64,000 nt of DNA from Planotetraspora kaengkrachanensis (GTDB lineage Bacteria > Actinomycetota > Actinomycetes > Streptosporangiales > Streptosporangiaceae). The stretch lies in assembly GCF_016862895.1 (NCBI RefSeq), contig NZ_BONV01000006.1:124001-188000 (forward strand), given 5' to 3'. Below are positions 1 through 64,000 of this stretch, in pieces; the first letter of the stretch is position 1; each line of letters opens with the position of its first letter. The notes beneath the pieces are model-generated. The model did no database searches and had not been told where the DNA came from. It saw only the letters and a list, made by a program, of their open reading frames with translations. Both the position numbers and the translations under genes were made by a program.

Positions 1-44
1 GTATAGTGACATCACGCGTCGTCCGTATCGATCAAAAGGGAGCC

Positions 45-1040
45 ATGGCCAAGGTCGGAATCAGCGACGTCGCCGCTCGTGCCGGGGTCAGCGAAGCGAC
101 CGTCAGCCGTGTGCTCAACCGCCGTGGCGTGGTCGCCGCCGGCACGCGCAGGGTCGTGGAGGACGCGATCCGCGAGCTCGGATACGACCGCGGAGGGCAG
201 AGCCAGCTGGTCATCGTCTTGACCCCCGGCCTCGCCCAGCCCTTCTTCGGGCGCCTCTGCGAGCTGATCGAGTCGGCGCTGGCTCCCCAGGGGTTCAAGG
301 CGGTCGTGTGCTCCACGACGGTCGGCGGGTTCCAGGAGATCGACTTCATCACCTCCACCATGGACCTGGGGATCGCGGGCGCCGTGTTCGCCTCGGCGAG
401 CAACACGCTGATCGGCGCCGACCCCGCGCCCTACCGGCTGCTGCAGGAACGCCAGATCCCGTTCGTCTCGATGAACGGCGCGATCGAGGGCGTGCCCGCC
501 CCCAGCTTCTCCACGAACGACAAGGTGGCGGCGGCGCTCGCCGTCGACCATCTGTGGAACCTCGGCCACCGCGAGATCGGCATGATCGTCGGCCCGGTCG
601 GGAACCGCCCGAGCGAGCGCCGGCTCGACGGGTTCGTCGAGTCGATGAACGCGCGCGGAGTCGAGGACCCGCAGCGGCTGGTCGCGCACCAGGTCTACAC
701 CGTCGAGGGCGGGATGTCGGCCGCAGAGACCCTGCTCGACCAGGGCGCCACCGCGATCGTCGCCGCGAGCGACTACATGGCCCTCGGCGCCATCCGCACG
801 GCGGTCCGCCGCGGCCTGTCCGTGCCGGGCGACGTGTCCATCGTCGGTTACGACGACTCCCAGATCATGGGCTTCGTCGACCCGCCTCTCACGACGGTCA
901 GGCAGCCGATCGAGCGGATCGCCCAGGCGATCTCGTCCACCATGGTGCACCTGGTCAACAGGCGGCCGGTGCCGGCGGGGGAGCTGATGTTCGACCCCGA
1001 GCTGATCATCCGCGGCTCGACGGCCGCACCCCGCGCGTAG
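45..1040 (+). CDS. LacI-family transcriptional regulator (locus A)
   Basis: Sugar-responsive DNA-binding repressor of 331 residues. The N-terminal helix-turn-helix reads ISDVAARAGVSEATVSRVLN, the LacI signature. It is followed by a periplasmic-binding-protein-like effector domain from about residue 55 to the end, with the typical late segment IVGYDDSQIMGFVDPPLTTV. The ATG at 45 is chosen because AAAAGGGAG stands just before it; the frame is open from a GTG at 6 but that has no ribosome binding site. It stands first in a co-oriented set with a binding protein, permeases and two glycosidases, so it probably controls alpha-galactoside uptake and breakdown. The effector is unknown. The family is certain; the regulon is inferred from position. 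Confidence 0.93.
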   Translation: MAKVGISDVAARAGVSEATVSRVLNRRGVVAAGTRRVVEDAIRELGYDRGGQSQLVIVLTPGLAQPFFGRLCELIESALAPQGFKAVVCSTTVGGFQEIDFITSTMDLGIAGAVFASASNTLIGADPAPYRLLQERQIPFVSMNGAIEGVPAPSFSTNDKVAAALAVDHLWNLGHREIGMIVGPVGNRPSERRLDGFVESMNARGVEDPQRLVAHQVYTVEGGMSAAETLLDQGATAIVAASDYMALGAIRTAVRRGLSVPGDVSIVGYDDSQIMGFVDPPLTTVRQPIERIAQAISSTMVHLVNRRPVPAGELMFDPELIIRGSTAAPRA

Positions 1041-1363
1041 ACCCCCACAGGCCTTCCCTGTTCCGAGGACGGCCCTCGTCACCGTCGCCCGATTCGCCCG
1101 CGCCGTGCTCGGCGTGGGCGGCGACCGCCCCCTGCGAGCGTCGCCGTCCTCGGATACGCAGCCGAGGTGTACGTCGGCTGACTGCATGACCTCTGCCGGG
1201 CCGTGACGCGAAGTCCTTCTCTGCCACCCGTGCTGCGAAAGACCTGCTGACCAGGCCGTCCGCACGATGCCACGGAACATCCGACGCCATGTTGCCGTCT
1301 TGTAATGCACACCTTTGTCGTGCCGTTGACGTGTTTATGACGTGTATGTAACACTCACTTTCC
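1041..1363. other. intergenic region upstream of locus A structural genes
   Basis: About 320 bases with no convincing gene. The 3' end holds a promoter-like element (1326-1354) and the 8-bp direct repeat TGACGTGT at 1327-1334 and 1339-1346, a possible operator for the neighbouring LacI protein. Nothing else stands out. Confidence 0.4.
1326..1354 (+). promoter_or_regulatory. candidate promoter of locus A operon
   Basis: A TTGACG -35 hexamer (1326-1331) is separated by 17 bp from TAACAC (1349-1354). The direct repeat TGACGTGT overlaps the -35 and spacer, where a repressor would act. The -10 is a weak match, so this is moderate evidence only. Confidence 0.4.
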
Positions 1364-2737
1364 ATGACAGGGAAGACGCCGCCCGGCGCGCATGCCGCAG
1401 GGCGGGATCTGAATCGCCTATCTGGACATGTTCGGGTTGATTCGAGCATGCGTGATCTTGTCGAGTCTTTCATTTGGGCGTCAGAACGTTCCAATGAGTG
1501 GGTTCAGACGGGACGAGATCCCAGATATCTCCCGAGTTACTGGGCCGGCCTCACGGACCGGCCGATGTTCTATTCGAGAGACCTCGCCCACCAAATGCTC
1601 GGCGCCCATCTGCTGGGATTGGACGCGGAGAACCTTTCGATGCTCCGGCATTTCGCCGGATCGTCGAACGGCGAACGCGTCTGGTATCCGTTGTGGGCGT
1701 TCGAGTTCGACGGCACGCCCGCCGCCATCGACTATCACTCCGACGACGACTTCGTGCGCGAGGTCCCGGCGCCTTTCGAACTCGTGGAGAAGGCGGTCGA
1801 GCAGTACCGCTGGACGGCGGACGACAGGTTCCTGCTCGCTCCGGAGATCGCGTCGTTCGTGCGCACCACGATGACGTCGTTCGTCGAGGCCCATGACCCT
1901 CTCGGCACGGGCGTCGCCGGCGAACGCGGCACCGGGGACATCTTCCAGGGGACGGCCACCTACAACGAGGTGGACCGGCCGCCGTACCTGCAGGTCGCGG
2001 CCGACGGGATCGCGAGCCAGTGGGCGGCGCACCGGGCGCTGGGCTCCGTCACGGGGTCGGCGCTCGACGAGGACTTCGCCGCGTGGAACCGCGAGCGGGC
2101 CGGGCGACTGGGCGAGCATTTCTCCAGCTCATGGTGGCTGCCGGACGACCGGCACTACGCGGCGGGCTTCACCGCCGACGGGCCGGTCGGCGGGTTCCGT
2201 CTGGAGAGCACGTGGTTCCCGGCGGTCAAGGGGATCATGGGCGTCGACCGCCGATCGGACGCGCACCTCGACTTCCTGCGATCCGGGCTCGAGACGGCGC
2301 CGCCGTCGAACATCGAGGCCTTCACCTACCTCCCTGAGGCCTTCCTCCGTTACGGCCGGGACGACGAGGCGCTGCGGTGGATCCGGTTCCTCGCCGGCTC
2401 CCGCGCGGACTACCCGGAGGTCCCCTTCACGCACGTCGCCCACGTCGCGGTGGGCCTGACCGGTCTGGAGCCGGGCGCGAAGGAGGGCGTCGTCCACACC
2501 CGCTCCCATCTTCCGGCCGGCGAATGGATCGAGGTCGCGGACGTACCGGTCGGCGCCTCCGTCGTCGGAGTGCGCCATGAGGGCAGGCGGAGCACCGAGT
2601 TCCAGGTGACCGCGGGACCAGGCGTGACCTGGTCCTCCACCTGGGACGGCGGGCGTGTCACCACGGTCGACGTGCCGAACGGTTCACGCGTACGCGCAGG
2701 CGCGGACGGCAGCGTCGTCGTGCTCCGTGAGCAGTGA
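1364..2737 (+). CDS. six-hairpin glycosidase-like protein, function unassigned
   Basis: Protein of 457 residues that I cannot assign to a numbered family. Tryptophan, tyrosine and acidic-rich helices such as YLPSYWAGLTDRPMFYSRDL and the C-terminal small beta region resemble (alpha/alpha)6 barrel sugar-processing enzymes, with the repeated pattern of aromatic and acidic residues seen in such folds (SSWWLPDDRHY, ESTWFPAVKGIMG, EAFTYLPEAFLRYG). No signal peptide is visible, so it should be cytoplasmic. It is the first structural gene after the LacI regulator and is followed 25 bp later by the binding-protein gene, which places it in alpha-galactoside metabolism. The start is uncertain: ATG 1364 is close behind a promoter, while ATG 1448 begins nearer the conserved-looking part. 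Catalytic residues cannot be named from sequence alone. Confidence 0.7.
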   Translation: MTGKTPPGAHAAGRDLNRLSGHVRVDSSMRDLVESFIWASERSNEWVQTGRDPRYLPSYWAGLTDRPMFYSRDLAHQMLGAHLLGLDAENLSMLRHFAGSSNGERVWYPLWAFEFDGTPAAIDYHSDDDFVREVPAPFELVEKAVEQYRWTADDRFLLAPEIASFVRTTMTSFVEAHDPLGTGVAGERGTGDIFQGTATYNEVDRPPYLQVAADGIASQWAAHRALGSVTGSALDEDFAAWNRERAGRLGEHFSSSWWLPDDRHYAAGFTADGPVGGFRLESTWFPAVKGIMGVDRRSDAHLDFLRSGLETAPPSNIEAFTYLPEAFLRYGRDDEALRWIRFLAGSRADYPEVPFTHVAHVAVGLTGLEPGAKEGVVHTRSHLPAGEWIEVADVPVGASVVGVRHEGRRSTEFQVTAGPGVTWSSTWDGGRVTTVDVPNGSRVRAGADGSVVVLREQ

Positions 2738-2762
2738 CAGATCACTAACAAAGGAGACCCCC

Positions 2763-4016
2763 TTGCAGGGAAAGGCACTCGCCACCGTCACGGCCGCCGC
2801 CTCGTTACTCGCGCTCGCCGCGTGCAGCAGTGAGCCGAGCGGAGACTCGGCCGGCGCCGGGACCACCACGATCACCTACGCCTTCTGGGGCAACAACGAC
2901 GAGTCCGCCACCATCAAGTCGATGATCACGGCGTTCGAGAAGGCGAACCCCACGATCAAGGTCGAGGCCAACTGGATCCAGAGCGACTACGAGCAGAAGC
3001 TCCAGACGTCGATCGCCGGCGGCGATGCCCCGACCGTGGCACAGATCTCCAACACCGCGTTGCCGAGCTTCGCCAACGCGTTCACGCCGGTCCAGGTCGA
3101 CTCGGGCGTCTACTACTCTCAGGCCGTCGCGAAGGCCGGCAACGTCGGGGGCACAGACTACGCGGTCCCCTTCGTCGCGAAGAGCAAGGTCATGGCGGTC
3201 AACAAGGCCATGTTCGACTCGGCGGGCATCACCGTTCCGTCCGGATCGGCGCCGATCAGCACCCAGGACTTCGTGTCCGCGGCCAAGAAGCTGACGTCCG
3301 GGTCGGGGGAGAAGAAGGTCTATGGCTCCGCGCCGCTGTGGTACGACGGCTGGCTGATCGCGGAGGGCGGTTCGTACTACAGCCCGGACGGCCAGACGTG
3401 CACCATGGGCAACGCCGACGGAATCCGCGCCGCGCAGACCGTGGTCGGCTCCACCAGGCCCGACGGGTTCGCGCCCAACCCCACCGACGCCCAGGGCCAG
3501 GACATGTTCCAGTGGTTCGCGGACCAGAAGGTCGCGATGTTGCCCGACTTCGGCCCATGGAACATCGCCAAGATCGCCGCGCTGGACACGTCGAAGTTCC
3601 TCATCGTGCCGATGCCCGGCAAGGGGGAGCCGATGGAGGTCGACAGCCTCGGCATCGCGAAGTCGGCGACGGAGGCGGAGGTCGCCGCGGCGAAGACCTT
3701 CACGAAGTTCATGAGCACGAGCCCTGACGCCCAGAACCTGCTGGCGTCGACGACGTCCGCGCTCGGCGTCCCGGTCATCCAGGGATCCCTCGAGTCCTTC
3801 AAGGCGATCGCACCGCGAGTGAACCTCCAGGCCTTCACCGACGCGGTCACCAACGCGGTCACCACGCCCTATGTGAAGGACAAGGTGAAGATCGAGAGCA
3901 CGTTCTCCACCGATCTGAACTCCCGCACCGCGATCGGCTCGGGCAACGAGGACCCGGCGACCGTGCTGCCGGAGCTTCAGTCGCAGTGCCAGCAGATGCT
4001 CGACGCGACCAAGTAG
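2763..4016 (+). CDS. sugar ABC transporter substrate-binding lipoprotein (locus A)
   Basis: Extracellular solute-binding protein of family 1, 417 residues, which captures an oligosaccharide and delivers it to the two permeases downstream. The start is a TTG at 2763, chosen because AAAGGAG lies at ideal spacing and it immediately yields a lipoprotein signal: a basic start, a hydrophobic stretch and the lipobox LAAC with Cys21 as the lipidated residue. The serine-rich linker and mature domain (ITYAFWGNNDESATIKSMI onward) are typical of maltose-type binding proteins. It lies within the operon that ends with GH36-like and GH110 enzymes, so a galactose-containing oligosaccharide is the likely ligand; that is inference from context. 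Confidence 0.93.
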   Translation: MQGKALATVTAAASLLALAACSSEPSGDSAGAGTTTITYAFWGNNDESATIKSMITAFEKANPTIKVEANWIQSDYEQKLQTSIAGGDAPTVAQISNTALPSFANAFTPVQVDSGVYYSQAVAKAGNVGGTDYAVPFVAKSKVMAVNKAMFDSAGITVPSGSAPISTQDFVSAAKKLTSGSGEKKVYGSAPLWYDGWLIAEGGSYYSPDGQTCTMGNADGIRAAQTVVGSTRPDGFAPNPTDAQGQDMFQWFADQKVAMLPDFGPWNIAKIAALDTSKFLIVPMPGKGEPMEVDSLGIAKSATEAEVAAAKTFTKFMSTSPDAQNLLASTTSALGVPVIQGSLESFKAIAPRVNLQAFTDAVTNAVTTPYVKDKVKIESTFSTDLNSRTAIGSGNEDPATVLPELQSQCQQMLDATK

Positions 4017-4059
4017 TCACCGGAGCCGCCCACAGGTGGCGTAGAGAGAGAAAATCGAC

Positions 4060-5121
4060 ATGTCGGACATCGTGCAGAGCCTCGAGGGAGTTCTCGAACG
4101 GCTGCACATCGATGTGGGACTTAGGCCCATCCTGTCCTTCGTCATCCTGCTGGCCGCCGTGTTCGCCGTTGTCTACGCCGCCCTGTGGGGGGCCGTCCGG
4201 GCACGCTGGATCACGCGGAACACCGCGGCGTTCTGGGTCTTCGTCTCGCCGTGGATCGTCGGCTTCCTCGTGTTCACGGGAGGGCCGATGGTGTACTCCC
4301 TGGTTCTGTCGTTCACGGACTGGAACCTCATCGACCCGGCGAAGTTCGTCGGGATCGCCAACTACAGGGAAGCCTTCTCCGATCCCGATCTCGGGCAGGC
4401 GCTCAAGGTCACGCTCACGTACGCGGTCGTCAGCGTTCCGCTGCAGACGGTGCTGTCGCTGGCCGTCGCGCTGCTGATGAACATCAAGGTGCGTGGCATC
4501 CACGTGTTCCGCACGATCTGGTACCTGCCGTCGCTGGTCACCGGCGTGGCCCAGGCGGTGCTGTTCATCTGGGTGTTCAACCCTGGCTACGGCCTGGCCA
4601 ACGGGCTGCTCCGCGTGTTCGGCATCGAGGGACCCAAGTGGCTCTTCGACGCGCACTGGGCTCTGCCGACAGTGATCATCATGAGCCTCTGGACGGTCGG
4701 CGGGAACATGATCATCTATCTCGCCGGACTGCAGGACATCTCCAAGGAGCTCTACGAGGCCGCGGAGATCGACGGCGCCAACCGGTGGCGCTCCCTGTGG
4801 AACATCACGATTCCGCAGGTGAGCCCGGTCATCTTCTTCAACGTGGTCACCGGGCTCATCTACGCGATGCAGACGTTCACCCAGGGGTACGTGGTCACCC
4901 ACAACGGGGGCGGCCCGGCCGACTCGCTCCTGTTCTACGTGCTTTATCTCTACAACAACGCGTTCTCCTTCTTCCGGATGGGATACGCGTCGGCCCTGGC
5001 CTGGATCTTCTTCATCATGATCATGGTGCTCACCGCGGTGGTGTTCCGGGGAAGCGCCTTCTGGGTCTACTACGAATCGCAACGACCGAAGGAGCGAAGG
5101 CGGCGTGTCCATGTCGGCTAG
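4060..5121 (+). CDS. sugar ABC transporter permease, MalF type (locus A)
   Basis: Integral membrane permease of 353 residues, the MalF-like half of the importer. It has an extra N-terminal membrane segment at about residues 21-44 ahead of the usual six helices. The EAA loop that docks the ATPase is EAAEIDGANRWRSLWNITIP, about two-thirds along the protein. It lies 43 bp after the binding-protein gene and overlaps the next permease by 17 bp. No ATPase gene is present in the operon. Confidence 0.93.
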   Translation: MSDIVQSLEGVLERLHIDVGLRPILSFVILLAAVFAVVYAALWGAVRARWITRNTAAFWVFVSPWIVGFLVFTGGPMVYSLVLSFTDWNLIDPAKFVGIANYREAFSDPDLGQALKVTLTYAVVSVPLQTVLSLAVALLMNIKVRGIHVFRTIWYLPSLVTGVAQAVLFIWVFNPGYGLANGLLRVFGIEGPKWLFDAHWALPTVIIMSLWTVGGNMIIYLAGLQDISKELYEAAEIDGANRWRSLWNITIPQVSPVIFFNVVTGLIYAMQTFTQGYVVTHNGGGPADSLLFYVLYLYNNAFSFFRMGYASALAWIFFIMIMVLTAVVFRGSAFWVYYESQRPKERRRRVHVG

Positions 5122-5983
5122 CACGAGGGCGCTGACTGCGAAAGGCGGAGGAGGGCCGCGACGCGAGCCGCTCGGGACCCGGATCCTCGCGCTCACCTTG
5201 CTCGTGGTCGGGTCGATCGGCTTCGTCTATCCGTTCCTCTGGATGATCGCGACCGCGCTGCGTACGCCGGAGGGCGTCTCGCACGGGGGAGTGTCCCTCT
5301 GGCCCATCCAGTGGCAGTGGTCCAACTTCGCCGACGGTCTCGGGTCGTTCCCCTTCTGGGCGTACCTCCGCAATTCACTGCTGAGCACGCTCGTGCCGGT
5401 CGCCGCGGTGGTCTTCTCCTCATCGCTGGTCGGATTCGCGTTCGCGCGGATCCGGGCCCGGGGATCCGGCGTGCTGTTCGCGATCGTCCTGTCGACCCTC
5501 CTGCTGCCGCAGGAGGTGACCATCGTGCCGCAGTTCATCCTGTTCAAGGATCTCGACATGATCGACACACTGTGGCCGATCATCGTGCCGACCTTCTTCG
5601 GGTCCGCGTTCTTCATCTTCCTTTACCGGCAGTTCTATCTGCGGCTGCCGGCGGCTTTGACGGACGCCGCCCTCATCGACGGGGCGGGCTGGTTCCGCAT
5701 CTGGTTCTCCATTTATCTGCCGCTTTCCCGTCCGATCATCATCGCCACCGCGGTGCTGCAGTTCATGTCGTATTGGAACAACTTCTTCCAGGCCGCCATT
5801 TACCTGACGACGGACCGGTGGAAGACGCTGCCTCTCGCCCTGGCCGGATTCCAGTCGGTCAACGGAACGAACACTCCGCTATTGATGGCCACCGCACTGG
5901 TGGTGACCCTTCCATGCGTCCTGCTTTTCTTCATCGCCCAGCGTCACATCATCGGCGGAATATCTTTCACGGGGAGCAAATGA
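5105..5983 (+). CDS. sugar ABC transporter permease, MalG type (locus A)
   Basis: Second permease of the importer, 292 residues, with six predicted membrane helices and the EAA-type loop DAALIDGAGWFRIWFSIYLP. The GTG at 5105 and the ATG two codons later (5111) are both possible starts behind the GGAG in AAGGAGCG. It overlaps the MalF gene by 17 bp and the next gene by the 4-bp ATGA, so the three are almost certainly translationally coupled. Confidence 0.93.
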   Translation: MSMSASTRALTAKGGGGPRREPLGTRILALTLLVVGSIGFVYPFLWMIATALRTPEGVSHGGVSLWPIQWQWSNFADGLGSFPFWAYLRNSLLSTLVPVAAVVFSSSLVGFAFARIRARGSGVLFAIVLSTLLLPQEVTIVPQFILFKDLDMIDTLWPIIVPTFFGSAFFIFLYRQFYLRLPAALTDAALIDGAGWFRIWFSIYLPLSRPIIIATAVLQFMSYWNNFFQAAIYLTTDRWKTLPLALAGFQSVNGTNTPLLMATALVVTLPCVLLFFIAQRHIIGGISFTGSK

Positions 5984-7791
5984 CCGACGTCGCATCGCCG
6001 TCGACCGTTACCTTCTGGCTGCCTGGCACGGCGCAGGCGCCGCCAGAGACGCCCGTCGTGCTGGCCGGGAGCAGTCCCGGCGTCGGGCTCCGATTGCAGG
6101 CGACCCGTTCGGCCGGTGTGCGCGTGCGGGAACTCCGCGACGGCGTCTTCGAGATCGTGTTCCCCACGCGCGGTGAGCCGCTCGGCCTCACCGCGACGAT
6201 CCCCGCGACCGACGCCGCCGCGTGGTGGCGTCCCGGCAGCACGGTGCCGCACGCCACCATTCCGCCGTCATGGGCGGAGTCGGTCGACACGACCGCCCTG
6301 CAGGGACTTCCGGTCGGGGCTCTGCTCGCGACGCACGACGTGACGAGGCTGGTCTATGCGGTCGACGCCGGCACGAACGTGACCACCGTGCGGGCCGGTC
6401 TCGTGGAGGAGACCGCCGATTTTGCGATCATGGTCGCGGTCGGCGCCACGGATACGTCGGAGCAGGTGAGGCTGCTGCTGGACGCGTCCGGCCGCGGCTT
6501 CGCCGAGGCCGTGCCCGAGGCGGGACGGTGGCTCCAGGGAGCGGAGGGCCACCGTGCGGCACCGGGGGCGGAGGATCCGGTCCTGTGCACCTGGTACTTC
6601 GCGCACCAGCACGTCTCCGCCGACGCCGTCCTCGCGCAGGCCGACCGCGCCACGGCGATGGGATTCGGCACGGTGATCATCGACGACGGCTGGCAGACGA
6701 CGTCGCACGGCCGGGGATACGGATCGTGCGGCGACTGGGAGGTCGCCGAGGAGAAGTTCCCCGACGCGGCCGGTCTGGTCGAGGAACTGCGCGGCCGGGG
6801 CCTGCGCACCGTCTGGTGGGTCGGCACCCCCTTCCTCGGGAATCAGGCGAAAGCCCGCGGCCTGGGCCTCGCGACGCTGCGCGACCGGCCGGAGCTCGAG
6901 GCGGAGGTGCTGGATCCGCGGGATCCGCCCACTCGCGCCTACCTGGTCGGGCGGATCCGCGACCTCGTCGCACGGACGCGGGCCGACGGGCTCAAGCTCG
7001 ACTTCCTGGAGGAGTTCGCCGACCCCGGAGCGCCGGGGTCCGTCGCCGCGGCCGCCGACACCGTGGCCGAGATCGTCGACACGCTGCGGGCCCTCGGCTC
7101 GGAGCCGCTGATCGAGTTCCGTGAGCCGTACGTGCACCCCGCCGTCGGGCGGTCCGCCTCGATGATCCGCGTCGGCGACTGCCCGCTGAACGCGGTCCAG
7201 AACCGCATCGGCATCCTCGACCTCCGCCTCGCGCGGCCGGGCACGCCGATCCACAGCGACCCGATCATGTGGGCGGAGGGCGACAGCCCGGAGCGGGTCG
7301 CCCATCATCTGATCAATGCGCTGCTGGGCGTGCCGCAGGTCTCCATGGATCTGGCGCGGCTTCCCGAGGACCAGTCCGACGCTCTGGCGTTCTGGCTCGG
7401 CGTCTGGCGCGAACACCGCGACCTGCTCCTGCACGGCCGCCTGGTGCCGGAGCGCCCCGACCTGCTGTATCCGGTCGCCGGCGCGCACGAGGGCGGCAGG
7501 CACCTCGTCGCGAGGTACGCGCCGCACGCGATCCGGGTTCCCGAGGGGGACTGGACGGAGTTGCTGGTCGCGAACGCCGACGACAGCCCTCCGATCCTGC
7601 TGAACGAGGCGGGCGAGATCCGTGCCGGCCTGGAGATCTGGGACGCCAGGGGTCGGCTGCTCGCAGACGGCGACGTCGTCCTGGCCACCGGGCCCCAGGC
7701 GCTGACCGTTCCCTCCGGAGGACTCGCCCGGCTGCGCCGAGTCGTCGAGTCGCCCTCGCCGTACCCCGAGCCCGGAAGCGGGGGCGCGTGA
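5980..7791 (+). CDS. GH36-like alpha-galactosidase (TIM barrel)
   Basis: Predicted alpha-galactosidase of 603 residues related to clan GH-D. After an N-terminal beta domain comes the barrel with VIIDDGWQ, the strand TVWWVGTPF, the nucleophile strand GLKLDFLEEF (Asp of KLD as likely nucleophile) and a later RVGDCPLNAVQNR segment whose Asp is a candidate acid/base. The C-terminal beta domain closes the protein. There is no signal peptide, so it would act on imported sugar. It starts with the ATGA overlap after the permease and a GGGGAG ribosome binding site. It differs noticeably from the canonical GH36 at 22972, so the exact substrate is open. Confidence 0.85.
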   Translation: MTDVASPSTVTFWLPGTAQAPPETPVVLAGSSPGVGLRLQATRSAGVRVRELRDGVFEIVFPTRGEPLGLTATIPATDAAAWWRPGSTVPHATIPPSWAESVDTTALQGLPVGALLATHDVTRLVYAVDAGTNVTTVRAGLVEETADFAIMVAVGATDTSEQVRLLLDASGRGFAEAVPEAGRWLQGAEGHRAAPGAEDPVLCTWYFAHQHVSADAVLAQADRATAMGFGTVIIDDGWQTTSHGRGYGSCGDWEVAEEKFPDAAGLVEELRGRGLRTVWWVGTPFLGNQAKARGLGLATLRDRPELEAEVLDPRDPPTRAYLVGRIRDLVARTRADGLKLDFLEEFADPGAPGSVAAAADTVAEIVDTLRALGSEPLIEFREPYVHPAVGRSASMIRVGDCPLNAVQNRIGILDLRLARPGTPIHSDPIMWAEGDSPERVAHHLINALLGVPQVSMDLARLPEDQSDALAFWLGVWREHRDLLLHGRLVPERPDLLYPVAGAHEGGRHLVARYAPHAIRVPEGDWTELLVANADDSPPILLNEAGEIRAGLEIWDARGRLLADGDVVLATGPQALTVPSGGLARLRRVVESPSPYPEPGSGGA

Positions 7792-9566
7792 CGGGAGCCC
7801 GCGAGAACGTCAGCGAGGAGGCCCGGCCCGTGCCGGTCCTGCTGGACGTCACCGGTTTCGGGGCGGTTCCCGGGAGCCGGTCGGATGCGGGGCCTGCGGT
7901 GGCGGCGGCTTTGGCGGCCGCCGCCGCCGTGGGCGGGCCTGTGGTGGTGCGGTTTGCGCCGGGGGAGTATCACCTGTGGCCGGAGGGTGCGGCGCGGCGT
8001 GAGTTGTATGTGTCCAACACGGTGGGGGACGATCCGGCGTTCCGGGTCAAGACGATCGCGTTGTTGATCGAGTCGGTGGACGATCTGGTCATCGTGGGGG
8101 AGGGTGCCCGGCTGGTCCTGCACGGGGTGCAGACGACGTTCGCGGTGATCGATTCGCGGCGAGTGCGCCTGCAGGGTCTGGAGTTCGACTTCGCGGTGCC
8201 GACGGTGGTCGACGCCACGGTGGTGGATGCGGGCATCGCGGCAGGGCGGGCGTTTCGGGTGATCCGGGTGCCGGAGGCCACGCTGTTCGCTGTGGAGGGT
8301 GCTTCGGTCCGCTGGCACGGTGAGGTCGTCGGCTCCGGTGGGGTGGCGTGGCAAGGGTGGGACGCGCTGGATTACACGCAGATCCACGATCCCGCCGTGG
8401 GGCGGACGTGGCGCGGTGCCAATCCCCTGTTCGAGCACGTCCGGTCGATCCGGTCGGTGGGGGAGCGTGAGATCCGGATCGATTATGAGCATGCCGAGAT
8501 GCCGGCCGATGGGGGGCTGGTCTATCAGATGCGGTCGACGACGCGTGATCATCCGGGTGGGCTGGTGCTGGACAGCTCTGAGGTGACGTTGTCGGGGGTG
8601 CGGTTCCGGTTCCTGCATGGGTTCGGGGTGGTCGCGCAGATGAGCCGGGACGTCACCGTCGAGCAGTGCGAGTTTCAGACTCCGCCGGGTAGTGGGCGGC
8701 ACAGTGCGGGGTTCGCGGATTTCGTGCAGTTCTCCGGCTGTTCGGGACAGGTGGCGGTGCGGGATTGTGTGTTCGATGGGCCGCATGATGATCCGATCAA
8801 CATCCACGGCACCTACCTGCGTGTCGCGGGGCAGCCGGATCGGCGGACTCTTGCGTTGGAGTATGTGCATCGGGAGACGGCGGGGTTCGCGCAGTTCGCG
8901 CCGGGTGATGTGGTGGAGGTCGTGGATCGGGCCACGCTCGAGCCGGTCGCGTCGGCGACGGTGGAGCAGGTGTGGCAGCCGAGCGGGCGTGACCACGATC
9001 GGCCGTTGCGCGGCATCGTGGTGAGGGTCGATACCGAGTTGCCGGGTGATCTGGCCGGGTGGGCGGCGGTGGAGAACGTGACGCGGACGCCGGCTGTGCA
9101 TATTGCTCGGAATGTGTTCCGTAATGTGCCGACGCGAGGGGTGTTGGTGACCACCCGGCGTCGTGTCGTCATCGAGGGCAATCGGTTCGAGCGGATGGGG
9201 ATGGCCGGGGTTCATGTCTCGGGGGATGCGGATGAGTGGTGGGAGTCGGGGCCGGTGCGGGATCTGACGATTCGGGGTAACGAGTTCGTCGAGCCGGGTG
9301 GTCCGGCGGTATTTGTGGATCCGAGGAACTCCCGGAGCGGTCCGGGGTGTGCGGTTCACAGTGGTGTGGTCGTCGAGGGCAACCGGTTCGTGCTCGATGG
9401 TGTGCCCGCGCTCGATGCCAAGAGCACCCGCGGCATCCGGTTCACGGGCAATCACATCGTCAGGCATGGCCGGGCGATGCCCGACGTGGTCCTGCGCTCG
9501 TGCTCCGACGCGGACATCGAGGCGGGCGCCGGGGAACGGCCGCCCCGGGTCACCGAGATCGGATGA
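7788..9566 (+). CDS. GH110 alpha-1,3-galactosidase (parallel beta-helix)
   Basis: Right-handed beta-helix enzyme of 592 residues matching family GH110, which removes alpha-1,3-linked terminal galactose such as the blood-group-B and linear alpha-Gal epitopes. Recognisable features are the start DVTGFGAVPGSRSDAGPAV, the YHLWPEGAARRELYVSNT strand, the KTIALLIESVDDLVIVGEGA turn and the acidic catalytic region CVFDGPHDDPINIHGTY. A GTG start shares the sequence GTGA with the stop of the preceding gene, so translation is coupled. No signal peptide is present. Codon use is unlike its neighbours: many GTG, GGG, GTT and CAT codons, and its complement is open for about 720 codons, which hints at separate acquisition. 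Confidence 0.88.
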   Translation: MTGARENVSEEARPVPVLLDVTGFGAVPGSRSDAGPAVAAALAAAAAVGGPVVVRFAPGEYHLWPEGAARRELYVSNTVGDDPAFRVKTIALLIESVDDLVIVGEGARLVLHGVQTTFAVIDSRRVRLQGLEFDFAVPTVVDATVVDAGIAAGRAFRVIRVPEATLFAVEGASVRWHGEVVGSGGVAWQGWDALDYTQIHDPAVGRTWRGANPLFEHVRSIRSVGEREIRIDYEHAEMPADGGLVYQMRSTTRDHPGGLVLDSSEVTLSGVRFRFLHGFGVVAQMSRDVTVEQCEFQTPPGSGRHSAGFADFVQFSGCSGQVAVRDCVFDGPHDDPINIHGTYLRVAGQPDRRTLALEYVHRETAGFAQFAPGDVVEVVDRATLEPVASATVEQVWQPSGRDHDRPLRGIVVRVDTELPGDLAGWAAVENVTRTPAVHIARNVFRNVPTRGVLVTTRRRVVIEGNRFERMGMAGVHVSGDADEWWESGPVRDLTIRGNEFVEPGGPAVFVDPRNSRSGPGCAVHSGVVVEGNRFVLDGVPALDAKSTRGIRFTGNHIVRHGRAMPDVVLRSCSDADIEAGAGERPPRVTEIG

Positions 9567-9599
9567 GCGGCGCCGGCCACCGGCCGGGGCGTACGGGCG

Positions 9600-10301
9600 T
9601 CACCACGGCGCGTCGCCCGCAAGATCGAAGAAGGTGCCGGTGGGACCGCCAGGGCCGATGATCGCGGCCTGGACGATCACCTCCGCGCCCTGCTCGACCG
9701 TCTGGATCCCGTGGCCGCTCAGGCCGTGGAGGTCGGTCGCGGTGAGGCCGGGTTCGACGGCGTTGACGCGCATCTCCGGGAGCCCCTTGGCGTACTGCAC
9801 GGTGAGCATGTTCACCGCCGCCTTGGACGACGCGTAAAGGGGAAGCGTGTAGGCGCTCTGGGCGCGGCCGGGGTCGGTGACCACTCCGAACGAGCCCAGG
9901 TAGGTGCTGACGTTGACGATCACGGGGGACGCGGATCCACGCAGCAGAGGCAGGAACGCCTGGGTGACGCGGACGACGCCGAAGACGTTCACGTCGTAGA
10001 CGGAGCGGGCGGCGCCGATCGAGACGTCGCCGGGCCCCACCATGCCTTCGAAGATCCCCGCGTTGTTGACCAGGACGTCGAGCCGGCCCTCCGCACGGGC
10101 GAGCTCCTCCGCCGCCGCGGCGACGGAGGCGTCGTCGGTGACGTCGAGGAGCACGAACCGGGCGCCCAGTTCGGCGGCGGCCGCACGGCCGCGGCCGGCG
10201 TCGCGGGCCCCGATGTAGACGGTGTGCCCGAGCGCGAGGAGCCGGCGGGCGGTTTCGCGGCCGAGGCCCTTGTTGGCCCCGGTGACGAGCGTGACGGTCA
10301 T
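9600..10301 (-). CDS. SDR family NAD(P)-dependent oxidoreductase
   Basis: Classical short-chain dehydrogenase of 233 residues. The cofactor motif TGANKGLG is at the N-terminus, the NNAG motif follows DVLVNNAGIF, and the catalytic pair is YASSK in LYASSKAAVNMLT. GGAG stands before the ATG at 10301. It converges on the GH110 gene and is divergent from an XRE/MmyB-type regulator, a pairing very common in actinomycetes where the regulator controls the dehydrogenase. Substrate unknown. Confidence 0.92.
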   Translation of the reverse strand: MTVTLVTGANKGLGRETARRLLALGHTVYIGARDAGRGRAAAAELGARFVLLDVTDDASVAAAAEELARAEGRLDVLVNNAGIFEGMVGPGDVSIGAARSVYDVNVFGVVRVTQAFLPLLRGSASPVIVNVSTYLGSFGVVTDPGRAQSAYTLPLYASSKAAVNMLTVQYAKGLPEMRVNAVEPGLTATDLHGLSGHGIQTVEQGAEVIVQAAIIGPGGPTGTFFDLAGDAPW

Positions 10302-10419
10302 CGGTGATCTCCTTCGGTCGCGGATTCCGGCCTCGAGTCTCGATCCCCCGCCTGACCTGCAGGGGAGGCCCCGCTCATCCTGGGATTGGCAGGGACAGTC
10401 ACGCCCGGCGGAAGGCGGT

Positions 10420-10425
10420 TAGCCT
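10420..10425 (+). promoter_or_regulatory. -10 element for a leaderless XRE regulator transcript
   Basis: TAGCCT ends six bases before the GTG start at 10432. That spacing places transcription start at the start codon, and no ribosome binding site is present. No good -35 is visible. Confidence 0.45.
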
Positions 10426-10431
10426 CGACTC

Positions 10432-11349
10432 GTGGACACGACCAACGCGCTGGGCGCCTACCTGCGCGCACGACGCGATCTGGTCCGGCCCGAGGACGTC
10501 GGCCTGATCGCCGGCGGGCGGAGGCGGGTGCCCGGCCTCCGCCGCGAGGAGCTGGCGATGCTGGCCGGCATCAGCTCCGACTACTACCTGCGTCTGGAGC
10601 AGGGACGTGGCCGGCATCCGTCCGCCCAGATACTCGACGCGCTCGCCGGGGCACTGCGGCTCGACGCGGCGGCCACCGCTCACCTGCACCAGCTGGCCCG
10701 GCCGAGGGTCCGCCGCAGCCCGCGCCCGCGCGCCGAGCGGGTCCCCGCCGGGATCGCGCAGCTCGTCGACCAGTTCCCCATGCCCGCCTACGTGTACGGC
10801 AGATACATGGACGTGCTGGCGGCCAACGCCCTCGCCCGTGCGCTGTCGCCCAACTTCAGGCCCGGCCGCAACGTGCTGCGGCAGGTGTTCCTCGATCCCG
10901 GCGATCGCGAGCTGTACCTGGACTGGGAGCGCGCGACGGCCGGGGTTGTGGGCGGTCTGCGCGCCGCGGCGGGGGCAGACCCCGAGGATCCGCGCCTGGC
11001 GGCGCTGGTCGGCGAGCTGTCGATCCGCAGCGATCGTTTCCGGACCCTCTGGGCCCGCGCCGAGGTCGGGCATCGCCGGGACGGCACGAGCCACCTGATG
11101 CATCCGAAGGTCGGCGAGCTGCACCTGCGGCACGAGAAGCTCGTCATTCCCGGAGCGGACGGGCTGCAGCTCATCATTTACCACACCGAGCCCGGGACGG
11201 AGTCGGCCCAGGCACTCGCTCTCCTCGGGTCGATCGCGGCCACCGAGGAGCTCGAGGCGGCCGCGGGAAAGGATGACGCCGTCCGTGGAACGCCGCGGGC
11301 GCCGGTCAGTGATCCCCGGGACGCCGGCGCAGCGGGATCGACGTCGTGA
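10432..11349 (+). CDS. XRE-family regulator with MmyB-like ligand domain
   Basis: DNA-binding regulator of 305 residues. The helix-turn-helix spans about residues 35-60 (RREELAMLAGISSDYYLRLE), preceded by the actinobacterial lead-in YLRARRDLVRPEDVGL. Residues from about 105 onward match the PAS-like MmyB ligand-binding domain. The GTG at 10432 has no Shine-Dalgarno sequence but sits behind a -10 at leaderless spacing. It is divergent from the SDR gene it probably regulates. Its 3' end overlaps the convergent PAP2 gene by 44 bp. A remnant of a second gene of this family lies at 37338. Confidence 0.92.
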   Translation: MDTTNALGAYLRARRDLVRPEDVGLIAGGRRRVPGLRREELAMLAGISSDYYLRLEQGRGRHPSAQILDALAGALRLDAAATAHLHQLARPRVRRSPRPRAERVPAGIAQLVDQFPMPAYVYGRYMDVLAANALARALSPNFRPGRNVLRQVFLDPGDRELYLDWERATAGVVGGLRAAAGADPEDPRLAALVGELSIRSDRFRTLWARAEVGHRRDGTSHLMHPKVGELHLRHEKLVIPGADGLQLIIYHTEPGTESAQALALLGSIAATEELEAAAGKDDAVRGTPRAPVSDPRDAGAAGSTS

Positions 11350-11887
11350 GCACGGCGGCGATCGCGAAGCACGCGCCCCCGATCACGTCGACGGGGTAGT
11401 GGTAGCCGCTGCCGACGAGTCCGATCCCCGCCATGACGGTCACGACGGCGGCGACGGCCGCGGCCACGGCCCGTGCCGTCCCCGGTGCCGCCAGTACGGC
11501 GAGCACGGTGAGCGCGGCGACGAGGCTGACGGTGTGGCCGCTCGGATAGGCGAGGTAGCCATTGAGCGGGCGGTCGAACAGCGGTTTGAGCACCCAGGTG
11601 TTCAGCGCCACCGGGAGCAGCGTTCCGGCCAGGCAGAAGGCCGCCGCGTCCCATCGGCGCCGCACCGCGCAGGCGAGGGCCGTCAGTGCGATCAGGGGGA
11701 TGAGGACGTACGGCTCCGTCGGCAGGAGGAGCAGGCGGAGCAGCAGGGTGTCCCGCGAGAACTCCTCGACGATCCAGCGCTGGAGCCCCCCTTCGACGGG
11801 GCCGGGCCGATCTCCGGCCACCCACAAGCCCAGTCCCAGCGTGACCGTCGCCGTGACGGCCGCGCCTGCGCCTTTCCCGCTCATCAC
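11306..11887 (-). CDS. PAP2-family phosphatase, membrane
   Basis: Lipid-phosphate phosphatase of 193 residues with about five membrane segments. The three PAP2 motifs are visible: KPLFDRP, PSGHT and GSGYHYPVDVIGG, whose His and Asp are the catalytic pair. Likely role is dephosphorylation of a prenyl or lipid pyrophosphate at the membrane; the substrate is not evident. The start is GTG 11887 or the adjacent ATG 11884. It is not in an operon. Confidence 0.9.
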   Translation of the reverse strand: MMSGKGAGAAVTATVTLGLGLWVAGDRPGPVEGGLQRWIVEEFSRDTLLLRLLLLPTEPYVLIPLIALTALACAVRRRWDAAAFCLAGTLLPVALNTWVLKPLFDRPLNGYLAYPSGHTVSLVAALTVLAVLAAPGTARAVAAAVAAVVTVMAGIGLVGSGYHYPVDVIGGACFAIAAVLTTSIPLRRRPGDH

Positions 11888-12073
11888 GCCTGGACCTTAT
11901 CCGGGGCGTCGCGGCGCGAAAACGTGGGTGTGACGCGCCCACCTTTCCTGCCGCCGTCTCACCTAGCGTGTTGCGAAGACGCCGCCGTGACGCCGGGCAG
12001 CGGGCGGGGCCGACCAGCCCCCGCCAAGGCGCGGCCGCGCGGGTGGGGGAGTCCTTGTTCGAAAGGATCGGCG

Positions 12074-12919
12074 ATGGCGGATTTCAGCATTACCAACGCG
12101 AGCGCGGAGGACATCAGACGCATCGGCGGATGGGCCGCCGACGAGGGCTGGAACCCGGGCAGGTCGGACGGGCAGGCCTTCTTCTCCGCCGATCCGCACG
12201 GCTTCTTCATCGGGAGGCTCGAAGGAGAGGCCGTGGCGTCGATATCCGCCATCAGGTACGGAACCGATTTCGGGTTCATCGGGTTGTACATCGCCCGGCC
12301 GTCGGTCCGCGGGCAGGGCTACGGGATCCAGGTCTGGCGGGCGGGCATGGAACACCTGGCCGGCCGCAACATCGGGCTCGACGGGGTGGTCGAGCAGCAG
12401 GACAACTATCAGACGTCGGGGTTCAGGCGCGCCTGGAACAACCTCCGCTTCGAGGGCGTCCCGCTGGGCGCGGACGCGCTGGGCGACGTCACGCTGATCG
12501 ACGCGCGGGCGGTTCCGTTCGACCGGATCGCCGCCTACGACCGCCGGTTCTTCCCCGCGCCGCGCGACGCGTTCCTGTCCTCGTGGATCGGCCTGCCCGA
12601 CCGTACGGCTCTCGCGGCCGTGCGCGACGGACGGCTGCACGGTCTCGGCGTCATACGGGCCGCGGGCACGGCGCCGCGCGTTGGGCCGCTCTACGCCTCC
12701 TCTCTGGACGTCGCGATCGCGCTGATGAACGCGCTGGCGGCCAGCGTGCCGGGGTCGCCCGTCGTCGTCGACGTCCCCGACATCAACAAGGCGTCGGTGC
12801 AGATGATGGAGCGGCTCGGACTGGAGCCGGTCTTCGAGGCGGCCCGGATGTACACCGGTCCCGTGCCCGACGTCGACCTGCCCGGAATCTACGCCGTCAC
12901 CAGCATCGAACTGGGCTAG
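12074..12919 (+). CDS. GNAT family N-acetyltransferase
   Basis: Protein of 281 residues. The first half is an acetyl-CoA-binding GNAT fold with the motif VRGQGYGIQVW; the second half (about residues 150-281) is a GNAT-like C-terminal domain of the kind found in two-domain acetyltransferases. AAGGA precedes the ATG at 12074. The acceptor substrate is unknown. It converges with the next gene, with 3 bp between the stops. Confidence 0.87.
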   Translation: MADFSITNASAEDIRRIGGWAADEGWNPGRSDGQAFFSADPHGFFIGRLEGEAVASISAIRYGTDFGFIGLYIARPSVRGQGYGIQVWRAGMEHLAGRNIGLDGVVEQQDNYQTSGFRRAWNNLRFEGVPLGADALGDVTLIDARAVPFDRIAAYDRRFFPAPRDAFLSSWIGLPDRTALAAVRDGRLHGLGVIRAAGTAPRVGPLYASSLDVAIALMNALAASVPGSPVVVDVPDINKASVQMMERLGLEPVFEAARMYTGPVPDVDLPGIYAVTSIELG

Positions 12920-12922
12920 GTC

Positions 12923-14476
12923 CTAGCCGGCCGGTTGTCTCGCGGGCCGGCGCCGGGCGCGGGACCGGATCGCCGCACCGGCGCTCACAGCGAACACCAG
13001 CACGTACAGGACGCCCGCGAGCAGCCGTGCCGTGCCGTAGTCGTCGAGCCATCCGGCGCTCCAGCTCAGGAAGGGCAGGTAGACGGCGGAGAAGGCCGCC
13101 GGCAGGACCACGAGGTGTCGCCGGCTCGTCTTGGGCCGTTTGGAAGCGAGCATGCCGGCGGCCCCGCCCATCGCGGTGAACAGACCCATCCCCCAGAACA
13201 CGATCGTCATCAGGCTGTCCTCGGGCGTCCTCGGGCCGGACCCCAGCCACCAGGGCACCAGCAGACTGGCGATCGTGATTACGACCGGCGCGATCGCCCA
13301 TCCGGTGATCGCCAGGACGACGAGCAACATGACGATCGCGCCGAGGACGGCCATGCCGGTCTCCGCGAGGATCTGAGAACCGGTGGAGGACAACGGCGGG
13401 GCCGACGACTCTGACAGGTTGTCCCGGTCGTCGGCGAGCGAGAGCCGGCGCCACTGTCCTGACGGGTCGCGAAGGGCCACACCGTCGGCCCCGTCGGCGA
13501 CCGCGACGACGTGCCCCCCGGGCACGGGCAGGACGGCCACGGCCATCGAGGCGACCGGGAGCGCCTTCGCGTTCAGGTAAGGAGGCTCGTGGTTCCTCTC
13601 CAGCCAGCCCTGCCGGCCCGGTGAGATCTGCCAGTCCACCGACCAGGTCGCTCCGCCGTCGGCGGACCGCTCGACCTTCAGCCGGGGCGGCAGCACCCGA
13701 TAACACAGCCGCGGCTCACCGGGGACGCAGGCGCGGGTCTGAGGCGGTGCCGAGGGGCGGTCCTCCATACGACGCCACGACCGGCCCTGGTCGTTCGTGA
13801 CAAGGGCTTCCCTCTGCGGGTCCAGGAACGCGAAGATCTGCCCGTCGTCGGCCTCCACCTGCACGACCGAGGAATCGGAAGGGGCGCCGGCAGCGGAGGT
13901 GGCCGTCACCGCCAAGACGGCGGCCGGCAGGGCGAGCACGACCCGGATGGGCCGTACCGTGCGTTCTGCCTGACGCACCGTTCTATCCGAGAAGGCGGGC
14001 CGGACGCGTCTCCAGACCAGCCAGGCGAGGGTGAGAGCAGGAAGAGCCGCGAGGTCGGTGGCGTCGGCGACGACCGTGGCGGAGGGGGTGAACACCGCCC
14101 ACACGCGCTCGGCCGTCTCGGCCCCCGCCGCGGTCGCCTTGACCAGAGCGAAGGCCGCACCCGTCAGCATGATCGCCGCCAGAGCCGCCCAGTCATCAGA
14201 CCTGGAACGGGACACAGGCACGGGAGGGACACGGTCCGCCGTGAGACGGGCCTTCAGGACCGGAAACCGGGCCGCGGCCGACACGATCGGCGAGAGCAGG
14301 AGCGCCAGAAGCGGCGGCGTGACCAACATCCCGGCCACATCGCTGAGTTTGCCGGTGACCGCTCCCGGCCACACGCGTTTGAGCAGGTGGTCGTTGACGA
14401 TCAGCAGGGCGACCGCGACCAGGGTCACCGGGTGACAGAGCCATGCCACCGGCGTCGCAGGACCTTTAGCGGACAT
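12923..14476 (-). CDS. polytopic membrane protein with Asp-box (sialidase-like repeat) ectodomain
   Basis: Protein of 517 residues I do not recognise as a named family. About five membrane helices occupy residues 10-195, then a roughly 190-residue non-membrane region, then four more helices from about residue 360. The middle region has two Asp-box motifs, TNDQGRSW and SADGGATW, typical of beta-propeller BNR repeats. Conserved-looking cysteines (TRACVPGEPRLCY) fit an extracytoplasmic domain. It could sense or bind a surface ligand. The neighbours give no clear functional clue. Confidence 0.75.
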   Translation of the reverse strand: MSAKGPATPVAWLCHPVTLVAVALLIVNDHLLKRVWPGAVTGKLSDVAGMLVTPPLLALLLSPIVSAAARFPVLKARLTADRVPPVPVSRSRSDDWAALAAIMLTGAAFALVKATAAGAETAERVWAVFTPSATVVADATDLAALPALTLAWLVWRRVRPAFSDRTVRQAERTVRPIRVVLALPAAVLAVTATSAAGAPSDSSVVQVEADDGQIFAFLDPQREALVTNDQGRSWRRMEDRPSAPPQTRACVPGEPRLCYRVLPPRLKVERSADGGATWSVDWQISPGRQGWLERNHEPPYLNAKALPVASMAVAVLPVPGGHVVAVADGADGVALRDPSGQWRRLSLADDRDNLSESSAPPLSSTGSQILAETGMAVLGAIVMLLVVLAITGWAIAPVVITIASLLVPWWLGSGPRTPEDSLMTIVFWGMGLFTAMGGAAGMLASKRPKTSRRHLVVLPAAFSAVYLPFLSWSAGWLDDYGTARLLAGVLYVLVFAVSAGAAIRSRARRRPARQPAG

Positions 14477-14547
14477 GCCCGCCTCGCTTGCCCTCGTGTG
14501 CTCCGGTTACGGACGTAGCCAGATCATCGAGTCGGCCGACGAGACTT

Positions 14548-15561
14548 TCAAGGGCCGGTCCGACCTTGAACGGCACCGTGATCGTCCGCCGTGCCCGTCG
14601 TGCCCGACGACGCGTGGAACGCGTCGAGGGCGATCTCCAGGTCGAGGGACCCGCCCGCCTCGTGCCCGTTGAACTCCCAGGCCCGGATCTCCTTAGGTCC
14701 CGCGTAGGCGTGGAAGGCCGCGAAGGCGGTCGCCGGCGGGCACACCTGGTCCATCAGCCCGGTCGAGAACCACGCAGGCGCGGTGGCGCGCTGCGCGAAG
14801 GCGATCCCGTCGAAGTACGCCAGGGTCGCGAAGACGTCCGCCACCGCGCCGCGGTGCGTGCCCAGATACCCGGCGATCTCGAGATACGGGCCGTCGGTGC
14901 TCTGCCGGACGCCCTGCCGGATGTCGCACAGCAGCGGCGCCTGGAGATGAACCGCGCGCAGATCCGGCACCAGGCCGGCCGCGGCCAGCGCGATCCCGCC
15001 GCCCTGGCTCGCCCCGACGACCGAGACCCTCGCGGGATCGACCAGGTCGACGGCGCGCACCGCCTCGACCGCGCGGACGGCGTCGGTGAACACGCGCCGG
15101 TAGAAGTACGTCTCCTTCGCGGTGATGCCACGGGTCATGAACCCCGGGTACGACGGACCCGAGCCGACCGGGTCGGGGGTGTGGCCGCCCGCCCACGCCC
15201 CGCCCTGGCCCCGGGTGTCCATCAGCAGGTGCGCGTATCCGGCGGAGGGCCACAGCAGGTCCTCCAGCGGGTGGCCGCGGCCGCTGGCGTAGCCGTGGTA
15301 CTGCACGACCGCGGGCAGCGGGCCGCTTCGGTGGCGGGGGACGCGCAACCACGCCCTGACCGGGTCGCCGCCGAATCCGCGGAAGGTCACATCGAACACG
15401 TCGATGGTCCGCAGCCTCGTGGCGACCGGCGCCAGCGTCAGGTCGAGGGGGTGGGACGCCGCGGCGTCGAGGGTGCCGCGCCAGAACGCGTCGAAGTCCG
15501 CCGGCGTCTCGTAGCCACTGCGGTACGTCCAGAGATCGGCCTGCTCAGGTCCGGCGGTCAT
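14548..15561 (-). CDS. CE7-type acetyl esterase (acetylxylan esterase/cephalosporin-C deacetylase family)
   Basis: Alpha/beta hydrolase of 337 residues that removes O-acetyl groups from sugars. The family hallmarks are present: the nucleophile in GASQGGG, the Asp in GLMDQVCPP, the His in NGHEAGG, and the RGQGG segment. Length is close to the usual 320. No signal peptide, so it would de-acetylate imported oligosaccharides. It is the last gene of the leftward arm of locus B and shares ATGA with the stop of the GH95 gene before it, which implies that the GH95 substrate is acetylated. Confidence 0.9.
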   Translation of the reverse strand: MTAGPEQADLWTYRSGYETPADFDAFWRGTLDAAASHPLDLTLAPVATRLRTIDVFDVTFRGFGGDPVRAWLRVPRHRSGPLPAVVQYHGYASGRGHPLEDLLWPSAGYAHLLMDTRGQGGAWAGGHTPDPVGSGPSYPGFMTRGITAKETYFYRRVFTDAVRAVEAVRAVDLVDPARVSVVGASQGGGIALAAAGLVPDLRAVHLQAPLLCDIRQGVRQSTDGPYLEIAGYLGTHRGAVADVFATLAYFDGIAFAQRATAPAWFSTGLMDQVCPPATAFAAFHAYAGPKEIRAWEFNGHEAGGSLDLEIALDAFHASSGTTGTADDHGAVQGRTGP

Positions 15562-18008
15562 CGGCCCGGTGTCCTCTCACGAATGTCCAGCGACGGCCCG
15601 AGGAGGACCTCCTCACCTCCGGCGAGGGTCCGCTCCACGGTCCTGCCGCCCAGGCGGACGCGCACGGTCCGGGTCTCCGCGAGGGCGTTGCGAAGGGTCA
15701 GCGAGGTGAGCGCGCCCTGCCGCCAGTCGAGGCCGGCGATCCAGCCGCCGCGGCAGCGGACGCCGTGGGCGGATCCCTCGCTCCACTCCCCGGGGAGGGC
15801 GGGAAGGACCCGGATGACCCCGCCGTGGCTCTGCACGACCATCTCCAGCAGCGCCGCCGTGAACCCGTAGTTGCCGTCGATCTGGAACGGCGGATGGGTG
15901 CTGAACAGGTTGGGCAGCAGCCCGCCCCACTGCGAGCCGTCGACGGCGACGTTCACCTCGGGGTCGTCGCTGTACGGCCGGGTCGCCTCAAGGAACAGGT
16001 CCCGCGCGGCGCGGCCGTCGCCCAGCCGTGCGCGCAGCGCGATCTTCCACGCCCAGGACCACCCCATTGCGCCGGGACCCCGGGCGTCCATCGACCGCTC
16101 GGCCGCCGCCGCGAGGTCCGGCGTCTCGACGGGATCGATCTGCCCGAGCGGGTAGACGCTCGCCAGGAACGACAGGTGCCGGTGGTGGGGGTCCTGTTCC
16201 TGATGGTCCTCGACCCATTCCCGCAGCCGCCCGTCGGGCGCGATCTGCGGTGGCCGCAACCGCGGCATGGCCGTACGGATCCGGCCGAGGATCGGGTCGT
16301 CGAGCCCCAGCGCGTCCGCCGCCTCGAGGCAGTGCGAGAACACCGCGCGGATCAGCGCCATGTCCATCGCGGTGGAGTACGACAACGACTCGGGGGTGCC
16401 CCGGCGGGAGAGGAACAGGTTCTCCGGCGAGGTGGAGGGGATCGTGTCCAGCCGGCCGTCCGGGCCGTCGACCAGCCAGTCCAGGCAGAACTCGGCGCAG
16501 CCGCGGAGCAGCGGCCACCCCCGGTCGCGGAGGAACGCCAGATCCCGGCCGAACTCGAAGTGCTCCCAGAGATGGTGGGACAGCCAGACCCCGCCCATCA
16601 TCCAGATCGCCCAGGAGGGGTTCCCGTGGCCCATCCCCACGGGGAGCGCCCAGCCCCACATGTCGGTGTTGTGATGGGTGACCCAGCCGCCTGTGCCGTA
16701 CAGCTCCCTGCTGACCCTCCCCCCGGTCTGGGCGAGCCGTTCGATGAGGTCGAACAGCGGCTCGTGGCACTCGGGCAGGCCCGCGCTCTCCGCGCCCCAG
16801 TAGTTCATCTGGGTGTTGATGTTGACGGTGTAGTTCGACGACCACGGGGGACGCATGTCGGCGTTCCAGATGCCCTGCAGGTTGGCGGGCGGCCCGGCGT
16901 CCGGCCGGGACGACGACGCGAGCAGGTACCTGCCCAGCTGGAACATCACCGTGGCGACCAGGCCGTCGTCCTCGCCGCTGAGGACGTCCTTCTCGACGTC
17001 GAACGTGCCCGACCGCCGGTCGCCGATCGTGAGCCGCGCCGGGCTCAGCAGGCCGTGCAGGTCGCGCCGGTGCGCCCGCAGCAGTTCCCCTGCCCCGGCC
17101 GCGACCGCCGCCTCCGCGTCGCGTACGGCACGGGCCAGGTGGTCCTCCCTGGACGCCGAGCGGACGTCGTCCGCGGGATCCGCCCAGTAGTCGGCGGCAC
17201 TGGTCGAACTGGTGATGACGATCAGAGCCCGGGACATGCCGCGGACCGACCAGACGCCGTCGGAGGCGGAGACCTCGCCGTCGGCGGCGACGCGCACGGC
17301 GGCCGCGGCGAACGGGTCGTAGCCGCCGTCCGCGCCGGCGGCGTACCGCAGGGGCTCGGCGACGTCGGGCTCGTGCATCGGCGCGCCGTCGACGGGGACC
17401 TCGACGCCGAGCGTGAGCCCGGCCGCGCCGGCGGCGAGGTGCACCACGCGCAGCGGGGAGGACATCTCCAGCCGCATGTCCGCCGTACCGCCGTCGACGG
17501 TCACCTCGACGCAGACGGCCCGTGCCGGCCGGCTCGCCCAGACTCTCCGGCGTACGGAGCGTCCGCCGAGTTCGAAGGACTCGGCGGCCACACCGTCGTC
17601 CAGGTTCAGCCTGCGCCCCAGGTAGGCGGCGTCGCCATCGGCCTCCAGAGTCGTCCACAGGTCGAGGAAGGGCAGGTACTCCTGGCTGTAGTCGCCCTCG
17701 AAGGACATCAGCAGATCTTCGGCGCGCCGGTGGTCCTCGGCGCGGACGGCGTGTCGCACCTCGGCGAGCCGCTCCGGGCCCGCGCCGGAGGCGACGACCG
17801 CGGCGAGGGCCTCGGCCGGGCCCTGCGGGCGTCCCGACCAGATCGTGGAGTCGTTGACCTGGAGCCGGCTGCGGCCGTGCCCGCCGAAGACCATCGCGCC
17901 GAGCCGCCCGTTGCCGACGGGCGCGGCCTCGAACCAGTTCGCCGCCGGCCGCGGCCAGGCCAGCACGAGGTCGTCGCCGGCCGCCTTTTCCTCGTCGCTG
18001 TGTTCCAT
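15558..18008 (-). CDS. GH95 alpha-L-fucosidase-family glycosidase (first copy)
   Basis: Cytoplasmic glycosidase of 816 residues. The N-terminal beta domain has PVGNGRLGAMVFGG and the (alpha/alpha)6 barrel carries the GH95 signatures NINTQMNYW, STSPEN and FQIDGNYGF, which hold the Asn pair, Glu and Asp used in catalysis. GH95 enzymes are inverting alpha-1,2-L-fucosidases or alpha-L-galactosidases; which one cannot be decided here. It lies between an SGNH esterase and the CE7 esterase in the leftward arm of locus B and overlaps the latter by 4 bp. A perfect hairpin separates it from the SGNH gene, so its expression level may differ from the upstream genes. Confidence 0.92.
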   Translation of the reverse strand: MEHSDEEKAAGDDLVLAWPRPAANWFEAAPVGNGRLGAMVFGGHGRSRLQVNDSTIWSGRPQGPAEALAAVVASGAGPERLAEVRHAVRAEDHRRAEDLLMSFEGDYSQEYLPFLDLWTTLEADGDAAYLGRRLNLDDGVAAESFELGGRSVRRRVWASRPARAVCVEVTVDGGTADMRLEMSSPLRVVHLAAGAAGLTLGVEVPVDGAPMHEPDVAEPLRYAAGADGGYDPFAAAAVRVAADGEVSASDGVWSVRGMSRALIVITSSTSAADYWADPADDVRSASREDHLARAVRDAEAAVAAGAGELLRAHRRDLHGLLSPARLTIGDRRSGTFDVEKDVLSGEDDGLVATVMFQLGRYLLASSSRPDAGPPANLQGIWNADMRPPWSSNYTVNINTQMNYWGAESAGLPECHEPLFDLIERLAQTGGRVSRELYGTGGWVTHHNTDMWGWALPVGMGHGNPSWAIWMMGGVWLSHHLWEHFEFGRDLAFLRDRGWPLLRGCAEFCLDWLVDGPDGRLDTIPSTSPENLFLSRRGTPESLSYSTAMDMALIRAVFSHCLEAADALGLDDPILGRIRTAMPRLRPPQIAPDGRLREWVEDHQEQDPHHRHLSFLASVYPLGQIDPVETPDLAAAAERSMDARGPGAMGWSWAWKIALRARLGDGRAARDLFLEATRPYSDDPEVNVAVDGSQWGGLLPNLFSTHPPFQIDGNYGFTAALLEMVVQSHGGVIRVLPALPGEWSEGSAHGVRCRGGWIAGLDWRQGALTSLTLRNALAETRTVRVRLGGRTVERTLAGGEEVLLGPSLDIRERTPGR

Positions 18009-18045
18009 GTGGTGCCCCCAGGGAGTGCGATGAAGTCGATGATGC

Positions 18046-18081
18046 AGGGGCCCGGAACGGCCGCACCCGTTCCGGGCCCCT
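18046..18081 (-). terminator. perfect hairpin between SGNH and GH95 genes
   Basis: A 15-bp perfect stem (18046-18060 with 18067-18081) encloses a 6-base loop. There is no clear T-tract. As it lies inside the leftward operon it may be a partial terminator or an mRNA-processing and stability element. Confidence 0.6.
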
Positions 18082-18093
18082 CTGAGGTGATGG

Positions 18094-19278
18094 CTACCGG
18101 ACGCTCAGCGGGTCGCGCCGCAGAGCGGACAGGTCGACGGCGTCGGCCATCGCCCGCATGCCCTTGTCGTTCGGGTGAAGATGATCGCCGTTGTCGAACA
18201 ACGGGAGCAGCTGGTGCTGGTCGCATGGATCGCGCATGACCTTGTCGAAATCGCTCACGGCGTCGAACTCGCCGCTGGTCCTGATCCAGTCGTTGACGCT
18301 CTGGCGTACGGCCTCACCGGCGGCGTCGTACTCGTACCAGCCCTGGTACGGCAGCACGGTCGCGCCGACGACCCACTTGCCCGCCGCGCGGGCCCGATCG
18401 ATGATCTGCCGATAGCCGGCGATCATGTCGTCCACCGTGACGCCGGTGTGGGCCTTGATGTCGTTGATGCCTTCGAGCAGGAACACCGTGCTGACCCCGG
18501 GCTGGGAGAGCACGTCACGCTGCAGTCTGTTCAGCGCGGCCTGGCCGGCGCCGTCCGCGAGCACCTTGTTGCCCGAGATGCCTTCGTTCGCCACTCCCTT
18601 CACGGTGATGCCGGACGCGGCCTGGAGTCGCCGGGAGAGATGGTCGGGCCAGCGGCGATTCCGGTCCGCGGTCGACGCCCATCCGTCGGTGATGGAGTCG
18701 CCGAGAGTCACCACCGAGCTGATCGCCGTGGACGTCTCCACACTGATGGCGTCCAGCCAGTACCAGGAGCCGATCGGGTCGGTCCAGTTGGCCGCGCCCT
18801 CCTCGGCGGCGTGGTCGCCCGCGGCCGCGTAGGAGGTCTGCATGGCCATGCCGTGACCGGTGGTCGGTCCCTGGGCGCCCGTCACATACAGGCTGACGAC
18901 CAGATCGCTCTGGGCGGCAAGCTCCCCGGGCAGCGGATCGCTGAGCACGGTCTCACCCGCCGGGACGGTGACGGACGCGGCCCCGCGGAAAGTCAGCCGG
19001 CGATTGGTGCCGCGAACCAGTTCCGCACCCTGCTTCCGCAGCCCCGCGTAGGCGCTCGCGAAGGTCACGGGGTGCTCACCGAAGGCGTTGGACAACCGGA
19101 TGCGCATGTCCGTGCCGCCGACGCTGGTGCGCACGATCATCCGGTAGCCGCGGTCGGCCGGCCCGGCATCCTGCCGCTCGGCGCCGGCGCCCCAGGTCAC
19201 CACGGAGTGCCGGGTCCGCCCGGCCGTGGTCGCCGCGCGTACCCCCTGTCCGGTGATGTGCACCGGGCCCGACCCCAT
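18094..19278 (-). CDS. SGNH/GDSL-family hydrolase (sugar esterase candidate)
   Basis: Protein of 394 residues with an N-terminal beta-rich domain and a C-terminal SGNH fold. The blocks are GDSITDG (nucleophile Ser), the Gly-containing NEGISGNKV, the Asn block LLEGINDI and the Asp/His block DHLHPND. Related proteins are usually secreted, but no signal peptide is seen here, in keeping with the other cytoplasmic enzymes of this operon. It starts at a TGATG that overlaps the stop of the second GH95 gene, so the two are coupled. Deacetylation of an imported glycan is the likely job. Confidence 0.88.
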   Translation of the reverse strand: MGSGPVHITGQGVRAATTAGRTRHSVVTWGAGAERQDAGPADRGYRMIVRTSVGGTDMRIRLSNAFGEHPVTFASAYAGLRKQGAELVRGTNRRLTFRGAASVTVPAGETVLSDPLPGELAAQSDLVVSLYVTGAQGPTTGHGMAMQTSYAAAGDHAAEEGAANWTDPIGSWYWLDAISVETSTAISSVVTLGDSITDGWASTADRNRRWPDHLSRRLQAASGITVKGVANEGISGNKVLADGAGQAALNRLQRDVLSQPGVSTVFLLEGINDIKAHTGVTVDDMIAGYRQIIDRARAAGKWVVGATVLPYQGWYEYDAAGEAVRQSVNDWIRTSGEFDAVSDFDKVMRDPCDQHQLLPLFDNGDHLHPNDKGMRAMADAVDLSALRRDPLSVR

Positions 19279-21569
19279 CAGAGGCTCCTCAGCGTGACGG
19301 ACTCACCGGGCTCGAGGTCGATCCGCCGCGATTCGCCGCCGGCGACGACGGTCGTACTGCGGCCGCCGACGCTCGTCAGCGTCGCCTCGGTGACCTTGCC
19401 GTCCTTCCACCTGAGGTCGGCGACGAAGCCCCCTCGGACGCCCACGCCGGACACCGAACCGGAGGCCGCCCAGGCGGCGGGCAGCGCGGGCAGCAGTTCG
19501 ACGTGGCCGGGCCGGGAGTAGACCAGCATCTCGACGACCGCGGCGGAGGTGCCGAGGTTCCCGTCGATCTGGAAGATGCCGCGGCCCGGGTCGGTCTCGT
19601 AGATGTCGAAGAGGTTCATCGCGGTGCCGTTGCCGCCGTTCACCGACGGCTTCAGGTTGGTGATGAGAAGCCGGTACGCCTTCTCCGCGTCCTTCAGCCG
19701 GGCCCAGCACAGGCTTCGCCACGCGTTGGCCCAGCCGTAGCTGTCCATGCCTCGCGCGGTGAGCAGCGCGGTCGCGCCGGCGACGACGTCCTTCGAGGTG
19801 GAGTCGTCCGGGCGGATCCGGTCGCCGGGGAAGAGGCCGATCAGCGGGGAGAGGTGCCGGTGGGCGGCCTCACCGAGGTCGTCGGCCGACATCCACTCCT
19901 CCAGCAGGCCGGTCGTGGGGCTGACCACCGGCAGGTACAGCCGGCCGCGGAGATCGTCGACGGCATCGGCGTGGCCGGTGTCCCTGCCGAGTACCTGGGT
20001 GGCGGTGCGGTAGTTCGTGAACAGGGCCCACACCAGTTCCTGCGCGTAGGTGTTGCCCATGGCGTCCTGCGGGCCGTGTTCGGGCGACCAGTCACCGTCG
20101 GCGACCAGGACCTCGCGCGCGGCACCGGACGCGTCGGTGACGGTCGCGCTGACGAGGCGGGTCTCCCAGAACTCCACGGCGCCCTTGATGACCGGGTAGA
20201 CCTTCGCCAGGTAGGCGCGGTCCTGGGTGTACTCGTAGTGCTCGAACAGGTTCTGGCAGAGCCACGCGTTGCCGGCCGGGTGCCACCACCAGCCGCTTCC
20301 GCCGAAGGGGTTGGTGGAGAAGCCGACGGCCCAGCCGGCGATCCTCCCGCTGGAGTTGCGGAACCTGTTGGCCGGGTCGCCGAACACCCGCTGGGTGACA
20401 TCCGTCCAGCACGGCAGCTGCGCGACGCAGTAGTCCGCGAAGGCGTCGAAGCAGTCGGACAGTCCGGCCCGGTCGGCCGGCCAGTAGTTCATCTGGATGT
20501 TGATGTCGGTGTGGTAGTCGCCCATCCAGTCTGGGTCGTTGTCGTCCAGCCACGGGCCCTGCAGGCCCATCGGCAGGCCGCCCCGCGACCCGGAGATCAT
20601 CAGATAACGACCGAACTGCAGGTACGCGGCCTCGAGTTCCGGGTCGGGGACGTCGTCCCGGTGGCGCGCCTGCGTTCGTTCCCAGGTGTCCAGTTCGCGC
20701 TGCGCGACGGACGACGTGCCGAGGGCGATGCCGAATCGTTCGAACACCGGCCGGAAGTCGGCGACGTGGGCGCGCAACAGATCGTGGGCGGACTTCCGGG
20801 TCAGCGCCCCGGCCTTGGTCCGGGCCAGGTGCTCGGGGTCCAGTGACGGGTCGCGAAACCCGGTGGTCGAGTCGGGGGCGTAGTCGGTGCCGCCCGTGAC
20901 GACGACGGTGAGATCCCGGCAGCCGGTGAAGGAGATCGACGTGCCGTCGACCGCGATCTCTCCGGTGCCGCTGTACGCGGTGACCGCGGCGCCGTACCGC
21001 AGGCCGTTGGCGAGGGAGGCGCCGAACGACGCGGAACGGCCCGCGCCGTCGACGGTGGTGGACTCGCCGTGGGCGCCCGCCAGGGAGACCGTGCCGGTGT
21101 ACGCGCCGTGGCCCTGCTGGGAGAAGTGCAGAACGAGGGCGTCGTCGGGGCGGCTGGCGAAGATCTGCCGCCGGTAGGTGACACCGTCGACGTCGTACTC
21201 GGCGGTGACCAGGCCCTGGGCCAGGTCGAGGGTGCGGCGGTAGTCGCCGACGCCGCCGAGGTCGTGACCGGGGATGTCGACGGCGAGCGTGGCCAGCATG
21301 GTCAGGGAACCGAAGTCGTCCCGGCCGTAGGGGAGCTGGCCGTCGCTCTGCGGCGTGTCGTTGAGACCCCCGGTCCACAGGGTGGCATCAGTGATCATCA
21401 GGAGTTCACGGGCGGGATCGTTGCTCACGAGCGCCCCGAGGCGCCCGTTCCCGATGGGCAGTCCCTGCTCGATCATGGAGGTGGCGGAGCCGGGCGCCCG
21501 CCACCAGAGCTGGTGCTCGGCGGCGTCGTCCGTCGCGAGCAGGGGCGACTCGGTGTTCCGGATGTCCAC
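19278..21569 (-). CDS. GH95-family glycosidase (second copy, divergent motif)
   Basis: Glycosidase of 763 residues, a distant paralogue of the 15558 gene. The GH95 layout is clear: PIGNGRLGALVSNDP near the N-terminus, DINIQMNYW, WSPEHGPQDAMGNTYAQE and FQIDGNLGTSAAVVEML. The position usually written Asn-x-Asn in this family is Asp-x-Asn here (DINIQ), which may alter specificity, for example toward alpha-L-galactosides; that is a guess. No signal peptide. First enzyme of the leftward arm after the ROK regulator, and it shares one base with the next gene. Confidence 0.87.
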   Translation of the reverse strand: MDIRNTESPLLATDDAAEHQLWWRAPGSATSMIEQGLPIGNGRLGALVSNDPARELLMITDATLWTGGLNDTPQSDGQLPYGRDDFGSLTMLATLAVDIPGHDLGGVGDYRRTLDLAQGLVTAEYDVDGVTYRRQIFASRPDDALVLHFSQQGHGAYTGTVSLAGAHGESTTVDGAGRSASFGASLANGLRYGAAVTAYSGTGEIAVDGTSISFTGCRDLTVVVTGGTDYAPDSTTGFRDPSLDPEHLARTKAGALTRKSAHDLLRAHVADFRPVFERFGIALGTSSVAQRELDTWERTQARHRDDVPDPELEAAYLQFGRYLMISGSRGGLPMGLQGPWLDDNDPDWMGDYHTDINIQMNYWPADRAGLSDCFDAFADYCVAQLPCWTDVTQRVFGDPANRFRNSSGRIAGWAVGFSTNPFGGSGWWWHPAGNAWLCQNLFEHYEYTQDRAYLAKVYPVIKGAVEFWETRLVSATVTDASGAAREVLVADGDWSPEHGPQDAMGNTYAQELVWALFTNYRTATQVLGRDTGHADAVDDLRGRLYLPVVSPTTGLLEEWMSADDLGEAAHRHLSPLIGLFPGDRIRPDDSTSKDVVAGATALLTARGMDSYGWANAWRSLCWARLKDAEKAYRLLITNLKPSVNGGNGTAMNLFDIYETDPGRGIFQIDGNLGTSAAVVEMLVYSRPGHVELLPALPAAWAASGSVSGVGVRGGFVADLRWKDGKVTEATLTSVGGRSTTVVAGGESRRIDLEPGESVTLRSL

Positions 21570-21596
21570 TTCGGTGCTCCAACTGGGGGTCCGGCA

Positions 21597-21623
21597 GGCA
21601 CGGCCCGGCGGGATCGCCGTGCC
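21597..21623 (-). terminator. hairpin after the ROK regulator gene
   Basis: An 8-bp perfect stem (21597-21604 with 21616-21623) with an 11-base loop lies between the ROK stop and the GH95 start. It may attenuate read-through from the regulator into the glycosidase operon. Modest evidence. Confidence 0.35.
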
Positions 21624-21693
21624 GCGCCGGGTAGGTCAGGGGGTCGCGGTGCGCGGGGGTGGTGCCTGTTGCGATGGGGCCGGCCGGGTGGGC

Positions 21694-22860
21694 TCAGGGA
21701 GCCACGAGCGACTGGATGCTCACCGCGGCCGCTCCGCGTGCCCATTGCTCGAAGGGCAGCGGGCGGATGGACAACGGGCACTCGACGGCGGCGCCGAAGG
21801 CCTGACGTTCGAAGCCGGTACGGATGTGCCGCTCGAACAGGTCATAGGCGGCGAGGCCCTCGCCGGAGACGACGATCCTGGCCGGGCCGACCAGGTTGGC
21901 CACGGCCGCGATGCCGAGCCCGATCGCCTCGCCTCCGCGGGCGAAGACGGCGCCGATCCGCTCGTCGCCGGCGCGGGCGAGGGCGACGGCGTCGTCCATG
22001 GTGAGGTCGGACCGGCCCGAGGCCTGTCTGGCCTGCCGGACGATGGCGGGTGTGCCGGCGATGGCCTCGACGCAGCCCCGGCTGCCGCAGTGGCACTCGG
22101 GGCCGGTGGCGTCGACGCCGATGTGGCCGATCTCGCCGGCGACGCCGTGTGAGCCCGAGACGATCCGGCCGTTGACGACCAGGCCGCAGCCGATGCCGCT
22201 GCCCACGGTGACGAGGGCGAACGACTCGGCGCCCACGCCTTCGCCGAACCAGTGCTCGGCTGTGGTCAGCGCCTTCACGTCGTTCTCCACCGTGACGGTG
22301 AGCCCGGTGACCTCCGCCGCGCGCTCGCGCAGCGGCACGTTGTGCCACTGGAGGAACGGCGAGTACCTGACCAGGCCGGTGGCCCGGTCGACGTCGCCGG
22401 AGACGGCGAGTCCCAGTCTGCGGGTGCGGGGCCGGTAGCCGCCCGGGCCGTCAAGGAGGTCGCCGACGAGGTGGCCGAGTTCGGTCAGGACGGCGTCGAC
22501 GCCGGGGTCGGTCAGCGGCCGGTGGGCCGAGGCCCGCACGTCCGCGCACAGGTCGATGACCACGCCGATCAGCTCGTCGCCGGTGATCTTCACGCCGACG
22601 AAGTACTCGCGGTCGGCCTGCACGGCCAGCGGGCTGGCGGGCCGTCCCGCGCCGGGACCCGTCCGTTCGGTGGCGGCCAGCTCCTGCAGGTAGCCCATCT
22701 CGATGAGCGGCCGCGCGGCCTTGGTGACGGCGGCCGAGGACAGTCCGAGCCGCCGCGCTAGGCTGACCCGGCTGAGCGGCCCCTCGGTCAGGACGGCCGT
22801 GAACACGGCCGTCGCCGCCGGAGTCTCCGTGAGAGCGCCCGTGCCGGACTCGGTAAGCAT
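21694..22860 (-). CDS. ROK-family transcriptional repressor (locus B)
   Basis: Sugar-responsive repressor of 388 residues. The N-terminal winged helix (SRVSLARRLGLSSAAVTKAA) precedes a ROK sugar-binding domain. The zinc-binding signature is complete: GEIGHIGVDATGPECHCG then SRGCVEAIAG, with the Cys-x-Cys and later Cys. The ATG at 22860 is chosen because the promoter's -10 lies 7 bases before it, giving a leaderless message; an in-frame start further upstream would lie beyond the promoter. It stands between the leftward GH95/esterase operon and the rightward GH36/ABC operon and probably controls both through the site at 22879-22901. Confidence 0.93.
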   Translation of the reverse strand: MLTESGTGALTETPAATAVFTAVLTEGPLSRVSLARRLGLSSAAVTKAARPLIEMGYLQELAATERTGPGAGRPASPLAVQADREYFVGVKITGDELIGVVIDLCADVRASAHRPLTDPGVDAVLTELGHLVGDLLDGPGGYRPRTRRLGLAVSGDVDRATGLVRYSPFLQWHNVPLRERAAEVTGLTVTVENDVKALTTAEHWFGEGVGAESFALVTVGSGIGCGLVVNGRIVSGSHGVAGEIGHIGVDATGPECHCGSRGCVEAIAGTPAIVRQARQASGRSDLTMDDAVALARAGDERIGAVFARGGEAIGLGIAAVANLVGPARIVVSGEGLAAYDLFERHIRTGFERQAFGAAVECPLSIRPLPFEQWARGAAAVSIQSLVAP

Positions 22861-22867
22861 GGCCCGA

Positions 22868-22896
22868 AACGTAGGCGTAATAATTTCCTTCGTCAA
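22868..22896 (-). promoter_or_regulatory. ROK gene promoter, leaderless
   Basis: Reading leftward, TTGACG (22891-22896), a 17-bp spacer and TACGTT (22868-22873) make a good sigma-70-type promoter. Seven bases separate the -10 from the ATG at 22860. Confidence 0.65.
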
Positions 22897-22901
22897 GTAT
22901 T
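22879..22901. promoter_or_regulatory. candidate ROK operator
   Basis: AATAATTT (22879-22886) and CAAGTATT (22894-22901) form an imperfect AT-rich dyad, 6 of 8 positions matching, with a 7-base centre. It covers the ROK -35 and touches the -35 of the divergent operon, as expected for a repressor of both. Confidence 0.5.
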
Positions 22902-22929
22902 GATTTGCCTGCCGAACGAGTCCTACGCT
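22900..22929 (+). promoter_or_regulatory. candidate promoter of GH36-ABC operon
   Basis: TTGATT (22900-22905), an 18-bp spacer and TACGCT (22924-22929) precede the GH36 start by about 43 bp. The -35 abuts the ROK dyad. Confidence 0.5.
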
Positions 22930-22971
22930 CGGCGGCACTCACCGGCCTGCCCGCTCGATTCAGAGGACCAG

Positions 22972-25071
22972 ATGCCCTCAGTGCTGTTCCACCCCGACCA
23001 CCGCCTGTGGCTGTTGCGCGGCGCGACCTCGGCGTACGCCATCCGGCTCGCCGAGGACGACAGCGTGCGGCACGTCCACTGGGGTGCCGTGCTGACGCTC
23101 GACCAGGCGGCCGAGCTGCCCGAGCGCGTGTCGCCGGCGGCGAGCAGTTTCGAGGCTGAGGCCGGCGTGGACGAGCTGGCGGTGGAGGGCGGGGCCCGCT
23201 TCGGTCCGCCCAGCCTACTGGTCAGGTTCGCCGATGGCACGCGTGGCGTCGAATGGCGCTACACGGGCCACGACATCGACGGCGGCCACCTGCGCATCCA
23301 CCTGCGCGATCGGCACTACCCCCTGCACGTGACCCTGAACTACCGGATGCACGGCGACGGCGACGTGATCGAGCGGTGGACGAACGTCGAGAACCGCGGC
23401 GACGACGCGCCGGTCACGGTGCTGCGGTGCGACTCGGCCGCCTGGGCGGCGCCGCACCGGCCGCACTACCGGATGAGCCACCTCGTCGGCGGCTGGAACA
23501 GCGAGTTCCAGGTCAGGCGCACCGACGTCCCCGTGGCCGAGACGGTCCTGACCAGCCGGCGCGGCATGACGAGCCACCACGCCAACCCCTGGCTCGCGGT
23601 CGACGACGGCACCGCGTGCGAGGACCACGGCGAGGTCTGGAGCACCGCGCTCGCCTGGAGCGGAAGCTGGCGGATCTCCCTGCACCGCGACCCTGTCGGG
23701 CGGACCACCTGGACGGGCGGGTTCGGCCATGAGGGCCTCAGCTGGTCGCTGGCGCCCGGCGAGGCGCTGGAGACCCCGGTCTTCGCCGGCCTCTACACGG
23801 CGAACGGGTTCGGCGCGGCCAGCCGAGCCTGGCACGCCCACGTCCGCGCACACGTCCTGGCCCACCCCGACGAGACCCGGCCCGTGCTCTACAACTCCTG
23901 GGAGGCGACCGGGTTCGACGTCGACGAGGCCGGTCAGCTGGCGCTCGCCGCACGTGCCGCGAGCCTCGGCGTCGAGATGTTCGTGATGGACGACGGCTGG
24001 TTCGGCGGGCGCAGGAGCGAACGCGCCGGCCTCGGCGACTGGACGCCCAACCCGGACGGCTTCCCCTCGGGCCTGGGCCCGCTCGCGGCGGAGGTGCGCC
24101 GCCTGGGCATGCGCTTCGGCATCTGGGTGGAACCCGAGATGGTCAACCCCGACAGCGACCTCTACCGGGCACACCCCGACTGGGTGCTGCACATGGCCAA
24201 CCGCGACCGTACGGAGATGCGCCACCAGCTGGTGCTCAACCTCGCCCGGCCCGACGCCGCCGCGTGGACGCACGCCTGGCTGGACCGGCTGGTGGCCGAG
24301 CACGCGATCGACTTCCTCAAATGGGACGCCAACCGTCCCTTCACGGAGGCGGGCTGGCCCGGCCACGAGGACCCCGACCGGTTGTGGATCGAGCACACGC
24401 GGTCGGTCTACCGGATCATGGACAGGCTGCGGGCCGACCACCCGGGCCTGCGCATCGAGGCGTGCTCCGGGGGCGGCGGCCGGGCCGACCTGGGCATCCT
24501 GGCCCGCACCGACCAGATCTGGGCGTCGGACAACACCGACCCCGTCGACCGGATCGGCATCCAGCACGGCTTCAGCCAGCTCTACCCGGCGCAGGTCATG
24601 AGCGCCTGGGTGACCGACAGCCCGAACGTGGCCACCGGCCGGCGGACTCCGCTCCGCTTCAGGTTCCACGTCGCCATGGCAGGCGCCCCCGGCATCGGCG
24701 GCGACCTCACCACGTGGACGCAGGAGGAGCTGAAGGAGAGCGCGGAACTGGTGGCCGCGTACAAGCGCATCCGGCACGTCGTCCAGCACGGCGAACAGCA
24801 CCGGCTGCGCGGCGACGGCACGCTGGCCGGCGTGGAGTACGTCCGGGAGGACGAGCACGTGGTGATCGCCTGGTGTCCCACCCGGGCGTTCGGGCACACC
24901 CCGGCCCCGTTGCGCCTGGCCGCCGTACGGCCGGACGCCGTCTACCGTGACCTGGACACCGGGGCGACGTACCCGGGAGCGCTGCTGCTGCAGTCGGGGC
25001 TGCCCCTCGGGCTGCCGCCGGGCGACCACGCCAGCGCCCTCGTCCGCCTGCGACGGGCGGACCAGGTATGA
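22972..25071 (+). CDS. GH36 alpha-galactosidase (locus B)
   Basis: Canonical GH36 alpha-galactosidase of 699 residues. The N-terminal beta-supersandwich is followed by the barrel with VMDDGWFGGRRSE, GIWVEPEMVNPDSDLY, FLKWDANRPF (Asp nucleophile), IEACSGGGGRADLG and the acid/base Asp in WASDNTDPVDRI. It hydrolyses alpha-linked galactose as in raffinose-type or galactomannan side chains, or transfers it. No signal peptide, so it acts on imported sugar. GAGGA precedes the ATG. It heads the rightward arm of locus B, and its stop overlaps an ATG in frame with the binding-protein gene. Confidence 0.95.
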   Translation: MPSVLFHPDHRLWLLRGATSAYAIRLAEDDSVRHVHWGAVLTLDQAAELPERVSPAASSFEAEAGVDELAVEGGARFGPPSLLVRFADGTRGVEWRYTGHDIDGGHLRIHLRDRHYPLHVTLNYRMHGDGDVIERWTNVENRGDDAPVTVLRCDSAAWAAPHRPHYRMSHLVGGWNSEFQVRRTDVPVAETVLTSRRGMTSHHANPWLAVDDGTACEDHGEVWSTALAWSGSWRISLHRDPVGRTTWTGGFGHEGLSWSLAPGEALETPVFAGLYTANGFGAASRAWHAHVRAHVLAHPDETRPVLYNSWEATGFDVDEAGQLALAARAASLGVEMFVMDDGWFGGRRSERAGLGDWTPNPDGFPSGLGPLAAEVRRLGMRFGIWVEPEMVNPDSDLYRAHPDWVLHMANRDRTEMRHQLVLNLARPDAAAWTHAWLDRLVAEHAIDFLKWDANRPFTEAGWPGHEDPDRLWIEHTRSVYRIMDRLRADHPGLRIEACSGGGGRADLGILARTDQIWASDNTDPVDRIGIQHGFSQLYPAQVMSAWVTDSPNVATGRRTPLRFRFHVAMAGAPGIGGDLTTWTQEELKESAELVAAYKRIRHVVQHGEQHRLRGDGTLAGVEYVREDEHVVIAWCPTRAFGHTPAPLRLAAVRPDAVYRDLDTGATYPGALLLQSGLPLGLPPGDHASALVRLRRADQV

Positions 25072-25115
25072 AAGCTCCTCAGGGACGCACGCCCCTCACC
25101 ACCATTGGAGATCCC

Positions 25116-26423
25116 ATGGCATCGCACAACCCGACGCCGTTCCTCGAGTCCCGGCTGGATCGGCGCACGTTGTTGAGGGGGATCGGCGGCGGGGCCGCCG
25201 CGCTCGCCGCGGCGCCACTGCTCGCGGCCTGCAGCGGCGGCCCCGCACCGACTGACCCGGCGGCCAGGGCGACCTCGCTCGGGTCGGGGCTGTCCGACCC
25301 GGTCCCGAGGAGCGCCATCCAGGCGATGGTCGACGCGTTCACCGGCAAGTCCGGCGCGACCGTGAAGACGAACGTGATGCCGCGCGCGCAACTGGTCGAC
25401 AACATCAGCTCGTACCTGCAGAGCAACCCCGAAGACGTGATCACCTGGTTCGCCGGCTACAAGATGCGCTACTACGCGGCCAAGGGCCTGCTCGCGCCGG
25501 TCGACGATGTGTGGGCGCAGATCGGCGGCAACTTCTCCGAGGGCCTGACCAAGGCGTCCGAAGGCGAGGACGGCAAGAAGTACTTCGTGCCGAACTACAA
25601 CTACCCGTGGGGCTTCTACTACCGCAAGAGCGTATGGCAGGAGCGCGGCTACGAGATCCCGGGCACCTTCGACGCCTTCCGCGCACTGTGCGAGCAGATG
25701 AAGAAGGACGGCCTGATCCCGATCGCCTTCGCCGACAAGGACGGCTGGCCGGCGATGGGCACGTTCGACTACATCAACATGCGCACGAACGGCTACCAGT
25801 TCCACCTCGACCTGTGCGCCCACAAGGAGTCCTGGGACCAGCAGAAGGTCAAGGACGTCTTCGACAACTGGAAGGCGCTGCTGCCGTACCAGGACGAGGC
25901 CGCGCTCGGCGCCACCTGGCAGGAGGGCGCCCGCACGATGACCGGCAAGAAGGCGGGCATGTACCTGATCGGGGCGTTCATCGCGCAGGACGTCACCGAC
26001 AAGGAGATCCTCGCCGACCTCGACTTCTTCCCCTTCCCCGCCATCGCGGTGGAGGGCACGGACGCCATCGAGGCCCCCATCGACGGGTTCGTCCTGGCGA
26101 AGCGGGCCGGGTCCAACAAGACGGCCAAGGACATGCTGGCCTTCTTCGGCAGCGGCGCCGGTCAGGACGCGTACGCCGCCAAGGACTCCTCGAACCTGCA
26201 GACCGCCAAGGACGCGGACACCGCGTCGTTCAGCGAGCTCAACAAGAAGGGCGCGGCGGCGATCGCCGGCGCCAAGTACATCAGCCAGTTCTTCGACCGC
26301 GACGCCCTGCCCGCGATGGCGAACAACGTGATGATCCCCGCGCTGCAGGGCTTCATCAAGGACGGCACCATCGACACCCGCGCCATCGAGGCGCAGGCCA
26401 AGTCCCTGTACGCGGCCGAGTGA
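25116..26423 (+). CDS. sugar ABC transporter substrate-binding lipoprotein, Tat type (locus B)
   Basis: Binding protein of 435 residues for the locus B importer. The N-terminus has a twin-arginine motif DRRTLLRG, a hydrophobic run and the lipobox LLAAC, so it looks like a Tat-exported lipoprotein. The ATG at 25116 has TTGGAG upstream; an earlier in-frame ATG at 25068 overlaps the GH36 stop and could also be used by coupling. The mature domain belongs to the large family of carbohydrate-binding proteins (WFAGYKMRYYAAKGLLAPVD). The ligand is probably the oligosaccharide that GH36 and GH95 act on. Confidence 0.92.
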   Translation: MASHNPTPFLESRLDRRTLLRGIGGGAAALAAAPLLAACSGGPAPTDPAARATSLGSGLSDPVPRSAIQAMVDAFTGKSGATVKTNVMPRAQLVDNISSYLQSNPEDVITWFAGYKMRYYAAKGLLAPVDDVWAQIGGNFSEGLTKASEGEDGKKYFVPNYNYPWGFYYRKSVWQERGYEIPGTFDAFRALCEQMKKDGLIPIAFADKDGWPAMGTFDYINMRTNGYQFHLDLCAHKESWDQQKVKDVFDNWKALLPYQDEAALGATWQEGARTMTGKKAGMYLIGAFIAQDVTDKEILADLDFFPFPAIAVEGTDAIEAPIDGFVLAKRAGSNKTAKDMLAFFGSGAGQDAYAAKDSSNLQTAKDADTASFSELNKKGAAAIAGAKYISQFFDRDALPAMANNVMIPALQGFIKDGTIDTRAIEAQAKSLYAAE

Positions 26424-26427
26424 GCCG

Positions 26428-27390
26428 ATGAGCGTCATGCCGCAGACGACCCTGCGCTCGGCTGCCGCCGCACCCGGTGTGACCGCGCCTCCCGCGCGGT
26501 CACGCCGGGTACGGCGGCTGTCGGGGCGGGATCGCCTCGTGCTCGGCCTGATGGTGGGCGTGCCCACGCTGATTCAGGCCGTGCTCGTGTGGATCCCCAC
26601 GCTCCTGTCGGTCGGGTTGTCGTTCACCAGGTGGAACGGGCTCGACCTGGCCGACATCCGGCCCGCGGGCCTGAGCAACTACACCTACGCCGTGGAGGAG
26701 TACCCGCCGTTCTGGCCGGCGCTGGCGCACAACATCATCTGGCTGGTCTTCCTCGCCCTGATCGCCACCCCGATCGGGCTGCTGCTCGCCGTGCTGCTCG
26801 ACCAGAAGATCCGCGGCACCCGGCTCTACCAGAGCGTGTTCTTCACGCCGGTCATGTTGTCGATGGTCATGGTCGGGATCATCTGGCAGCTGGTCTACGC
26901 CCGCAACGAGGGCCTGCTCAACCACCTGCTCGGCACCGCGGGCACGTCCGGCGCCGTCGACTGGTTCGGCGACTCCGACGTCAACCTGTGGGCGGCCCTC
27001 GTGGCGACCACCTGGCGGCACGCCGGCTACGTCATGGTGCTCTACCTGGCCGGGCTGAAGGGCATCGACCCGAGCCTTCGGGAGGCCGCCGCGCTCGACG
27101 GAGCCAACGGCCGGCAGACGTTCTTCCGGGTCGTCCTTCCGGCGATGCGGCCCATCAACATCGTGATCGTCGTCATCACGATCATCGAAGGGCTGCGGGC
27201 CTTCGACATCGTCTACCTGATCAACAAGGGCACCAACGGGCTCGAACTGCTCAGCGTCCTGGTCATCCAGAACCTGGTCGGCGCGGGCCAGGTGATCGGC
27301 GTCGGGTCGGCTCTGGCGGTCATCCTGCTGGTCATCTCGCTGGGCCCCATCGTCTACTACCTGGTCCGCACGTTCCGGAGGGCTGACTGA
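26428..27390 (+). CDS. sugar ABC transporter permease, MalF type (locus B)
   Basis: Membrane permease of 320 residues with six predicted helices and the ATPase-docking loop EAAALDGANGRQTFFRVVLP. It starts 4 bp after the binding-protein stop and its own stop shares one base with the start of the next permease. No ATPase gene is in the operon. Confidence 0.94.
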   Translation: MSVMPQTTLRSAAAAPGVTAPPARSRRVRRLSGRDRLVLGLMVGVPTLIQAVLVWIPTLLSVGLSFTRWNGLDLADIRPAGLSNYTYAVEEYPPFWPALAHNIIWLVFLALIATPIGLLLAVLLDQKIRGTRLYQSVFFTPVMLSMVMVGIIWQLVYARNEGLLNHLLGTAGTSGAVDWFGDSDVNLWAALVATTWRHAGYVMVLYLAGLKGIDPSLREAAALDGANGRQTFFRVVLPAMRPINIVIVVITIIEGLRAFDIVYLINKGTNGLELLSVLVIQNLVGAGQVIGVGSALAVILLVISLGPIVYYLVRTFRRAD

Positions 27391-28277
27391 TGACGGCGAC
27401 AGCGCCGATCGCGCCGGCGCCCGGCCGACTCCGCCGGCACTACGGCACCCACCTGTTCCTGGTCGTCATGGCGATCATGTGGCTGGTGCCGCTGCTGTGG
27501 ACGCTCTACGCCGCCCTGCGCCCGAAGGCGGTCACCGACAAGTACGGGTACTGGAGCCTGCACGGACCGATCAACCTGGACAACTTCACGGCCGCATGGA
27601 GCCAGGGCGGCATGGCGACGTACTTCGGCAACACGCTGCTCATCACCGTCCCGTCGGTGGTGCTCACCCTCGGGTTCGCCTCGATGATGGCCTTCGCGGT
27701 GAGCCGTTTCACCTGGAAGTTCAACCTGACGCTGCTGATCCTTTTCACCGCGGGCAACATGTTGCCGCCACAGGTGCTCGCGGCCCCGCTGTTCGAGATG
27801 TTCAAGCACACGCCGCTGCCGTACTCGATCAGTTCGTCGGGCACCCTGCTGGACACCTACTACGCCGTCATCGCCGTCGAGGTGGCCTTCCAGATGGGCT
27901 TTTGCACGTTCGTGCTGTCCAACTACATGAAGGCGCTGCCGTCCGGCCTGACCGAGGCGGCCCGGGTGGACGGCGCGAGCGTGTGGCAGCAGTACAGCCG
28001 CATCATCATGCCGCTGACGCGCCCGGCGCTCGCCGCGCTGGGCACGCTGGAGGTGGTCTGGCTGTACAACGACTACTTCTGGCCGCTGTTGTTCATCCAC
28101 AGCGGCGACCGGCTGCCGATCACCACCGGCATCACGAACCTGCAGGGGCAGTTCCTGCTCGACTACAACATGATCGCGGCGGGGGCGACGATCACCGTCA
28201 TCCCGACCCTGGCGGTCTACCTGGCCCTGCAACGGCACTTCGTCGCCGGTCTCACCCTCGGCGCCGGCAAGGGCTGA
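27390..28277 (+). CDS. sugar ABC transporter permease, MalG type (locus B)
   Basis: Partner permease of 295 residues with six helices and the loop EAARVDGASVWQQYSRIIMP. It overlaps the previous gene by one base (TGATG) and is the last gene of the rightward arm of locus B. The convergent MarR gene begins its 3' end 33 bp further on. Confidence 0.94.
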   Translation: MTATAPIAPAPGRLRRHYGTHLFLVVMAIMWLVPLLWTLYAALRPKAVTDKYGYWSLHGPINLDNFTAAWSQGGMATYFGNTLLITVPSVVLTLGFASMMAFAVSRFTWKFNLTLLILFTAGNMLPPQVLAAPLFEMFKHTPLPYSISSSGTLLDTYYAVIAVEVAFQMGFCTFVLSNYMKALPSGLTEAARVDGASVWQQYSRIIMPLTRPALAALGTLEVVWLYNDYFWPLLFIHSGDRLPITTGITNLQGQFLLDYNMIAAGATITVIPTLAVYLALQRHFVAGLTLGAGKG

Positions 28278-28310
28278 GGCCTGGGCGCCTGACGGCGCGG
28301 CCGGCCTGGA

Positions 28311-28817
28311 TCAGTGGCCGTCCGCGGCCCGGTGGGCGTGATCGGCGTGCTTGTCATGTTCGGCGTGGTTGGCATGGTTGGCCGCGGCGATCACCTGCGT
28401 CAGCATCTGGTGGAGACGCTGAAGCTCGGACAGCTCCATTCCCAGGCGCCCGACGATCGCCGGGGGGATCTTCTCGGCCTCGTCGCGCAACCGCCGCCCC
28501 TCCGGGGTGAGGGTCACCGCGAGAGAACGCTCGTCGCCGCTGGCGCGCAGTCGCTGCACGAACCCGTTGGCCTCAAGGCGCTTGAGCAGCGGTGAAAGCG
28601 TGGCGGGCTCCAGCTGGAGCAGTCGGCTGAGGTCCTTGACCGACAGCGGCGCGTGTTGCCACAACGCCAGCATCACCAGGTACTGGGGATGGGTCAGCCC
28701 CATCGGCTCCAGCAGGGGGCGGTAGACCGCGATCACGCTGCGTGACGCGACGGCCAGGGCGAAGCAGACCTGGTTCTCCAGGGCCAGCGGGTCGGGAATG
28801 TCGCCAAGGTCACTCAA
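28311..28817 (-). CDS. MarR-family regulator with histidine-rich C-terminus
   Basis: Winged-helix regulator of 168 residues (PLSVKDLSRLLQLEPATLSP as recognition region, then a wing at about DERSLAVTLTPEGR). The start is TTG at 28817, picked because GGAGG lies six bases upstream; the frame is open further but without a ribosome binding site. The C-terminal 23 residues hold seven histidines (HANHAEHDKHADHAHRAADG and a final His), a possible metal-binding tail. It is divergent from a sulfurtransferase gene with a 12-bp perfect palindrome between them, so it likely represses both. The single Cys early in the protein (NQVCFALA) recalls OhrR-type redox sensing. Confidence 0.88.
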   Translation of the reverse strand: MSDLGDIPDPLALENQVCFALAVASRSVIAVYRPLLEPMGLTHPQYLVMLALWQHAPLSVKDLSRLLQLEPATLSPLLKRLEANGFVQRLRASGDERSLAVTLTPEGRRLRDEAEKIPPAIVGRLGMELSELQRLHQMLTQVIAAANHANHAEHDKHADHAHRAADGH

Positions 28818-28852
28818 GAGGCACCTCCATGGGCGGCGGACTGCCATGCTAT

Positions 28853-28884
28853 AACAGTTAGTGTGCAAACAGTTAGTGCACTAA
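28853..28884. promoter_or_regulatory. MarR operator region
   Basis: AACAGTTAGTG occurs twice (28853-28863 and 28868-28878), 15 bp apart, and the second copy continues into the perfect 12-bp palindrome TTAGTGCACTAA at 28873-28884. It lies between the divergent MarR and sulfurtransferase genes. Confidence 0.65.
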
Positions 28885-28948
28885 TCATAGGTCGGTCAGC
28901 GGCGGCATCTTTCTCCGATGCCGCCGCCCGTCGTCGGAGAGAGATGCC

Positions 28949-29794
28949 ATGACCCGCTCCAACGTGCTCGTCGACGCCGCCTGGGTGCTGGAGCGTCTCG
29001 ACGACTCCGGCGTCGTACTGGTCGAGGTCGACGAAGACACCAGGGCCTACGACAGGAGCCACATCCGCGGAGCCGTGAAGATCGACTGGAGGGACGACCT
29101 CCAGGACCCGATCCGCCGCGACTTCGTCGACAGGAGCGGATTCGAGGCCCTGCTGTCGCGTAAGGGCATCGCGAACGACGACACGGTCATCCTCTACGGA
29201 GGCAACAACAACTGGTTCGCGGCCTACGCCTACTGGTACTTCAAGATCTACGGCCACCGGGACGTCCGCCTGCTCGACGGGGGACGCAAGAAGTGGGAGC
29301 TCGACGGCCGCGAGTTGTCCGGCGAGCCCGTTCGGCGCCCCGCCACGGACTACCGCGCCCAGGAGCCCGACACCTCGATCCGTGCCTTCCGTGATGAGGT
29401 CATCGCCTCCATCGGCGTCAAGGCCATCGTCGACGTGAGATCTCCGGACGAGTTCTCCGGCCGGATCCTCGCTCCCGCGCACTTCCCGCAGGAGCAGCCT
29501 CAGGTGGCCGGCCACGTTCCCACGGCCAGGAACGTCCCGTGGTCCAAGGCCGCCAACGACGACGGGACCTTCAAGTCCGACGAAGAACTCCGGCGCCTGT
29601 ACGGCGAGGCGTCGGTCGACCTGGAAGCAGCGGAGACCATCGTCTACTGCCGCATCGGCGAGCGCAGCGCCCACACGTGGTTCGTCCTGAGCGAGTTGCT
29701 CGACCGGCCGGGAGTCAAGAACTACGACGGCTCATGGGTCGAGTACGGCTCACTCGTGGGCGCCCCGGTCGAGCGCGGGCCCGCAGCCTCGTGA
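28949..29794 (+). CDS. thiosulfate sulfurtransferase (rhodanese), CysA2/SseA type
   Basis: Two-domain rhodanese of 281 residues that moves sulfane sulfur from thiosulfate or a similar donor. The N-terminal inactive domain (YDRSHIRGAVKIDWRDDLQD) and C-terminal active domain are both present; the active-site loop is CRIGERS with the catalytic Cys. The sequence resembles mycobacterial CysA2/CysA3 along its whole length (YGGNNNWFAAYAYWYFK, VRSPDEFSGRILAPAH). AGAGAG stands upstream of the ATG. It is divergent from the MarR gene and probably controlled by it. Confidence 0.94.
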   Translation: MTRSNVLVDAAWVLERLDDSGVVLVEVDEDTRAYDRSHIRGAVKIDWRDDLQDPIRRDFVDRSGFEALLSRKGIANDDTVILYGGNNNWFAAYAYWYFKIYGHRDVRLLDGGRKKWELDGRELSGEPVRRPATDYRAQEPDTSIRAFRDEVIASIGVKAIVDVRSPDEFSGRILAPAHFPQEQPQVAGHVPTARNVPWSKAANDDGTFKSDEELRRLYGEASVDLEAAETIVYCRIGERSAHTWFVLSELLDRPGVKNYDGSWVEYGSLVGAPVERGPAAS

Positions 29795-29862
29795 CGCCGT
29801 CGTCCCGCACCAGCGTCCGGGAGGACGGCTGGATGAGCACTCACTCCACCAAGGGAGCCGCC

Positions 29863-30048
29863 ATGCCTCTGCAGAGAAGGAAGCCGCTGGAGGAGCGGAT
29901 CGCCGAACGCCAGGCGCGACGGCCTCCGCTGCGCGAAGGGAAGGACTTCGAGCACGGACCCGCCAAGTTCCTGTTCATCTTCCTCATCGTGTTCGTCGTC
30001 GTGCTTCACTTCATCGGCCTCGCGGTCCTCATGGTGCTGGACATGTGA
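29863..30048 (+). CDS. small single-pass membrane protein, unknown
   Basis: A 61-residue protein with a charged N-terminal half (KPLEERIAERQARRPPLREG) and one membrane helix at about residues 37-59 (FLFIFLIVFVVVLHFIGLAV). AAGGGAG stands before the ATG at 29863, better than the upstream ATG at 29833. It follows the sulfurtransferase by 68 bp on the same strand and may be co-transcribed. Function unknown. Confidence 0.7.
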   Translation: MPLQRRKPLEERIAERQARRPPLREGKDFEHGPAKFLFIFLIVFVVVLHFIGLAVLMVLDM

Positions 30049-30052
30049 CCGC

Positions 30053-31045
30053 TCATCGCGTGCCGGACAGGGGACGGCCCGCCTCCTGGGGGTCGGGGCC
30101 GGGATCGGGCGTCACGGGCTCACTCCTGCCGGCCCGGCCGGCCTCCAACTGGGCGGCGAACGCCAGGCCGAGCAGCAGGGCCGTCGAAGTGAGGAACGAC
30201 CACAACAACAGCGCCATGACCGCGGTGAGCGGGCCGTACATCGCGCCGAACGTCCCGCTGCCCGCCGTGTAGAGCGCCAGCAGGTAGGTGAGCGCCATCC
30301 AGAGGAGCACGGCGACGGTCGCGCCGACCGCGAGCCACGTGTGGGCCGGCTGGCGGCGTCTCGGTGACGACCGGAACAGCACGGAGATCGACACGACGGC
30401 GAGCAGGAAGCCGAGCGGCCAGCGCAGCCACTGCCAGACCGCCCGGGGAGTCGCGCCCCACCCGTAGACCGCGGCCGCCGCCTCCCCGGCGGCCGCGCCG
30501 CCGACGAGGACGACCAGGCCGATCCCCATGAGGAGACCCGCCGTCACGGCCATCAGCAGCGCCCGGCCGTACTTGCGCAGGAACGGGCGGTCCCGCTCGA
30601 CGCCGTAGATCCGGTTGGCGCCACGCTCGAACTGGGCCATCGCGCTCGTGAGCGACACGAGGGCCGTCACCAGGCCGAACCAGAGCGCGAGCGCCTCCCC
30701 GGCGCCCCCGCCGCGCCGCCCCGGCGACAAGGTCTCCTCGATGATCCCGCCGCCGCCTCCCGGCGCCAGGCGCCTGAGGGTGAGCTCGAGGACCTGCCCG
30801 ATGTCCGCGTGGTTGAGCGCCGAGCTGAGACCCACCACGGCGATGGCCCCCGGGATGATCGCCAGACAGACCTGGAACGCCAGGGCGCGGGCGTTGCTCA
30901 TGCCGTCGCCGTACCTGAACCGCAGGAAGGAGTCGCGGACCAGTTGCCGGCCGCCGTACTGCCGGATGGTGGCGTAGGCGTCGTCGGCGGAAAGCTGCTC
31001 TCCGGTCATGTCCCGGGTCTCCGGCACCGTGGTCGCGGTTCCCAC
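30053..31045 (-). CDS. YihY/virulence factor BrkB family membrane protein
   Basis: Inner-membrane protein of 330 residues with about six membrane helices and the family segments ARALAFQVCLAIIPGAIAVV and YGPLTAVMALLLWSFLTSTA. The start is GTG 31045, selected because GGAGGTGAT lies just upstream. The biochemical role of the family is not settled. The gene converges with the small membrane protein, stops 4 bp apart. Confidence 0.9.
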   Translation of the reverse strand: MGTATTVPETRDMTGEQLSADDAYATIRQYGGRQLVRDSFLRFRYGDGMSNARALAFQVCLAIIPGAIAVVGLSSALNHADIGQVLELTLRRLAPGGGGGIIEETLSPGRRGGGAGEALALWFGLVTALVSLTSAMAQFERGANRIYGVERDRPFLRKYGRALLMAVTAGLLMGIGLVVLVGGAAAGEAAAAVYGWGATPRAVWQWLRWPLGFLLAVVSISVLFRSSPRRRQPAHTWLAVGATVAVLLWMALTYLLALYTAGSGTFGAMYGPLTAVMALLLWSFLTSTALLLGLAFAAQLEAGRAGRSEPVTPDPGPDPQEAGRPLSGTR

Positions 31046-31238
31046 GCTGTCATCACCTCCGCCGCCGGGCACGCAGCCCGCCCGGGCGGTCCGGGTCCGG
31101 TGGTGTCCGCATCGGCTTCCGCTGCCCCGGAGACGGCAGGTCGAACATTCCCGAGAAAACAGTCATGTCGGACTCGTGGTCGTGGTGCCGGTGTCGGTGT
31201 GACCGCCGCCCCGCCCGGGCGCGACGTGTACGCGAACG

Positions 31239-31907
31239 TCAGTCGAACGCCGCGAGATGGCGCTCGCGCGCCCGGGCCAGATGCTCCCGCATGGCTGCCT
31301 CCGCGCCGTCAGGGTCGGCGGCCTGGATGGCGGCGGCGATGCGCCGATGCTCCTCGACGGTCGCGCTCGCCTGGGCGTAGGGGAAGTAGCGCCGGTGCAG
31401 GTGCAGGTGTGCGTGCAGCCGGTCGATGCCGTCGCGGAGCAGGCCGTTGCCGGAGGCCTCGGCGACGAGGTCGTGGAAGCGGGCGTCGAGGGCCGTGAAC
31501 GCGGCATGCCAGCCGTCCGGGTCGTCCTCCTGTGGCGCGACGGTCGTGGCCGCCTCGGCGGAGACGGCCTCCCGGTGTGCGGCGTCGGCCCGTTCCGCGG
31601 CCCACCGGGCCGAGGTGCACTCCAGCAGCGACCGCATCTCGAACATGGCGTCGAACTCGGCCCTGGTCAGCAGCGGGCTGACCGTGTAGCCGACGAGGGG
31701 GCGCTTGCGGACGAGGCCGTCCGCCTCCAGGCGGGCCAGCGCCTCGCGGATCGGAGTGGGTGACACCGCGAACTCGCGGGCCAGTGCGTCGATGTTGATC
31801 CGGTCGCCGGGGGACAGGCTGTGCTCGAGCACCAGGCCCTTGAGCGCCTCGTACACGTCCTCGCCCAGCGTCGAACGCCGGAACCTGATCTGGTCTGGGC
31901 GTGCCAT
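31239..31907 (-). CDS. GntR-family regulator, FCD (FadR) subfamily
   Basis: Regulator of 222 residues: winged helix at about residues 15-75 (NIDALAREFAVSPTPIREAL) and an all-helical FCD effector domain with Asp/His residues able to bind a metal (FHDLVAEASG, EEHRRIAAAI). AAGGAG stands before the ATG at 31907. It is divergent from an enolase-superfamily gene, with a perfect 12-bp palindrome in between, so it most likely controls sugar-acid catabolism. Confidence 0.93.
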   Translation of the reverse strand: MARPDQIRFRRSTLGEDVYEALKGLVLEHSLSPGDRINIDALAREFAVSPTPIREALARLEADGLVRKRPLVGYTVSPLLTRAEFDAMFEMRSLLECTSARWAAERADAAHREAVSAEAATTVAPQEDDPDGWHAAFTALDARFHDLVAEASGNGLLRDGIDRLHAHLHLHRRYFPYAQASATVEEHRRIAAAIQAADPDGAEAAMREHLARARERHLAAFD

Positions 31908-31984
31908 CGGGCTCCTTCCGGCAGCCGGCTCGATTCCATGAATGTTAGGGGCGATCCGAGGAGCGGCTATACAGCCATGAAATA

Positions 31985-31996
31985 TCCTATAGGATC
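31985..31996. promoter_or_regulatory. GntR operator candidate
   Basis: ATCCTATAGGAT is a perfect 12-bp palindrome centred between the GntR and enolase genes. A second imperfect dyad (GGCTATACAGCC, 10 of 12) lies about 15 bp to its left. Both are in the promoter interval of the divergent pair. Confidence 0.6.
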
Positions 31997-32099
31997 CACG
32001 ATGACGTAAAAGGGGCGTCGTGATCCGGGCCACGAGGTGCCCACCGCGGCAGAGGTCGCGGCGCGTCCGGAGTCCGTCCCGTCTCAGCGAGGAGCTTCG

Positions 32100-33185
32100 T
32101 TGCCCACGATCAGTCACGCCGAGGCGTATCTCGTCGACCTGGAGGTCGAGACCGTACGCACCGACGCGGTCCAGTCGTTCCTGAAGCAGGAGACCGTCTT
32201 CGTCGAGATCGGGACCGACGACGGCGGCGCGGGAACCGGTTACTCCTACACGATCGGCACCGGCGGCACGGCCGTGCTCGCCCTGCTCCGCGACTACCTG
32301 TTGCCGCGGCTGGCCGGCGCGGATCCCCGGCGGGTGGAGGCGGTGTGGCGGGACCTGTTCGCCGCGACCCGGGCCACCACGGTGGGCGCGATCACGTCCC
32401 TGGCGCTGGCCGCCGTGGACACGGCGCTGTGGGACTGGCGCTGCCGTGACGCGGGTCATCCGTTGTGGGTCCTCGCGGGAGGCGCGAAGGACCACGTCCC
32501 GCTCTACGACACCGAGGGCGGCTGGCTGCATCTGAGCACGGACGAGCTGATCGCGGGCGCCAAGGAGAGCCAGGCCGCGGGCTGGCGCGGGGCCAAGCTG
32601 AAGATCGGCCGTTCGCCGGTGGAGGACGCCGAGCGGCTGGCCGCCGTGCGCGCGGCCGTCGGACCCCGCTTCGACCTGATGCTCGACGCCAACCAGTCGC
32701 TCACGGCGGCCGAGGCCGTACGGCGGGCGAGGCTTCTGGAACCGTCCGACCCGTACTGGTTCGAGGAGCCGCTGCCCGCCGACGACGTCTCGGGGCACGA
32801 GACGCTGGCCGCGGCGAGTTCGATCCCCGTCGCCGTCGGCGAGTCGATGTATTCGGTGGCGCAGTTCCGCGAGTACCTGCACCGGGGCGCGGCGGGCATC
32901 GTCCAGGTCGACGTGGCCCGCATCGGCGGGATCACCCCGTGGCTGAAGGTCGCGCACCTGGCCGAGGCGTACAACGTGCCGGTCTGCCCGCACTTCCTGA
33001 TGGAGCTGCACGTGAGCCTGTGCTGCGCGGTGCCGAACAGCGGTTACCTGGAGCACATCCCGCAACTGCGGGCGATCACCCGTGCGGAGATCGAGGTGGT
33101 GGACGGGCAGGCCCTGGCGCCGGCCGCTCCCGGACTCGGCATCGAGTGGGACCGCGACGCGATCGACGACCGCAGGGTGGGCTGA
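32100..33185 (+). CDS. mandelate racemase/muconate lactonizing enzyme family protein
   Basis: Enolase-superfamily enzyme of 361 residues, probably an acid-sugar dehydratase or racemase. The capping domain covers about residues 1-130; the barrel has KLKIGR (Lys-x-Lys base), the metal ligands in LDANQ, WFEEPL and AVGES, and the Asp/His dyad in QVDVARIGG and CPHF that defines the mandelate racemase subgroup. The TTG at 32100 is preferred because GAGGAG is five bases upstream; a GTG at 32037 is in frame. Together with the divergent GntR gene it forms a sugar-acid module. No transporter is linked to it. Confidence 0.9.
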   Translation: MPTISHAEAYLVDLEVETVRTDAVQSFLKQETVFVEIGTDDGGAGTGYSYTIGTGGTAVLALLRDYLLPRLAGADPRRVEAVWRDLFAATRATTVGAITSLALAAVDTALWDWRCRDAGHPLWVLAGGAKDHVPLYDTEGGWLHLSTDELIAGAKESQAAGWRGAKLKIGRSPVEDAERLAAVRAAVGPRFDLMLDANQSLTAAEAVRRARLLEPSDPYWFEEPLPADDVSGHETLAAASSIPVAVGESMYSVAQFREYLHRGAAGIVQVDVARIGGITPWLKVAHLAEAYNVPVCPHFLMELHVSLCCAVPNSGYLEHIPQLRAITRAEIEVVDGQALAPAAPGLGIEWDRDAIDDRRVG

Positions 33186-33280
33186 GCGCGCGGGCCACGC
33201 CGGCCGGTGATCATCTGCCCGTGGGAGTCACTACGATCACACGTGACCATCCGCACCCGGGCAGGAAATCAGGAGTCCCC

Positions 33281-34090
33281 GTGGCCTGGCGCGACCGTGT
33301 TCGCACCGTAGTTGAAGCCCCCAGAACGCAGCATGTGATCACCGTGGTGATCCTGATCAATGCGGCGACACTGGGACTGGAGACGTCCCCGGCGCTGATG
33401 AGGGCCCATGGCGGCCTGCTCACGATCGTCGACCACGTGGCCCTGTACGTCTTCGTCGCCGAACTCCTGGCCAAGCTGTACGTCTACCGGCTGGAGTTCC
33501 TGCGCGACCCCTGGAACATCTTCGACAGCGTCATCATCGGCACCTCCCTGCTGCCGCATTCGGGTGAGCTGTCGGTGCTCCGCGCGCTGCGGATCATGAG
33601 GGCGCTGCGGTTGATCTCCGTGGTGCCCAGCCTGCGCCGCGTCGTCTCCGCGCTGCTCGCCGCCGTGCCCGGCATGGCCTCGATCGCCGTGCTGCTCAGC
33701 CTGGTCCTCTACGTCGCCGCGGTGATCTCCACCAAGCTGTTCGCGGCCACGACCCCACACTACTTCGGCGACCTGGGCACCTCGTTGTTCACCCTGTTCC
33801 AGGTGATGACGGGGGAGGCCTGGTCGGACGTCGCCCGCGAGGTCATGGCCGTCCATCCGGCCGCCTGGATCTTCTTCGTCGTCTTCATTCTGATCTGCAC
33901 CTTCGTCGTGCTGAACCTGTTCATCGCCGTCGTCGTACGGGCGATGGAGGACGACCACGCCAGGGAGGCCGGGCAGGCCCGCGAGGCCGAGCAGCACACC
34001 CTTGAGGGCGTCATGGCGGAGCTCAGGGCGTTGCGGGCGGAACTGCGCGACTCGCGGCAGGAGCAGGAAGGGGCCGCGCTCAGCCGGTGA
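33281..34090 (+). CDS. voltage-gated cation channel, BacNav-like six-helix subunit
   Basis: Ion channel subunit of 269 residues, the usual length of bacterial voltage-gated sodium channels. S1-S3 occupy about residues 18-90, the S4 sensor LRALRIMRALRLISVVPSL carries Arg at three-residue spacing, S5 is around 130-150, the pore helix ends in the filter TGEAWS, S6 is ICTFVVLNLFIAVVV, and a C-terminal helix (LEGVMAELRALRAELRDSRQ) looks like the tetramerising coiled coil. The filter differs from the NaChBac TLESWS. AGGAG precedes the GTG at 33281. It stands alone between unrelated genes. Confidence 0.9.
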   Translation: MAWRDRVRTVVEAPRTQHVITVVILINAATLGLETSPALMRAHGGLLTIVDHVALYVFVAELLAKLYVYRLEFLRDPWNIFDSVIIGTSLLPHSGELSVLRALRIMRALRLISVVPSLRRVVSALLAAVPGMASIAVLLSLVLYVAAVISTKLFAATTPHYFGDLGTSLFTLFQVMTGEAWSDVAREVMAVHPAAWIFFVVFILICTFVVLNLFIAVVVRAMEDDHAREAGQAREAEQHTLEGVMAELRALRAELRDSRQEQEGAALSR

Positions 34091-34107
34091 GGGCTTCCCC
34101 GGCGGGC

Positions 34108-34869
34108 CTACGCCCTGATCGGCAGGCCCGCGGTGAGCCCGCCGTCCACCGTGACGACCTGCCCGGTCAGATAGGCGCACGCGTCGGACGCGAGCAGGAC
34201 GATGACGGCCGCGATGTCGTCGGGGCGGCCGAAACGGCGCTGGGGGATGACCTCCAGGACCGCCGACCGCACCTCGTCGGTGCCCGTGGCGCGGTGCATC
34301 ATGGCGGTCTCGGTGAATCCCGGGGCCACCGCGTTGACGCGGATACCCGAGGCGGCTCCTTCGAGGGCCGCGACCCTGGTCAGGCCGATGACGGCGTGTT
34401 TGCTGCCGACGTAGACCGAGGCCGAGGTCAGTCCGATCTCTCCGTAGACGGACGTGATGTTGACGATGCTTCCGCCGCCTTGGGCCAGCATCGCCCGGAA
34501 CTCGTGCTTCATGCTCAGCAGCATGCCGAGCACGTTGGTGTCGAAGGTGTCCGCGTAGCTCTCGGGGGTCTGCTCGACGATCGGGGCGATCCGGCCCTCC
34601 GTCCCCGCGTTGTTGACGGCGACGTCGAGCCGGCCGAACCGCTCGACCGCCTGATCCACCAGGCCTTCGACGTCCGCTTCGTGGCGCACGTCGGCGCGGG
34701 CGAACACCGCTTCCGTGTCCAGTGCGCGCAGTTCGCCGGCCAGGGCCTCGCCCGCGTCCTCGTGCCGTCCGGAGACGACGAGTTTCGCGCCGTTCTTCGC
34801 GAAGGCGAAGGCGGTCGAGCGGCCGATTCCGGTCAGCGCGCCGGTGATGAGTACGACGGGAGTGGCCAT
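34108..34869 (-). CDS. SDR family oxidoreductase
   Basis: Short-chain dehydrogenase of 253 residues with cofactor motif TGALTGIG, VNNAGTEG, catalytic YVGSK and the C-terminal VTVDGG common to FabG-like members. It probably reduces a ketone or oxidises an alcohol; substrate unknown. The nearest gene on the same strand is far away, so it appears monocistronic. It converges with the channel gene. Confidence 0.92.
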   Translation of the reverse strand: MATPVVLITGALTGIGRSTAFAFAKNGAKLVVSGRHEDAGEALAGELRALDTEAVFARADVRHEADVEGLVDQAVERFGRLDVAVNNAGTEGRIAPIVEQTPESYADTFDTNVLGMLLSMKHEFRAMLAQGGGSIVNITSVYGEIGLTSASVYVGSKHAVIGLTRVAALEGAASGIRVNAVAPGFTETAMMHRATGTDEVRSAVLEVIPQRRFGRPDDIAAVIVLLASDACAYLTGQVVTVDGGLTAGLPIRA

Positions 34870-35209
34870 GGCCGTGGTCCTTCATCGTCGTGCGCCCGGA
34901 GCCGCCGGCGGGCGGGCGCGTGCGGCTGTGGACGGACCGGCGGGCCCGCCCGGATCTGAGTCGACGAGCCCGATGTTGCCCGCGAGGCCGCACGGCAACC
35001 CGGCTTGCCGAAACAGGGTGAAATCATGGCGAATCTCTGCCTACTCGGAGACGGAGCCCAGCACCGGAGATCAAGGGATCGGCGCCGGTGCGATCGAGGT
35101 GACAGGCGTTCTCCACGAGATCGCGGCCGGGAAGACGCGGACGGCGCGGCTGGTTGAGGGGAGCGGGCCGCCCCACGAGCGGCGGCCCGTGGAGAGAGGA
35201 AGGGAAGCG
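34870..35209. other. intergenic region, nothing recognised
   Basis: About 340 bases between the divergent SDR and TPR genes. Open frames here look non-coding (arginine-rich, no ribosome binding site). I see no strong promoter or dyad. Confidence 0.35.
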
Positions 35210-35572
35210 GTGTCCTACGAGGAGTTCCAGCGCGGTCAGATGTTCTTCGAGGCCAAGGATTACGCCGAGGCGAGCCGCATTCTCGCGCCCGTCGCCGAGG
35301 GGGAGCCGGGCAATCGCGCGGTGGTCGAGCTGCTGGGACGCGCGTATTTCCACAGCGCCCAGCTCGGCCGGGCGGAGGACGCGTTCAGGAGCCTGGTCGA
35401 GCTCGACCCGGTGAACGGCTGGGCATACGAGGCCCTGGCCCGGACGCTGGAGCGCCGCGGCCGGGCGGACGAGGCCGGGCGGTACCGCAAGCTCGCTCTG
35501 GCCATGGGGACGGAGGAGACCGGGGAGATCGAGGTGTCCGTCTCCGCAGCGGACCTGGTCATCGGGAGCTGA
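35210..35572 (+). CDS. tetratricopeptide repeat protein
   Basis: Small cytoplasmic protein of 120 residues with about three TPR helical pairs (FQRGQMFFEAKDYAEASRIL, AVVELLGRAYFHSAQLGRAE, WAYEALARTLERRGRADEAG). TPRs mediate protein-protein contacts. The GTG at 35210 is chosen because GAGGAAGGG stands upstream and the repeats begin right away. Partner unknown; no operon is evident. Confidence 0.82.
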   Translation: MSYEEFQRGQMFFEAKDYAEASRILAPVAEGEPGNRAVVELLGRAYFHSAQLGRAEDAFRSLVELDPVNGWAYEALARTLERRGRADEAGRYRKLALAMGTEETGEIEVSVSAADLVIGS

Positions 35573-35650
35573 GCGCCTCTCCGGGGCTCTCACGCGAGGC
35601 CGGGCGTCCGAGGCTCCCGGCCTCCTGAGCCCCGGGGGTCGGGGGCCTTC

Positions 35651-35656
35651 TAATGT
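35651..35656 (+). promoter_or_regulatory. -10 element for leaderless nucleosidase transcript
   Basis: TAATGT ends seven bases before the ATG at 35664, with no ribosome binding site in between. No clear -35. Confidence 0.45.
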
Positions 35657-35663
35657 GTCCCAT

Positions 35664-36236
35664 ATGGAACTCAGCGGAACAATCACCACTGACCGGCCGC
35701 TTCTCGTCCTCGCCGTCCGCCAGGAGGCGCAGTTCCTGGACGGCGGCCTGCCGGTGCTGCTGACGGGCATAGGGAAGGTCAACGCGGCGTCCGCGCTCGC
35801 CGGGGTGCTGGCCAGAGGTCCCCTGCCGTCGTCGGTGATCAATCTGGGGACCGCCGGAGCGCTCCGCTCCGGCTGGACGGGCACCCACGTGGTGAGCACG
35901 GTGTTCCAGCACGACCTCGACACGGACGTCCTGCGCAGCCTCACCGGCGAGACCTACGGAGCCCCCCTGACCCTGGCCGGCGACGGGCCCGTCCTCGCGA
36001 CGGGCGACTCCTTCGTCGCCGACGACGCCGCGCGGGACGCGCTCGCCGCCCGTGCCGATCTGGTCGACATGGAGGGATACGCCGTGGCCTCCGCCGCCCA
36101 CCAGGCGGGCGTGCCCATCCGCCTGGTCAAGCACATCAGCGACGACGCGGGGGAGGGCGCCGTGAAGACCTGGCGCGAGTCCGTCGCCGACTCCGCCCGC
36201 GCCCTGCACGACTGGGTGGTCAAGAACGTCCTGTGA
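35664..36236 (+). CDS. purine nucleoside phosphorylase / MTA-SAH nucleosidase family protein
   Basis: Protein of 190 residues, shorter than the usual 230-260. It has the glycine-rich start TGIGKVNAA, NLGTAGAL, the purine-site VDMEGYAVA (Met-Glu pair that binds the ribose) and SDDAGEGA, where the catalytic Asp is expected. It would cleave or phosphorolyse a nucleoside such as methylthioadenosine or S-adenosylhomocysteine. ATG 35664 is preferred over GTG 35655 because of the leaderless -10. No functional link to the neighbours. Confidence 0.85.
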   Translation: MELSGTITTDRPLLVLAVRQEAQFLDGGLPVLLTGIGKVNAASALAGVLARGPLPSSVINLGTAGALRSGWTGTHVVSTVFQHDLDTDVLRSLTGETYGAPLTLAGDGPVLATGDSFVADDAARDALAARADLVDMEGYAVASAAHQAGVPIRLVKHISDDAGEGAVKTWRESVADSARALHDWVVKNVL

Positions 36237-36330
36237 CCCCGCGCCGCGGACGCGCGGATCGCGATTCCCCCGCCGGTTTCCCCACAGATTCCCCAGGCCG
36301 ATCGACAGCCGGAAACGGAAGGGGAGAACA

Positions 36331-37293
36331 GTGAATCTCGAACCTGAGCGGGTGATCACAAGTCCCGCGCGTACGGCGCGACGGCTCAGGAGGGCCGCGC
36401 CTGTCCTGGCGCTCGTCGTTGCCGCCACGTCCGCGGCGGCCACGACGGCGGTCGCCCAGACCGGTGGCACGGCGTCCGGCAGGGCGGGCGGCACACTCGG
36501 CGCCACAGTCGGCCGCACAGTCGGCGGCACGGCGGCGGACCCGGTCCCGCTCGCGGGCTGCCCGTCGCCCGGACGCGTCAAGCCCACGGTCGTCCTCGTG
36601 CACGGCGCGTGGGCCGACGCCTCCAGCTGGAACGGCGAGGTGAGATCCCTGCAGCGGGCGGGCTATGCCGTACGGGCCGTGGCCAATCCGCTCCGCGACC
36701 TCACGTCGGACGCCGAGACCGTGGCCGACTTCCTGAAGACCGTGTCCGGTCCGATCGTGCTCGTCGGGCACTCCTACGGGGGCTCGGTGATCACGAACGC
36801 CGCCGCGGGCGTGCCGAACGTCAAGGCCCTGGTGTACGTCGACGCCGCGGCTCCCGACGTCGGCGAGACGAACGGGCAGCTCAGCGGCTCCGACTCCGAT
36901 CTCAACGGGGATCCGGCCACCCTCTACGACAAGGTGCCCTATCCCGGAGCTCCCGCGGGAGCGGCCGATCTCTACCTCAAGAGGAAGGTCTTCGTCCGGT
37001 CGTTCGCCTCGGATCTGCCCCGGCGCACCGCCGTCCGGCTGTGGGCCACCCAGCGGGCCGCCTCGACCAGCGCGTTCACGACGCCGTCGAAGGCCGCGGC
37101 GTGGAAGACGATCCCGTCCTGGTTCTTCATCAGCACGGGCGACCGGATCATCACCCCGTCGTCGCAGCGGGCCATGGCCCGCCGGGCCGGCTCGAAGGTG
37201 ACGGAATTCAAGGGCGGCTCACACCTGACGCTGATCTCCCACCCGGAGGCCGTGACATCCGTGATCGGATCCGCCGTCTGCTCCGTACGCTGA
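36331..37293 (+). CDS. secreted alpha/beta hydrolase
   Basis: Hydrolase of 320 residues. A basic N-terminus with TARRLRRAAPVLALVVAATS forms a secretion signal, then a low-complexity Gly/Thr linker to about residue 70. The alpha/beta core has the oxyanion HGAW, nucleophile GHSYGG, Asp in STGDRIITP and His in GGSHLTL. It resembles the small esterase-like EstC/salicylate-esterase group; the natural substrate is not clear. GGGGAG stands before the GTG at 36331. Confidence 0.9.
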   Translation: MNLEPERVITSPARTARRLRRAAPVLALVVAATSAAATTAVAQTGGTASGRAGGTLGATVGRTVGGTAADPVPLAGCPSPGRVKPTVVLVHGAWADASSWNGEVRSLQRAGYAVRAVANPLRDLTSDAETVADFLKTVSGPIVLVGHSYGGSVITNAAAGVPNVKALVYVDAAAPDVGETNGQLSGSDSDLNGDPATLYDKVPYPGAPAGAADLYLKRKVFVRSFASDLPRRTAVRLWATQRAASTSAFTTPSKAAAWKTIPSWFFISTGDRIITPSSQRAMARRAGSKVTEFKGGSHLTLISHPEAVTSVIGSAVCSVR

Positions 37294-37337
37294 CAGACTT
37301 AAAACGCTTCTGACCTGCTGTTTCTTACGCGGGCCGC

Positions 37338-37466
37338 ATGAGGAACGCTCTTGGAGACTTCCTCCGGGCGCGGCGCGCGGCGATGCCTGCCGACGAGGCG
37401 GGTCTGCCCGCCGGCGGCGATCTCCGCCGGACGCCCGGGCTGCGCCGCGAGCCGCCTGCGCGCTAG
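37338..37466 (+). pseudogene. remnant of an XRE/MmyB-type regulator gene
   Basis: An open stretch of 42 codons reads LGDFLRARRAAMPADEAGLP and RRTPGLRRE, matching the N-terminus of the intact regulator at 10432 (LGAYLRARRDLVRPEDVGL, RRVPGLRREE). It stops at TAG exactly where the helix-turn-helix should begin, and nothing resembling the rest of the gene follows before the GlxA gene. I take it as a truncated relic; too short to fold as a regulator. Confidence 0.6.
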
Positions 37467-37603
37467 TTCCCGACGCCCGTCCACTTGGGGCCGAAGTGAC
37501 CGCTCGTCACAACACGGATCACGACGAGATGCGGTGCCGACCTGCGCGTCTTGCCGACCCTTTGCCGCCACCGCCGTCAAGGACGCACGGCCCGAGCCGG
37601 TGG

Positions 37604-38542
37604 TCAGCGGAAGGAGCGGCGGTAGGCGGCCGGGGTGGTGGCGAGGGCGTTGCGGAACCGGCGGCGCAGGTTCACCGCGGACGAGAGGCCGACGCGCTGG
37701 GCGATCGTCTCGACCGGGAGGTCGGTCTCCTCCAGGAGCGCGCGGGCGCCTGCGATGCGACGCTCGAGGAGCCAGCGGCCGGGGGCGATGCCGAGCTGCT
37801 CCGTGAAGTGGCGGCTGAGGGTGCGCGGCGAGGTCCCCGACCAGGCGGCCATGTCCTCCAGGGTGAGCCGCCGGTCCAGGTTGGCGGTGACCCAGTCGAG
37901 CAGCGGGGCGAGGGAGTCGGGGAGCGGGCCCGTGGTTGGCAGCGCGGGAAACTGGCGCTGGCAGCCCTCCCGGTGCGGGGCGGCCGCCAGCTGACGGCCG
38001 ATCCGCATCGCCAGGGCGGCGCCGTGTGCACGCCTGACCTGGTTGAGGCACAGGTCGACGGTGGTGGCCGTGGCGCCAGCGGTCGCGACATCGCCGTGGT
38101 CGACGTACAGCACGGTGGCGTCGGCGCGGACCCTCGGGTACCGGCGGGCCAGTTCGCCGCTGAGCTCCCAGTGGACGGCGGCGGTGCGGCCGTCGAGCAG
38201 GCCCAGACCGGCCGGGATGTGGATGCCCGAGCAGATCCCGACGATGCGCGCGCCGCGGGCGTGGGCGGCGAGGACGGCGTCGCCGAGTTCGGGGGAGATG
38301 TCCGGTCCGGGGCACCAGTTCGCGATGAGGATCGTGTCGGCCTCCGCCAGGGCCTCCAGGCCGTCGGTGACGAGGATGTCGGCGCCCATCGTGGTGGCGA
38401 TCGGCCCGGGCCGTTCCGCGCAGAGCCGGAAGTCGTAGAGGTGGGGGATGTCGGGGCCGTGGTAACCGAACACGGCCGACGCGCTGGTGATCGGATACAT
38501 CTCCTGCGGCGGGCCGACCAGGGCGACCACTCGGTGCTTCAT
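37604..38542 (-). CDS. GlxA-family transcriptional regulator (DJ-1/PfpI + AraC)
   Basis: Regulator of 312 residues. The N-terminal DJ-1/PfpI-like domain has VGICSG, the elbow with the Cys; the C-terminal AraC domain has two helix-turn-helix units (LTLEDMAAWSGTSPRTLSRH and LPVETIAQRVGLSSAVNLRR). It is divergent from an MFS transporter gene 86 bp away and may control it. ATG 38542. Confidence 0.93.
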   Translation of the reverse strand: MKHRVVALVGPPQEMYPITSASAVFGYHGPDIPHLYDFRLCAERPGPIATTMGADILVTDGLEALAEADTILIANWCPGPDISPELGDAVLAAHARGARIVGICSGIHIPAGLGLLDGRTAAVHWELSGELARRYPRVRADATVLYVDHGDVATAGATATTVDLCLNQVRRAHGAALAMRIGRQLAAAPHREGCQRQFPALPTTGPLPDSLAPLLDWVTANLDRRLTLEDMAAWSGTSPRTLSRHFTEQLGIAPGRWLLERRIAGARALLEETDLPVETIAQRVGLSSAVNLRRRFRNALATTPAAYRRSFR

Positions 38543-38628
38543 GGCAGGAATGTACTCAATGATGTCGTAAGCGACGCCTGTGCGAGGCCGGTCGGCTGTC
38601 CAGGATGAGTGGTCATGGAGATCGCCGC

Positions 38629-39864
38629 ATGACCACGACCCTCGACCGCGAGGCGAAGGAGCGTGTCACTGAACCGCTCTGGACCAGGGATTTCTCGCTC
38701 TACTTCACCGCCAGGGTGGTGTCGCTGCTGGGCGACGCGATGTTGCCGGTCGCGGCGGCGCTCGCGGTGGGGGCGATCTACGGGGTCTCGGGGGTGGGGT
38801 ACGTTCTCGCCGTCTGGACGGCGCCCTTCGTCCTGTTCGTTCTGTTCGGCGGGGTCTTCGCCGACCGGGTCGGCGCACGCGCCATGATGGTCGGCGCCGA
38901 CCTGGTCCGGGTCCTCACCCAGGGCGTGCTGGCGGTCGCCTTCTTCACCGGAGTCCCGCCGTTGTGGCTGCTGATGGCCGCCTCGTTCCTGTCCGGCACG
39001 GCCGCCGCGATGTTCGAGCCCGGCGGCAAGGGCATGGTCCCGCTCGTCGCCAGGGACCCGCAGCGTGCCAACGGCACTCTCAAGATCGCTGAGGCGGCAA
39101 CGCAGCTCGGCGGCCCGGTGCTGGCGGGGCTCCTGATGGCGTTGACCGGCGCGGGCACGGTCTACGCCTTCGACGCCGGCACCTTCCTGCTGAGCGGCCT
39201 CTGCCTGGCACTGATCAGGTTCGGTCCCCGGGCCGGCGTCGCGGCCGGTGCCGGTGAGCGCTCGACCGTCCTGCTCGACCTGCGGCGCGGATGGGTGGAG
39301 TTCCGCTCACGGAGCTGGATGTGGTCGGTGATCCTGGTCTGGGTCTTCTTCGGCATGCTCGTCTTCGGCCCCTACATCCCGCTGGGCTCCCGGCTGATCG
39401 GCGACCGCCTCGGCGAGGCCGCGTACGGCTGGGCGATGGCGGGCCTGGGCGCTGGCACCGTGATCGGAGGCTTCGTCGCGATCCGCTTCCGGCCCGTCCG
39501 CCCGCTGGCCGCCGGTGGTGTCGCCATGATCGGCTTCGCCTTCATTCCGCTGTCGGCCGCCCTGGAGCTTCCGCTCCCCGCGGTGATGGCCGGCCACCTG
39601 ATCGGCGGAGCCGCGTGGGCCTTCTGGTCGGTGATGTGGTCGACCAGCGTGCAGACCCAGGTGGCCCCCGACGTGCTCAACCGCGTCACCGCCTACGAGG
39701 TGGCCGGGTCGGTCTCCGGAGTGGCCGTGGGCCAGGCCCTCGTCGGCCCGGTCTCGGCGGTCGTCGAACCGCGCGACCTGCTGTTCCTGTCGGCGGGCGT
39801 CAGCGCCGTCGTGTGCGCGGCGCTGCTGCTCATCCCGCCGATCCGGAGGCTCCGCCGGGTGTGA
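38629..39864 (+). CDS. MFS transporter
   Basis: Major facilitator of 411 residues with about 12 membrane helices. The loop between helices 2 and 3 reads GGVFADRVGARAMMVGADLV, matching the MFS signature of the enterobactin-exporter-like drug efflux group. GGAG stands eight bases before the ATG at 38629; another ATG at 38605 is in frame. Likely an exporter; the substrate is not evident. Divergent from GlxA. Confidence 0.9.
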   Translation: MTTTLDREAKERVTEPLWTRDFSLYFTARVVSLLGDAMLPVAAALAVGAIYGVSGVGYVLAVWTAPFVLFVLFGGVFADRVGARAMMVGADLVRVLTQGVLAVAFFTGVPPLWLLMAASFLSGTAAAMFEPGGKGMVPLVARDPQRANGTLKIAEAATQLGGPVLAGLLMALTGAGTVYAFDAGTFLLSGLCLALIRFGPRAGVAAGAGERSTVLLDLRRGWVEFRSRSWMWSVILVWVFFGMLVFGPYIPLGSRLIGDRLGEAAYGWAMAGLGAGTVIGGFVAIRFRPVRPLAAGGVAMIGFAFIPLSAALELPLPAVMAGHLIGGAAWAFWSVMWSTSVQTQVAPDVLNRVTAYEVAGSVSGVAVGQALVGPVSAVVEPRDLLFLSAGVSAVVCAALLLIPPIRRLRRV

Positions 39865-39882
39865 CCGGCCCCGCTCGCACGG

Positions 39883-40638
39883 TCAGATCGCCGCGCGCCC
39901 ACCGTCGACCGAGAGCGTGGCCCCGTGGATGTTCGAGGCGTCGTCGCTGGCCAGGAACACCACGGCGGCGGCGACCTCGGCAGGCGTGCTCGCCCGCCGG
40001 GAGGGCATCGCCGCGATCATCGACGCCAGGCGATCCTGAATGCCGGAGATCTTCTCGGTGAGGGTCGGGCCGGGGGCGACGGTGTTGACCCTGACCCCCG
40101 CCGGCCCGTACTCGGCCGCCCACGACTTGGTCAGCGAGTGGACGGTCGCCTTGGTGGCGCTGTAGAGGGCGGAGTGGGCCGAGCCGAACAGGCCGTTGAT
40201 CGAGCCCATGTTGATGACGGACCCGCTGCCGCGCGCGGCCATCTCCGGGGCGATGAGGCCGGTGAGCAGGAAGGCGGCCTTCACGTTGACGCGCAGCGCC
40301 TGATCGATCAGTTCCTCCTCGACCTCCGCTGTCGGAGCCGGGTCGATCAGCAGCGCCGCGTTGTTCACCAGGATGTCGAGGTCGCCGCCGGCGGCCTCGC
40401 CGGCCGCGTGAGCGAGCTCGCGGATCGCGGCCGCGCCCCGGCCGAGGTCGGCGGCGATGAACGTGGCACGCCCTCCCGCCTGCTCGATCGAGCCGACGGT
40501 CCGCTTCCCTCCTTCCACGTTGCGGCCGGTGACGATGACGTGCGCCCCTTCGGCCGCGAGGGCCTGGGCGATCGCCACTCCGAGGCCGTCGGTGGAGCCG
40601 GTCACCAGTGCGGACCGGCCCTGCAGTCGTGCGGTCAT
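39883..40638 (-). CDS. SDR family oxidoreductase (TetR-linked)
   Basis: Short-chain dehydrogenase of 251 residues: TGSTDGLG cofactor motif, ILVNNAALL, catalytic YSATK, and C-terminal LSVDGG. GGGGAG precedes the ATG at 40638. It is divergent from a TetR gene, and the interval contains a TetR-type palindrome and a tandem 14-bp repeat, so it is very probably the target of that repressor. Substrate unknown. Confidence 0.93.
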   Translation of the reverse strand: MTARLQGRSALVTGSTDGLGVAIAQALAAEGAHVIVTGRNVEGGKRTVGSIEQAGGRATFIAADLGRGAAAIRELAHAAGEAAGGDLDILVNNAALLIDPAPTAEVEEELIDQALRVNVKAAFLLTGLIAPEMAARGSGSVINMGSINGLFGSAHSALYSATKATVHSLTKSWAAEYGPAGVRVNTVAPGPTLTEKISGIQDRLASMIAAMPSRRASTPAEVAAAVVFLASDDASNIHGATLSVDGGRAAI

Positions 40639-40649
40639 GTGCTGCTCCC

Positions 40650-40677
40650 CGATAAGAGTCGAACGATAGGAGTCGAA
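40650..40677. repeat. tandem 14-bp direct repeat upstream of SDR gene
   Basis: CGATAAGAGTCGAA (40650-40663) is followed directly by CGATAGGAGTCGAA (40664-40677), 13 of 14 bases identical. It sits between the SDR start and the TetR palindrome; a binding site for a second regulator is possible. Confidence 0.6.
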
Positions 40678-40705
40678 ATGGACAGCTCGAACGTCGCACC
40701 ATAAA

Positions 40706-40725
40706 ATTGGACCGGCAAGTCCAAT
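40706..40725. promoter_or_regulatory. TetR operator
   Basis: ATTGGAC (40706-40712) and GTCCAAT (40719-40725) are a perfect 7+7 inverted repeat with a 6-base centre. It overlaps a TAAAAT -10-like element (40702-40707) and lies between the divergent SDR and TetR genes. Confidence 0.75.
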
Positions 40726-40740
40726 CGAGAGGTGTGCGAT

Positions 40741-41373
40741 GTGACCCGGGAGCTGACCCCCAAGGGGAGCGCGACGCGGCAGCGGATCATCGAGGGCGCC
40801 GCCGCGGAGATCCGCGAGCTCGGCGTCGTCACCACCACGCTGGACGACGTGCGGAGAAGGACGGCCACGAGCAAGAGCCAGCTGTTCCACTATTTCCCCG
40901 GAGGCAGGGAGGAGCTGCTCCTCGCCGTGGCGCGGTACGAGGCCGACCGCGTCCTCACCGACCAGCAGCCGCAGCTGGGCGATCTGACGTCCTGGCACGC
41001 CTGGGAGGAATGGCGCGAGGTCCTGATCGAGCGCTATCGCCGGCAGGGCTGGAACTGCCCGCTCAGCGCCGTGGTCGCGCAGCTCGGCCGCAGCACCCCG
41101 GGAGCCCGGGCGGTCGTCACCGAGATGCTCGACCGATGGCAGGCGGAGATCGCCGCGGGCGTGCGCGCCATGCAGGCCCAGCACGAGATCGACGCCGAAC
41201 TCGACGCGGACCAGACCGCCGCCGCGCTCCTGGCCGGCATCCAGGGAGGTGTGGTGATCATGCTCTCGACCGGCAGGCTCACCCACCTGGAAGCCGCACT
41301 GGACGTGGCGATTCGGCGCCTTCGCGACAGCCGCCCAGCGGACGAGCGGCGGACTGTCCGGGCGAACGGCTAA
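40741..41373 (+). CDS. TetR/AcrR-family transcriptional repressor
   Basis: Repressor of 210 residues. The N-terminal helix-turn-helix is TTLDDVRRRTATSKSQLFHY, followed by the all-helical ligand domain with a TetR_C-like end (AALLAGIQGGVVIM). GTG 40741 is chosen because GAGAGG stands eight bases before it; GTG 40732 is also open. It is divergent from the SDR gene and has its operator at 40706-40725. The reading frame after the stop stays protein-like (see the next entry). Confidence 0.92.
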   Translation: MTRELTPKGSATRQRIIEGAAAEIRELGVVTTTLDDVRRRTATSKSQLFHYFPGGREELLLAVARYEADRVLTDQQPQLGDLTSWHAWEEWREVLIERYRRQGWNCPLSAVVAQLGRSTPGARAVVTEMLDRWQAEIAAGVRAMQAQHEIDAELDADQTAAALLAGIQGGVVIMLSTGRLTHLEAALDVAIRRLRDSRPADERRTVRANG

Positions 41374-41655
41374 CGTGCGGATCGTCATCCGCATGCCGAC
41401 GGAAACCGTCTCGGGACCGGAGTCGACAACTACTTCGACGGCGACGGCGCCGCGTCCGACGTGTGGTCGAGCTTCGAGATCCCACATCGGAGCCGGGTGT
41501 TCCATCAAAAGCCCGGTTTCGCGGCGGGTTACAGGCGGGACTTCTGTGGCTGGAACTTCTGCGCGCCGCTCACGACGACGGGCTGTCCCCCTCCCGGGCG
41601 CCCGCCGAGCCGGCCGGGCTCTCGGAGGGCGACGGCCCGGGCCTGCTTCACCTGA
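41374..41655 (+). pseudogene. orphan protein-like stretch in the TetR frame
   Basis: Directly after the TetR stop the same frame reads GNRLGTGVDNYFDGDGAASD, then VWSSFEIPHRSRVFHQKPGF and YRRDFCGWNFC before becoming proline- and arginine-rich noise and ending at 41655. The first 55 residues look like real protein sequence, but there is no start with a ribosome binding site and no family I recognise. Best read as a gene fragment. The rest of the interval up to 41793 holds only a 10-bp inverted repeat (41684-41693 with 41788-41797). Confidence 0.3.
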
Positions 41656-41793
41656 CCTCGCTGCGAGAGCTCGCGAGCGGGAGCTGAGACCGGTCTCGTC
41701 CCGCACGTGCCCGCCGACCCGGCGCCGACCCGTGCGCACCGTCGAAGACGTGGCTCGGCACAGGTCGGCGCTTTCGGGGAGGACCGCCCGGTC

Positions 41794-42672
41794 TCAGTGG
41801 CGATGGTGGTTGTCGGGCTGGGCGGGGTCGCCCGGGTGTTCCAGCCCGGGCACCAGGCGGAGCCGGTACGCCCGGGCATGGTCGAGCCAGCGGACGAAGG
41901 CCAGGCGCCTGGCCGCGTCCAGCAGCAGGCCGCCCGGCTCGGGCGCGGTCGCGGGCTCCCGCGTGCCGAGGAGGGTCACGGTGAACCCGTCCACGGTCAC
42001 GGTCTGCCCCGGAGCGGCCTCGGCGAGGGCGGCCGCGAGCCGTGCCGGCAACGTGCCGGGGGCCGCGTCGAAGTCGCCGTCCGCCGTGGACAGCCGCCAC
42101 TCGGGCTCGGCGGGAGGCCGGGCCGTCGCAGCCGCGTAGGCCGCTGCCTGTTCCCCGGGCACCGTCGCATCCGCGGTCACCGCCGCGTAAACGGCCCGTA
42201 CGGCGCCGCTGCCCTCGAAGGCGGCGGCGGTGATCGAGCCGAGCTCGACGGCGGCGCGCTGGTCGAGCCGCACGGGCGCAGCCCCGCCGCCCACGTCGAG
42301 CCCCCGCTCGGCCGCCTCCGCCTCGCACAGCAGCTCGGTGAGCATGACCTGGGCGACCCAGCGCGTGAGCTGCCTGTCCTCGGCGCTGCCCGGCTCCGGC
42401 AGCGCGGAGGACCGCGGCCCGCCGCGCAGGGCGGCGAGCCGGCGGTCGAGGTCGGCACGCGGCAGCGGCCGGCCGTCGAGCCAGCCGAGCACGGGTCCGA
42501 CGCCAGGCGCGGACGGTGCACCGTCCACGGGGGACGCCGCGTGTGCGTGGTGGTGCCCATGCCCGTGCCCATGCCCATGGCCGACGGACGAGGCCGCAGC
42601 AGACACCGCAGCAGACACCGCAGCAGACACCGCAGGAGTCACCGCAGGAGTCACCGCGTGCGCCCGGCTCAT
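41794..42672 (-). CDS. GH38-coupled protein, SurA/parvulin-like with His-rich segment
   Basis: Protein of 292 residues with no family I can name firmly. A low-complexity start of Ala/Val/Thr/Ser repeats leads to HGHGHGHGHHHAHA at about residues 31-44. The following part, GWLDGRPLPRADLDRRLAAL then RWVAQVMLTELLCEAEAAER, resembles the SurA/PpiC N-terminal chaperone helices, and LPARLAAALAEAAPGQTVTV resembles the end of a parvulin domain, with the catalytic part missing. It starts with ATGA overlapping the stop of the zinc-dependent GH38 gene, so it is made with that enzyme. A folding helper or zinc donor for GH38 is my inference. Confidence 0.6.
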   Translation of the reverse strand: MSRAHAVTPAVTPAVSAAVSAAVSAAASSVGHGHGHGHGHHHAHAASPVDGAPSAPGVGPVLGWLDGRPLPRADLDRRLAALRGGPRSSALPEPGSAEDRQLTRWVAQVMLTELLCEAEAAERGLDVGGGAAPVRLDQRAAVELGSITAAAFEGSGAVRAVYAAVTADATVPGEQAAAYAAATARPPAEPEWRLSTADGDFDAAPGTLPARLAAALAEAAPGQTVTVDGFTVTLLGTREPATAPEPGGLLLDAARRLAFVRWLDHARAYRLRLVPGLEHPGDPAQPDNHHRH

Positions 42673-45600
42673 GGGGCCACGACCAGCTCGACCGTCGGGG
42701 CGTACTGGCAGCGGCCGAACCACATCACCTTGGCCAGCGCCCAGTAGGCGCCGGGGTCGGCGTCGCGCGGCACCGTCACGTCGAACGCCGCCGTGTCCGT
42801 CGCGCCCGCCGCCAGGGTGAACCCGCGTACCGGAGCGGTGACCGCGTCCCACGTCCCCCAGGGCGACACGACCTGGAGCTCACCGCGGATCTCGCCCCGG
42901 GTGCGGTTGGCGAGCGTCACTTCGAGCACCGCACGGCCACCGGGAGCGACCCGCACGGTCGTGGAGACGACGTCGACCGACAGGCCCGTGTCCCTTGCCG
43001 TCGCGGCCGTCGTCCCCTGAGCCGCCGCCCAGTCCTCGGGGATCTCGCCCGGCACGGGCAGAAAGGCGGAAAGGTCGCCCACCGCGATCGTCGCGACGTC
43101 CTCGACGTTCTGGCCGTCGTGGTCGATGCGGGCGGCGAGGAAGTACAGCCCCGGCTCGGCGCCGGCGTGCGGGGTCAGCGTCACCGGGAACCGCACGTGA
43201 CCGTCGGGCTCGAGCCGGTACGGGCGACGGGCCGGGATCACCGACCACCCCTCCGGGGCGATCAGCTCGGCTGTGCCCTCCACCGGCGCGTCCCGCAACT
43301 GCGAGGCGATCACCACGGACGCCTCGACGGGCTCGCCGTCCGTACGGAGCAGTCCGGGGGAGACCGCCACGGACACGGGCAGGTAGCCGATCGGGGCGGG
43401 ACCGCGGTTGTGCAGCCAGTACCGCGCGTGGACGGGCTGGGCGGCCTCCGCGGCCGGGCCCAGCGAGCCGTCGCCCCGGCGGGCCGAGCCGTCGAGACCG
43501 GCCGGCACGCCGATGACGGTCGCGACCTCGCTCCCGGAGAGCTCGACGGCCCCCGTGAGCGGCTCGCCCCTGCGCTCCAGCAGGTCGGCGGAGTACATTC
43601 CGCTGAAGGAGAGCGCCCCGTCGAGCGTCGCGGCCGACCCCTTGCCGGTCGACTCGACGAGGCGCAGCGTGACGCCGCGTGCCGGGTCCTGTGCTTCGGC
43701 GGAGCCGCGGGCGATGGGGTCGCCGCTGGGCTTCACCGTGCCGAGGAGCACCTCACGGGCGGGCTCGACCCGCACGTACGACCGGGTGGCGGGCAGCGGA
43801 CCCTCGTGGGCGCCGGCGACGCGGGCGTACAGCGGGTGGTTGAACTCCTGCCCCTGCGCGGGGAGGGTGATCGCGCGCCAGTCGCCGTCCCCGGAGACGA
43901 GCGCGTAGGAGAAGTCGTGCGACCAGTGCTGCAGCTGGAAGGACGTGCCGTCGGGGGCGGTGCGCTTGGGCGGGTCGATCCACACGCCCGAGGGCCAGCC
44001 GGTGCACGAGCGCATGAGCGACAGGTGCAGGGCGCCGGTCGGGTCCACGGCGAACCCGGGCAACCCGTACGTCAGCAGGGCGACCGTGTGATCGGTGAGG
44101 ACCTCGGACGCGGGGATCGGCCTCGGGGAGACCGCGGAGACGCGGGCGTCCGCGAGGTCGTCCGCGAGGGCGGCGGGATCGGTGACCACGAGGGACGGCA
44201 GCGCCCTCAGGTCGCGCAGATCGGCGTTGGGCTGCCACATCTCGTGCAGCGGCTTGTCCGCGGGGACCCAGACGCGGCCGTGCCTGGCCAGCGTGGCGGC
44301 GTAGTCCGCGCCGGCGCGCTCGAGCAGGTCGCGGGTGGCCTCGTTGGCCTCGGGCCCGCCGATCAGGACGCGGAAGTCCGGGAGGTTGGAGTCGACGTCG
44401 AGCCAGCCGTACCTGGCCCATTCCGCGCTCGCGGTCGTCGCGGTCACGCCGACCTTCGCCAGGGCGACCACCAGGTCGCGCGCGGCGGGGGCGTCGGCGA
44501 GCGACGGCACGACGACCTCGGCGACGCCGAGCGCGCGCTCACCCAGCGGCTCGCCGTCGGAGTCGGTCAGCGAGACGCGGGCGGTCGAGCTGAGCCCGAA
44601 CCAGGTGTTCGCCGGGTTGTCGAGCGTCCACGGCGCGTCGGCGACGTCCACGTCCGGCAGGGCGAAGCCCCGCCCGACGACGGCGTCGGCGACCTCGCTC
44701 ACGGGTAGCGCGCCCGGCAGGTCCACCGGGAACCGCACCCGCAGCAGCCGATCGGCGCCCGCGTGGTCGACGACGCGGGTGCCGCAGTCGACCCGGTCGA
44801 CGCCGTGCCACAACGTGACGGTCTGCCGATAGTTCAGGCCGTCGACGGTGCCGGTGACGACGAGGCGCGAGCCCAGCGGGCTGGTCTCGGCCCGGACGGT
44901 CGCGGGAGTGTCGGAGGAGCCGACGACCGGCCCGCGCGGCACCAGGTGCCACGGGCCCTCGCCGAAGTCGGGGTGCGCCGAGTACTCCTCGTACACCCGC
45001 AGTTCGTTGGCCACGTGACCGTCGCGGACCAGCTCGCGGCCTGACGCCTTGTCGTAGACGCTGCTCAGCCCGCCGCCCCTGGCGGCGTCCGCGCTCACGC
45101 GGTAGCGGGCGTTCTCGATGGTCCCGCCGTCGACCGGGGTCCACACGGGCTCCGCGGAGGACGCCCCCGGCAGGAGCCGCCACGTCCGCCAGCCCATGGC
45201 GGGCACGGCGTCGGCGAAGAACCGCAGGGTGCCCCGGTCGACCACGCACGCCACCTCCGCGCCCGTGTCGTCGAGGACGCGCCCGCCTTCGACGTCGTGC
45301 GGGAGACGTACGGTGACCAGGGCCGAGCGGTCGAACGACAGCGTGTTCGCGACGACGAGGGGGACGCCGTCGCCGGTCGTGTCGATCCGGCCCGCGAGGG
45401 CGTCGAGTGCGGTGTCCCGAACAGTCGCGGCGAGGTCGTACGCCTCCCGCCAGCCGGACAGCAGGTCGATGTAGACCTGGTCGGACTCCGACCCGGTGAT
45501 CGCGTCGTGGTGGGCGCCGTAGGCGAGCTGGCGCCACACCTTGTCGAGCGCCGCGCCTGGGTAGGCGCCGAGGCCCTCAAGCGAGGCGAGGGTGGCGAGC

Positions 45601-46877
45601 TTCTCCGCGTCGACGGCGGCGACCTCGCCCGCCCGCTGGGCCTGCTTCGTGTCGATGTACGACACGTCCTTGCCGGTATAGATGGGGTTCATGTCACGGG
45701 TCTGGGGGCTCGGCCGGCGGCCGGTCGCCTCCAGCTCGGCCCGGACGGCGTCGAGGAAGTCGCGCGGCGTGCCGCAGACGAACCTCGGCCACACGTACTT
45801 GGCCGCCCACGAACGGTGGATCTCGGTGACCCACTTGTTCGGCGGCGTGTAGTCGGTGCCAACAGGCAGCAGCAGGTTCCTCGTGGCCCCCACCGGCTTG
45901 AGCTTGGCGTACAGCTCGTAGACCGCGCGCTCGGCCGACTCCAGGTCGGGGGAGGAGTCCATCCACCAGCCGGCGGAGTAGTGGTGCGGCATGAAGTGGG
46001 TGAGCACCCCGCGGCCGGACGGCGAGATCCACTCGAACTCGCTCGGGAACTGCATGACCCGCGCGTCGTTCTTCGACTCGCGGAAGTTCTTCTGGATAGG
46101 CCCCCACTGGTGGAACGGCCCGCGCGCCCACGCGGAGCCGGTCAGCCCCGCGGCGTCCAGGTAGCCGGGGAACTGGGGGTCGTGGCCGAAGACGTCGAGC
46201 TGCCAGGCGGTCTGCGGGTCGCCGCCGAGAATGTCCCGCTGGTAGCCGACGCCGTAGACGATGTTGCGGATGGTCGTCTCCGCGCCGGTGAGGTTGGTGT
46301 TCGGCTCGTTGTAGGTGCCGCCGACCAGCTCGACCTGGCCGCGCTCCATCAGCACACGCAGGTCGGCCCGGCGCTCGGGGTGCAGGTCGAAGTACGGCTT
46401 CAGGTAGTCGATCTCCGCCAGCACGAACTTGTAGACCGGGTCGCGCAACGCCAGGTCGAGGTGCGCGTCGACGAGCGCGAAGCCGTTGCGCTCCCACAGC
46501 GGGCGCGTGGTCGCGTCGCCGGACAGCAGCTCCCACGGCGAGGTGTAGGCCGCCTGGGTGTTCCACCACACCGGGTCGTAGTGGAAGTGCGAGACCAGGA
46601 ACATCGTCCAGCCGGGCTCGGCCACGGTGACGGAGTCCTCGGTGCTCGCATCCCCGGCCGTCACGGTCACCGGCAGCTCGGCTCCGGCGGCCGCGCCGGC
46701 GATCTCGAGGGGGACCTCGACGACTCCCGTGCCGGTCGCCTCGCCCGAGACTCCCGGCCCCGCGACGGTGACGAGGACCGGCGGCCCCTCGATCGTCACG
46801 CGGAGCACCTGTCGCGGCGCGTCCTCCGTGCCCACGAACAGGTCGGTGGATTCCACGGCGGTGATGGTGACCGGCAC
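42669..46877 (-). CDS. GH38 alpha-mannosidase
   Basis: Very large alpha-mannosidase of 1402 residues. After about 90 residues of beta structure comes the catalytic domain with HFHYDPVWWNTQ (zinc-binding His and Asp), the nucleophile region QLDVFGHDPQFPGYLDAAG and FHQWGPIQKNFR. The middle beta domains and a C-terminal NEW3-like segment (PHAGAEPGLYFLAARID) follow. GH38 enzymes need zinc and trim alpha-mannose from N-glycans. No signal peptide, so it should act on imported glycans. GTG start with AAAGGA upstream. It follows the GH85 gene, from which a perfect hairpin separates it, and is coupled to the next gene. Confidence 0.93.
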   Translation of the reverse strand: MPVTITAVESTDLFVGTEDAPRQVLRVTIEGPPVLVTVAGPGVSGEATGTGVVEVPLEIAGAAAGAELPVTVTAGDASTEDSVTVAEPGWTMFLVSHFHYDPVWWNTQAAYTSPWELLSGDATTRPLWERNGFALVDAHLDLALRDPVYKFVLAEIDYLKPYFDLHPERRADLRVLMERGQVELVGGTYNEPNTNLTGAETTIRNIVYGVGYQRDILGGDPQTAWQLDVFGHDPQFPGYLDAAGLTGSAWARGPFHQWGPIQKNFRESKNDARVMQFPSEFEWISPSGRGVLTHFMPHHYSAGWWMDSSPDLESAERAVYELYAKLKPVGATRNLLLPVGTDYTPPNKWVTEIHRSWAAKYVWPRFVCGTPRDFLDAVRAELEATGRRPSPQTRDMNPIYTGKDVSYIDTKQAQRAGEVAAVDAEKLATLASLEGLGAYPGAALDKVWRQLAYGAHHDAITGSESDQVYIDLLSGWREAYDLAATVRDTALDALAGRIDTTGDGVPLVVANTLSFDRSALVTVRLPHDVEGGRVLDDTGAEVACVVDRGTLRFFADAVPAMGWRTWRLLPGASSAEPVWTPVDGGTIENARYRVSADAARGGGLSSVYDKASGRELVRDGHVANELRVYEEYSAHPDFGEGPWHLVPRGPVVGSSDTPATVRAETSPLGSRLVVTGTVDGLNYRQTVTLWHGVDRVDCGTRVVDHAGADRLLRVRFPVDLPGALPVSEVADAVVGRGFALPDVDVADAPWTLDNPANTWFGLSSTARVSLTDSDGEPLGERALGVAEVVVPSLADAPAARDLVVALAKVGVTATTASAEWARYGWLDVDSNLPDFRVLIGGPEANEATRDLLERAGADYAATLARHGRVWVPADKPLHEMWQPNADLRDLRALPSLVVTDPAALADDLADARVSAVSPRPIPASEVLTDHTVALLTYGLPGFAVDPTGALHLSLMRSCTGWPSGVWIDPPKRTAPDGTSFQLQHWSHDFSYALVSGDGDWRAITLPAQGQEFNHPLYARVAGAHEGPLPATRSYVRVEPAREVLLGTVKPSGDPIARGSAEAQDPARGVTLRLVESTGKGSAATLDGALSFSGMYSADLLERRGEPLTGAVELSGSEVATVIGVPAGLDGSARRGDGSLGPAAEAAQPVHARYWLHNRGPAPIGYLPVSVAVSPGLLRTDGEPVEASVVIASQLRDAPVEGTAELIAPEGWSVIPARRPYRLEPDGHVRFPVTLTPHAGAEPGLYFLAARIDHDGQNVEDVATIAVGDLSAFLPVPGEIPEDWAAAQGTTAATARDTGLSVDVVSTTVRVAPGGRAVLEVTLANRTRGEIRGELQVVSPWGTWDAVTAPVRGFTLAAGATDTAAFDVTVPRDADPGAYWALAKVMWFGRCQYAPTVELVVAP

Positions 46878-46902
46878 GTGCGTCAGTCCTTTCTATCGGT
46901 GA

Positions 46903-46931
46903 GCCGGCCGTCCCGGGTGGGGACGGCCGGC
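46903..46931 (-). terminator. hairpin between GH85 and GH38 genes
   Basis: A perfect 12-bp GC-rich stem (46903-46914 with 46920-46931) with a 5-base loop lies in the 68-bp junction of the leftward operon. No T-tract follows. It may act as a partial terminator or a processing site. Confidence 0.55.
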
Positions 46932-46945
46932 GGGTGGTGCGGGGG

Positions 46946-49390
46946 TCAGGCTCCCCAGGCCTCGAACTCGTTGATGCGGGCCGCGGGGTCACTGCCTTGG
47001 GTGGGCTTCGTGACGTTCAGGCGAACGTATCGCGCGCTGACCGACACGGGAGAGGTGGTGATCGCCGACGTGTTGCCGGTGACCGTCACAGCGGTGGTCC
47101 ACGCGTCGGAGGCCGAGGACCGGACCTGGATGGTGTAGTCGCTCGTGTTCGACGACGCCCCCTCGCCTCCCGCCTCGGCGTGCTTCACCACGAACCGGTT
47201 GATCGACCGGACCGATCCGAGGTCGACCTCCAGCCACTTGTCGGCGGTCAGCGCGCACCACTTGTCGGCCACGTTGCCGTTGACGGCCTTCTCCGGGCCC
47301 TCGCCGGCGTTGCACATGCTGGAGGCGGTCGCCGGCTGGTCGAGCGCGAGGTTCGTCTCGGTCGGCGGCGTCCCGGTCCAGGCCACCGTGGTCCGGGCGG
47401 CGTGTGAGCGGCCGTACTCCGTGGAGACCGCCTCGACCTCGATGGTCGTGGACGTCTCCGCGCCCGCCCGGTCGAGCCGCGGGACGAAGTAGACGGTGTT
47501 GGGGGTGGCCCCGAGGTAGGTGCGGGTGCCGTCGGCGTTGCGACGGTACACGTCGTAGTGGTGCACCGAACCGTGCGCGGACGGCTTCCAGGACAGGCGC
47601 AGCGACTTGCGGGTGGCCGTCACGTCCGTCGTGCCCAGCACGGTCGCCTTCCTCGGCGGGGCCGGGCGCTCCACCGAGCCGTCGTACACCGCGATCTGGC
47701 CGACCCGCACGTCGTAGGAGTCGACGGTCGCGGGCGCGGACGCCTGCAGGCCGATCTGGGCGATCGTCCGGCCGGCGAACTTCGACAGGTCCAGCGTCCT
47801 GCGCTCCCACCCGGTGCCGCTCGTCGGGCCGAGGTCGAGCGTGGTGAACTTCGTCGGCGCGTCGGCGAAGGCGATCGCCGCCTTCAGGTTGGTCGGCCCC
47901 GCGGCGGGGGTCTTCACCACGACCGACAGCTTGGTGCTGCGGGCGACCGGCAGCTTGGTCTCATAGAGCCGGACCGTGTTGGCGGCGTCCAGCCTGCCGG
48001 TGAGGCGCAGCGACGAGCCGCCCTCGTAGGCGTCGCCGAAGTCGAGGGACGGGGTGAGCCTGGAGCCGTCGGACGTCACGAGCCAGCGGTAGGTCGGCAG
48101 CACGTCCTGCAGGGAGAGGTTGTTCCAGCCGCCGGTGCGCACCCGCACGCCGCCGACGTTGTAGAAGTCGCCCTGCCCGGTGTTGAAGCCGGTGACGAAC
48201 GGCTTGGCCGTGATCGGCGTCGACTCGGCGACGTAGGTGGCCAGGCCCTTCCACGACGAGGTGGTGGAGGTGTTCGAGGGGTCGGCGTTGGCGCCCACCC
48301 AGTAGCGGGAGTCCCTGTTGTAGAAGTCGGCCCGGCTGGTGGACGACTTCCACGTCCACTCGGGGCGGTAGAGGCCGAGCGAGGTCACGTGCGGCTGCCC
48401 CGCGGGGAACACCGCGTCCCAGGAGACGAAGGTGTTGTATCCGTTGGCCTCGGTGTCGATGCCCGAGTACAGGTCGTACTCACTGCGGCCGAGCGCCTGG
48501 GCGGTGGACCGCGAGGAGGACAGCCCGGAGGCCGACCACCAGAAGTTGAGGAACATCGAGTCCGACACCTTGCGCGGGTCGGACAGGAACGCGTCGTTCT
48601 CCGGGGTGAGCGCGTTCTGCCAGTTGACCTGGCCGCCCTCGGTCATCGCGTCGTACCACATGAAGCCGACCGACGGGCTCCTGCCCTTCGCGTACTTGAC
48701 GAGGTCGCGCATCGACGTCGCCAGCGCGGTGTCACCGCCCTCGGTCTCCTGGTTGATGAACCAGCCGTCGAACCCGTAGTACTTCGCGACCTCGACGAGC
48801 TTGTCGGCGACGGGGAAGCGCGATCCCGACTTCTGGGTGAAGTCCTTGACCCACTGCAACTGCCCGCCGTACACGCCGGGCGGGAAGAAGACCGTGCCGT
48901 AGACCTTGACGCCGTTGCGGTGCGCGGCGTCGATGACCGTGGCGTTCGGCGCGAGGATCAGGCCCTCGCTCGCCGATCCGCCCCAGAAGACCAGTGTGTC
49001 GACGTACTGCCAGTAGCCGAACGCGTAGTAGTTGGCGTCGAGCGCCCCCTGGGAGGGGTTGTTCGAGGTGGGCGCGAACGAGACCAGCGACGCCACGCGG
49101 CCCTCTCCCGCGCGGGCGTTCGCGTTGGCCTTCAGCGACGGGTCGCCGACCCGCGGCCGCAGGGGCACCTGGGATCGGTTGAACTTCGCGTCGGGATCGT
49201 CGGCCGGGTTCCAGTTGAGGATCGTGTTCGGGTACCAGTAGGAGGCGTACGGCTGGACACCGCTGCCGCCGGGCGCCGCGGGACCCTGGTGGGTCGTGGA
49301 GCGGGCGTCGGCGGGCCCGGTACCCAGAGCGGTACCGAGTGCGGTTGCCGTCACGGCCGCGCAGAGCACGGCCAGCAGGCGTCGTCGCAT
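46946..49390 (-). CDS. GH85 endo-beta-N-acetylglucosaminidase, secreted, with C-terminal CBM32-like domain
   Basis: Secreted enzyme of 814 residues that cuts between the two core GlcNAc residues of N-glycans. The N-terminus (MRRRLLAVLCAAVTATALG and Ala-rich stretch ending ADARS) is a Sec signal. The GH85 barrel is recognisable by QPYASYWYPNTILNW, LVSFAPTSNNPSQG, YVDTLVFWGGSASEGLI and GFDGWFINQETE, which holds the catalytic Glu and assisting Asn. After an Fn3-like segment, the last 140 residues are a discoidin/CBM32 type domain (ATASSMCNAGEGPEKAVNG). It is the only enzyme of the three loci with an export signal, so it should make the glycans that the importer takes up. Confidence 0.93.
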   Translation of the reverse strand: MRRRLLAVLCAAVTATALGTALGTGPADARSTTHQGPAAPGGSGVQPYASYWYPNTILNWNPADDPDAKFNRSQVPLRPRVGDPSLKANANARAGEGRVASLVSFAPTSNNPSQGALDANYYAFGYWQYVDTLVFWGGSASEGLILAPNATVIDAAHRNGVKVYGTVFFPPGVYGGQLQWVKDFTQKSGSRFPVADKLVEVAKYYGFDGWFINQETEGGDTALATSMRDLVKYAKGRSPSVGFMWYDAMTEGGQVNWQNALTPENDAFLSDPRKVSDSMFLNFWWSASGLSSSRSTAQALGRSEYDLYSGIDTEANGYNTFVSWDAVFPAGQPHVTSLGLYRPEWTWKSSTSRADFYNRDSRYWVGANADPSNTSTTSSWKGLATYVAESTPITAKPFVTGFNTGQGDFYNVGGVRVRTGGWNNLSLQDVLPTYRWLVTSDGSRLTPSLDFGDAYEGGSSLRLTGRLDAANTVRLYETKLPVARSTKLSVVVKTPAAGPTNLKAAIAFADAPTKFTTLDLGPTSGTGWERRTLDLSKFAGRTIAQIGLQASAPATVDSYDVRVGQIAVYDGSVERPAPPRKATVLGTTDVTATRKSLRLSWKPSAHGSVHHYDVYRRNADGTRTYLGATPNTVYFVPRLDRAGAETSTTIEVEAVSTEYGRSHAARTTVAWTGTPPTETNLALDQPATASSMCNAGEGPEKAVNGNVADKWCALTADKWLEVDLGSVRSINRFVVKHAEAGGEGASSNTSDYTIQVRSSASDAWTTAVTVTGNTSAITTSPVSVSARYVRLNVTKPTQGSDPAARINEFEAWGA

Positions 49391-49430
49391 GTGGGGGGTT
49401 CCTTCCCGATGGCGGGGACGGGGTGTAGCC

Positions 49431-49465
49431 GCCCTGGTCCCGCCGGGTCGCGGCGGGACCAGGGC
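49431..49465 (-). terminator. hairpin between GH5 and GH85 genes
   Basis: A perfect 14-bp stem (49431-49444 with 49452-49465) with a 7-base loop in the 93-bp junction. Same type as those at 46903 and 53400. Confidence 0.6.
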
Positions 49466-49483
49466 CTTACCGCTGGTCGTGGA

Positions 49484-50722
49484 TCACGCCGTGGTCAGGA
49501 CGGTGTCGATCCCGCGAGCGGTGAGGTACTCGGAGTCGGCCGCGCGGTCGGCGCCGACGATCGCGAGCGGGCCGGCCTGGCGCAGGCGGACCCACTCGCT
49601 GTGGAAGGGGCTGCCCGGCGCGACCTCTCCCCGCCGCTCGGGCTCGGTGCGCAGATCGACGTCGCACACCAGGGCGGGCCGCGACGAGAGGGCCGGGCGG
49701 CTCGAGCGCCGCTCGCGGACGATCGCGGCGAGTTCCCGGGTGGCGGGCTTGATCTGGTGGTCGACGGTGAACAGGCCCAGGTCGTACTCGCGGTCGGGGA
49801 AGTCGGCCAGGCTCCGGTCGAGGTCGTGCGAGCACCACCAGGTGACGCCCCACAGGGCGGGGTTGCGGGTGACCGCGTCGAGCATGTCCCGGACGAAGGC
49901 CGGCGCGTCGTCCTCGCCGATGTCCGGGCGGGGCGCGCCCACTTCCTGCAGCCAGACCGGCCGGGCCGGGTCCGACGCGGTCGCCGCCGCCAGTTCCACG
50001 AGGTAGTCCTCGTGGGAGACGGTGGCGGGGCCGAGGGGGCCGTCGATGGCCGAGACGCCGTTGAACACCCAGGAGTGCACCGTCGTCAGGTCGCCGAGGT
50101 CGACGTTGTCGGCCGCGGCGAACGGGTGCCCGGGGTCGTACCACGTGCCGTCGTACAGCGAGTACAGGCTGAGCAGCCGCGGCGCCGCGGTGCGGGCGAC
50201 CTCGATCAGTTCGGCGGCCCACTGCGAGGACGCCTCCAGGGTGGTGGCGTTCGAGGGCCACAGGTTGTTGACCTCGTTGCCCAGCGTCACGGCGAAGACG
50301 TTGGCGCGGGTCGCGACGGCCCGGGTGAGCCGGTCGACGTACTCCGCGATGCCGTCGCGCACTGCCGCGTCGGTGAACAGACTCCGCTGGTGCCAGGTCA
50401 GCACCCACGACGGCAGGAAGTCGAAGCTGGACAGGTGGCCCTGGAGCAGGTCGACCGAGACGTCCAGGTCGAACTCGGCGGCCACGTCGATCAGCGTGAG
50501 CAGGTCGTCGACGCCACGTTGCCGGATCAGCGTCCGGTTGGGCTGGATCCACGGCCAGATGGGGAACACCCGGACGTGGTCGAGCCCGATTTCCGCCAGG
50601 TCGGCGAAGTCGCGCCTGGCCGCGTCGGCCGAGAAGTCGAGCCAGCTGTAGAACCAGCCCGACGAGGGCACGTAGTTCGCTCCGAAACGCAGAGTGGATG
50701 GGCCTGGTGGTTGCGGTGTCAC
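49484..50722 (-). CDS. GH5-type beta-mannosidase-like glycosidase
   Basis: Clan GH-A enzyme of 412 residues with a TIM barrel. The acid/base is in TLGNEVNNLW and the nucleophile in VWLQEVGAP, the two glutamates of GH5. It begins FGANYVPSSGWFYSWLDF and has a C-terminal beta extension. In N-glycan loci of bifidobacteria, a GH5_18 enzyme splits Man-beta-1,4-GlcNAc from the glycan core; this gene sits in the same context with GH85 and GH38, so that role is likely but the subfamily is an inference. No signal peptide. GGAGGACGA precedes the GTG at 50722. It is the first gene of the leftward arm of locus C. Confidence 0.82.
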   Translation of the reverse strand: MTPQPPGPSTLRFGANYVPSSGWFYSWLDFSADAARRDFADLAEIGLDHVRVFPIWPWIQPNRTLIRQRGVDDLLTLIDVAAEFDLDVSVDLLQGHLSSFDFLPSWVLTWHQRSLFTDAAVRDGIAEYVDRLTRAVATRANVFAVTLGNEVNNLWPSNATTLEASSQWAAELIEVARTAAPRLLSLYSLYDGTWYDPGHPFAAADNVDLGDLTTVHSWVFNGVSAIDGPLGPATVSHEDYLVELAAATASDPARPVWLQEVGAPRPDIGEDDAPAFVRDMLDAVTRNPALWGVTWWCSHDLDRSLADFPDREYDLGLFTVDHQIKPATRELAAIVRERRSSRPALSSRPALVCDVDLRTEPERRGEVAPGSPFHSEWVRLRQAGPLAIVGADRAADSEYLTARGIDTVLTTA

Positions 50723-50779
50723 TCGTCCTCCGGCTGCGGTGGCGCCAGGCAGGGATCGCCAGGCGCTTCGACCGCCCGC

Positions 50780-50809
50780 AGCCTAAACCGTTTTAGCTGT
50801 CCCTGCCAA
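50780..50809 (-). promoter_or_regulatory. promoter and LacI operator of GH5-GH85-GH38 operon
   Basis: Reading leftward: TTGGCA (50804-50809), an 18-bp spacer and TAGGCT (50780-50785). The 14-bp LacI-type dyad CTAAAACGGTTTAG (50783-50796) overlaps the -10 and the stop codon of the LacI gene. A near-copy stands in front of the ABC operon at 52011. Confidence 0.65.
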
Positions 50810-51824
50810 GGGCCGGGGGCGCCGTGCTCTCCCTGACCGCCAGTCGCGGCGTCGGAGTCCTGCGGTCCCTTTGCAGGCCCGGTTCGGCGACGATGGCCAG
50901 CAGCGTCTCGGCGACCTCGGTGCCGAGCGCGAACGTGTCACGCGTCAGCGCGGTCAGCGCCGGATGCACGATGCGGGTGAGCACCGAGTCGTCGAAGGCG
51001 ACGATCGACAGGTCGCCGGGGACCGCCACCCCCATCTCGCCGGCGACCCCCAGCCCGGCGACGGCCATCAGGTCGCTGTCGTACACGATCGCCGTCGGCC
51101 GCCGGGGCCGTGACAGCAGCATGCGGGTGGTGGCGGCGCCCTCGGCGTCGCTGAAGTCGGTGGGCAGCGAGGAGACCTCCGCCAGGCCGAGCCGCCGCGC
51201 GGAGTCGCGCAGCGCGCGCATGCGGCGCTGAGTGTGCTGGAAGGCGGGAAGGCCGGCGACGTGGGCGATGCGCCGGTGGCCGAGCGCGGCGAGGTAGTCG
51301 ACGATCGACAACATCGCCTCGCGGTCGTCCGCCCACACGCTGGACAGCGAGCCGTGGCGGCCGGGGCCGCCGAGCACCACCGCGGGCACGCCGAGGCCCT
51401 CGACCACGTCGACGCGCGTGTCCCTGACCTTGAGGTCGACCAGGATGAACCCGTCGACCCGGTGCTCGGAGGCCCAGCGCCGGTACACCTCGATCTCGGC
51501 CTCGGTGTCCTCGACGACGAGCAGTTCCAGCGCGACGGAGTGGGCCGACAGCCCGGCCTGCAGCCCGGACAGCAGTTGGGCGAAGAACGGCTCGACTCCG
51601 AGGGTGCGCGCCGGGCGGGCGATGACGAGCCCGACGGCACCGGCGCGGGCGCCGCCCAGGGCACGGGCCGCGGTGTGCGGCCGCCAGTTCATCTCCTCGG
51701 CGACCTTCAGGATGCGAGCTCTGGTGGCCTCGCTGACGCCGGGACGGCCGTTGAGCGCGAACGACACCGCACCCTTGGAGACCCCGACACGGCGGGCGAT
51801 GTCCTCGATGGTCGGTCGCGCCAC
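50793..51824 (-). CDS. LacI-family transcriptional regulator (locus C)
   Basis: Repressor of 343 residues with the helix-turn-helix PTIEDIARRVGVSKGAVSFA and the effector domain from about residue 60. GTG 51824 is chosen for the AAAGG upstream and because the helix-turn-helix begins at once. It lies between the GH5-GH85-GH38 operon and the divergent ABC operon, and matching operators stand in front of each, so it almost certainly coordinates N-glycan release, uptake and breakdown. The inducer is likely a mannose-containing oligosaccharide (inferred). Confidence 0.94.
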   Translation of the reverse strand: MARPTIEDIARRVGVSKGAVSFALNGRPGVSEATRARILKVAEEMNWRPHTAARALGGARAGAVGLVIARPARTLGVEPFFAQLLSGLQAGLSAHSVALELLVVEDTEAEIEVYRRWASEHRVDGFILVDLKVRDTRVDVVEGLGVPAVVLGGPGRHGSLSSVWADDREAMLSIVDYLAALGHRRIAHVAGLPAFQHTQRRMRALRDSARRLGLAEVSSLPTDFSDAEGAATTRMLLSRPRRPTAIVYDSDLMAVAGLGVAGEMGVAVPGDLSIVAFDDSVLTRIVHPALTALTRDTFALGTEVAETLLAIVAEPGLQRDRRTPTPRLAVRESTAPPALGRDS

Positions 51825-51972
51825 GGCTGTGCCTTTCTTCGTTCGTGCTGGTCGGCACGTTGCAACAGGAGCCCCCGACAGGTGCATTATCGCCAGGTGC
51901 ACGCCGCTGCGGGGCCCCGCGCGGGAGCGCGTCGCGCCGATTCCCGCGTCTGTCACGGGTTCGCGTCATCTC

Positions 51973-52001
51973 TTGACACCGAAGTCTAGTGGGGGGATAG
52001 T
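51973..52001 (+). promoter_or_regulatory. promoter of locus C ABC operon
   Basis: TTGACA (51973-51978), a 17-bp spacer and GATAGT (51996-52001): the strongest sigma-70-type promoter in the window. GGGGATAGTCCCC forms a small dyad over the -10. Confidence 0.75.
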
Positions 52002-52010
52002 CCCCAGTCA

Positions 52011-52024
52011 CTAGAGCGGTTTAG
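52011..52024. promoter_or_regulatory. LacI operator of ABC operon
   Basis: CTAGAGCGGTTTAG matches the dyad before the GH5 operon (CTAAAACGGTTTAG) at 12 of 14 bases and lies just after the predicted transcription start, where bound LacI would block the polymerase. Confidence 0.7.
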
Positions 52025-52102
52025 TAGTCGGGTCACAGCGGACGGGGCCGCCGGGCGTCGGCTCAAAAATTCCGGATCGCTCAGCGCATGGCAGGAGAAG
52101 TG

Positions 52103-53386
52103 ATGCGAATTCATGGGATAAGGCTGGTCGCCGCAGCGGCGGGGCTGGCGGCGCTCGCGGGATGCGGGCTCGGAGGGGCCGAAACGTCGAGCACCCCGAC
52201 CGCCAACGCCTCGGGCGCGGTGACCGGCAAGGTGAGCCTGCAGACCTGGGCGCTCAAGCCCAAGTTCACCGACTACGTGCAGGGCGTCATCGACTCGTTC
52301 GAGAAGAAGTACCCCGGCACCGAGGTGGAATGGCTCGACCAGCCCGGCGACGGCTACGCCGAGAAGGTGCTGAGCCAGGCGTCGGGCGGCAGCCTGCCCG
52401 ACGTGTCGAACCTGCCGCCGGACTTCGCGCTGCCGCTGGTCAAGCAGGGCCTGCTGCTCGACGTGGCCAAGGCCGACCCGAAGGTGACCGAGGAGTACGT
52501 CCCCGGAGGCATCGACGGCTACAAGTACGCCGGCTACGAGGGCGTCTACGGCTACCCCTGGTACCTGAACACCGACGTCAACTACTGGAACTCCGAGCTG
52601 CTCTCGAAGTACGGGCTCGACGCGAAGACGCCGCCGACCACGCTCGACGAGCTCATCACCGCGGCGAAGACGGTGAAGGACAAGTCCGGCGGCAAGGTCT
52701 TCCTCATGAGCCGCAAGCCGACGCTCATCGACCTCACCAACGCCGGCGTCCCGATCATGTCGCCGGACGGCAAGAGCTTCACCTTCAACACCCCCGAGGC
52801 CGCCGCGATCCTCGACAAGTACCGCGACGCCTTCAAGGACAAGTTGATGCCGCGTGACGTGCTGACGACCAAGTACGCCGGCAACACGCAGCTGTTCAAC
52901 TCCCAGACGGTGGCGTGGACCACCGCGGGCGGCAACTACATCACCAGCCTCGCCGCCGAGGGCAACCCGACGCTCGCGCCCAAGGTCGTCCCCTCGCAGG
53001 CGTTCGGCACCCCGCCGCTCTACGTCCAGGGACTGTCGATCTCCAAGTCGACCAAGAACCTCCCGGCCGCGATCGCGCTGGCCCGCTGGGTCACCAGCGC
53101 GGAGAACCAGGCCGCCTTCGCGCACCTGGTCAACATCTTCCCGAGCACCAAGGCCTCGGCCGACGACCCGTTCTTCAGCAAGAGCGACGGCACGAACTCC
53201 GGCGACGCCAAGGTGATCGCGTTCAACTCGCTCTCCACGGCGAAGATCCTGCAGCCCGTCCAGGTCACGCAGGCGATGGCCGACTTCGTCGACCAGCAGT
53301 TCGCCCTCGCGATCAACGGTGAGGAGCCGTCGCAGAAGGCGCTCGACGACGCCGTCGCCAAGTGCAACCAGCTTCTCAACGGCTGA
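52103..53386 (+). CDS. sugar ABC transporter substrate-binding lipoprotein (locus C)
   Basis: Binding protein of 427 residues. A short lipoprotein signal (MRIHGIRLVAAAAGLAALAG) ends in the lipobox LAGC. The mature part is a family 1 sugar-binding protein (VSLQTWALKPKFTDYVQGVI onward). GGAG stands close before the ATG at 52103; an ATG at 52088 is also in frame. Context suggests it binds the high-mannose glycan released by GH85. A strong hairpin follows the stop, which would keep binding-protein levels above permease levels. Confidence 0.93.
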   Translation: MRIHGIRLVAAAAGLAALAGCGLGGAETSSTPTANASGAVTGKVSLQTWALKPKFTDYVQGVIDSFEKKYPGTEVEWLDQPGDGYAEKVLSQASGGSLPDVSNLPPDFALPLVKQGLLLDVAKADPKVTEEYVPGGIDGYKYAGYEGVYGYPWYLNTDVNYWNSELLSKYGLDAKTPPTTLDELITAAKTVKDKSGGKVFLMSRKPTLIDLTNAGVPIMSPDGKSFTFNTPEAAAILDKYRDAFKDKLMPRDVLTTKYAGNTQLFNSQTVAWTTAGGNYITSLAAEGNPTLAPKVVPSQAFGTPPLYVQGLSISKSTKNLPAAIALARWVTSAENQAAFAHLVNIFPSTKASADDPFFSKSDGTNSGDAKVIAFNSLSTAKILQPVQVTQAMADFVDQQFALAINGEEPSQKALDDAVAKCNQLLNG

Positions 53387-53399
53387 CGTCACGCTCGCC

Positions 53400-53440
53400 C
53401 GCGTACGGGGACCCGCCTCATCAGGGGGTCCCCGTACGCG
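53400..53440 (+). terminator. hairpin after binding-protein gene
   Basis: A perfect 15-bp stem (53400-53414 with 53426-53440) with an 11-base loop between binding-protein and permease genes. Such elements often stabilise the binding-protein message and limit read-through. Confidence 0.65.
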
Positions 53441-53456
53441 GCGCGCAGGAGATCAA

Positions 53457-54329
53457 ATGACACACAAGCGCTGGTTCACCCCATGGCTGCTCATCGCCCC
53501 CGCGGCGGTGTGGCTCGTGGTCTTCAACGCCGTACCGGCGATCAACACGCTGATCCTCTCGTTCACCAATGCCAGGCCCCTGGGCGGCGGGCAGTTCATC
53601 GGGTTCGGCAACTACACCCGCATGCTCGACGACCAGCAGCTCGTGGACGCGCTGATCAACAGCATCGTCTACATGGTGGTCTGCGTTCCGCTGCTGACGC
53701 TGCTGCCGCTCCTGCTCGCGGTGCTGGTCGAGAAGAAGCTGCGCGGGATCGCGTTCTTCCGCATCGCGTTCTACACCCCCGTGATCGCCTCGGCGGTCGT
53801 GGTCGCCCTCATCTGGGGCTGGCTGCTCAACGACCGGGGAGTCATCAACGGGATGGCGGAGGGGCTCGGGTTCCTGAGCGGCCCGTTGCCGTTCCTCACC
53901 GATCGCTGGCTGCTGCTGTTCAGCGCGATCAGCCTGACCGTGTGGAAGGGCCTCGGGTACTACATGATCATTTACATGTCGGCGCTCGGCAACGTGAGCC
54001 GTGAGCTCCACGAGGCCGCCGCCGTCGACGGGGCCGGGCCCGTCCGCCGGTTCTTCTCCGTCACCGTGCCGGGCGTGCGCAACACGATGCTGCTCATCTC
54101 GGTGCTGATCTCCGTCTTCGCGCTGCGGGTCTTCTCCGAGCTGTACATCCTGTCGAACGGCACCGGCGGGCCTGGAGGCCGCGACATGTCGCTCGTGATG
54201 CTCATCCAGTTGTACGGCCAGGGCCTGACCGGGCACCTCGGGTACGCCTCCGCGCTGAGCGTCCTGCTGTTCGTCGTCACGGTCGGCCCGATGTTGTTCC
54301 TGGCGCGGCTCAACCGGAAGGAGTCGTAG
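53457..54329 (+). CDS. sugar ABC transporter permease, MalF type (locus C)
   Basis: Permease of 290 residues with six helices and the docking loop EAAAVDGAGPVRRFFSVTVP. AGGAG is well placed before the ATG at 53457. It is followed 2 bp later by the MalG-type gene. Confidence 0.94.
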   Translation: MTHKRWFTPWLLIAPAAVWLVVFNAVPAINTLILSFTNARPLGGGQFIGFGNYTRMLDDQQLVDALINSIVYMVVCVPLLTLLPLLLAVLVEKKLRGIAFFRIAFYTPVIASAVVVALIWGWLLNDRGVINGMAEGLGFLSGPLPFLTDRWLLLFSAISLTVWKGLGYYMIIYMSALGNVSRELHEAAAVDGAGPVRRFFSVTVPGVRNTMLLISVLISVFALRVFSELYILSNGTGGPGGRDMSLVMLIQLYGQGLTGHLGYASALSVLLFVVTVGPMLFLARLNRKES

Positions 54330-54331
54330 CG

Positions 54332-55183
54332 ATGGCCCGGAGTGGTCGCGGGTTCAACACGATCTCGCCGGCGGAGAAGGTGCTCCGATACGCCCTTCTC
54401 CTGGTCGTGCTGGTCATCACGGTGGGCCCGTTCCTGTGGCAGCTCTCCACGTCGCTCAAGGGCGTCACCGAGGACGTCTTCACACAGACGCCCACCTTCG
54501 TCCCCCAGCACCCGACGTTGTCGAACTACACCGAGGTCGCCAAGACGATCCCCGTCTGGGCGTACGCCGGCAACTCGCTGATCGTCGCCGTGCTCGTCGT
54601 CGCGGGGAACGCGATCGGGGCGACGCTCGCCGGGTACGCGCTGGCCAAGCTGCGCTTCCGGGGCTCGAAGCTGGTGCTCGGGCTCTTCCTCGCGACGCTG
54701 ATCCTGCCGAGCGAGGTCACGATCATCTCCCAGTACGTCATCGTGCGCGGGCTCGGCTTCTCCGACTCGCTGATCGGTGTCGCGCTGCCGGGGGCGATCC
54801 AGATGCTCAACGTGCTGCTGATGCGCACGGCGTTCCTGTCGATCCCGGCGGACGTCGACGCCGCCGCGATCATCGACGGGGCAACCGCGTGGCAGCGCCT
54901 GATCCGCATCGGCCTGCCGAACGTCAAGGGCATGCTGAGCGTCGTGGTGATCTTCTCGTTCATCTTCGCGTGGGACGACTTCCTCTGGCCGCTGATCGTG
55001 CTCACCGATCCGGACAAGTACACGCTCACGGTCGGGTTGCAGTACCTCAACGGCACCTTCAGCTCCAACCCCCGCCTCATCGCCGCGGGCACCATGATCG
55101 CCTTCCTGCCGATCGTGGTGATCTTCGCCCTGCTTCAGCGGTTCTTCTTCAAGGGCGTCGACGCGGGCGCGATCAAGGGCTGA
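54332..55183 (+). CDS. sugar ABC transporter permease, MalG type (locus C)
   Basis: Permease of 283 residues with six helices and the EAA-type loop DAAAIIDGATAWQRLIRIGL. GGAAGGAG stands before the ATG. Last gene of the locus C importer; a long inverted repeat follows. As in loci A and B there is no ATPase gene. Confidence 0.94.
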   Translation: MARSGRGFNTISPAEKVLRYALLLVVLVITVGPFLWQLSTSLKGVTEDVFTQTPTFVPQHPTLSNYTEVAKTIPVWAYAGNSLIVAVLVVAGNAIGATLAGYALAKLRFRGSKLVLGLFLATLILPSEVTIISQYVIVRGLGFSDSLIGVALPGAIQMLNVLLMRTAFLSIPADVDAAAIIDGATAWQRLIRIGLPNVKGMLSVVVIFSFIFAWDDFLWPLIVLTDPDKYTLTVGLQYLNGTFSSNPRLIAAGTMIAFLPIVVIFALLQRFFFKGVDAGAIKG

Positions 55184-55188
55184 GACCT

Positions 55189-55253
55189 GCCGTACGGCGA
55201 CCGCGTCCCGGTCGGGCCCGCCCTTCGCCCTCCCGGGCCGGTCGCCGTACGGC
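55189..55253 (+). terminator. long inverted repeat after locus C importer
   Basis: GCCGTACGGCGACC (55189-55202) pairs perfectly with GGTCGCCGTACGGC (55240-55253) around a 37-base loop that can itself fold (GGGCCCG/CGGGCC). It closes the rightward operon and is likely its terminator. Confidence 0.6.
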
Positions 55254-55308
55254 TCGACGCTCGACTGGCCGGGGTCCCACATGAGGGTCCCACGGCGCCT
55301 CCGCGTTC

Positions 55309-55953
55309 TCAGCGCAGGACCGCGCCGGCGACGGCTTCGTTGATCCACTTCTCCCATCGGTCGGGCGTCCATCCGCGCTCGACGGTGAGCAGGAAGTAGA
55401 CCTCGTGGCTGACGAGAGTGAAGACGATGTCGGCCGCTTCCTGGACGGTCAGTTCCGGCCGGAGGGCCTGCTTGTCCCCGAGTCGCTCCACGAGGGCATG
55501 GTGGGCGACGAAGCGTTGCCGCTGGTTGGTCTCCCACTGTGCGGCCATCTCGGGGTCGGCGCCCGCGGCGTCCCGGATGATCTTCATGATCGGTGCGACG
55601 CGGCTGAAGATGACGCGACTGTTGCTCAGCCAGATGGCCAGCGCCCGCCGGCCGTCGGGCTCCTCGCGCACCTGCCGCACCCACGGCCGGTCGAGCATCG
55701 GTATCGGCTCGTCGTCACCGACGGCCAGGACGTCGACGACCTCCTTGAGGACCGTGGCCTTGTTGCCGAAGTGGAAGTACACGGTCTGCACCGCGACCCC
55801 TGCCGCGCCGGCGATTTGATCGAGAGTGGTCGCCGCGTATCCGTTTCGCAGGAACAGCTCCCGGGCTCCGTCGACGATCCGGCGCCGTGTCGCCTTCGCC
55901 TGGGCGGCCCGGCGGGTGCCGCCTCGGGCCCCGCTCTTGACGGAGTCGCTCAT
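55309..55953 (-). CDS. TetR/AcrR-family transcriptional repressor (VOC/cupin-linked)
   Basis: Repressor of 214 residues with helix-turn-helix ATTLDQIAGAAGVAVQTVYF and a helical ligand domain. It is divergent from the VOC/cupin genes; the interval carries a 22-bp perfect palindrome, the likely operator. ATG 55953. The ligand may be a small electrophile or aromatic given the VOC target, but this is speculation. Confidence 0.92.
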   Translation of the reverse strand: MSDSVKSGARGGTRRAAQAKATRRRIVDGARELFLRNGYAATTLDQIAGAAGVAVQTVYFHFGNKATVLKEVVDVLAVGDDEPIPMLDRPWVRQVREEPDGRRALAIWLSNSRVIFSRVAPIMKIIRDAAGADPEMAAQWETNQRQRFVAHHALVERLGDKQALRPELTVQEAADIVFTLVSHEVYFLLTVERGWTPDRWEKWINEAVAGAVLR

Positions 55954-55978
55954 TCGATAGAGGCTACTCTAAACAGTT

Positions 55979-56000
55979 TCGCTAGAGCTAGCTCTAGCGA
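55979..56000. promoter_or_regulatory. 22-bp perfect palindrome, TetR operator
   Basis: The 22 bases at 55979-56000 are an uninterrupted perfect palindrome with centre GAGCTAGCTC. It lies between the divergent TetR and VOC genes and about 20 bp before the VOC start. Confidence 0.75.
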
Positions 56001-56019
56001 GCTTGTGTCGGAGGTGGTC

Positions 56020-56421
56020 ATGGACCTGGCGCTCAGCGGCTTCCACCACGTCAAACTGCCGGTGACGGATGTGGTGCGCAGCCGCGACTGGTACGAGCGG
56101 GTGCTCGGCCTGCGGACGCACATGGAGTTCGTCGAAGAGGGCACGCTCATGGGAATCGCCCTGTGTGACGCGAAATACATGCTGGACCTGGCCATACGGC
56201 ACGACCCGGTAAGAGCGGCTGCGCTGGCCGGATTCGATCCGATCGCCTTCCGCGTGCCCCGCACCCGCGACCTGGACGCCTGGAAACGGAGGCTGGACGA
56301 TCTGGCCGAACCGCACGGCGGCATCGTCACCGGGCACGCGGGCCAGGTGCTCATCGGCCTGCACGATCCGGACGGCATCGAGATTCGGCTCTACGCCCCG
56401 GGGGGATCCGATGAGCTTTGA
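56020..56421 (+). CDS. VOC family protein (glyoxalase/dioxygenase fold)
   Basis: Metal-binding vicinal-oxygen-chelate protein of 133 residues, one full pair of beta-alpha-beta-beta-beta modules. It begins GFHHVKLPVTDVVRSRDWYE and ends DPDGIEIRLYAP, the usual VOC boundaries, where His and Glu ligate the metal. GGAGGTGGTC precedes the ATG at 56020. It is divergent from TetR and overlaps the broken cupin gene by 11 bp. Reaction unknown. Confidence 0.9.
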   Translation: MDLALSGFHHVKLPVTDVVRSRDWYERVLGLRTHMEFVEEGTLMGIALCDAKYMLDLAIRHDPVRAAALAGFDPIAFRVPRTRDLDAWKRRLDDLAEPHGGIVTGHAGQVLIGLHDPDGIEIRLYAPGGSDEL

Positions 56422-56895
56422 CCCCAGCGGTTACCTGCTCGGTCCCGACGACGGGCCGGACCTGTGGTTCCTGGATACCCGGATGAGCGTGAAGGCCGGG
56501 GCGGACCAGACCGGGGGAGCCTTCACTCTCATCGAGTGGTCGGCGCCGCCGGATTCGGGCCGCCCCTGCACATCCACGACCGCGAGGACGAGGCGTTCTA
56601 CATACTCGACGGTGAGATCACCATCGACTGCGGCGACCACCACTGGACCGCCGGACCCGGCGACTTCGCGTTCCTGCCGCGCGAGATCCCGCATGCCTTC
56701 GTCGTCACCGGCGGACCGGTCCGCGGCCTGCAGCTGACCACCCCGTCCGGGTTCGAGCAGTTCATCGCTGAGATCGGCCGCCCCGCTGAACGGCCCGGTC
56801 TACCGGCTCCGGCCCCGCCCGACGTCCCCCGGCTGATCGAGGCCGGCAGGCGTTACGGCCACCGGATCCTCGGCCCGCCCCTCGCTCACGGCTGA
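56411..56895 (+). pseudogene. cupin-domain protein gene broken by a one-base deletion
   Basis: The first 48 codons from ATG 56411 read MSFDPSGYLLGPDDGPDLWF and on to IEWSAPPD. The cupin core, GPPLHIHDREDEAFYILDGE then PGDFAFLPREIPHAFV, continues in a different frame to 56895. Restoring one T near 56554-56555 gives APPDFGPPLHIHD, the normal cupin entry, so a single base has been lost. The metal-binding HIHDREDE and later His are intact in the second part. It overlaps the VOC gene by 11 bp. Either a recent inactivation or a sequencing error. Confidence 0.8.
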
Positions 56896-58046
56896 GCCGC
56901 CCCCTCCTTTCCTCGGGCCGGACGTCCCTGCCCGCCGGGCGCCGTCAGTTGGACGAGGAAGGCCTGCGCGCCCGACACCCGGACCCGCTGGACGTGGACA
57001 GGGGTGAACCCCTGCCGGAGTGCCGCGGACAGGTCGTCGGCATCCGGAAGCAGCACCACGGCCGTCCCGTCCGGCGCGAGGACTCGGCGGAGTTCCGCCC
57101 ACCAGCGGGACGTCGACCCGGCGAGCAGCCCTCGGGCCCCGACCTGGCCACCCCATGGCGGGTTGCTCAGCACACGGTCGACGCCGCCGTCCGGGATCGG
57201 GAGACGCCCGGCGTCCGCACGGCCGATGGAGACGGGCAGGCCCGCGGTGTTCCCTTGGGCCGCCCGCACGGCCTCCGCGGACAGATCGACGCCGACGTAC
57301 CGGGCCTCCGGCTGCTGGGCCGCGGCCTCGGCCAACAGGGTCCCCGCGCCGCAACACGGGTCGAGAACCGTGTCACCGGGACGGATCCCGGCCATCCGGG
57401 CCATCGCCGCGGCAAGCGGGGGATGCAGGGTCCCCGGGACGGAACACCTCTTGTACGGGCGCCGATGCAGGGGCCGGTCCGCGATCCGCAGCAGCAGGCT
57501 GGCCCGCGTGCCGTCGAGCGTCACGCGCCATCCGCTGGAACCGGCGGGCGGAGCGGTCCCCGCCCGCCGCGAGTGGTAGCCGGTGCCCAGCCTGCCCGCG
57601 AGCGCTCGCCCGACGGCGTCCTCGACGTCGTAACGGGTGAAGTTCCGCCTGCCGAGGAACGACGCCGACACCTCGACGCCGGTGAGCGCGCCCGGCCCGC
57701 CGTGCCCGTCGCGCAGTGGCAGCAGCGCGCCGAGGTCGGCCGAGCCGGCGAGCCGGGCGAGGGCTCCGACACCCTGCCGGCCGGTGCCCACGTCGGCACA
57801 CTGCGCGGCGAGCAGGAACACGTCGTCCGCGGTCCGCAGCACGGTGGGCCGCGGCCGCGATCGGCATGCCAGGAAATGGACCTCGCGGTGCCCCAGATAG
57901 GTGATCACCCCGAGTCCGAGCTGGAGCACTTCGGCGGCGACCGTCTGCTCCAGCCCGTGGACGCACCGCGCCACCATGCTCGCCGCCGTGTCGAGACGGC
58001 AGGAGCACGGGGACGCGGAACAGTGAGAGAACGCGCGACTGCGCAT
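56886..58046 (-). CDS. THUMP-type RNA methyltransferase (TrmN/Trm14-like)
   Basis: Methyltransferase of 386 residues. The N-terminal third looks like a ferredoxin-like/THUMP RNA-binding unit; the C-terminal Rossmann domain has DPCCGAGTLLAEAA (SAM site), VGVDLSAEAV and SNPPWG, the NPPY-type motif of N2-guanine or N6-adenine methyltransferases. The likely substrate is tRNA guanine or another RNA base. The ATG at 58046 has a poor ribosome binding site; ATG 57977 (MVARCVHGLEQTV) is an alternative. It is convergent with the cupin remnant. Confidence 0.85.
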   Translation of the reverse strand: MRSRAFSHCSASPCSCRLDTAASMVARCVHGLEQTVAAEVLQLGLGVITYLGHREVHFLACRSRPRPTVLRTADDVFLLAAQCADVGTGRQGVGALARLAGSADLGALLPLRDGHGGPGALTGVEVSASFLGRRNFTRYDVEDAVGRALAGRLGTGYHSRRAGTAPPAGSSGWRVTLDGTRASLLLRIADRPLHRRPYKRCSVPGTLHPPLAAAMARMAGIRPGDTVLDPCCGAGTLLAEAAAQQPEARYVGVDLSAEAVRAAQGNTAGLPVSIGRADAGRLPIPDGGVDRVLSNPPWGGQVGARGLLAGSTSRWWAELRRVLAPDGTAVVLLPDADDLSAALRQGFTPVHVQRVRVSGAQAFLVQLTAPGGQGRPARGKEGAAQP

Positions 58047-58309
58047 GAGGATCGTTCTTCTTCCGCGTCGGCCCGGGGCAGCGCTGCGCCACCCCGCCTC
58101 GTCGGCGACGGGTCTTCCCTCGCTTCGCCGACGGCGCCTAGCGGAGGTGGAAGAAGAACGTGAACGTCACAACTCGTGATCGTAGGACGCGGGGATCGGC
58201 CCGCTCAACCCGATATCCGCGCGCGTCGCCGGCGGGGAATGCGGCACGCCGCCGGATGGTTTGCGTCGTCGGCACGCCGGGGGCGTGCGTGAAGGAAGGG
58301 TGGGAAGCC

Positions 58310-58432
58310 ATGAAGGTCCGCCGGTCTTTGCGGTCGTTGAAGTCGAAGCCCGGGGCGCAGGTCGTCCGCCGGAGGGGCAGCGTCTTCGTCATCAACAAGA
58401 AGGACGCCCGGTTCAAGGCGCGTCAGGGCTGA
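58310..58432 (+). CDS. rpmJ: ribosomal protein bL36, cysteine-free (zinc-independent) form
   Basis: A 40-residue ribosomal protein: [19 protein letters not shown] then [20 protein letters not shown] and a final Gly. It has none of the Cys and His zinc ligands of the main L36, so it is the alternative C-minus paralogue (YkgO type) that replaces the zinc form in zinc shortage. GGAAG precedes the ATG at 58310. In many bacteria the gene is repressed by Zur; I see no convincing Zur box. It stands alone and carries a structured upstream region. Confidence 0.95.
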
Positions 58433-58580
58433 CGCGACGGCCGCACGTCCAGTGCGCTGCTTCACGATTCGGCGGGTCGTCGCCGCGCTCGCCGCGGTGA
58501 CGACCCGCAGCTCTCCGGCGGACGGTCGGTAGAACTTGGGCTTTTCGACGTCGGTCTGGTGAGGATCGGCTGTTGATCGA

Positions 58581-59255
58581 TCATTCACCGAGATCAGCAG
58601 GGAAGGACCCTCTGTACCCGACGCCTGCCTCGCGTCGCTCAAACTGGTCGCACACGTGAGTCTCTTGGACCCATTCGGTCAGCGCGGGCAAGATCTCGAA
58701 CATGTCGTGTTTCGTGGTTATCCGGCGGTAGGCGTCCTTGGCGTCGCGGAAGCAGGCGAGCCCTCCGAACAAAGGGCTGCCGCCTGGCTGGTAGTCCGAC
58801 CATGCACAGGCGATGCACGTTCTCGTATAGGTTCCGCGTGGCACTTGCCGATGAAGTGCCTCAAGGGCCACCTCGAACCAGCCGGATGCATGTGCCGTGT
58901 ACGTCGACCCGCCGAACTCCAGCAGTACCGAGACGGTGTCGCCGGCAGCGCGTCGTGGCGGGGCTCCGAGTATGAGATGGCAACCAAGCTGACCGTCGAC
59001 GACAGCGCCGTCTGCGACCACCGCTATCGGAATCGTCCAGACGAGCTCACAGGCACACAACGCTCCGTGGTCGATCGTGAATGCCGTTTCATCCGGTAGG
59101 TCGGTCGCGGCTTCTAGGTCATCGAGATGCGAGCCTGTGAACTCGATCCCGCGGATGGTGACGGTGAGCTGATGGCCGTCATTCCTGATTGACACGCGCT
59201 CCTCGCCGCCGCGATCGCGATACCAGCCGTCCCATGCCACTGTCACAGCCCACAT
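58581..59255 (-). CDS. DUF6304-like protein of unknown function
   Basis: Cytoplasmic protein of 224 residues. I recognise the actinobacterial family with a C-terminal signature such as CIACAWSDYQPGGSPLFGGL and CFRDAKDAYRR, which has a Cys-rich pattern. N-terminal two thirds is beta-rich (GDTVSVLLEFGGSTYTAHAS). The ATG at 59255 is a choice; the frame opens upstream to 59372. Lower GC than most of the window. No function is known; association with other small orphans here recalls accessory immunity-like clusters. Confidence 0.7.
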   Translation of the reverse strand: MWAVTVAWDGWYRDRGGEERVSIRNDGHQLTVTIRGIEFTGSHLDDLEAATDLPDETAFTIDHGALCACELVWTIPIAVVADGAVVDGQLGCHLILGAPPRRAAGDTVSVLLEFGGSTYTAHASGWFEVALEALHRQVPRGTYTRTCIACAWSDYQPGGSPLFGGLACFRDAKDAYRRITTKHDMFEILPALTEWVQETHVCDQFERREAGVGYRGSFPADLGE

Positions 59256-59477
59256 CCGCGTATCCGGTGACCTTGCTGCCGACTGTAGCCCCGGTCGGGG
59301 CTCCTGCGTGGCTCTGTTTTTCGGCCCCAACAGCGTACTGAGGTTGCCGGGGCGTTCTTGATCGCCAATCACGCTAACGTGTCCGTGACTCTTTGCGGCT
59401 GATCATTTTGTCGGCCTCGATCGGTAGCGTCCTGCGTACTTCCAGTGCAGGTACGTCATCGGCTGAGAGGGCGAATC

Positions 59478-59939
59478 GTGGGCGGTTCAACGTGGGACTA
59501 CTTCACGCCATATCAACAGGATGCTTCGGCTGCCCTTGCTGCGGCGCATGAACGCGCATTCAGCGAGGGCGACTACTTCTGGCTCTACGACGGGCGCTGG
59601 GGACTTCATGAGCGACCTCGACCTTCCACGATTGAGGAGTTGTGGGAGGACGAGGGCGTACGGCATTCGTTCACTCACTCGATATTGGACATCTTCAGTG
59701 TTCTCGACGAGGGCGAACAGCCCGAGGTCTGCTCAGCCAGGCCGCTTACGCCTGGGGAGATACTCAGAGTGCTCGGTTCGTCGAGGCCGACGCGTGCCAC
59801 CTTCGAGAGCAGATATGAGCGGGCGTATGGAGACCTGGACAGCCTGATCGAGGACCGCGGCCACGCGTGTTACACCGTCTTGTATGACGAGCACCGGCAG
59901 CCCAGCGAGATCGTGTTCTGGGGAGTTACCGGGGATTGA
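59478..59939 (+). CDS. small actinobacterial protein of unknown function
   Basis: Protein of 153 residues beginning GGSTWDYFTPYQQDASAALA and ending PSEIVFWGVTGD, a pattern common in actinomycete hypothetical proteins that occur near defence or toxin genes. GAGAGG lies upstream of GTG 59478; the frame is open from 59445. No catalytic motif is recognised. The stretch from 59940 to 60127 has open frames of borderline quality but nothing I would call. Confidence 0.7.
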   Translation: MGGSTWDYFTPYQQDASAALAAAHERAFSEGDYFWLYDGRWGLHERPRPSTIEELWEDEGVRHSFTHSILDIFSVLDEGEQPEVCSARPLTPGEILRVLGSSRPTRATFESRYERAYGDLDSLIEDRGHACYTVLYDEHRQPSEIVFWGVTGD

Positions 59940-60127
59940 CCGACGGGTTGTGGCACCGGGCGGAGCACTTCCGCCCGAGGGCGATGGCCGATTCGGCGTC
60001 CTGTACTTCAAGGTCGATGAGGCCGACGAGCTGATCACTCAGGGCAAGGCTACTTTGGAGCGAGTCGAACTGCACCGCCTCGGGGCCGTCGGCCATCGTC
60101 AGGCTGCGCCAGGCCGAAAATGCTCAG

Positions 60128-60133
60128 TATGGT
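60128..60133 (+). promoter_or_regulatory. -10 element for leaderless maleylacetate reductase transcript
   Basis: TATGGT ends seven bases before the GTG at 60141. No ribosome binding site or clear -35. Confidence 0.45.
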
Positions 60134-60140
60134 GTAGATC

Positions 60141-61202
60141 GTGGCATTGATGTTCGATCATGTGACTTTGGGGCAGCGCATCCTGTTCGGCACGGGCGCG
60201 GCCGCCGACAATGCAGTCGCGGCGGTGGAGGAGTTCGGGGCGCGGCGGATCCTGCTCGTCCACGATGCCTTCGCCGTCGCGCTCGCCGACGCCATCGCCG
60301 AGCGTGCCCCGGTCGTGCGGCGCGTCGATGAGATCGTGCAGCACGTCCCGGTCGAGAACGCCGAGAGGGCGACGGCGGCTGCGGTCGCCGCCGGCATCGA
60401 TGCGATCGTCGCCATCGGCGGGGGCTCGGCGACCGGTCTGGCGAAGGCGGTGGCGCTGAGGACCGGCGCCCCGATCGTGGCGATACCGACGACGTTCGCC
60501 GGGTCCGAGGCCACCGACGTGTGGGGGATGACGGAGGGACAGCGCAAGACGACGGGAGTGGACCCCAGGGTGCTGCCGAAGGTCGTCGTCTACGACGCCG
60601 CACTGAGCGCCAGCCTGCCGGCGACCGTCGCGGTGGCGTCCGGCCTCAATGCGGTGGCGCACGCCGTCGACGGGTTCTGGGCGCCGCGCGCCGACCCGAT
60701 CAACCGCGCGCTGGGCACCGAGGGGCTGCGGGCGCTCTTCTCCGGACTGCGCGGCCTGAACGCCGACCCCGGTGACCTCGACGCGCGCGAGCAGACCCTG
60801 TACGGCGCCTACCTCGCCGCAGTCGCATTTGCCTCGGCCGGCTCCGGGCTGCACCACAAGATCTGCCACACCCTCGGCGGGGCGTACAACCTGCCGCACG
60901 CCGAGACGCATGCGATCGTGCTGCCGTACGTCACCGCGTTCAACGCCCCCTTCGCGCCGGATGCCGCCGAGCGCGTCCAAGAGTTGCTCGGCGTGCGGAA
61001 CGCCGCGGCCGGGCTCAACGCGCTGCGTGCCGAGCTCGGCGCACCGGCTTCACTCGCCGCCATCGGGGTGAAGGAGTCCGATATCCGCCGGGCGGCGGAA
61101 CTGGCCCTGCCCGCGGTCCCGCCGTCCAACCCTCGACCAGTGACCGTGTCCGACCTGGAAGGCATTATGCGTGCCGCATGGGTTGGCGAGCAGATCGTAT
61201 AA
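60141..61202 (+). CDS. maleylacetate reductase (iron-dependent alcohol dehydrogenase family)
   Basis: Enzyme of 353 residues that reduces maleylacetate to 3-oxoadipate with NAD(P)H, the last ring-degradation step of the hydroxyquinol or chlorocatechol route. The glycine-rich AIGGGSATGLAKA binds the cofactor, followed by IPTTFAGSEATDVWG and the metal region GLHHKICHTLGGAYNLPHAE with its His residues. GTG 60141 is used with a leaderless -10. The next gene, read directly after TAAATG, is the truncated start of a hydroxyquinol dioxygenase, confirming the pathway. Confidence 0.93.
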   Translation: MALMFDHVTLGQRILFGTGAAADNAVAAVEEFGARRILLVHDAFAVALADAIAERAPVVRRVDEIVQHVPVENAERATAAAVAAGIDAIVAIGGGSATGLAKAVALRTGAPIVAIPTTFAGSEATDVWGMTEGQRKTTGVDPRVLPKVVVYDAALSASLPATVAVASGLNAVAHAVDGFWAPRADPINRALGTEGLRALFSGLRGLNADPGDLDAREQTLYGAYLAAVAFASAGSGLHHKICHTLGGAYNLPHAETHAIVLPYVTAFNAPFAPDAAERVQELLGVRNAAAGLNALRAELGAPASLAAIGVKESDIRRAAELALPAVPPSNPRPVTVSDLEGIMRAAWVGEQIV

Positions 61203-61391
61203 ATGAAGCTTGAGACCACGACTAACCAGATCTCGCCCGAGCGGACCGCTCGCGAAGAAGACCTCATCGCCCAAGTTGTGCAGACGTTTGAGAACACCCC
61301 CGGCGAGCGCACGAAATATCTGCTGGAGAAGCCTGTGAAGCACCTCCACTCGTACGTGCACGTGGTGCGGCTCACCGAGGCCGAGTGGAAC
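61203..61391 (+). pseudogene. truncated hydroxyquinol 1,2-dioxygenase gene (N-terminal domain only)
   Basis: The first 63 codons, ISPERTAREEDLIAQVVQTF, YLLEKPVKHLHSYVHVVR and LTEAEWN, match the N-terminal dimerisation helices of intradiol dioxygenases acting on hydroxyquinol. Full enzymes are about 280-300 residues and hold the iron ligands further on; here similarity ends at 61391 and the frame runs into the 3' end of the opposing PPOX gene. A deletion has removed the catalytic domain. Without it, this copy of the pathway cannot open the ring. Confidence 0.75.
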
Positions 61392-61407
61392 ACCGCAGGA
61401 GCACCTG

Positions 61408-61430
61408 CGCCTCAGTCTCCGGCTGAGGCG
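61408..61430. terminator. hairpin at PPOX 3' end
   Basis: CGCCTCAG (61408-61415) pairs with CTGAGGCG (61423-61430) around a 7-base loop, overlapping the PPOX stop codon next to the dioxygenase truncation point. Possible bidirectional terminator. Confidence 0.4.
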
Positions 61431-61879
61431 GGCGTGTCATCCGCGAAGTCGAAGCTCAGCCACCGGTCGGGACGCGCGGTGAACAGCACGAAGGTGCCGG
61501 CCGGGTCGGAGGTCTCGGCCTCGGCGAAGGCGCGGGCGAGGTCCGGCGGCAGGTAGCGGGAGGTGATGGCCGTCACTTCCTCGACCGAGGGCGTCCAGTC
61601 CTCCTCCACCACCGTGCACTCGACCGTGACGTATTTGTAGGGGAACTCGGCCTGTTGCACGCAGAAGCTCAGGGTCCCCGACCGCTGGAGCAGCCGGGTC
61701 TTGCGTGCGACCCGGCCGTGACTGCCGGTGAAGAAGGTCAGGTTCCCGCCGGGCGTGTAGGCATACCAGACGGGCACGGTGAGCGGGGGACGGGCGTCGT
61801 CCGCGGCGACGCTGAGGACGCCGACGTGCGGCAGGGCGAGGAAGTGCTCGCGCTCGGGGGCGGTGAGGGTTCGGGCCAT
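61412..61879 (-). CDS. pyridoxamine 5'-phosphate oxidase-family flavoprotein
   Basis: Split-barrel flavin- or F420-binding protein of 155 residues (FLALPHVGVLSVAADDARPP, VPVWYAYTPGGNLTFFTG, SHGRVARKTRLLQRSGTLSF). The family reduces or binds small substrates; the specific reaction is not clear. AGGAGGCAGCC precedes the ATG at 61879. It lies 51 bp downstream of the DUF899 gene on the same strand and may be co-transcribed. Confidence 0.9.
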   Translation of the reverse strand: MARTLTAPEREHFLALPHVGVLSVAADDARPPLTVPVWYAYTPGGNLTFFTGSHGRVARKTRLLQRSGTLSFCVQQAEFPYKYVTVECTVVEEDWTPSVEEVTAITSRYLPPDLARAFAEAETSDPAGTFVLFTARPDRWLSFDFADDTPASAGD

Positions 61880-61930
61880 GGCTGCCTCCTGGGCAAGCGG
61901 TCAGGGATCACGGATCGAGGGCGGGAGGGG

Positions 61931-62599
61931 TCACGGCCGCGGCGGGGTGGGGTACTCGTCGCGCGGCCGGAGCCGGCTCATCGTCGGGTCCTGCGGCCAG
62001 CCCTCGGGGGAGTCCTCCCACTCCTCCTGACGTCCGTAGGGGGTGAGGTCGAGCAGGTTGAAGTCGAGCCGGAGCCGGTCGACCCCGCGGCCGCTGGTGT
62101 AGTAGGTGCGGAAGACCTCAGCGCCGTCGCGTAGCAGCACGCTCAGCCCGAAACCGTCGCCGAGCCCAAGGTCGTCGTAGAAGTCGTCGCCGGCTGAGTA
62201 CCAGGGCACGGTCCAGCCCATCCGCCGCCGTACGACGTCGATCTCGTCCTGTGGCGCGCGGGACATCAGAATCAGCCGGGTGTGCCGGGCGTTGAGGTGG
62301 GACTGGTCAGCGATGTTGTCGGTGAAGGTGGCACAGCCGGTGCACAGCCAGTCCTGCCTCGGGGCCTGCATGAAGTGGTAGATCACCAACTGGCGGTGGC
62401 CTTCGAACAGGCCGGGCAGATCCACCGTCGAGCGGTCCGGGGCGGTGTAGCGGTAGCCCTCGGCGAGGCGGACCATCGGCAGCCTGCGTCGTTCCGCGGC
62501 AAGCGCGTCCAGTGCTCGGGTCTGTTCCTTCTCCTTGACCAGCAGCGCCTCGCGCGCGGCCTGCCATTCCTGTGTCGACACGATGGGGGGACGGTTCAC
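61931..62599 (-). CDS. DUF899 family thioredoxin-fold protein
   Basis: Protein of 222 residues with the DUF899 layout: LPMVRLAEGYRYTAPDRSTV, then QLVIYHFMQAPRQDWLCTGC, a CxxC-containing thioredoxin-like strand, and the end EEWEDSPEGWPQDP. Possibly redox-related; no assigned function. GTG 62599 with GGGAG upstream. It is divergent from the HxlR regulator, which probably controls it. Confidence 0.87.
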   Translation of the reverse strand: MNRPPIVSTQEWQAAREALLVKEKEQTRALDALAAERRRLPMVRLAEGYRYTAPDRSTVDLPGLFEGHRQLVIYHFMQAPRQDWLCTGCATFTDNIADQSHLNARHTRLILMSRAPQDEIDVVRRRMGWTVPWYSAGDDFYDDLGLGDGFGLSVLLRDGAEVFRTYYTSGRGVDRLRLDFNLLDLTPYGRQEEWEDSPEGWPQDPTMSRLRPRDEYPTPPRP

Positions 62600-62624
62600 G
62601 CGTGCTCCCGTTGTGCGTCTCTTA

Positions 62625-62673
62625 AGGGAACTTACGGTGCCGACGCTAGCAGAGGTCCGTTCCCTCAGGGAAC
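62625..62673. promoter_or_regulatory. HxlR operator candidate
   Basis: GTTCCCTCAGGGAAC (62659-62673) is a 6+6 perfect inverted repeat with a 3-base centre, and its half AGGGAAC recurs at 62625-62631. Both lie between the divergent DUF899 and HxlR genes. Confidence 0.6.
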
Positions 62674-62682
62674 CCTCTCGAT

Positions 62683-62688
62683 TATCAT
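62683..62688 (+). promoter_or_regulatory. -10 element for leaderless HxlR transcript
   Basis: TATCAT ends seven bases before ATG 62696; there is no ribosome binding site between them. Confidence 0.5.
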
Positions 62689-62695
62689 CGAGCTC

Positions 62696-63157
62696 ATGCA
62701 GCGAACCCGGTTTGGCGACATGGCCTGCTCGATTGCGCGCACACTGGACGTGATCGGCGAGCCATGGTCGCCGCTGATCCTGCGCAACGTCATGGTGGGT
62801 ATCGGCCGCTTCGACCACCTCCAGCAGAGCCTCGGCATCTCCCGGAAGGTGCTGACTGAGCGGCTCAGATGGCTCGTGGACAACGACGTGCTGGAACGGC
62901 GGCAGTATTCGGAGCGGCCGCCCCGGTACGAGTACGCGCTCACCGTCAAAGGGACCGAGTTGTGTGACCTGCTGATGGTGATGGTGCGGTGGGGAGACCG
63001 CTGGGCGGCGGGCGAGGCGGGGCCGCCGGTGCTGTACCGGCACCATGCCTGCGGGGAGATCGGCCACGTCGAGCTGCATTGTTCCGTGTGCGACCGTCCC
63101 ATGGACGTCACCGGCATCGACATCCTGCCTGGTCCGGGAGCTGCCATCACCGCCTGA
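62696..63157 (+). CDS. HxlR-family transcriptional regulator
   Basis: Winged-helix regulator of 153 residues: MACSIARTLDVIGEPWSPLI with the conserved N-terminal Cys, and recognition region GISRKVLTERLRWLVDNDVL. The C-terminal tail has a CxxC-like pair (CSVCDRPM) preceded by HHACGEIGH, possibly metal-binding. It starts leaderless at ATG 62696 and is divergent from DUF899. HxlR regulators often sense reactive aldehydes or quinones through the N-terminal Cys; that fits a redox target but is inference. Confidence 0.92.
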   Translation: MQRTRFGDMACSIARTLDVIGEPWSPLILRNVMVGIGRFDHLQQSLGISRKVLTERLRWLVDNDVLERRQYSERPPRYEYALTVKGTELCDLLMVMVRWGDRWAAGEAGPPVLYRHHACGEIGHVELHCSVCDRPMDVTGIDILPGPGAAITA

Positions 63158-63397
63158 CTCGTCCCCCTTCATGGCCCGGCGATCACGCGGATCACTTGGA
63201 CTGCTCCCTCAGAGGGGAGTGATCGTCTTCGGGGCTTCCGCGCGAATGACAGCGGACGAGGCTAGCGCCGCCTCAACTCGCAGACCAGCACCAATCACGG
63301 CAGTACCACGCCGGCCAACTTCCGCGGAGCCGTCTTCGAAGATCCAGAGTTCGGATGGCTACGCTGAATCCGCAAGCTGGAGGAGGTTGCGATCTGT

Positions 63398-64000
63398 ATG
63401 GAGGACGGCCACGGGTCCGGACGGTCTGAGCAGGAGGACCCGCTCGGAGCCGAATGGGACAGGCACCGCCCCGCGGTTTTCGGTGTGGCCTACCGGCTGC
63501 TGGGGAGTGTGGCCGATGCCGAGGATGTGACCCAGGACGTGTGGCTGCGGGCGGCCGGAGCGGATCTGCAGGACATCGGTGATTTGCGGGCCTGGCTGGT
63601 GACGGTGGCCGCGCGACGGTCGTACGACATTCTCAAGAGTGCCCGTTTCCGCTCGGAGACCTATGTCGGGCCGTGGCTGCCGGAACCGCTGCTGACAGGG
63701 CCGGACGCGTCGCGGCCGGTACTCGTCGACGAGTCCGTCAGTTCGGCGATGCTGCTGATCATGGAAGAGCTGAGCCCGCCGGAGCGGGTGTCCTTCGTCC
63801 TGCACGACGTCTTCGGTCTTGAGTTCGGCCGGATCGCCGAAGTGCTGGACGTCTCCGTGCCGAGTGCCCGGCAGCTCGCCTCGCGGGCACGACGGCGGGT
63901 GGCCAAAGCGAAGCAGTCCACGCCGCAGGCGTCGAAGGCGGAGCGTGAACGCGTCCTCATGGTCTTCCGCGCCGCCTACGAGGCCGGGGACCTGGCCGGC
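63398..64000 (+). CDS. ECF RNA polymerase sigma factor, SigJ/ECF41-like (partial, runs off window)
   Basis: The first 201 codons of a sigma factor. Region 2 covers about residues 20-85 (AVFGVAYRLLGSVADAEDVT, QDVWLRA, LRAWLVTVAARRSYDIL) and region 4 about 125-180 (LSPPERVSFVLHDVFGLEFG, RIAEVLDVSVPSARQLASRA). The start of a C-terminal extension follows (ERVLMVFRAAYEAGDLAG), where ECF41 members have a SnoaL-like domain. GGAGGAGG lies 11 bases before the ATG, a little far. The 3' end is beyond 64000. The 240 bp before it hold no convincing gene. Confidence 0.92.
   Translation, partial: MEDGHGSGRSEQEDPLGAEWDRHRPAVFGVAYRLLGSVADAEDVTQDVWLRAAGADLQDIGDLRAWLVTVAARRSYDILKSARFRSETYVGPWLPEPLLTGPDASRPVLVDESVSSAMLLIMEELSPPERVSFVLHDVFGLEFGRIAEVLDVSVPSARQLASRARRRVAKAKQSTPQASKAERERVLMVFRAAYEAGDLAG

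What the first reader, a model, noticed from the sequence alone, without database searches (positions are those of the whole stretch)
41794..55183. Compact N-glycan harvest locus: GH85, GH38, GH5, ABC importer and one LacI regulator
Seen: signal peptide only on GH85, none on GH38 and GH5, and matching LacI-type dyads before both arms. Known: GH85 frees N-glycans, GH38 trims alpha-mannose, GH5_18 in bifidobacteria cuts Man-beta-1,4-GlcNAc. Inferred: a complete route from outside cleavage to intracellular monosaccharides under one regulator, in a filamentous actinomycete where such loci are little described.
Basis: partly seen in the sequence, partly recalled or inferred. Interest (0 to 1): 0.72.

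Follow-up and report, generated by a model that had tools for sequence, protein, structure and literature searches.

The report
N-glycan locus with dedicated mannosidase helper
A soil actinomycete carries a one-switch gene set that appears to clip sugar trees off glycoproteins, import them and dismantle them inside the cell, and one of its sugar-cutting enzymes almost always travels with a small chaperone-like protein whose role is unstudied.

Summary
The window (by its matches, a Planotetraspora) has one LacI gene between two divergent arms: GH5-GH85-GH38-DUF7158 and SBP-permease-permease. The GH5 is a GH5_18 (ScGH5_18, E 1.8e-119). The two dyads are the only sites within one mismatch of CTAAANCGNTTTAG in the 8.77 Mb genome. 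The motif flanks LacI in 73 of 73 LacI-bearing relatives, so 'one regulator' is well supported.

'Complete route' is not shown. The genome has no GH125 match, no ABC ATPase is among the eight locus proteins scanned, and the binding protein's ligand cannot be read. Such GH38/GH5_18/transporter loci are published (C. acnes, PMC6160142) and common here, with swappable GH85/GH18 and two GH38 types.

DUF7158 genes sit directly behind one GH38 clade: 33 of 34 in 44 named genomes, behind none of 78 other GH38 matches, and 11 of 11 strong hits elsewhere. The family is SurA/PPIC-like (SurA E 1.6e-11) and ends in an invariant tail, EHPxDx4DxxH[RK]H. I read it as a client-specific maturation factor, unproven.

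The parts
41794..42672 (-). DUF7158 protein (292 aa): variable His-rich N-terminus, SurA-like N region, degenerate parvulin-like middle, conserved C-terminal tail EHPGDPAQPDNHHRH; proposed GH38-specific maturation factor
   Evidence: PF23716 E 7.2e-16; linkage to GH38 clade; SurA match of family profile; tail
42669..46877 (-). GH38 alpha-mannosidase, 1402 aa, no signal peptide seen, NEW3-type C-terminal domains; member of the DUF7158-linked clade
   Evidence: PF01074 E 4e-52, PF09261, PF07748, PF10633; tree
46946..49390 (-). Secreted GH85 endo-beta-N-acetylglucosaminidase with C-terminal CBM32-type domain
   Evidence: PF03644 E 1.6e-86; PDB 2vtf E 3.3e-141
49484..50722 (-). GH5_18 exo-beta-1,4-mannosidase (predicted Man-beta-1,4-GlcNAc cleavage), cytoplasmic
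   Evidence: PDB 7lr7 ScGH5_18 E 1.8e-119; 6gvb E 9.6e-90
50783..50796 (.). Operator CTAAACCGTTTTAG before the enzyme arm
50793..51824 (-). LacI-family regulator (GTG start chosen by me)
   Evidence: PF00356, PF13377 on 50793-51827; start codon
52011..52024 (.). Operator CTAGAGCGGTTTAG before the transporter arm
52088..53386 (+). ABC solute-binding lipoprotein
   Evidence: PF01547 E 1.8e-35; lipobox; model pLDDT 93
53457..54329 (+). ABC permease 1 (ATG start chosen by me; the scan used the longer ORF from 53319)
   Evidence: PF00528; start codon
54332..55183 (+). ABC permease 2
   Evidence: PF00528

Best explanation
A LacI-controlled catabolic locus for N-glycans, most likely of high-mannose type. 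Shown by sequence: secreted GH85 with a carbohydrate-binding domain; SBP plus two permeases; cytoplasmic-looking GH38 and GH5_18; two operators beside one LacI; a DUF7158 gene whose start overlaps the GH38 stop. Inferred: GH85 cuts the chitobiose core outside; the ABC importer (using a MalK/MsiK-type ATPase from elsewhere) brings in Man(n)GlcNAc; GH38 strips alpha-mannose; GH5_18 splits Man-beta-1,4-GlcNAc; LacI is released by a product or intermediate. Also inferred: DUF7158, a SurA/PPIC-type protein reduced in its isomerase part, helps this 1400-residue GH38 fold or receive its metal, much as NifM serves NifH, using the invariant C-terminal E/H/D/D/H/H tail.
For: GH5_18 assignment. GH85 is closest to 2vtf/3fhq (475 and 474 bits) and further from 3gdb (337.5) and EndoD 2w91 (305). 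Operators unique in the genome at 1 mismatch or fewer; in LacI flanks at 2 mismatches or fewer in 73 of 73 loci with LacI, on both sides in 58 of 73; a reversed control pattern in 1 of 73 and three other control patterns in 0 of 73. LacI plus ABC in 71 of 80 loci. DUF7158 linkage: 33 of 34 genes, 33 of 34 GH38s of the band, 0 of 78 other GH38 matches, plus 11 of 11 strong hits. Family is SurA/PPIC-like: L178 member Rotamase_2 E 7.7e-15, over its cut-off; SurA chains E 1.6e-11 with the 12-row profile. Tail invariant in 12 of 12 diverse members.
Against: No activity data. The window's own DUF7158 matches Rotamase_2 only at E 0.091. Its model is poor (pLDDT 60.5) and no Foldseek hit is below 0.001. 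One clade GH38 (G779, a Lentzea) has no DUF7158 behind it. In L006 the start overlapping the GH38 stop is out of the DUF7158 frame. SBP specificity is unreadable. 14 of 80 loci have LacI and ABC genes with no GH38, GH85 or GH18 detected within the flanks, so the core may serve a wider or different sugar.
Confidence: 0.7

Rival explanations
1. The locus feeds on alpha-mannan or mannoprotein fragments of fungi and yeasts in general; N-glycan cores are only one part of the food.
For: Six GH38 and two GH92 in the genome; 14 of 80 loci keep LacI, GH5_18 and the transporter without a detected endo-enzyme or GH38 nearby.
Against: GH85 or GH18 endo-enzymes lie in 42 of 80 loci (31 GH85, 11 GH18), and the GH5_18 of C. 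acnes is reported to act on the beta-mannosyl bond of the N-glycan core (PMC6160142, passages).
Confidence: 0.2
2. DUF7158 is not a folding factor but a subunit or inhibitor that uses its tail to occupy or tune the GH38 active site.
For: Near 1:1 linkage with one GH38 clade, overlapping start and stop codons, invariant charged tail that could reach a metal.
Against: The SurA/PPIC resemblance points to folding; nothing here shows binding.
Confidence: 0.25
3. DUF7158 is a second malonyl-CoA:ACP transacylase (FabD2), as the mycobacterial gene Rv0649 is annotated; its place beside GH38 is incidental.
For: Rv0649 is called FabD2, a malonyl CoA-ACP transacylase (PMC2651862, passage).
Against: No acyltransferase family is listed at E up to 5 for the window protein or five relatives; SurA/PPIC matches instead. 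That Rv0649 belongs to DUF7158 is recalled, not tested.
Confidence: 0.02

Closest known systems
Cutibacterium acnes GH38/GH5_18 N-glycan degradation locus (PMC6160142, passages)
   Same: Adjacent signal-less GH38 and GH5_18, with SBP, permease and a regulator; proposed cytoplasmic core trimming
   Different: C. acnes strain 266 also has GH20 and GH18 in the locus, and an ATP-binding gene is among the genes of that paper's locus figure; here a secreted GH85, a 1402-aa GH38 and a DUF7158 partner
Streptococcus pneumoniae N-glycan system (EndoD, NgtS-P1-P2, GH38/GH125/GH92 locus; PMC5215778, passages)
   Same: GH85 endo-enzyme, SBP plus two permeases for Man(n)GlcNAc, a GH38
   Different: Genes at three places in S. 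pneumoniae; no GH125 match in this genome; SBP not recognisably NgtS; a GH5_18 is present here
NifM, maturation factor of nitrogenase Fe protein (PMC12691677, abstract)
   Same: PpiC-type protein serving one client
   Different: 24 bits against a cut-off of 168.2 for the one of six DUF7158 proteins scanned that matches it; in NifM the PpiC domain is the predominant part, whereas only one of the six DUF7158 proteins passes a PpiC-type cut-off; distinctive E/H/D tail
SurA/PrsA-type chaperones
   Same: Family profile matches SurA chains, E 1.6e-11
   Different: No secretion signal seen in the window protein; adjacent single client; parvulin part degenerate in the window protein

Membership tests
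GH5 subfamily 18 | Closest to solved GH5_18 enzymes over the full length | tested here: met
   ScGH5_18 7lr7 E 1.8e-119, residues 4-410. Of nine hits at E below 1e-80, five are named GH5_18, 6gvb is GH5_18 by PMC6160142, two are BlMan5B (GH5_18 by recall) and 9y4v is titled only Glycosyl hydrolase. dbCAN not available
GH5 subfamily 18 | Catalytic glutamates in place | tested here: met
   GNE and QEVG present and aligned with ScGH5_18; role recalled
GH5 subfamily 18 | Cuts Man-beta-1,4-GlcNAc | not testable with these tools
   needs enzyme assay
GH85 | Pfam GH85 domain and secretion | tested here: met
   E 1.6e-86; signal-like N-terminus by hydropathy
GH38 | N, middle and C-terminal GH38 domains | tested here: met
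C. acnes-type GH38/GH5_18 locus | Signal-less GH38 and GH5_18 with SBP, permease and regulator | tested here: met
C. acnes-type GH38/GH5_18 locus | GH20 in the locus | not tested
   no GH20 among the eight proteins scanned; the genome was not searched for GH20
S. pneumoniae N-glycan system | GH125 partner of GH38 | tested here: not met
   0 matches in the genome
S. pneumoniae N-glycan system | NgtS-like binding protein | tested here: not met
   5SWA/5SWB are not named among the 45 PDB sequences at E up to 0.001 nor in the 50 Foldseek rows shown of 1684
DUF7158 (PF23716) | 38-position N-terminal model over its cut-off | tested here: met
   58 bits against 27
SurA/PPIC superfamily | Profile match | tested here: inconclusive
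   family profile A2 matches SurA at 1.6e-11 and L178 passes Rotamase_2; the window protein alone only 0.091
NifM | NCBIfam TIGR02933 cut-off 168.2 bits | tested here: not met
   24 bits for L178 and no match for the window protein
FabD transacylase | Acyltransferase domain | tested here: not met
   no such family listed at E up to 5

The most novel reading that the evidence does not exclude
DUF7158 is a client-dedicated maturation factor (SurA/NifM-like body, E-H-P-x-D-x4-D-x-x-H-[RK]-H metal-ligand-like tail) for one clade of about 1400-residue actinobacterial GH38 alpha-mannosidases. It moves with its client between unrelated sugar loci. Mycobacterial 'FabD2' beside the Rv0648 mannosidase would then be a misnamed member (membership recalled, not tested).
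Probability: 0.5. Interest if true: 0.7.

Novelty: new variant of a known kind. Interest (0 to 1): 0.52.

Why it matters
The locus gives a compact, testable N-glycan uptake route in soil actinomycetes, with an operator pair unique in the genome that makes the regulon easy to test. If the DUF7158 reading is right, some glycoside hydrolases need their own folding or metal-loading helper. That could explain poor expression of such mannosidases without their neighbour and would correct a wrong annotation.

Tried and rejected
Rejected: FabD reading of DUF7158. Rejected: NgtS orthology of the SBP. The SBP model (pLDDT 93) finds only generic oligosaccharide and related binders in the rows shown, so no ligand is claimed. 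The AF2 model of DUF7158 (240 of 292 residues, 13 rows) was low (pLDDT 60.5) and its Foldseek hits weak (best SurA E 8.3e-3), so it is only side evidence. The 38-position Pfam model gives many weak hits in the phylum (32 of 396 genomes at E up to 0.001, 12 over cut-off). Of the genomes with only weak hits, two (G515, G623) were checked, and there GH38 is not adjacent; the others were not checked. The GH38 score band (170-205 bits) was chosen after seeing the table; the tree groups such proteins without using the band, on a sample of 74.

Rows dropped before counts: one search left out GH38 segments under 220 residues or with X; one search left out two duplicates (L112, L173). Alignment A1 left out L021, whose DUF7158 frame holds an N run. 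The best 80 of 132 relatives were kept by the tool. Absences in loci are lower bounds because flanks are 10 kb or end with the contig, and the bit-score thresholds are mine.
Full report
WHAT IS THERE. The window carries two divergent arms around one LacI gene (50793-51824, minus). The minus arm is GH5 (49484-50722), GH85 (46946-49390), GH38 (42669-46877) and a DUF7158 gene (41794-42672). The plus arm is a solute-binding lipoprotein (52088-53386) and two permeases (53457-54329, 54332-55183). The genome is most likely a Planotetraspora. Three same-genus GH85 loci (L083, L088, L096) give the same GH85 match values as the named loci of P. phitsanulokensis, P. mira and P. thailandica (L002, L003, L005).

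GH5 SUBFAMILY. It does not. phmmer against the PDB gives ScGH5_18 (E 1.8e-119), BlGH5_18, BlMan5B (5e-90) and the C. acnes exo-beta-1,4-mannosidase 6gvb (9.6e-90). The next kind, an endo-beta-mannanase, is at 1.1e-13. Pfam and NCBIfam have no match for it at E up to 0.001. dbCAN was not available.

GH85 AND GH38. GH85 is closest to 2vtf/3fhq (about 475 bits) and less close to 3gdb (337.5) and EndoD 2w91 (305). From recall, the first is the Arthrobacter EndoA, which prefers high-mannose glycans. GH38 is far from any solved GH38 (best 65.9 bits), but has all three GH38 domains plus NEW3-type domains.

REGULATION. CTAAACCGTTTTAG (50783-50796) and CTAGAGCGGTTTAG (52011-52024) are the only two sites in the 8.77 Mb genome with at most one mismatch to CTAAANCGNTTTAG. 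At up to two mismatches there are 21 per strand, fewer than the 44 of the reversed control, so the looser hits mean nothing. Among the 80 best GH5_18 loci (of 132 relatives), 73 have the LacI at my threshold. All 73 have the motif at 2 mismatches or fewer beside it, 58 on both sides. A reversed pattern occurs in 1 of 73 and three other control patterns in 0 of 73. Outside the LacI flanks only 3 matches occur in loci that total 1.588 Mb; two of these (L041, L043) are in loci cut off right beside GH5, where no LacI could be seen. The relatives are not independent of each other, but LacI proteins down to 54% identity keep the motif.

CONSERVATION AND SWAPS. Of 80 loci, 71 have LacI plus SBP and both permeases. 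GH85 is found in 31, a GH18 with a CBM32-type domain in 11, the window's GH38 type in 20, and a second GH38 type of about 1000 residues in 36 (domain identities from the sample). The set LacI-ABC-GH5_18-GH85-GH38 of the window's type is in 17 of 80. In Salinispora, GH85 and GH38 stand behind the transporter genes instead, and in P. silvatica (L004) GH85 is missing between GH5 and GH38. Among genomes of the order, GH85 is in 38 of 345.

HOW COMPLETE IS THE ROUTE. The own genome has six GH38, two GH92 and no GH125 match. Four OB_MalK matches lie elsewhere, three over the cut-off, best at C10. The SBP model is good (pLDDT 93), but the 50 rows shown are generic oligosaccharide and related binders (best 6wpm, E 3.5e-26). 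A full path to monosaccharides is plausible, not shown.

THE GENE WITHOUT A ROLE. DUF7158 was searched in two ways. With Pfam's model in 396 genomes of the phylum, 11 genes in 10 genomes score 50 bits or more: two in the own genome and nine in one other genus. All 11 have a GH38 domain about 3 kb upstream on the same strand. With alignment A1 in 44 named genomes there are 34 genes; 33 have a GH38 within 6 kb upstream on the same strand. Of 112 GH38 matches, 34 fall in one score band, of which 33 have the partner, and none of the other 78 does. The odd DUF7158 is a short remnant (profile positions 148-233) with a stop, whose tail has decayed (L177). The odd GH38 (G779, Lentzea) is followed by a gene that I read by eye as aldose-epimerase-like. 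A maximum-likelihood tree of 74 GH38 domains puts all 36 partnered ones in one supported group of 37 (97/98) whose other member is the Lentzea one; the label needs 2 changes and 0 of 500 shuffles do as well. Some long branches there are unsure, and near-copies inflate the clustering.

TRANSLATIONAL OVERLAP. In the window the DUF7158 ATG overlaps the GH38 TGA. In 12 of 13 loci looked at, the GH38 stop is part of ATGA or GTGA. The overlapping start is in the DUF7158 frame in 11 of these 12; in L006 it is not. The thirteenth, L016, is unreadable because of N.

WHAT DUF7158 IS. In 12 diverse members the invariant residues lie in the N-terminal part (residues 26-93 of the 240 aligned) and in the last 35, above all the tail E-H-P-x-D-x4-D-x-x-H-[RK]-H at the very C-terminus. 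Member L178 matches Rotamase_2 over its cut-off (7.7e-15); L179 matches SurA_N_2 below its cut-off (1.5e-4). NifM is the best NCBIfam hit of L178 (3e-5, far below its cut-off). A profile of the 12 matches SurA chains at 1.6e-11. The parvulin part is weak in the window protein (0.091) and not listed for L167 and L170. I infer that the family keeps a client-binding body and a metal-ligand-like tail while isomerase activity is dispensable. The own genome has a second pair at C50, in another ABC/LacI locus with a GH95-like gene, so the pair seems to belong together whatever the sugar.

LITERATURE. Seen as passages: the C. acnes locus (PMC6160142); the S. pneumoniae system (PMC5215778); a review saying that Rv0648 was shown to have alpha-mannosidase activity with no further information reported (PMC8035080); Rv0649 named FabD2 (PMC2651862); Streptomyces and Lentzea CAZyme lists naming GH5_18 and GH85, with no locus in the passages seen (PMC11475409, PMC9120177); and a GWAS mention of Rv0648 (PMC10188106). 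Seen as abstract: NifM genetics (PMC12691677). 'DUF7158' is in 0 papers of the library, and no paper in it holds both Rv0648 and Rv0649. The library lacks most subscription journals. A Bifidobacterium longum high-mannose pathway paper that I recall was not seen.

VERDICT. The locus is a real and well regulated variant of a known kind, common among the relatives looked at rather than rare. The GH38-DUF7158 pairing is the part worth following.

Noticed in passing
window 46878-46945, 49391-49483 (-); 53387-53456, 55184-55262 (+): Strong RNA hairpins follow GH85, GH5, SBP and the last permease (z -4.15, -3.62, -6.79, -5.66). The internal ones may set unequal gene dosage, for example more SBP than permease; conservation not checked.
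   Followed up: partly
L171 (own genome C50:66000-82000): Second locus with LacI, SBP, permease, GH38 with the same domains, DUF7158 and a GH95-like gene; the GH38 stop lies in GTGA there too.
   Followed up: partly
window 42535-42672: N-terminus of DUF7158 is a variable Ala/Val repeat and His-Gly run (GHGHGHGHHHAHA). Many relatives have His-rich starts of different length, and L004 and L005 have little or none.
   Followed up: partly
L060, L062, L040: GH5_18 beside the shorter GH38 without this LacI or ABC importer detected; L060 has a sodium:solute symporter nearby, perhaps another uptake route.
   Followed up: no
L066:13027-17388: Janibacter GH5_18 lies near a GH101 endo-alpha-N-acetylgalactosaminidase, an O-glycan enzyme.
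   Followed up: no
L007: Sphaerisporangium fuscum keeps GH5_18, LacI and two operator-like sites but no detected transporter, GH85 or GH38 within the locus.
   Followed up: no
L177 (G773:C22): Remnant of DUF7158 with no GH38 match on that contig, in Nonomuraea rhodomycinica; consistent with loss of the pair.
   Followed up: no
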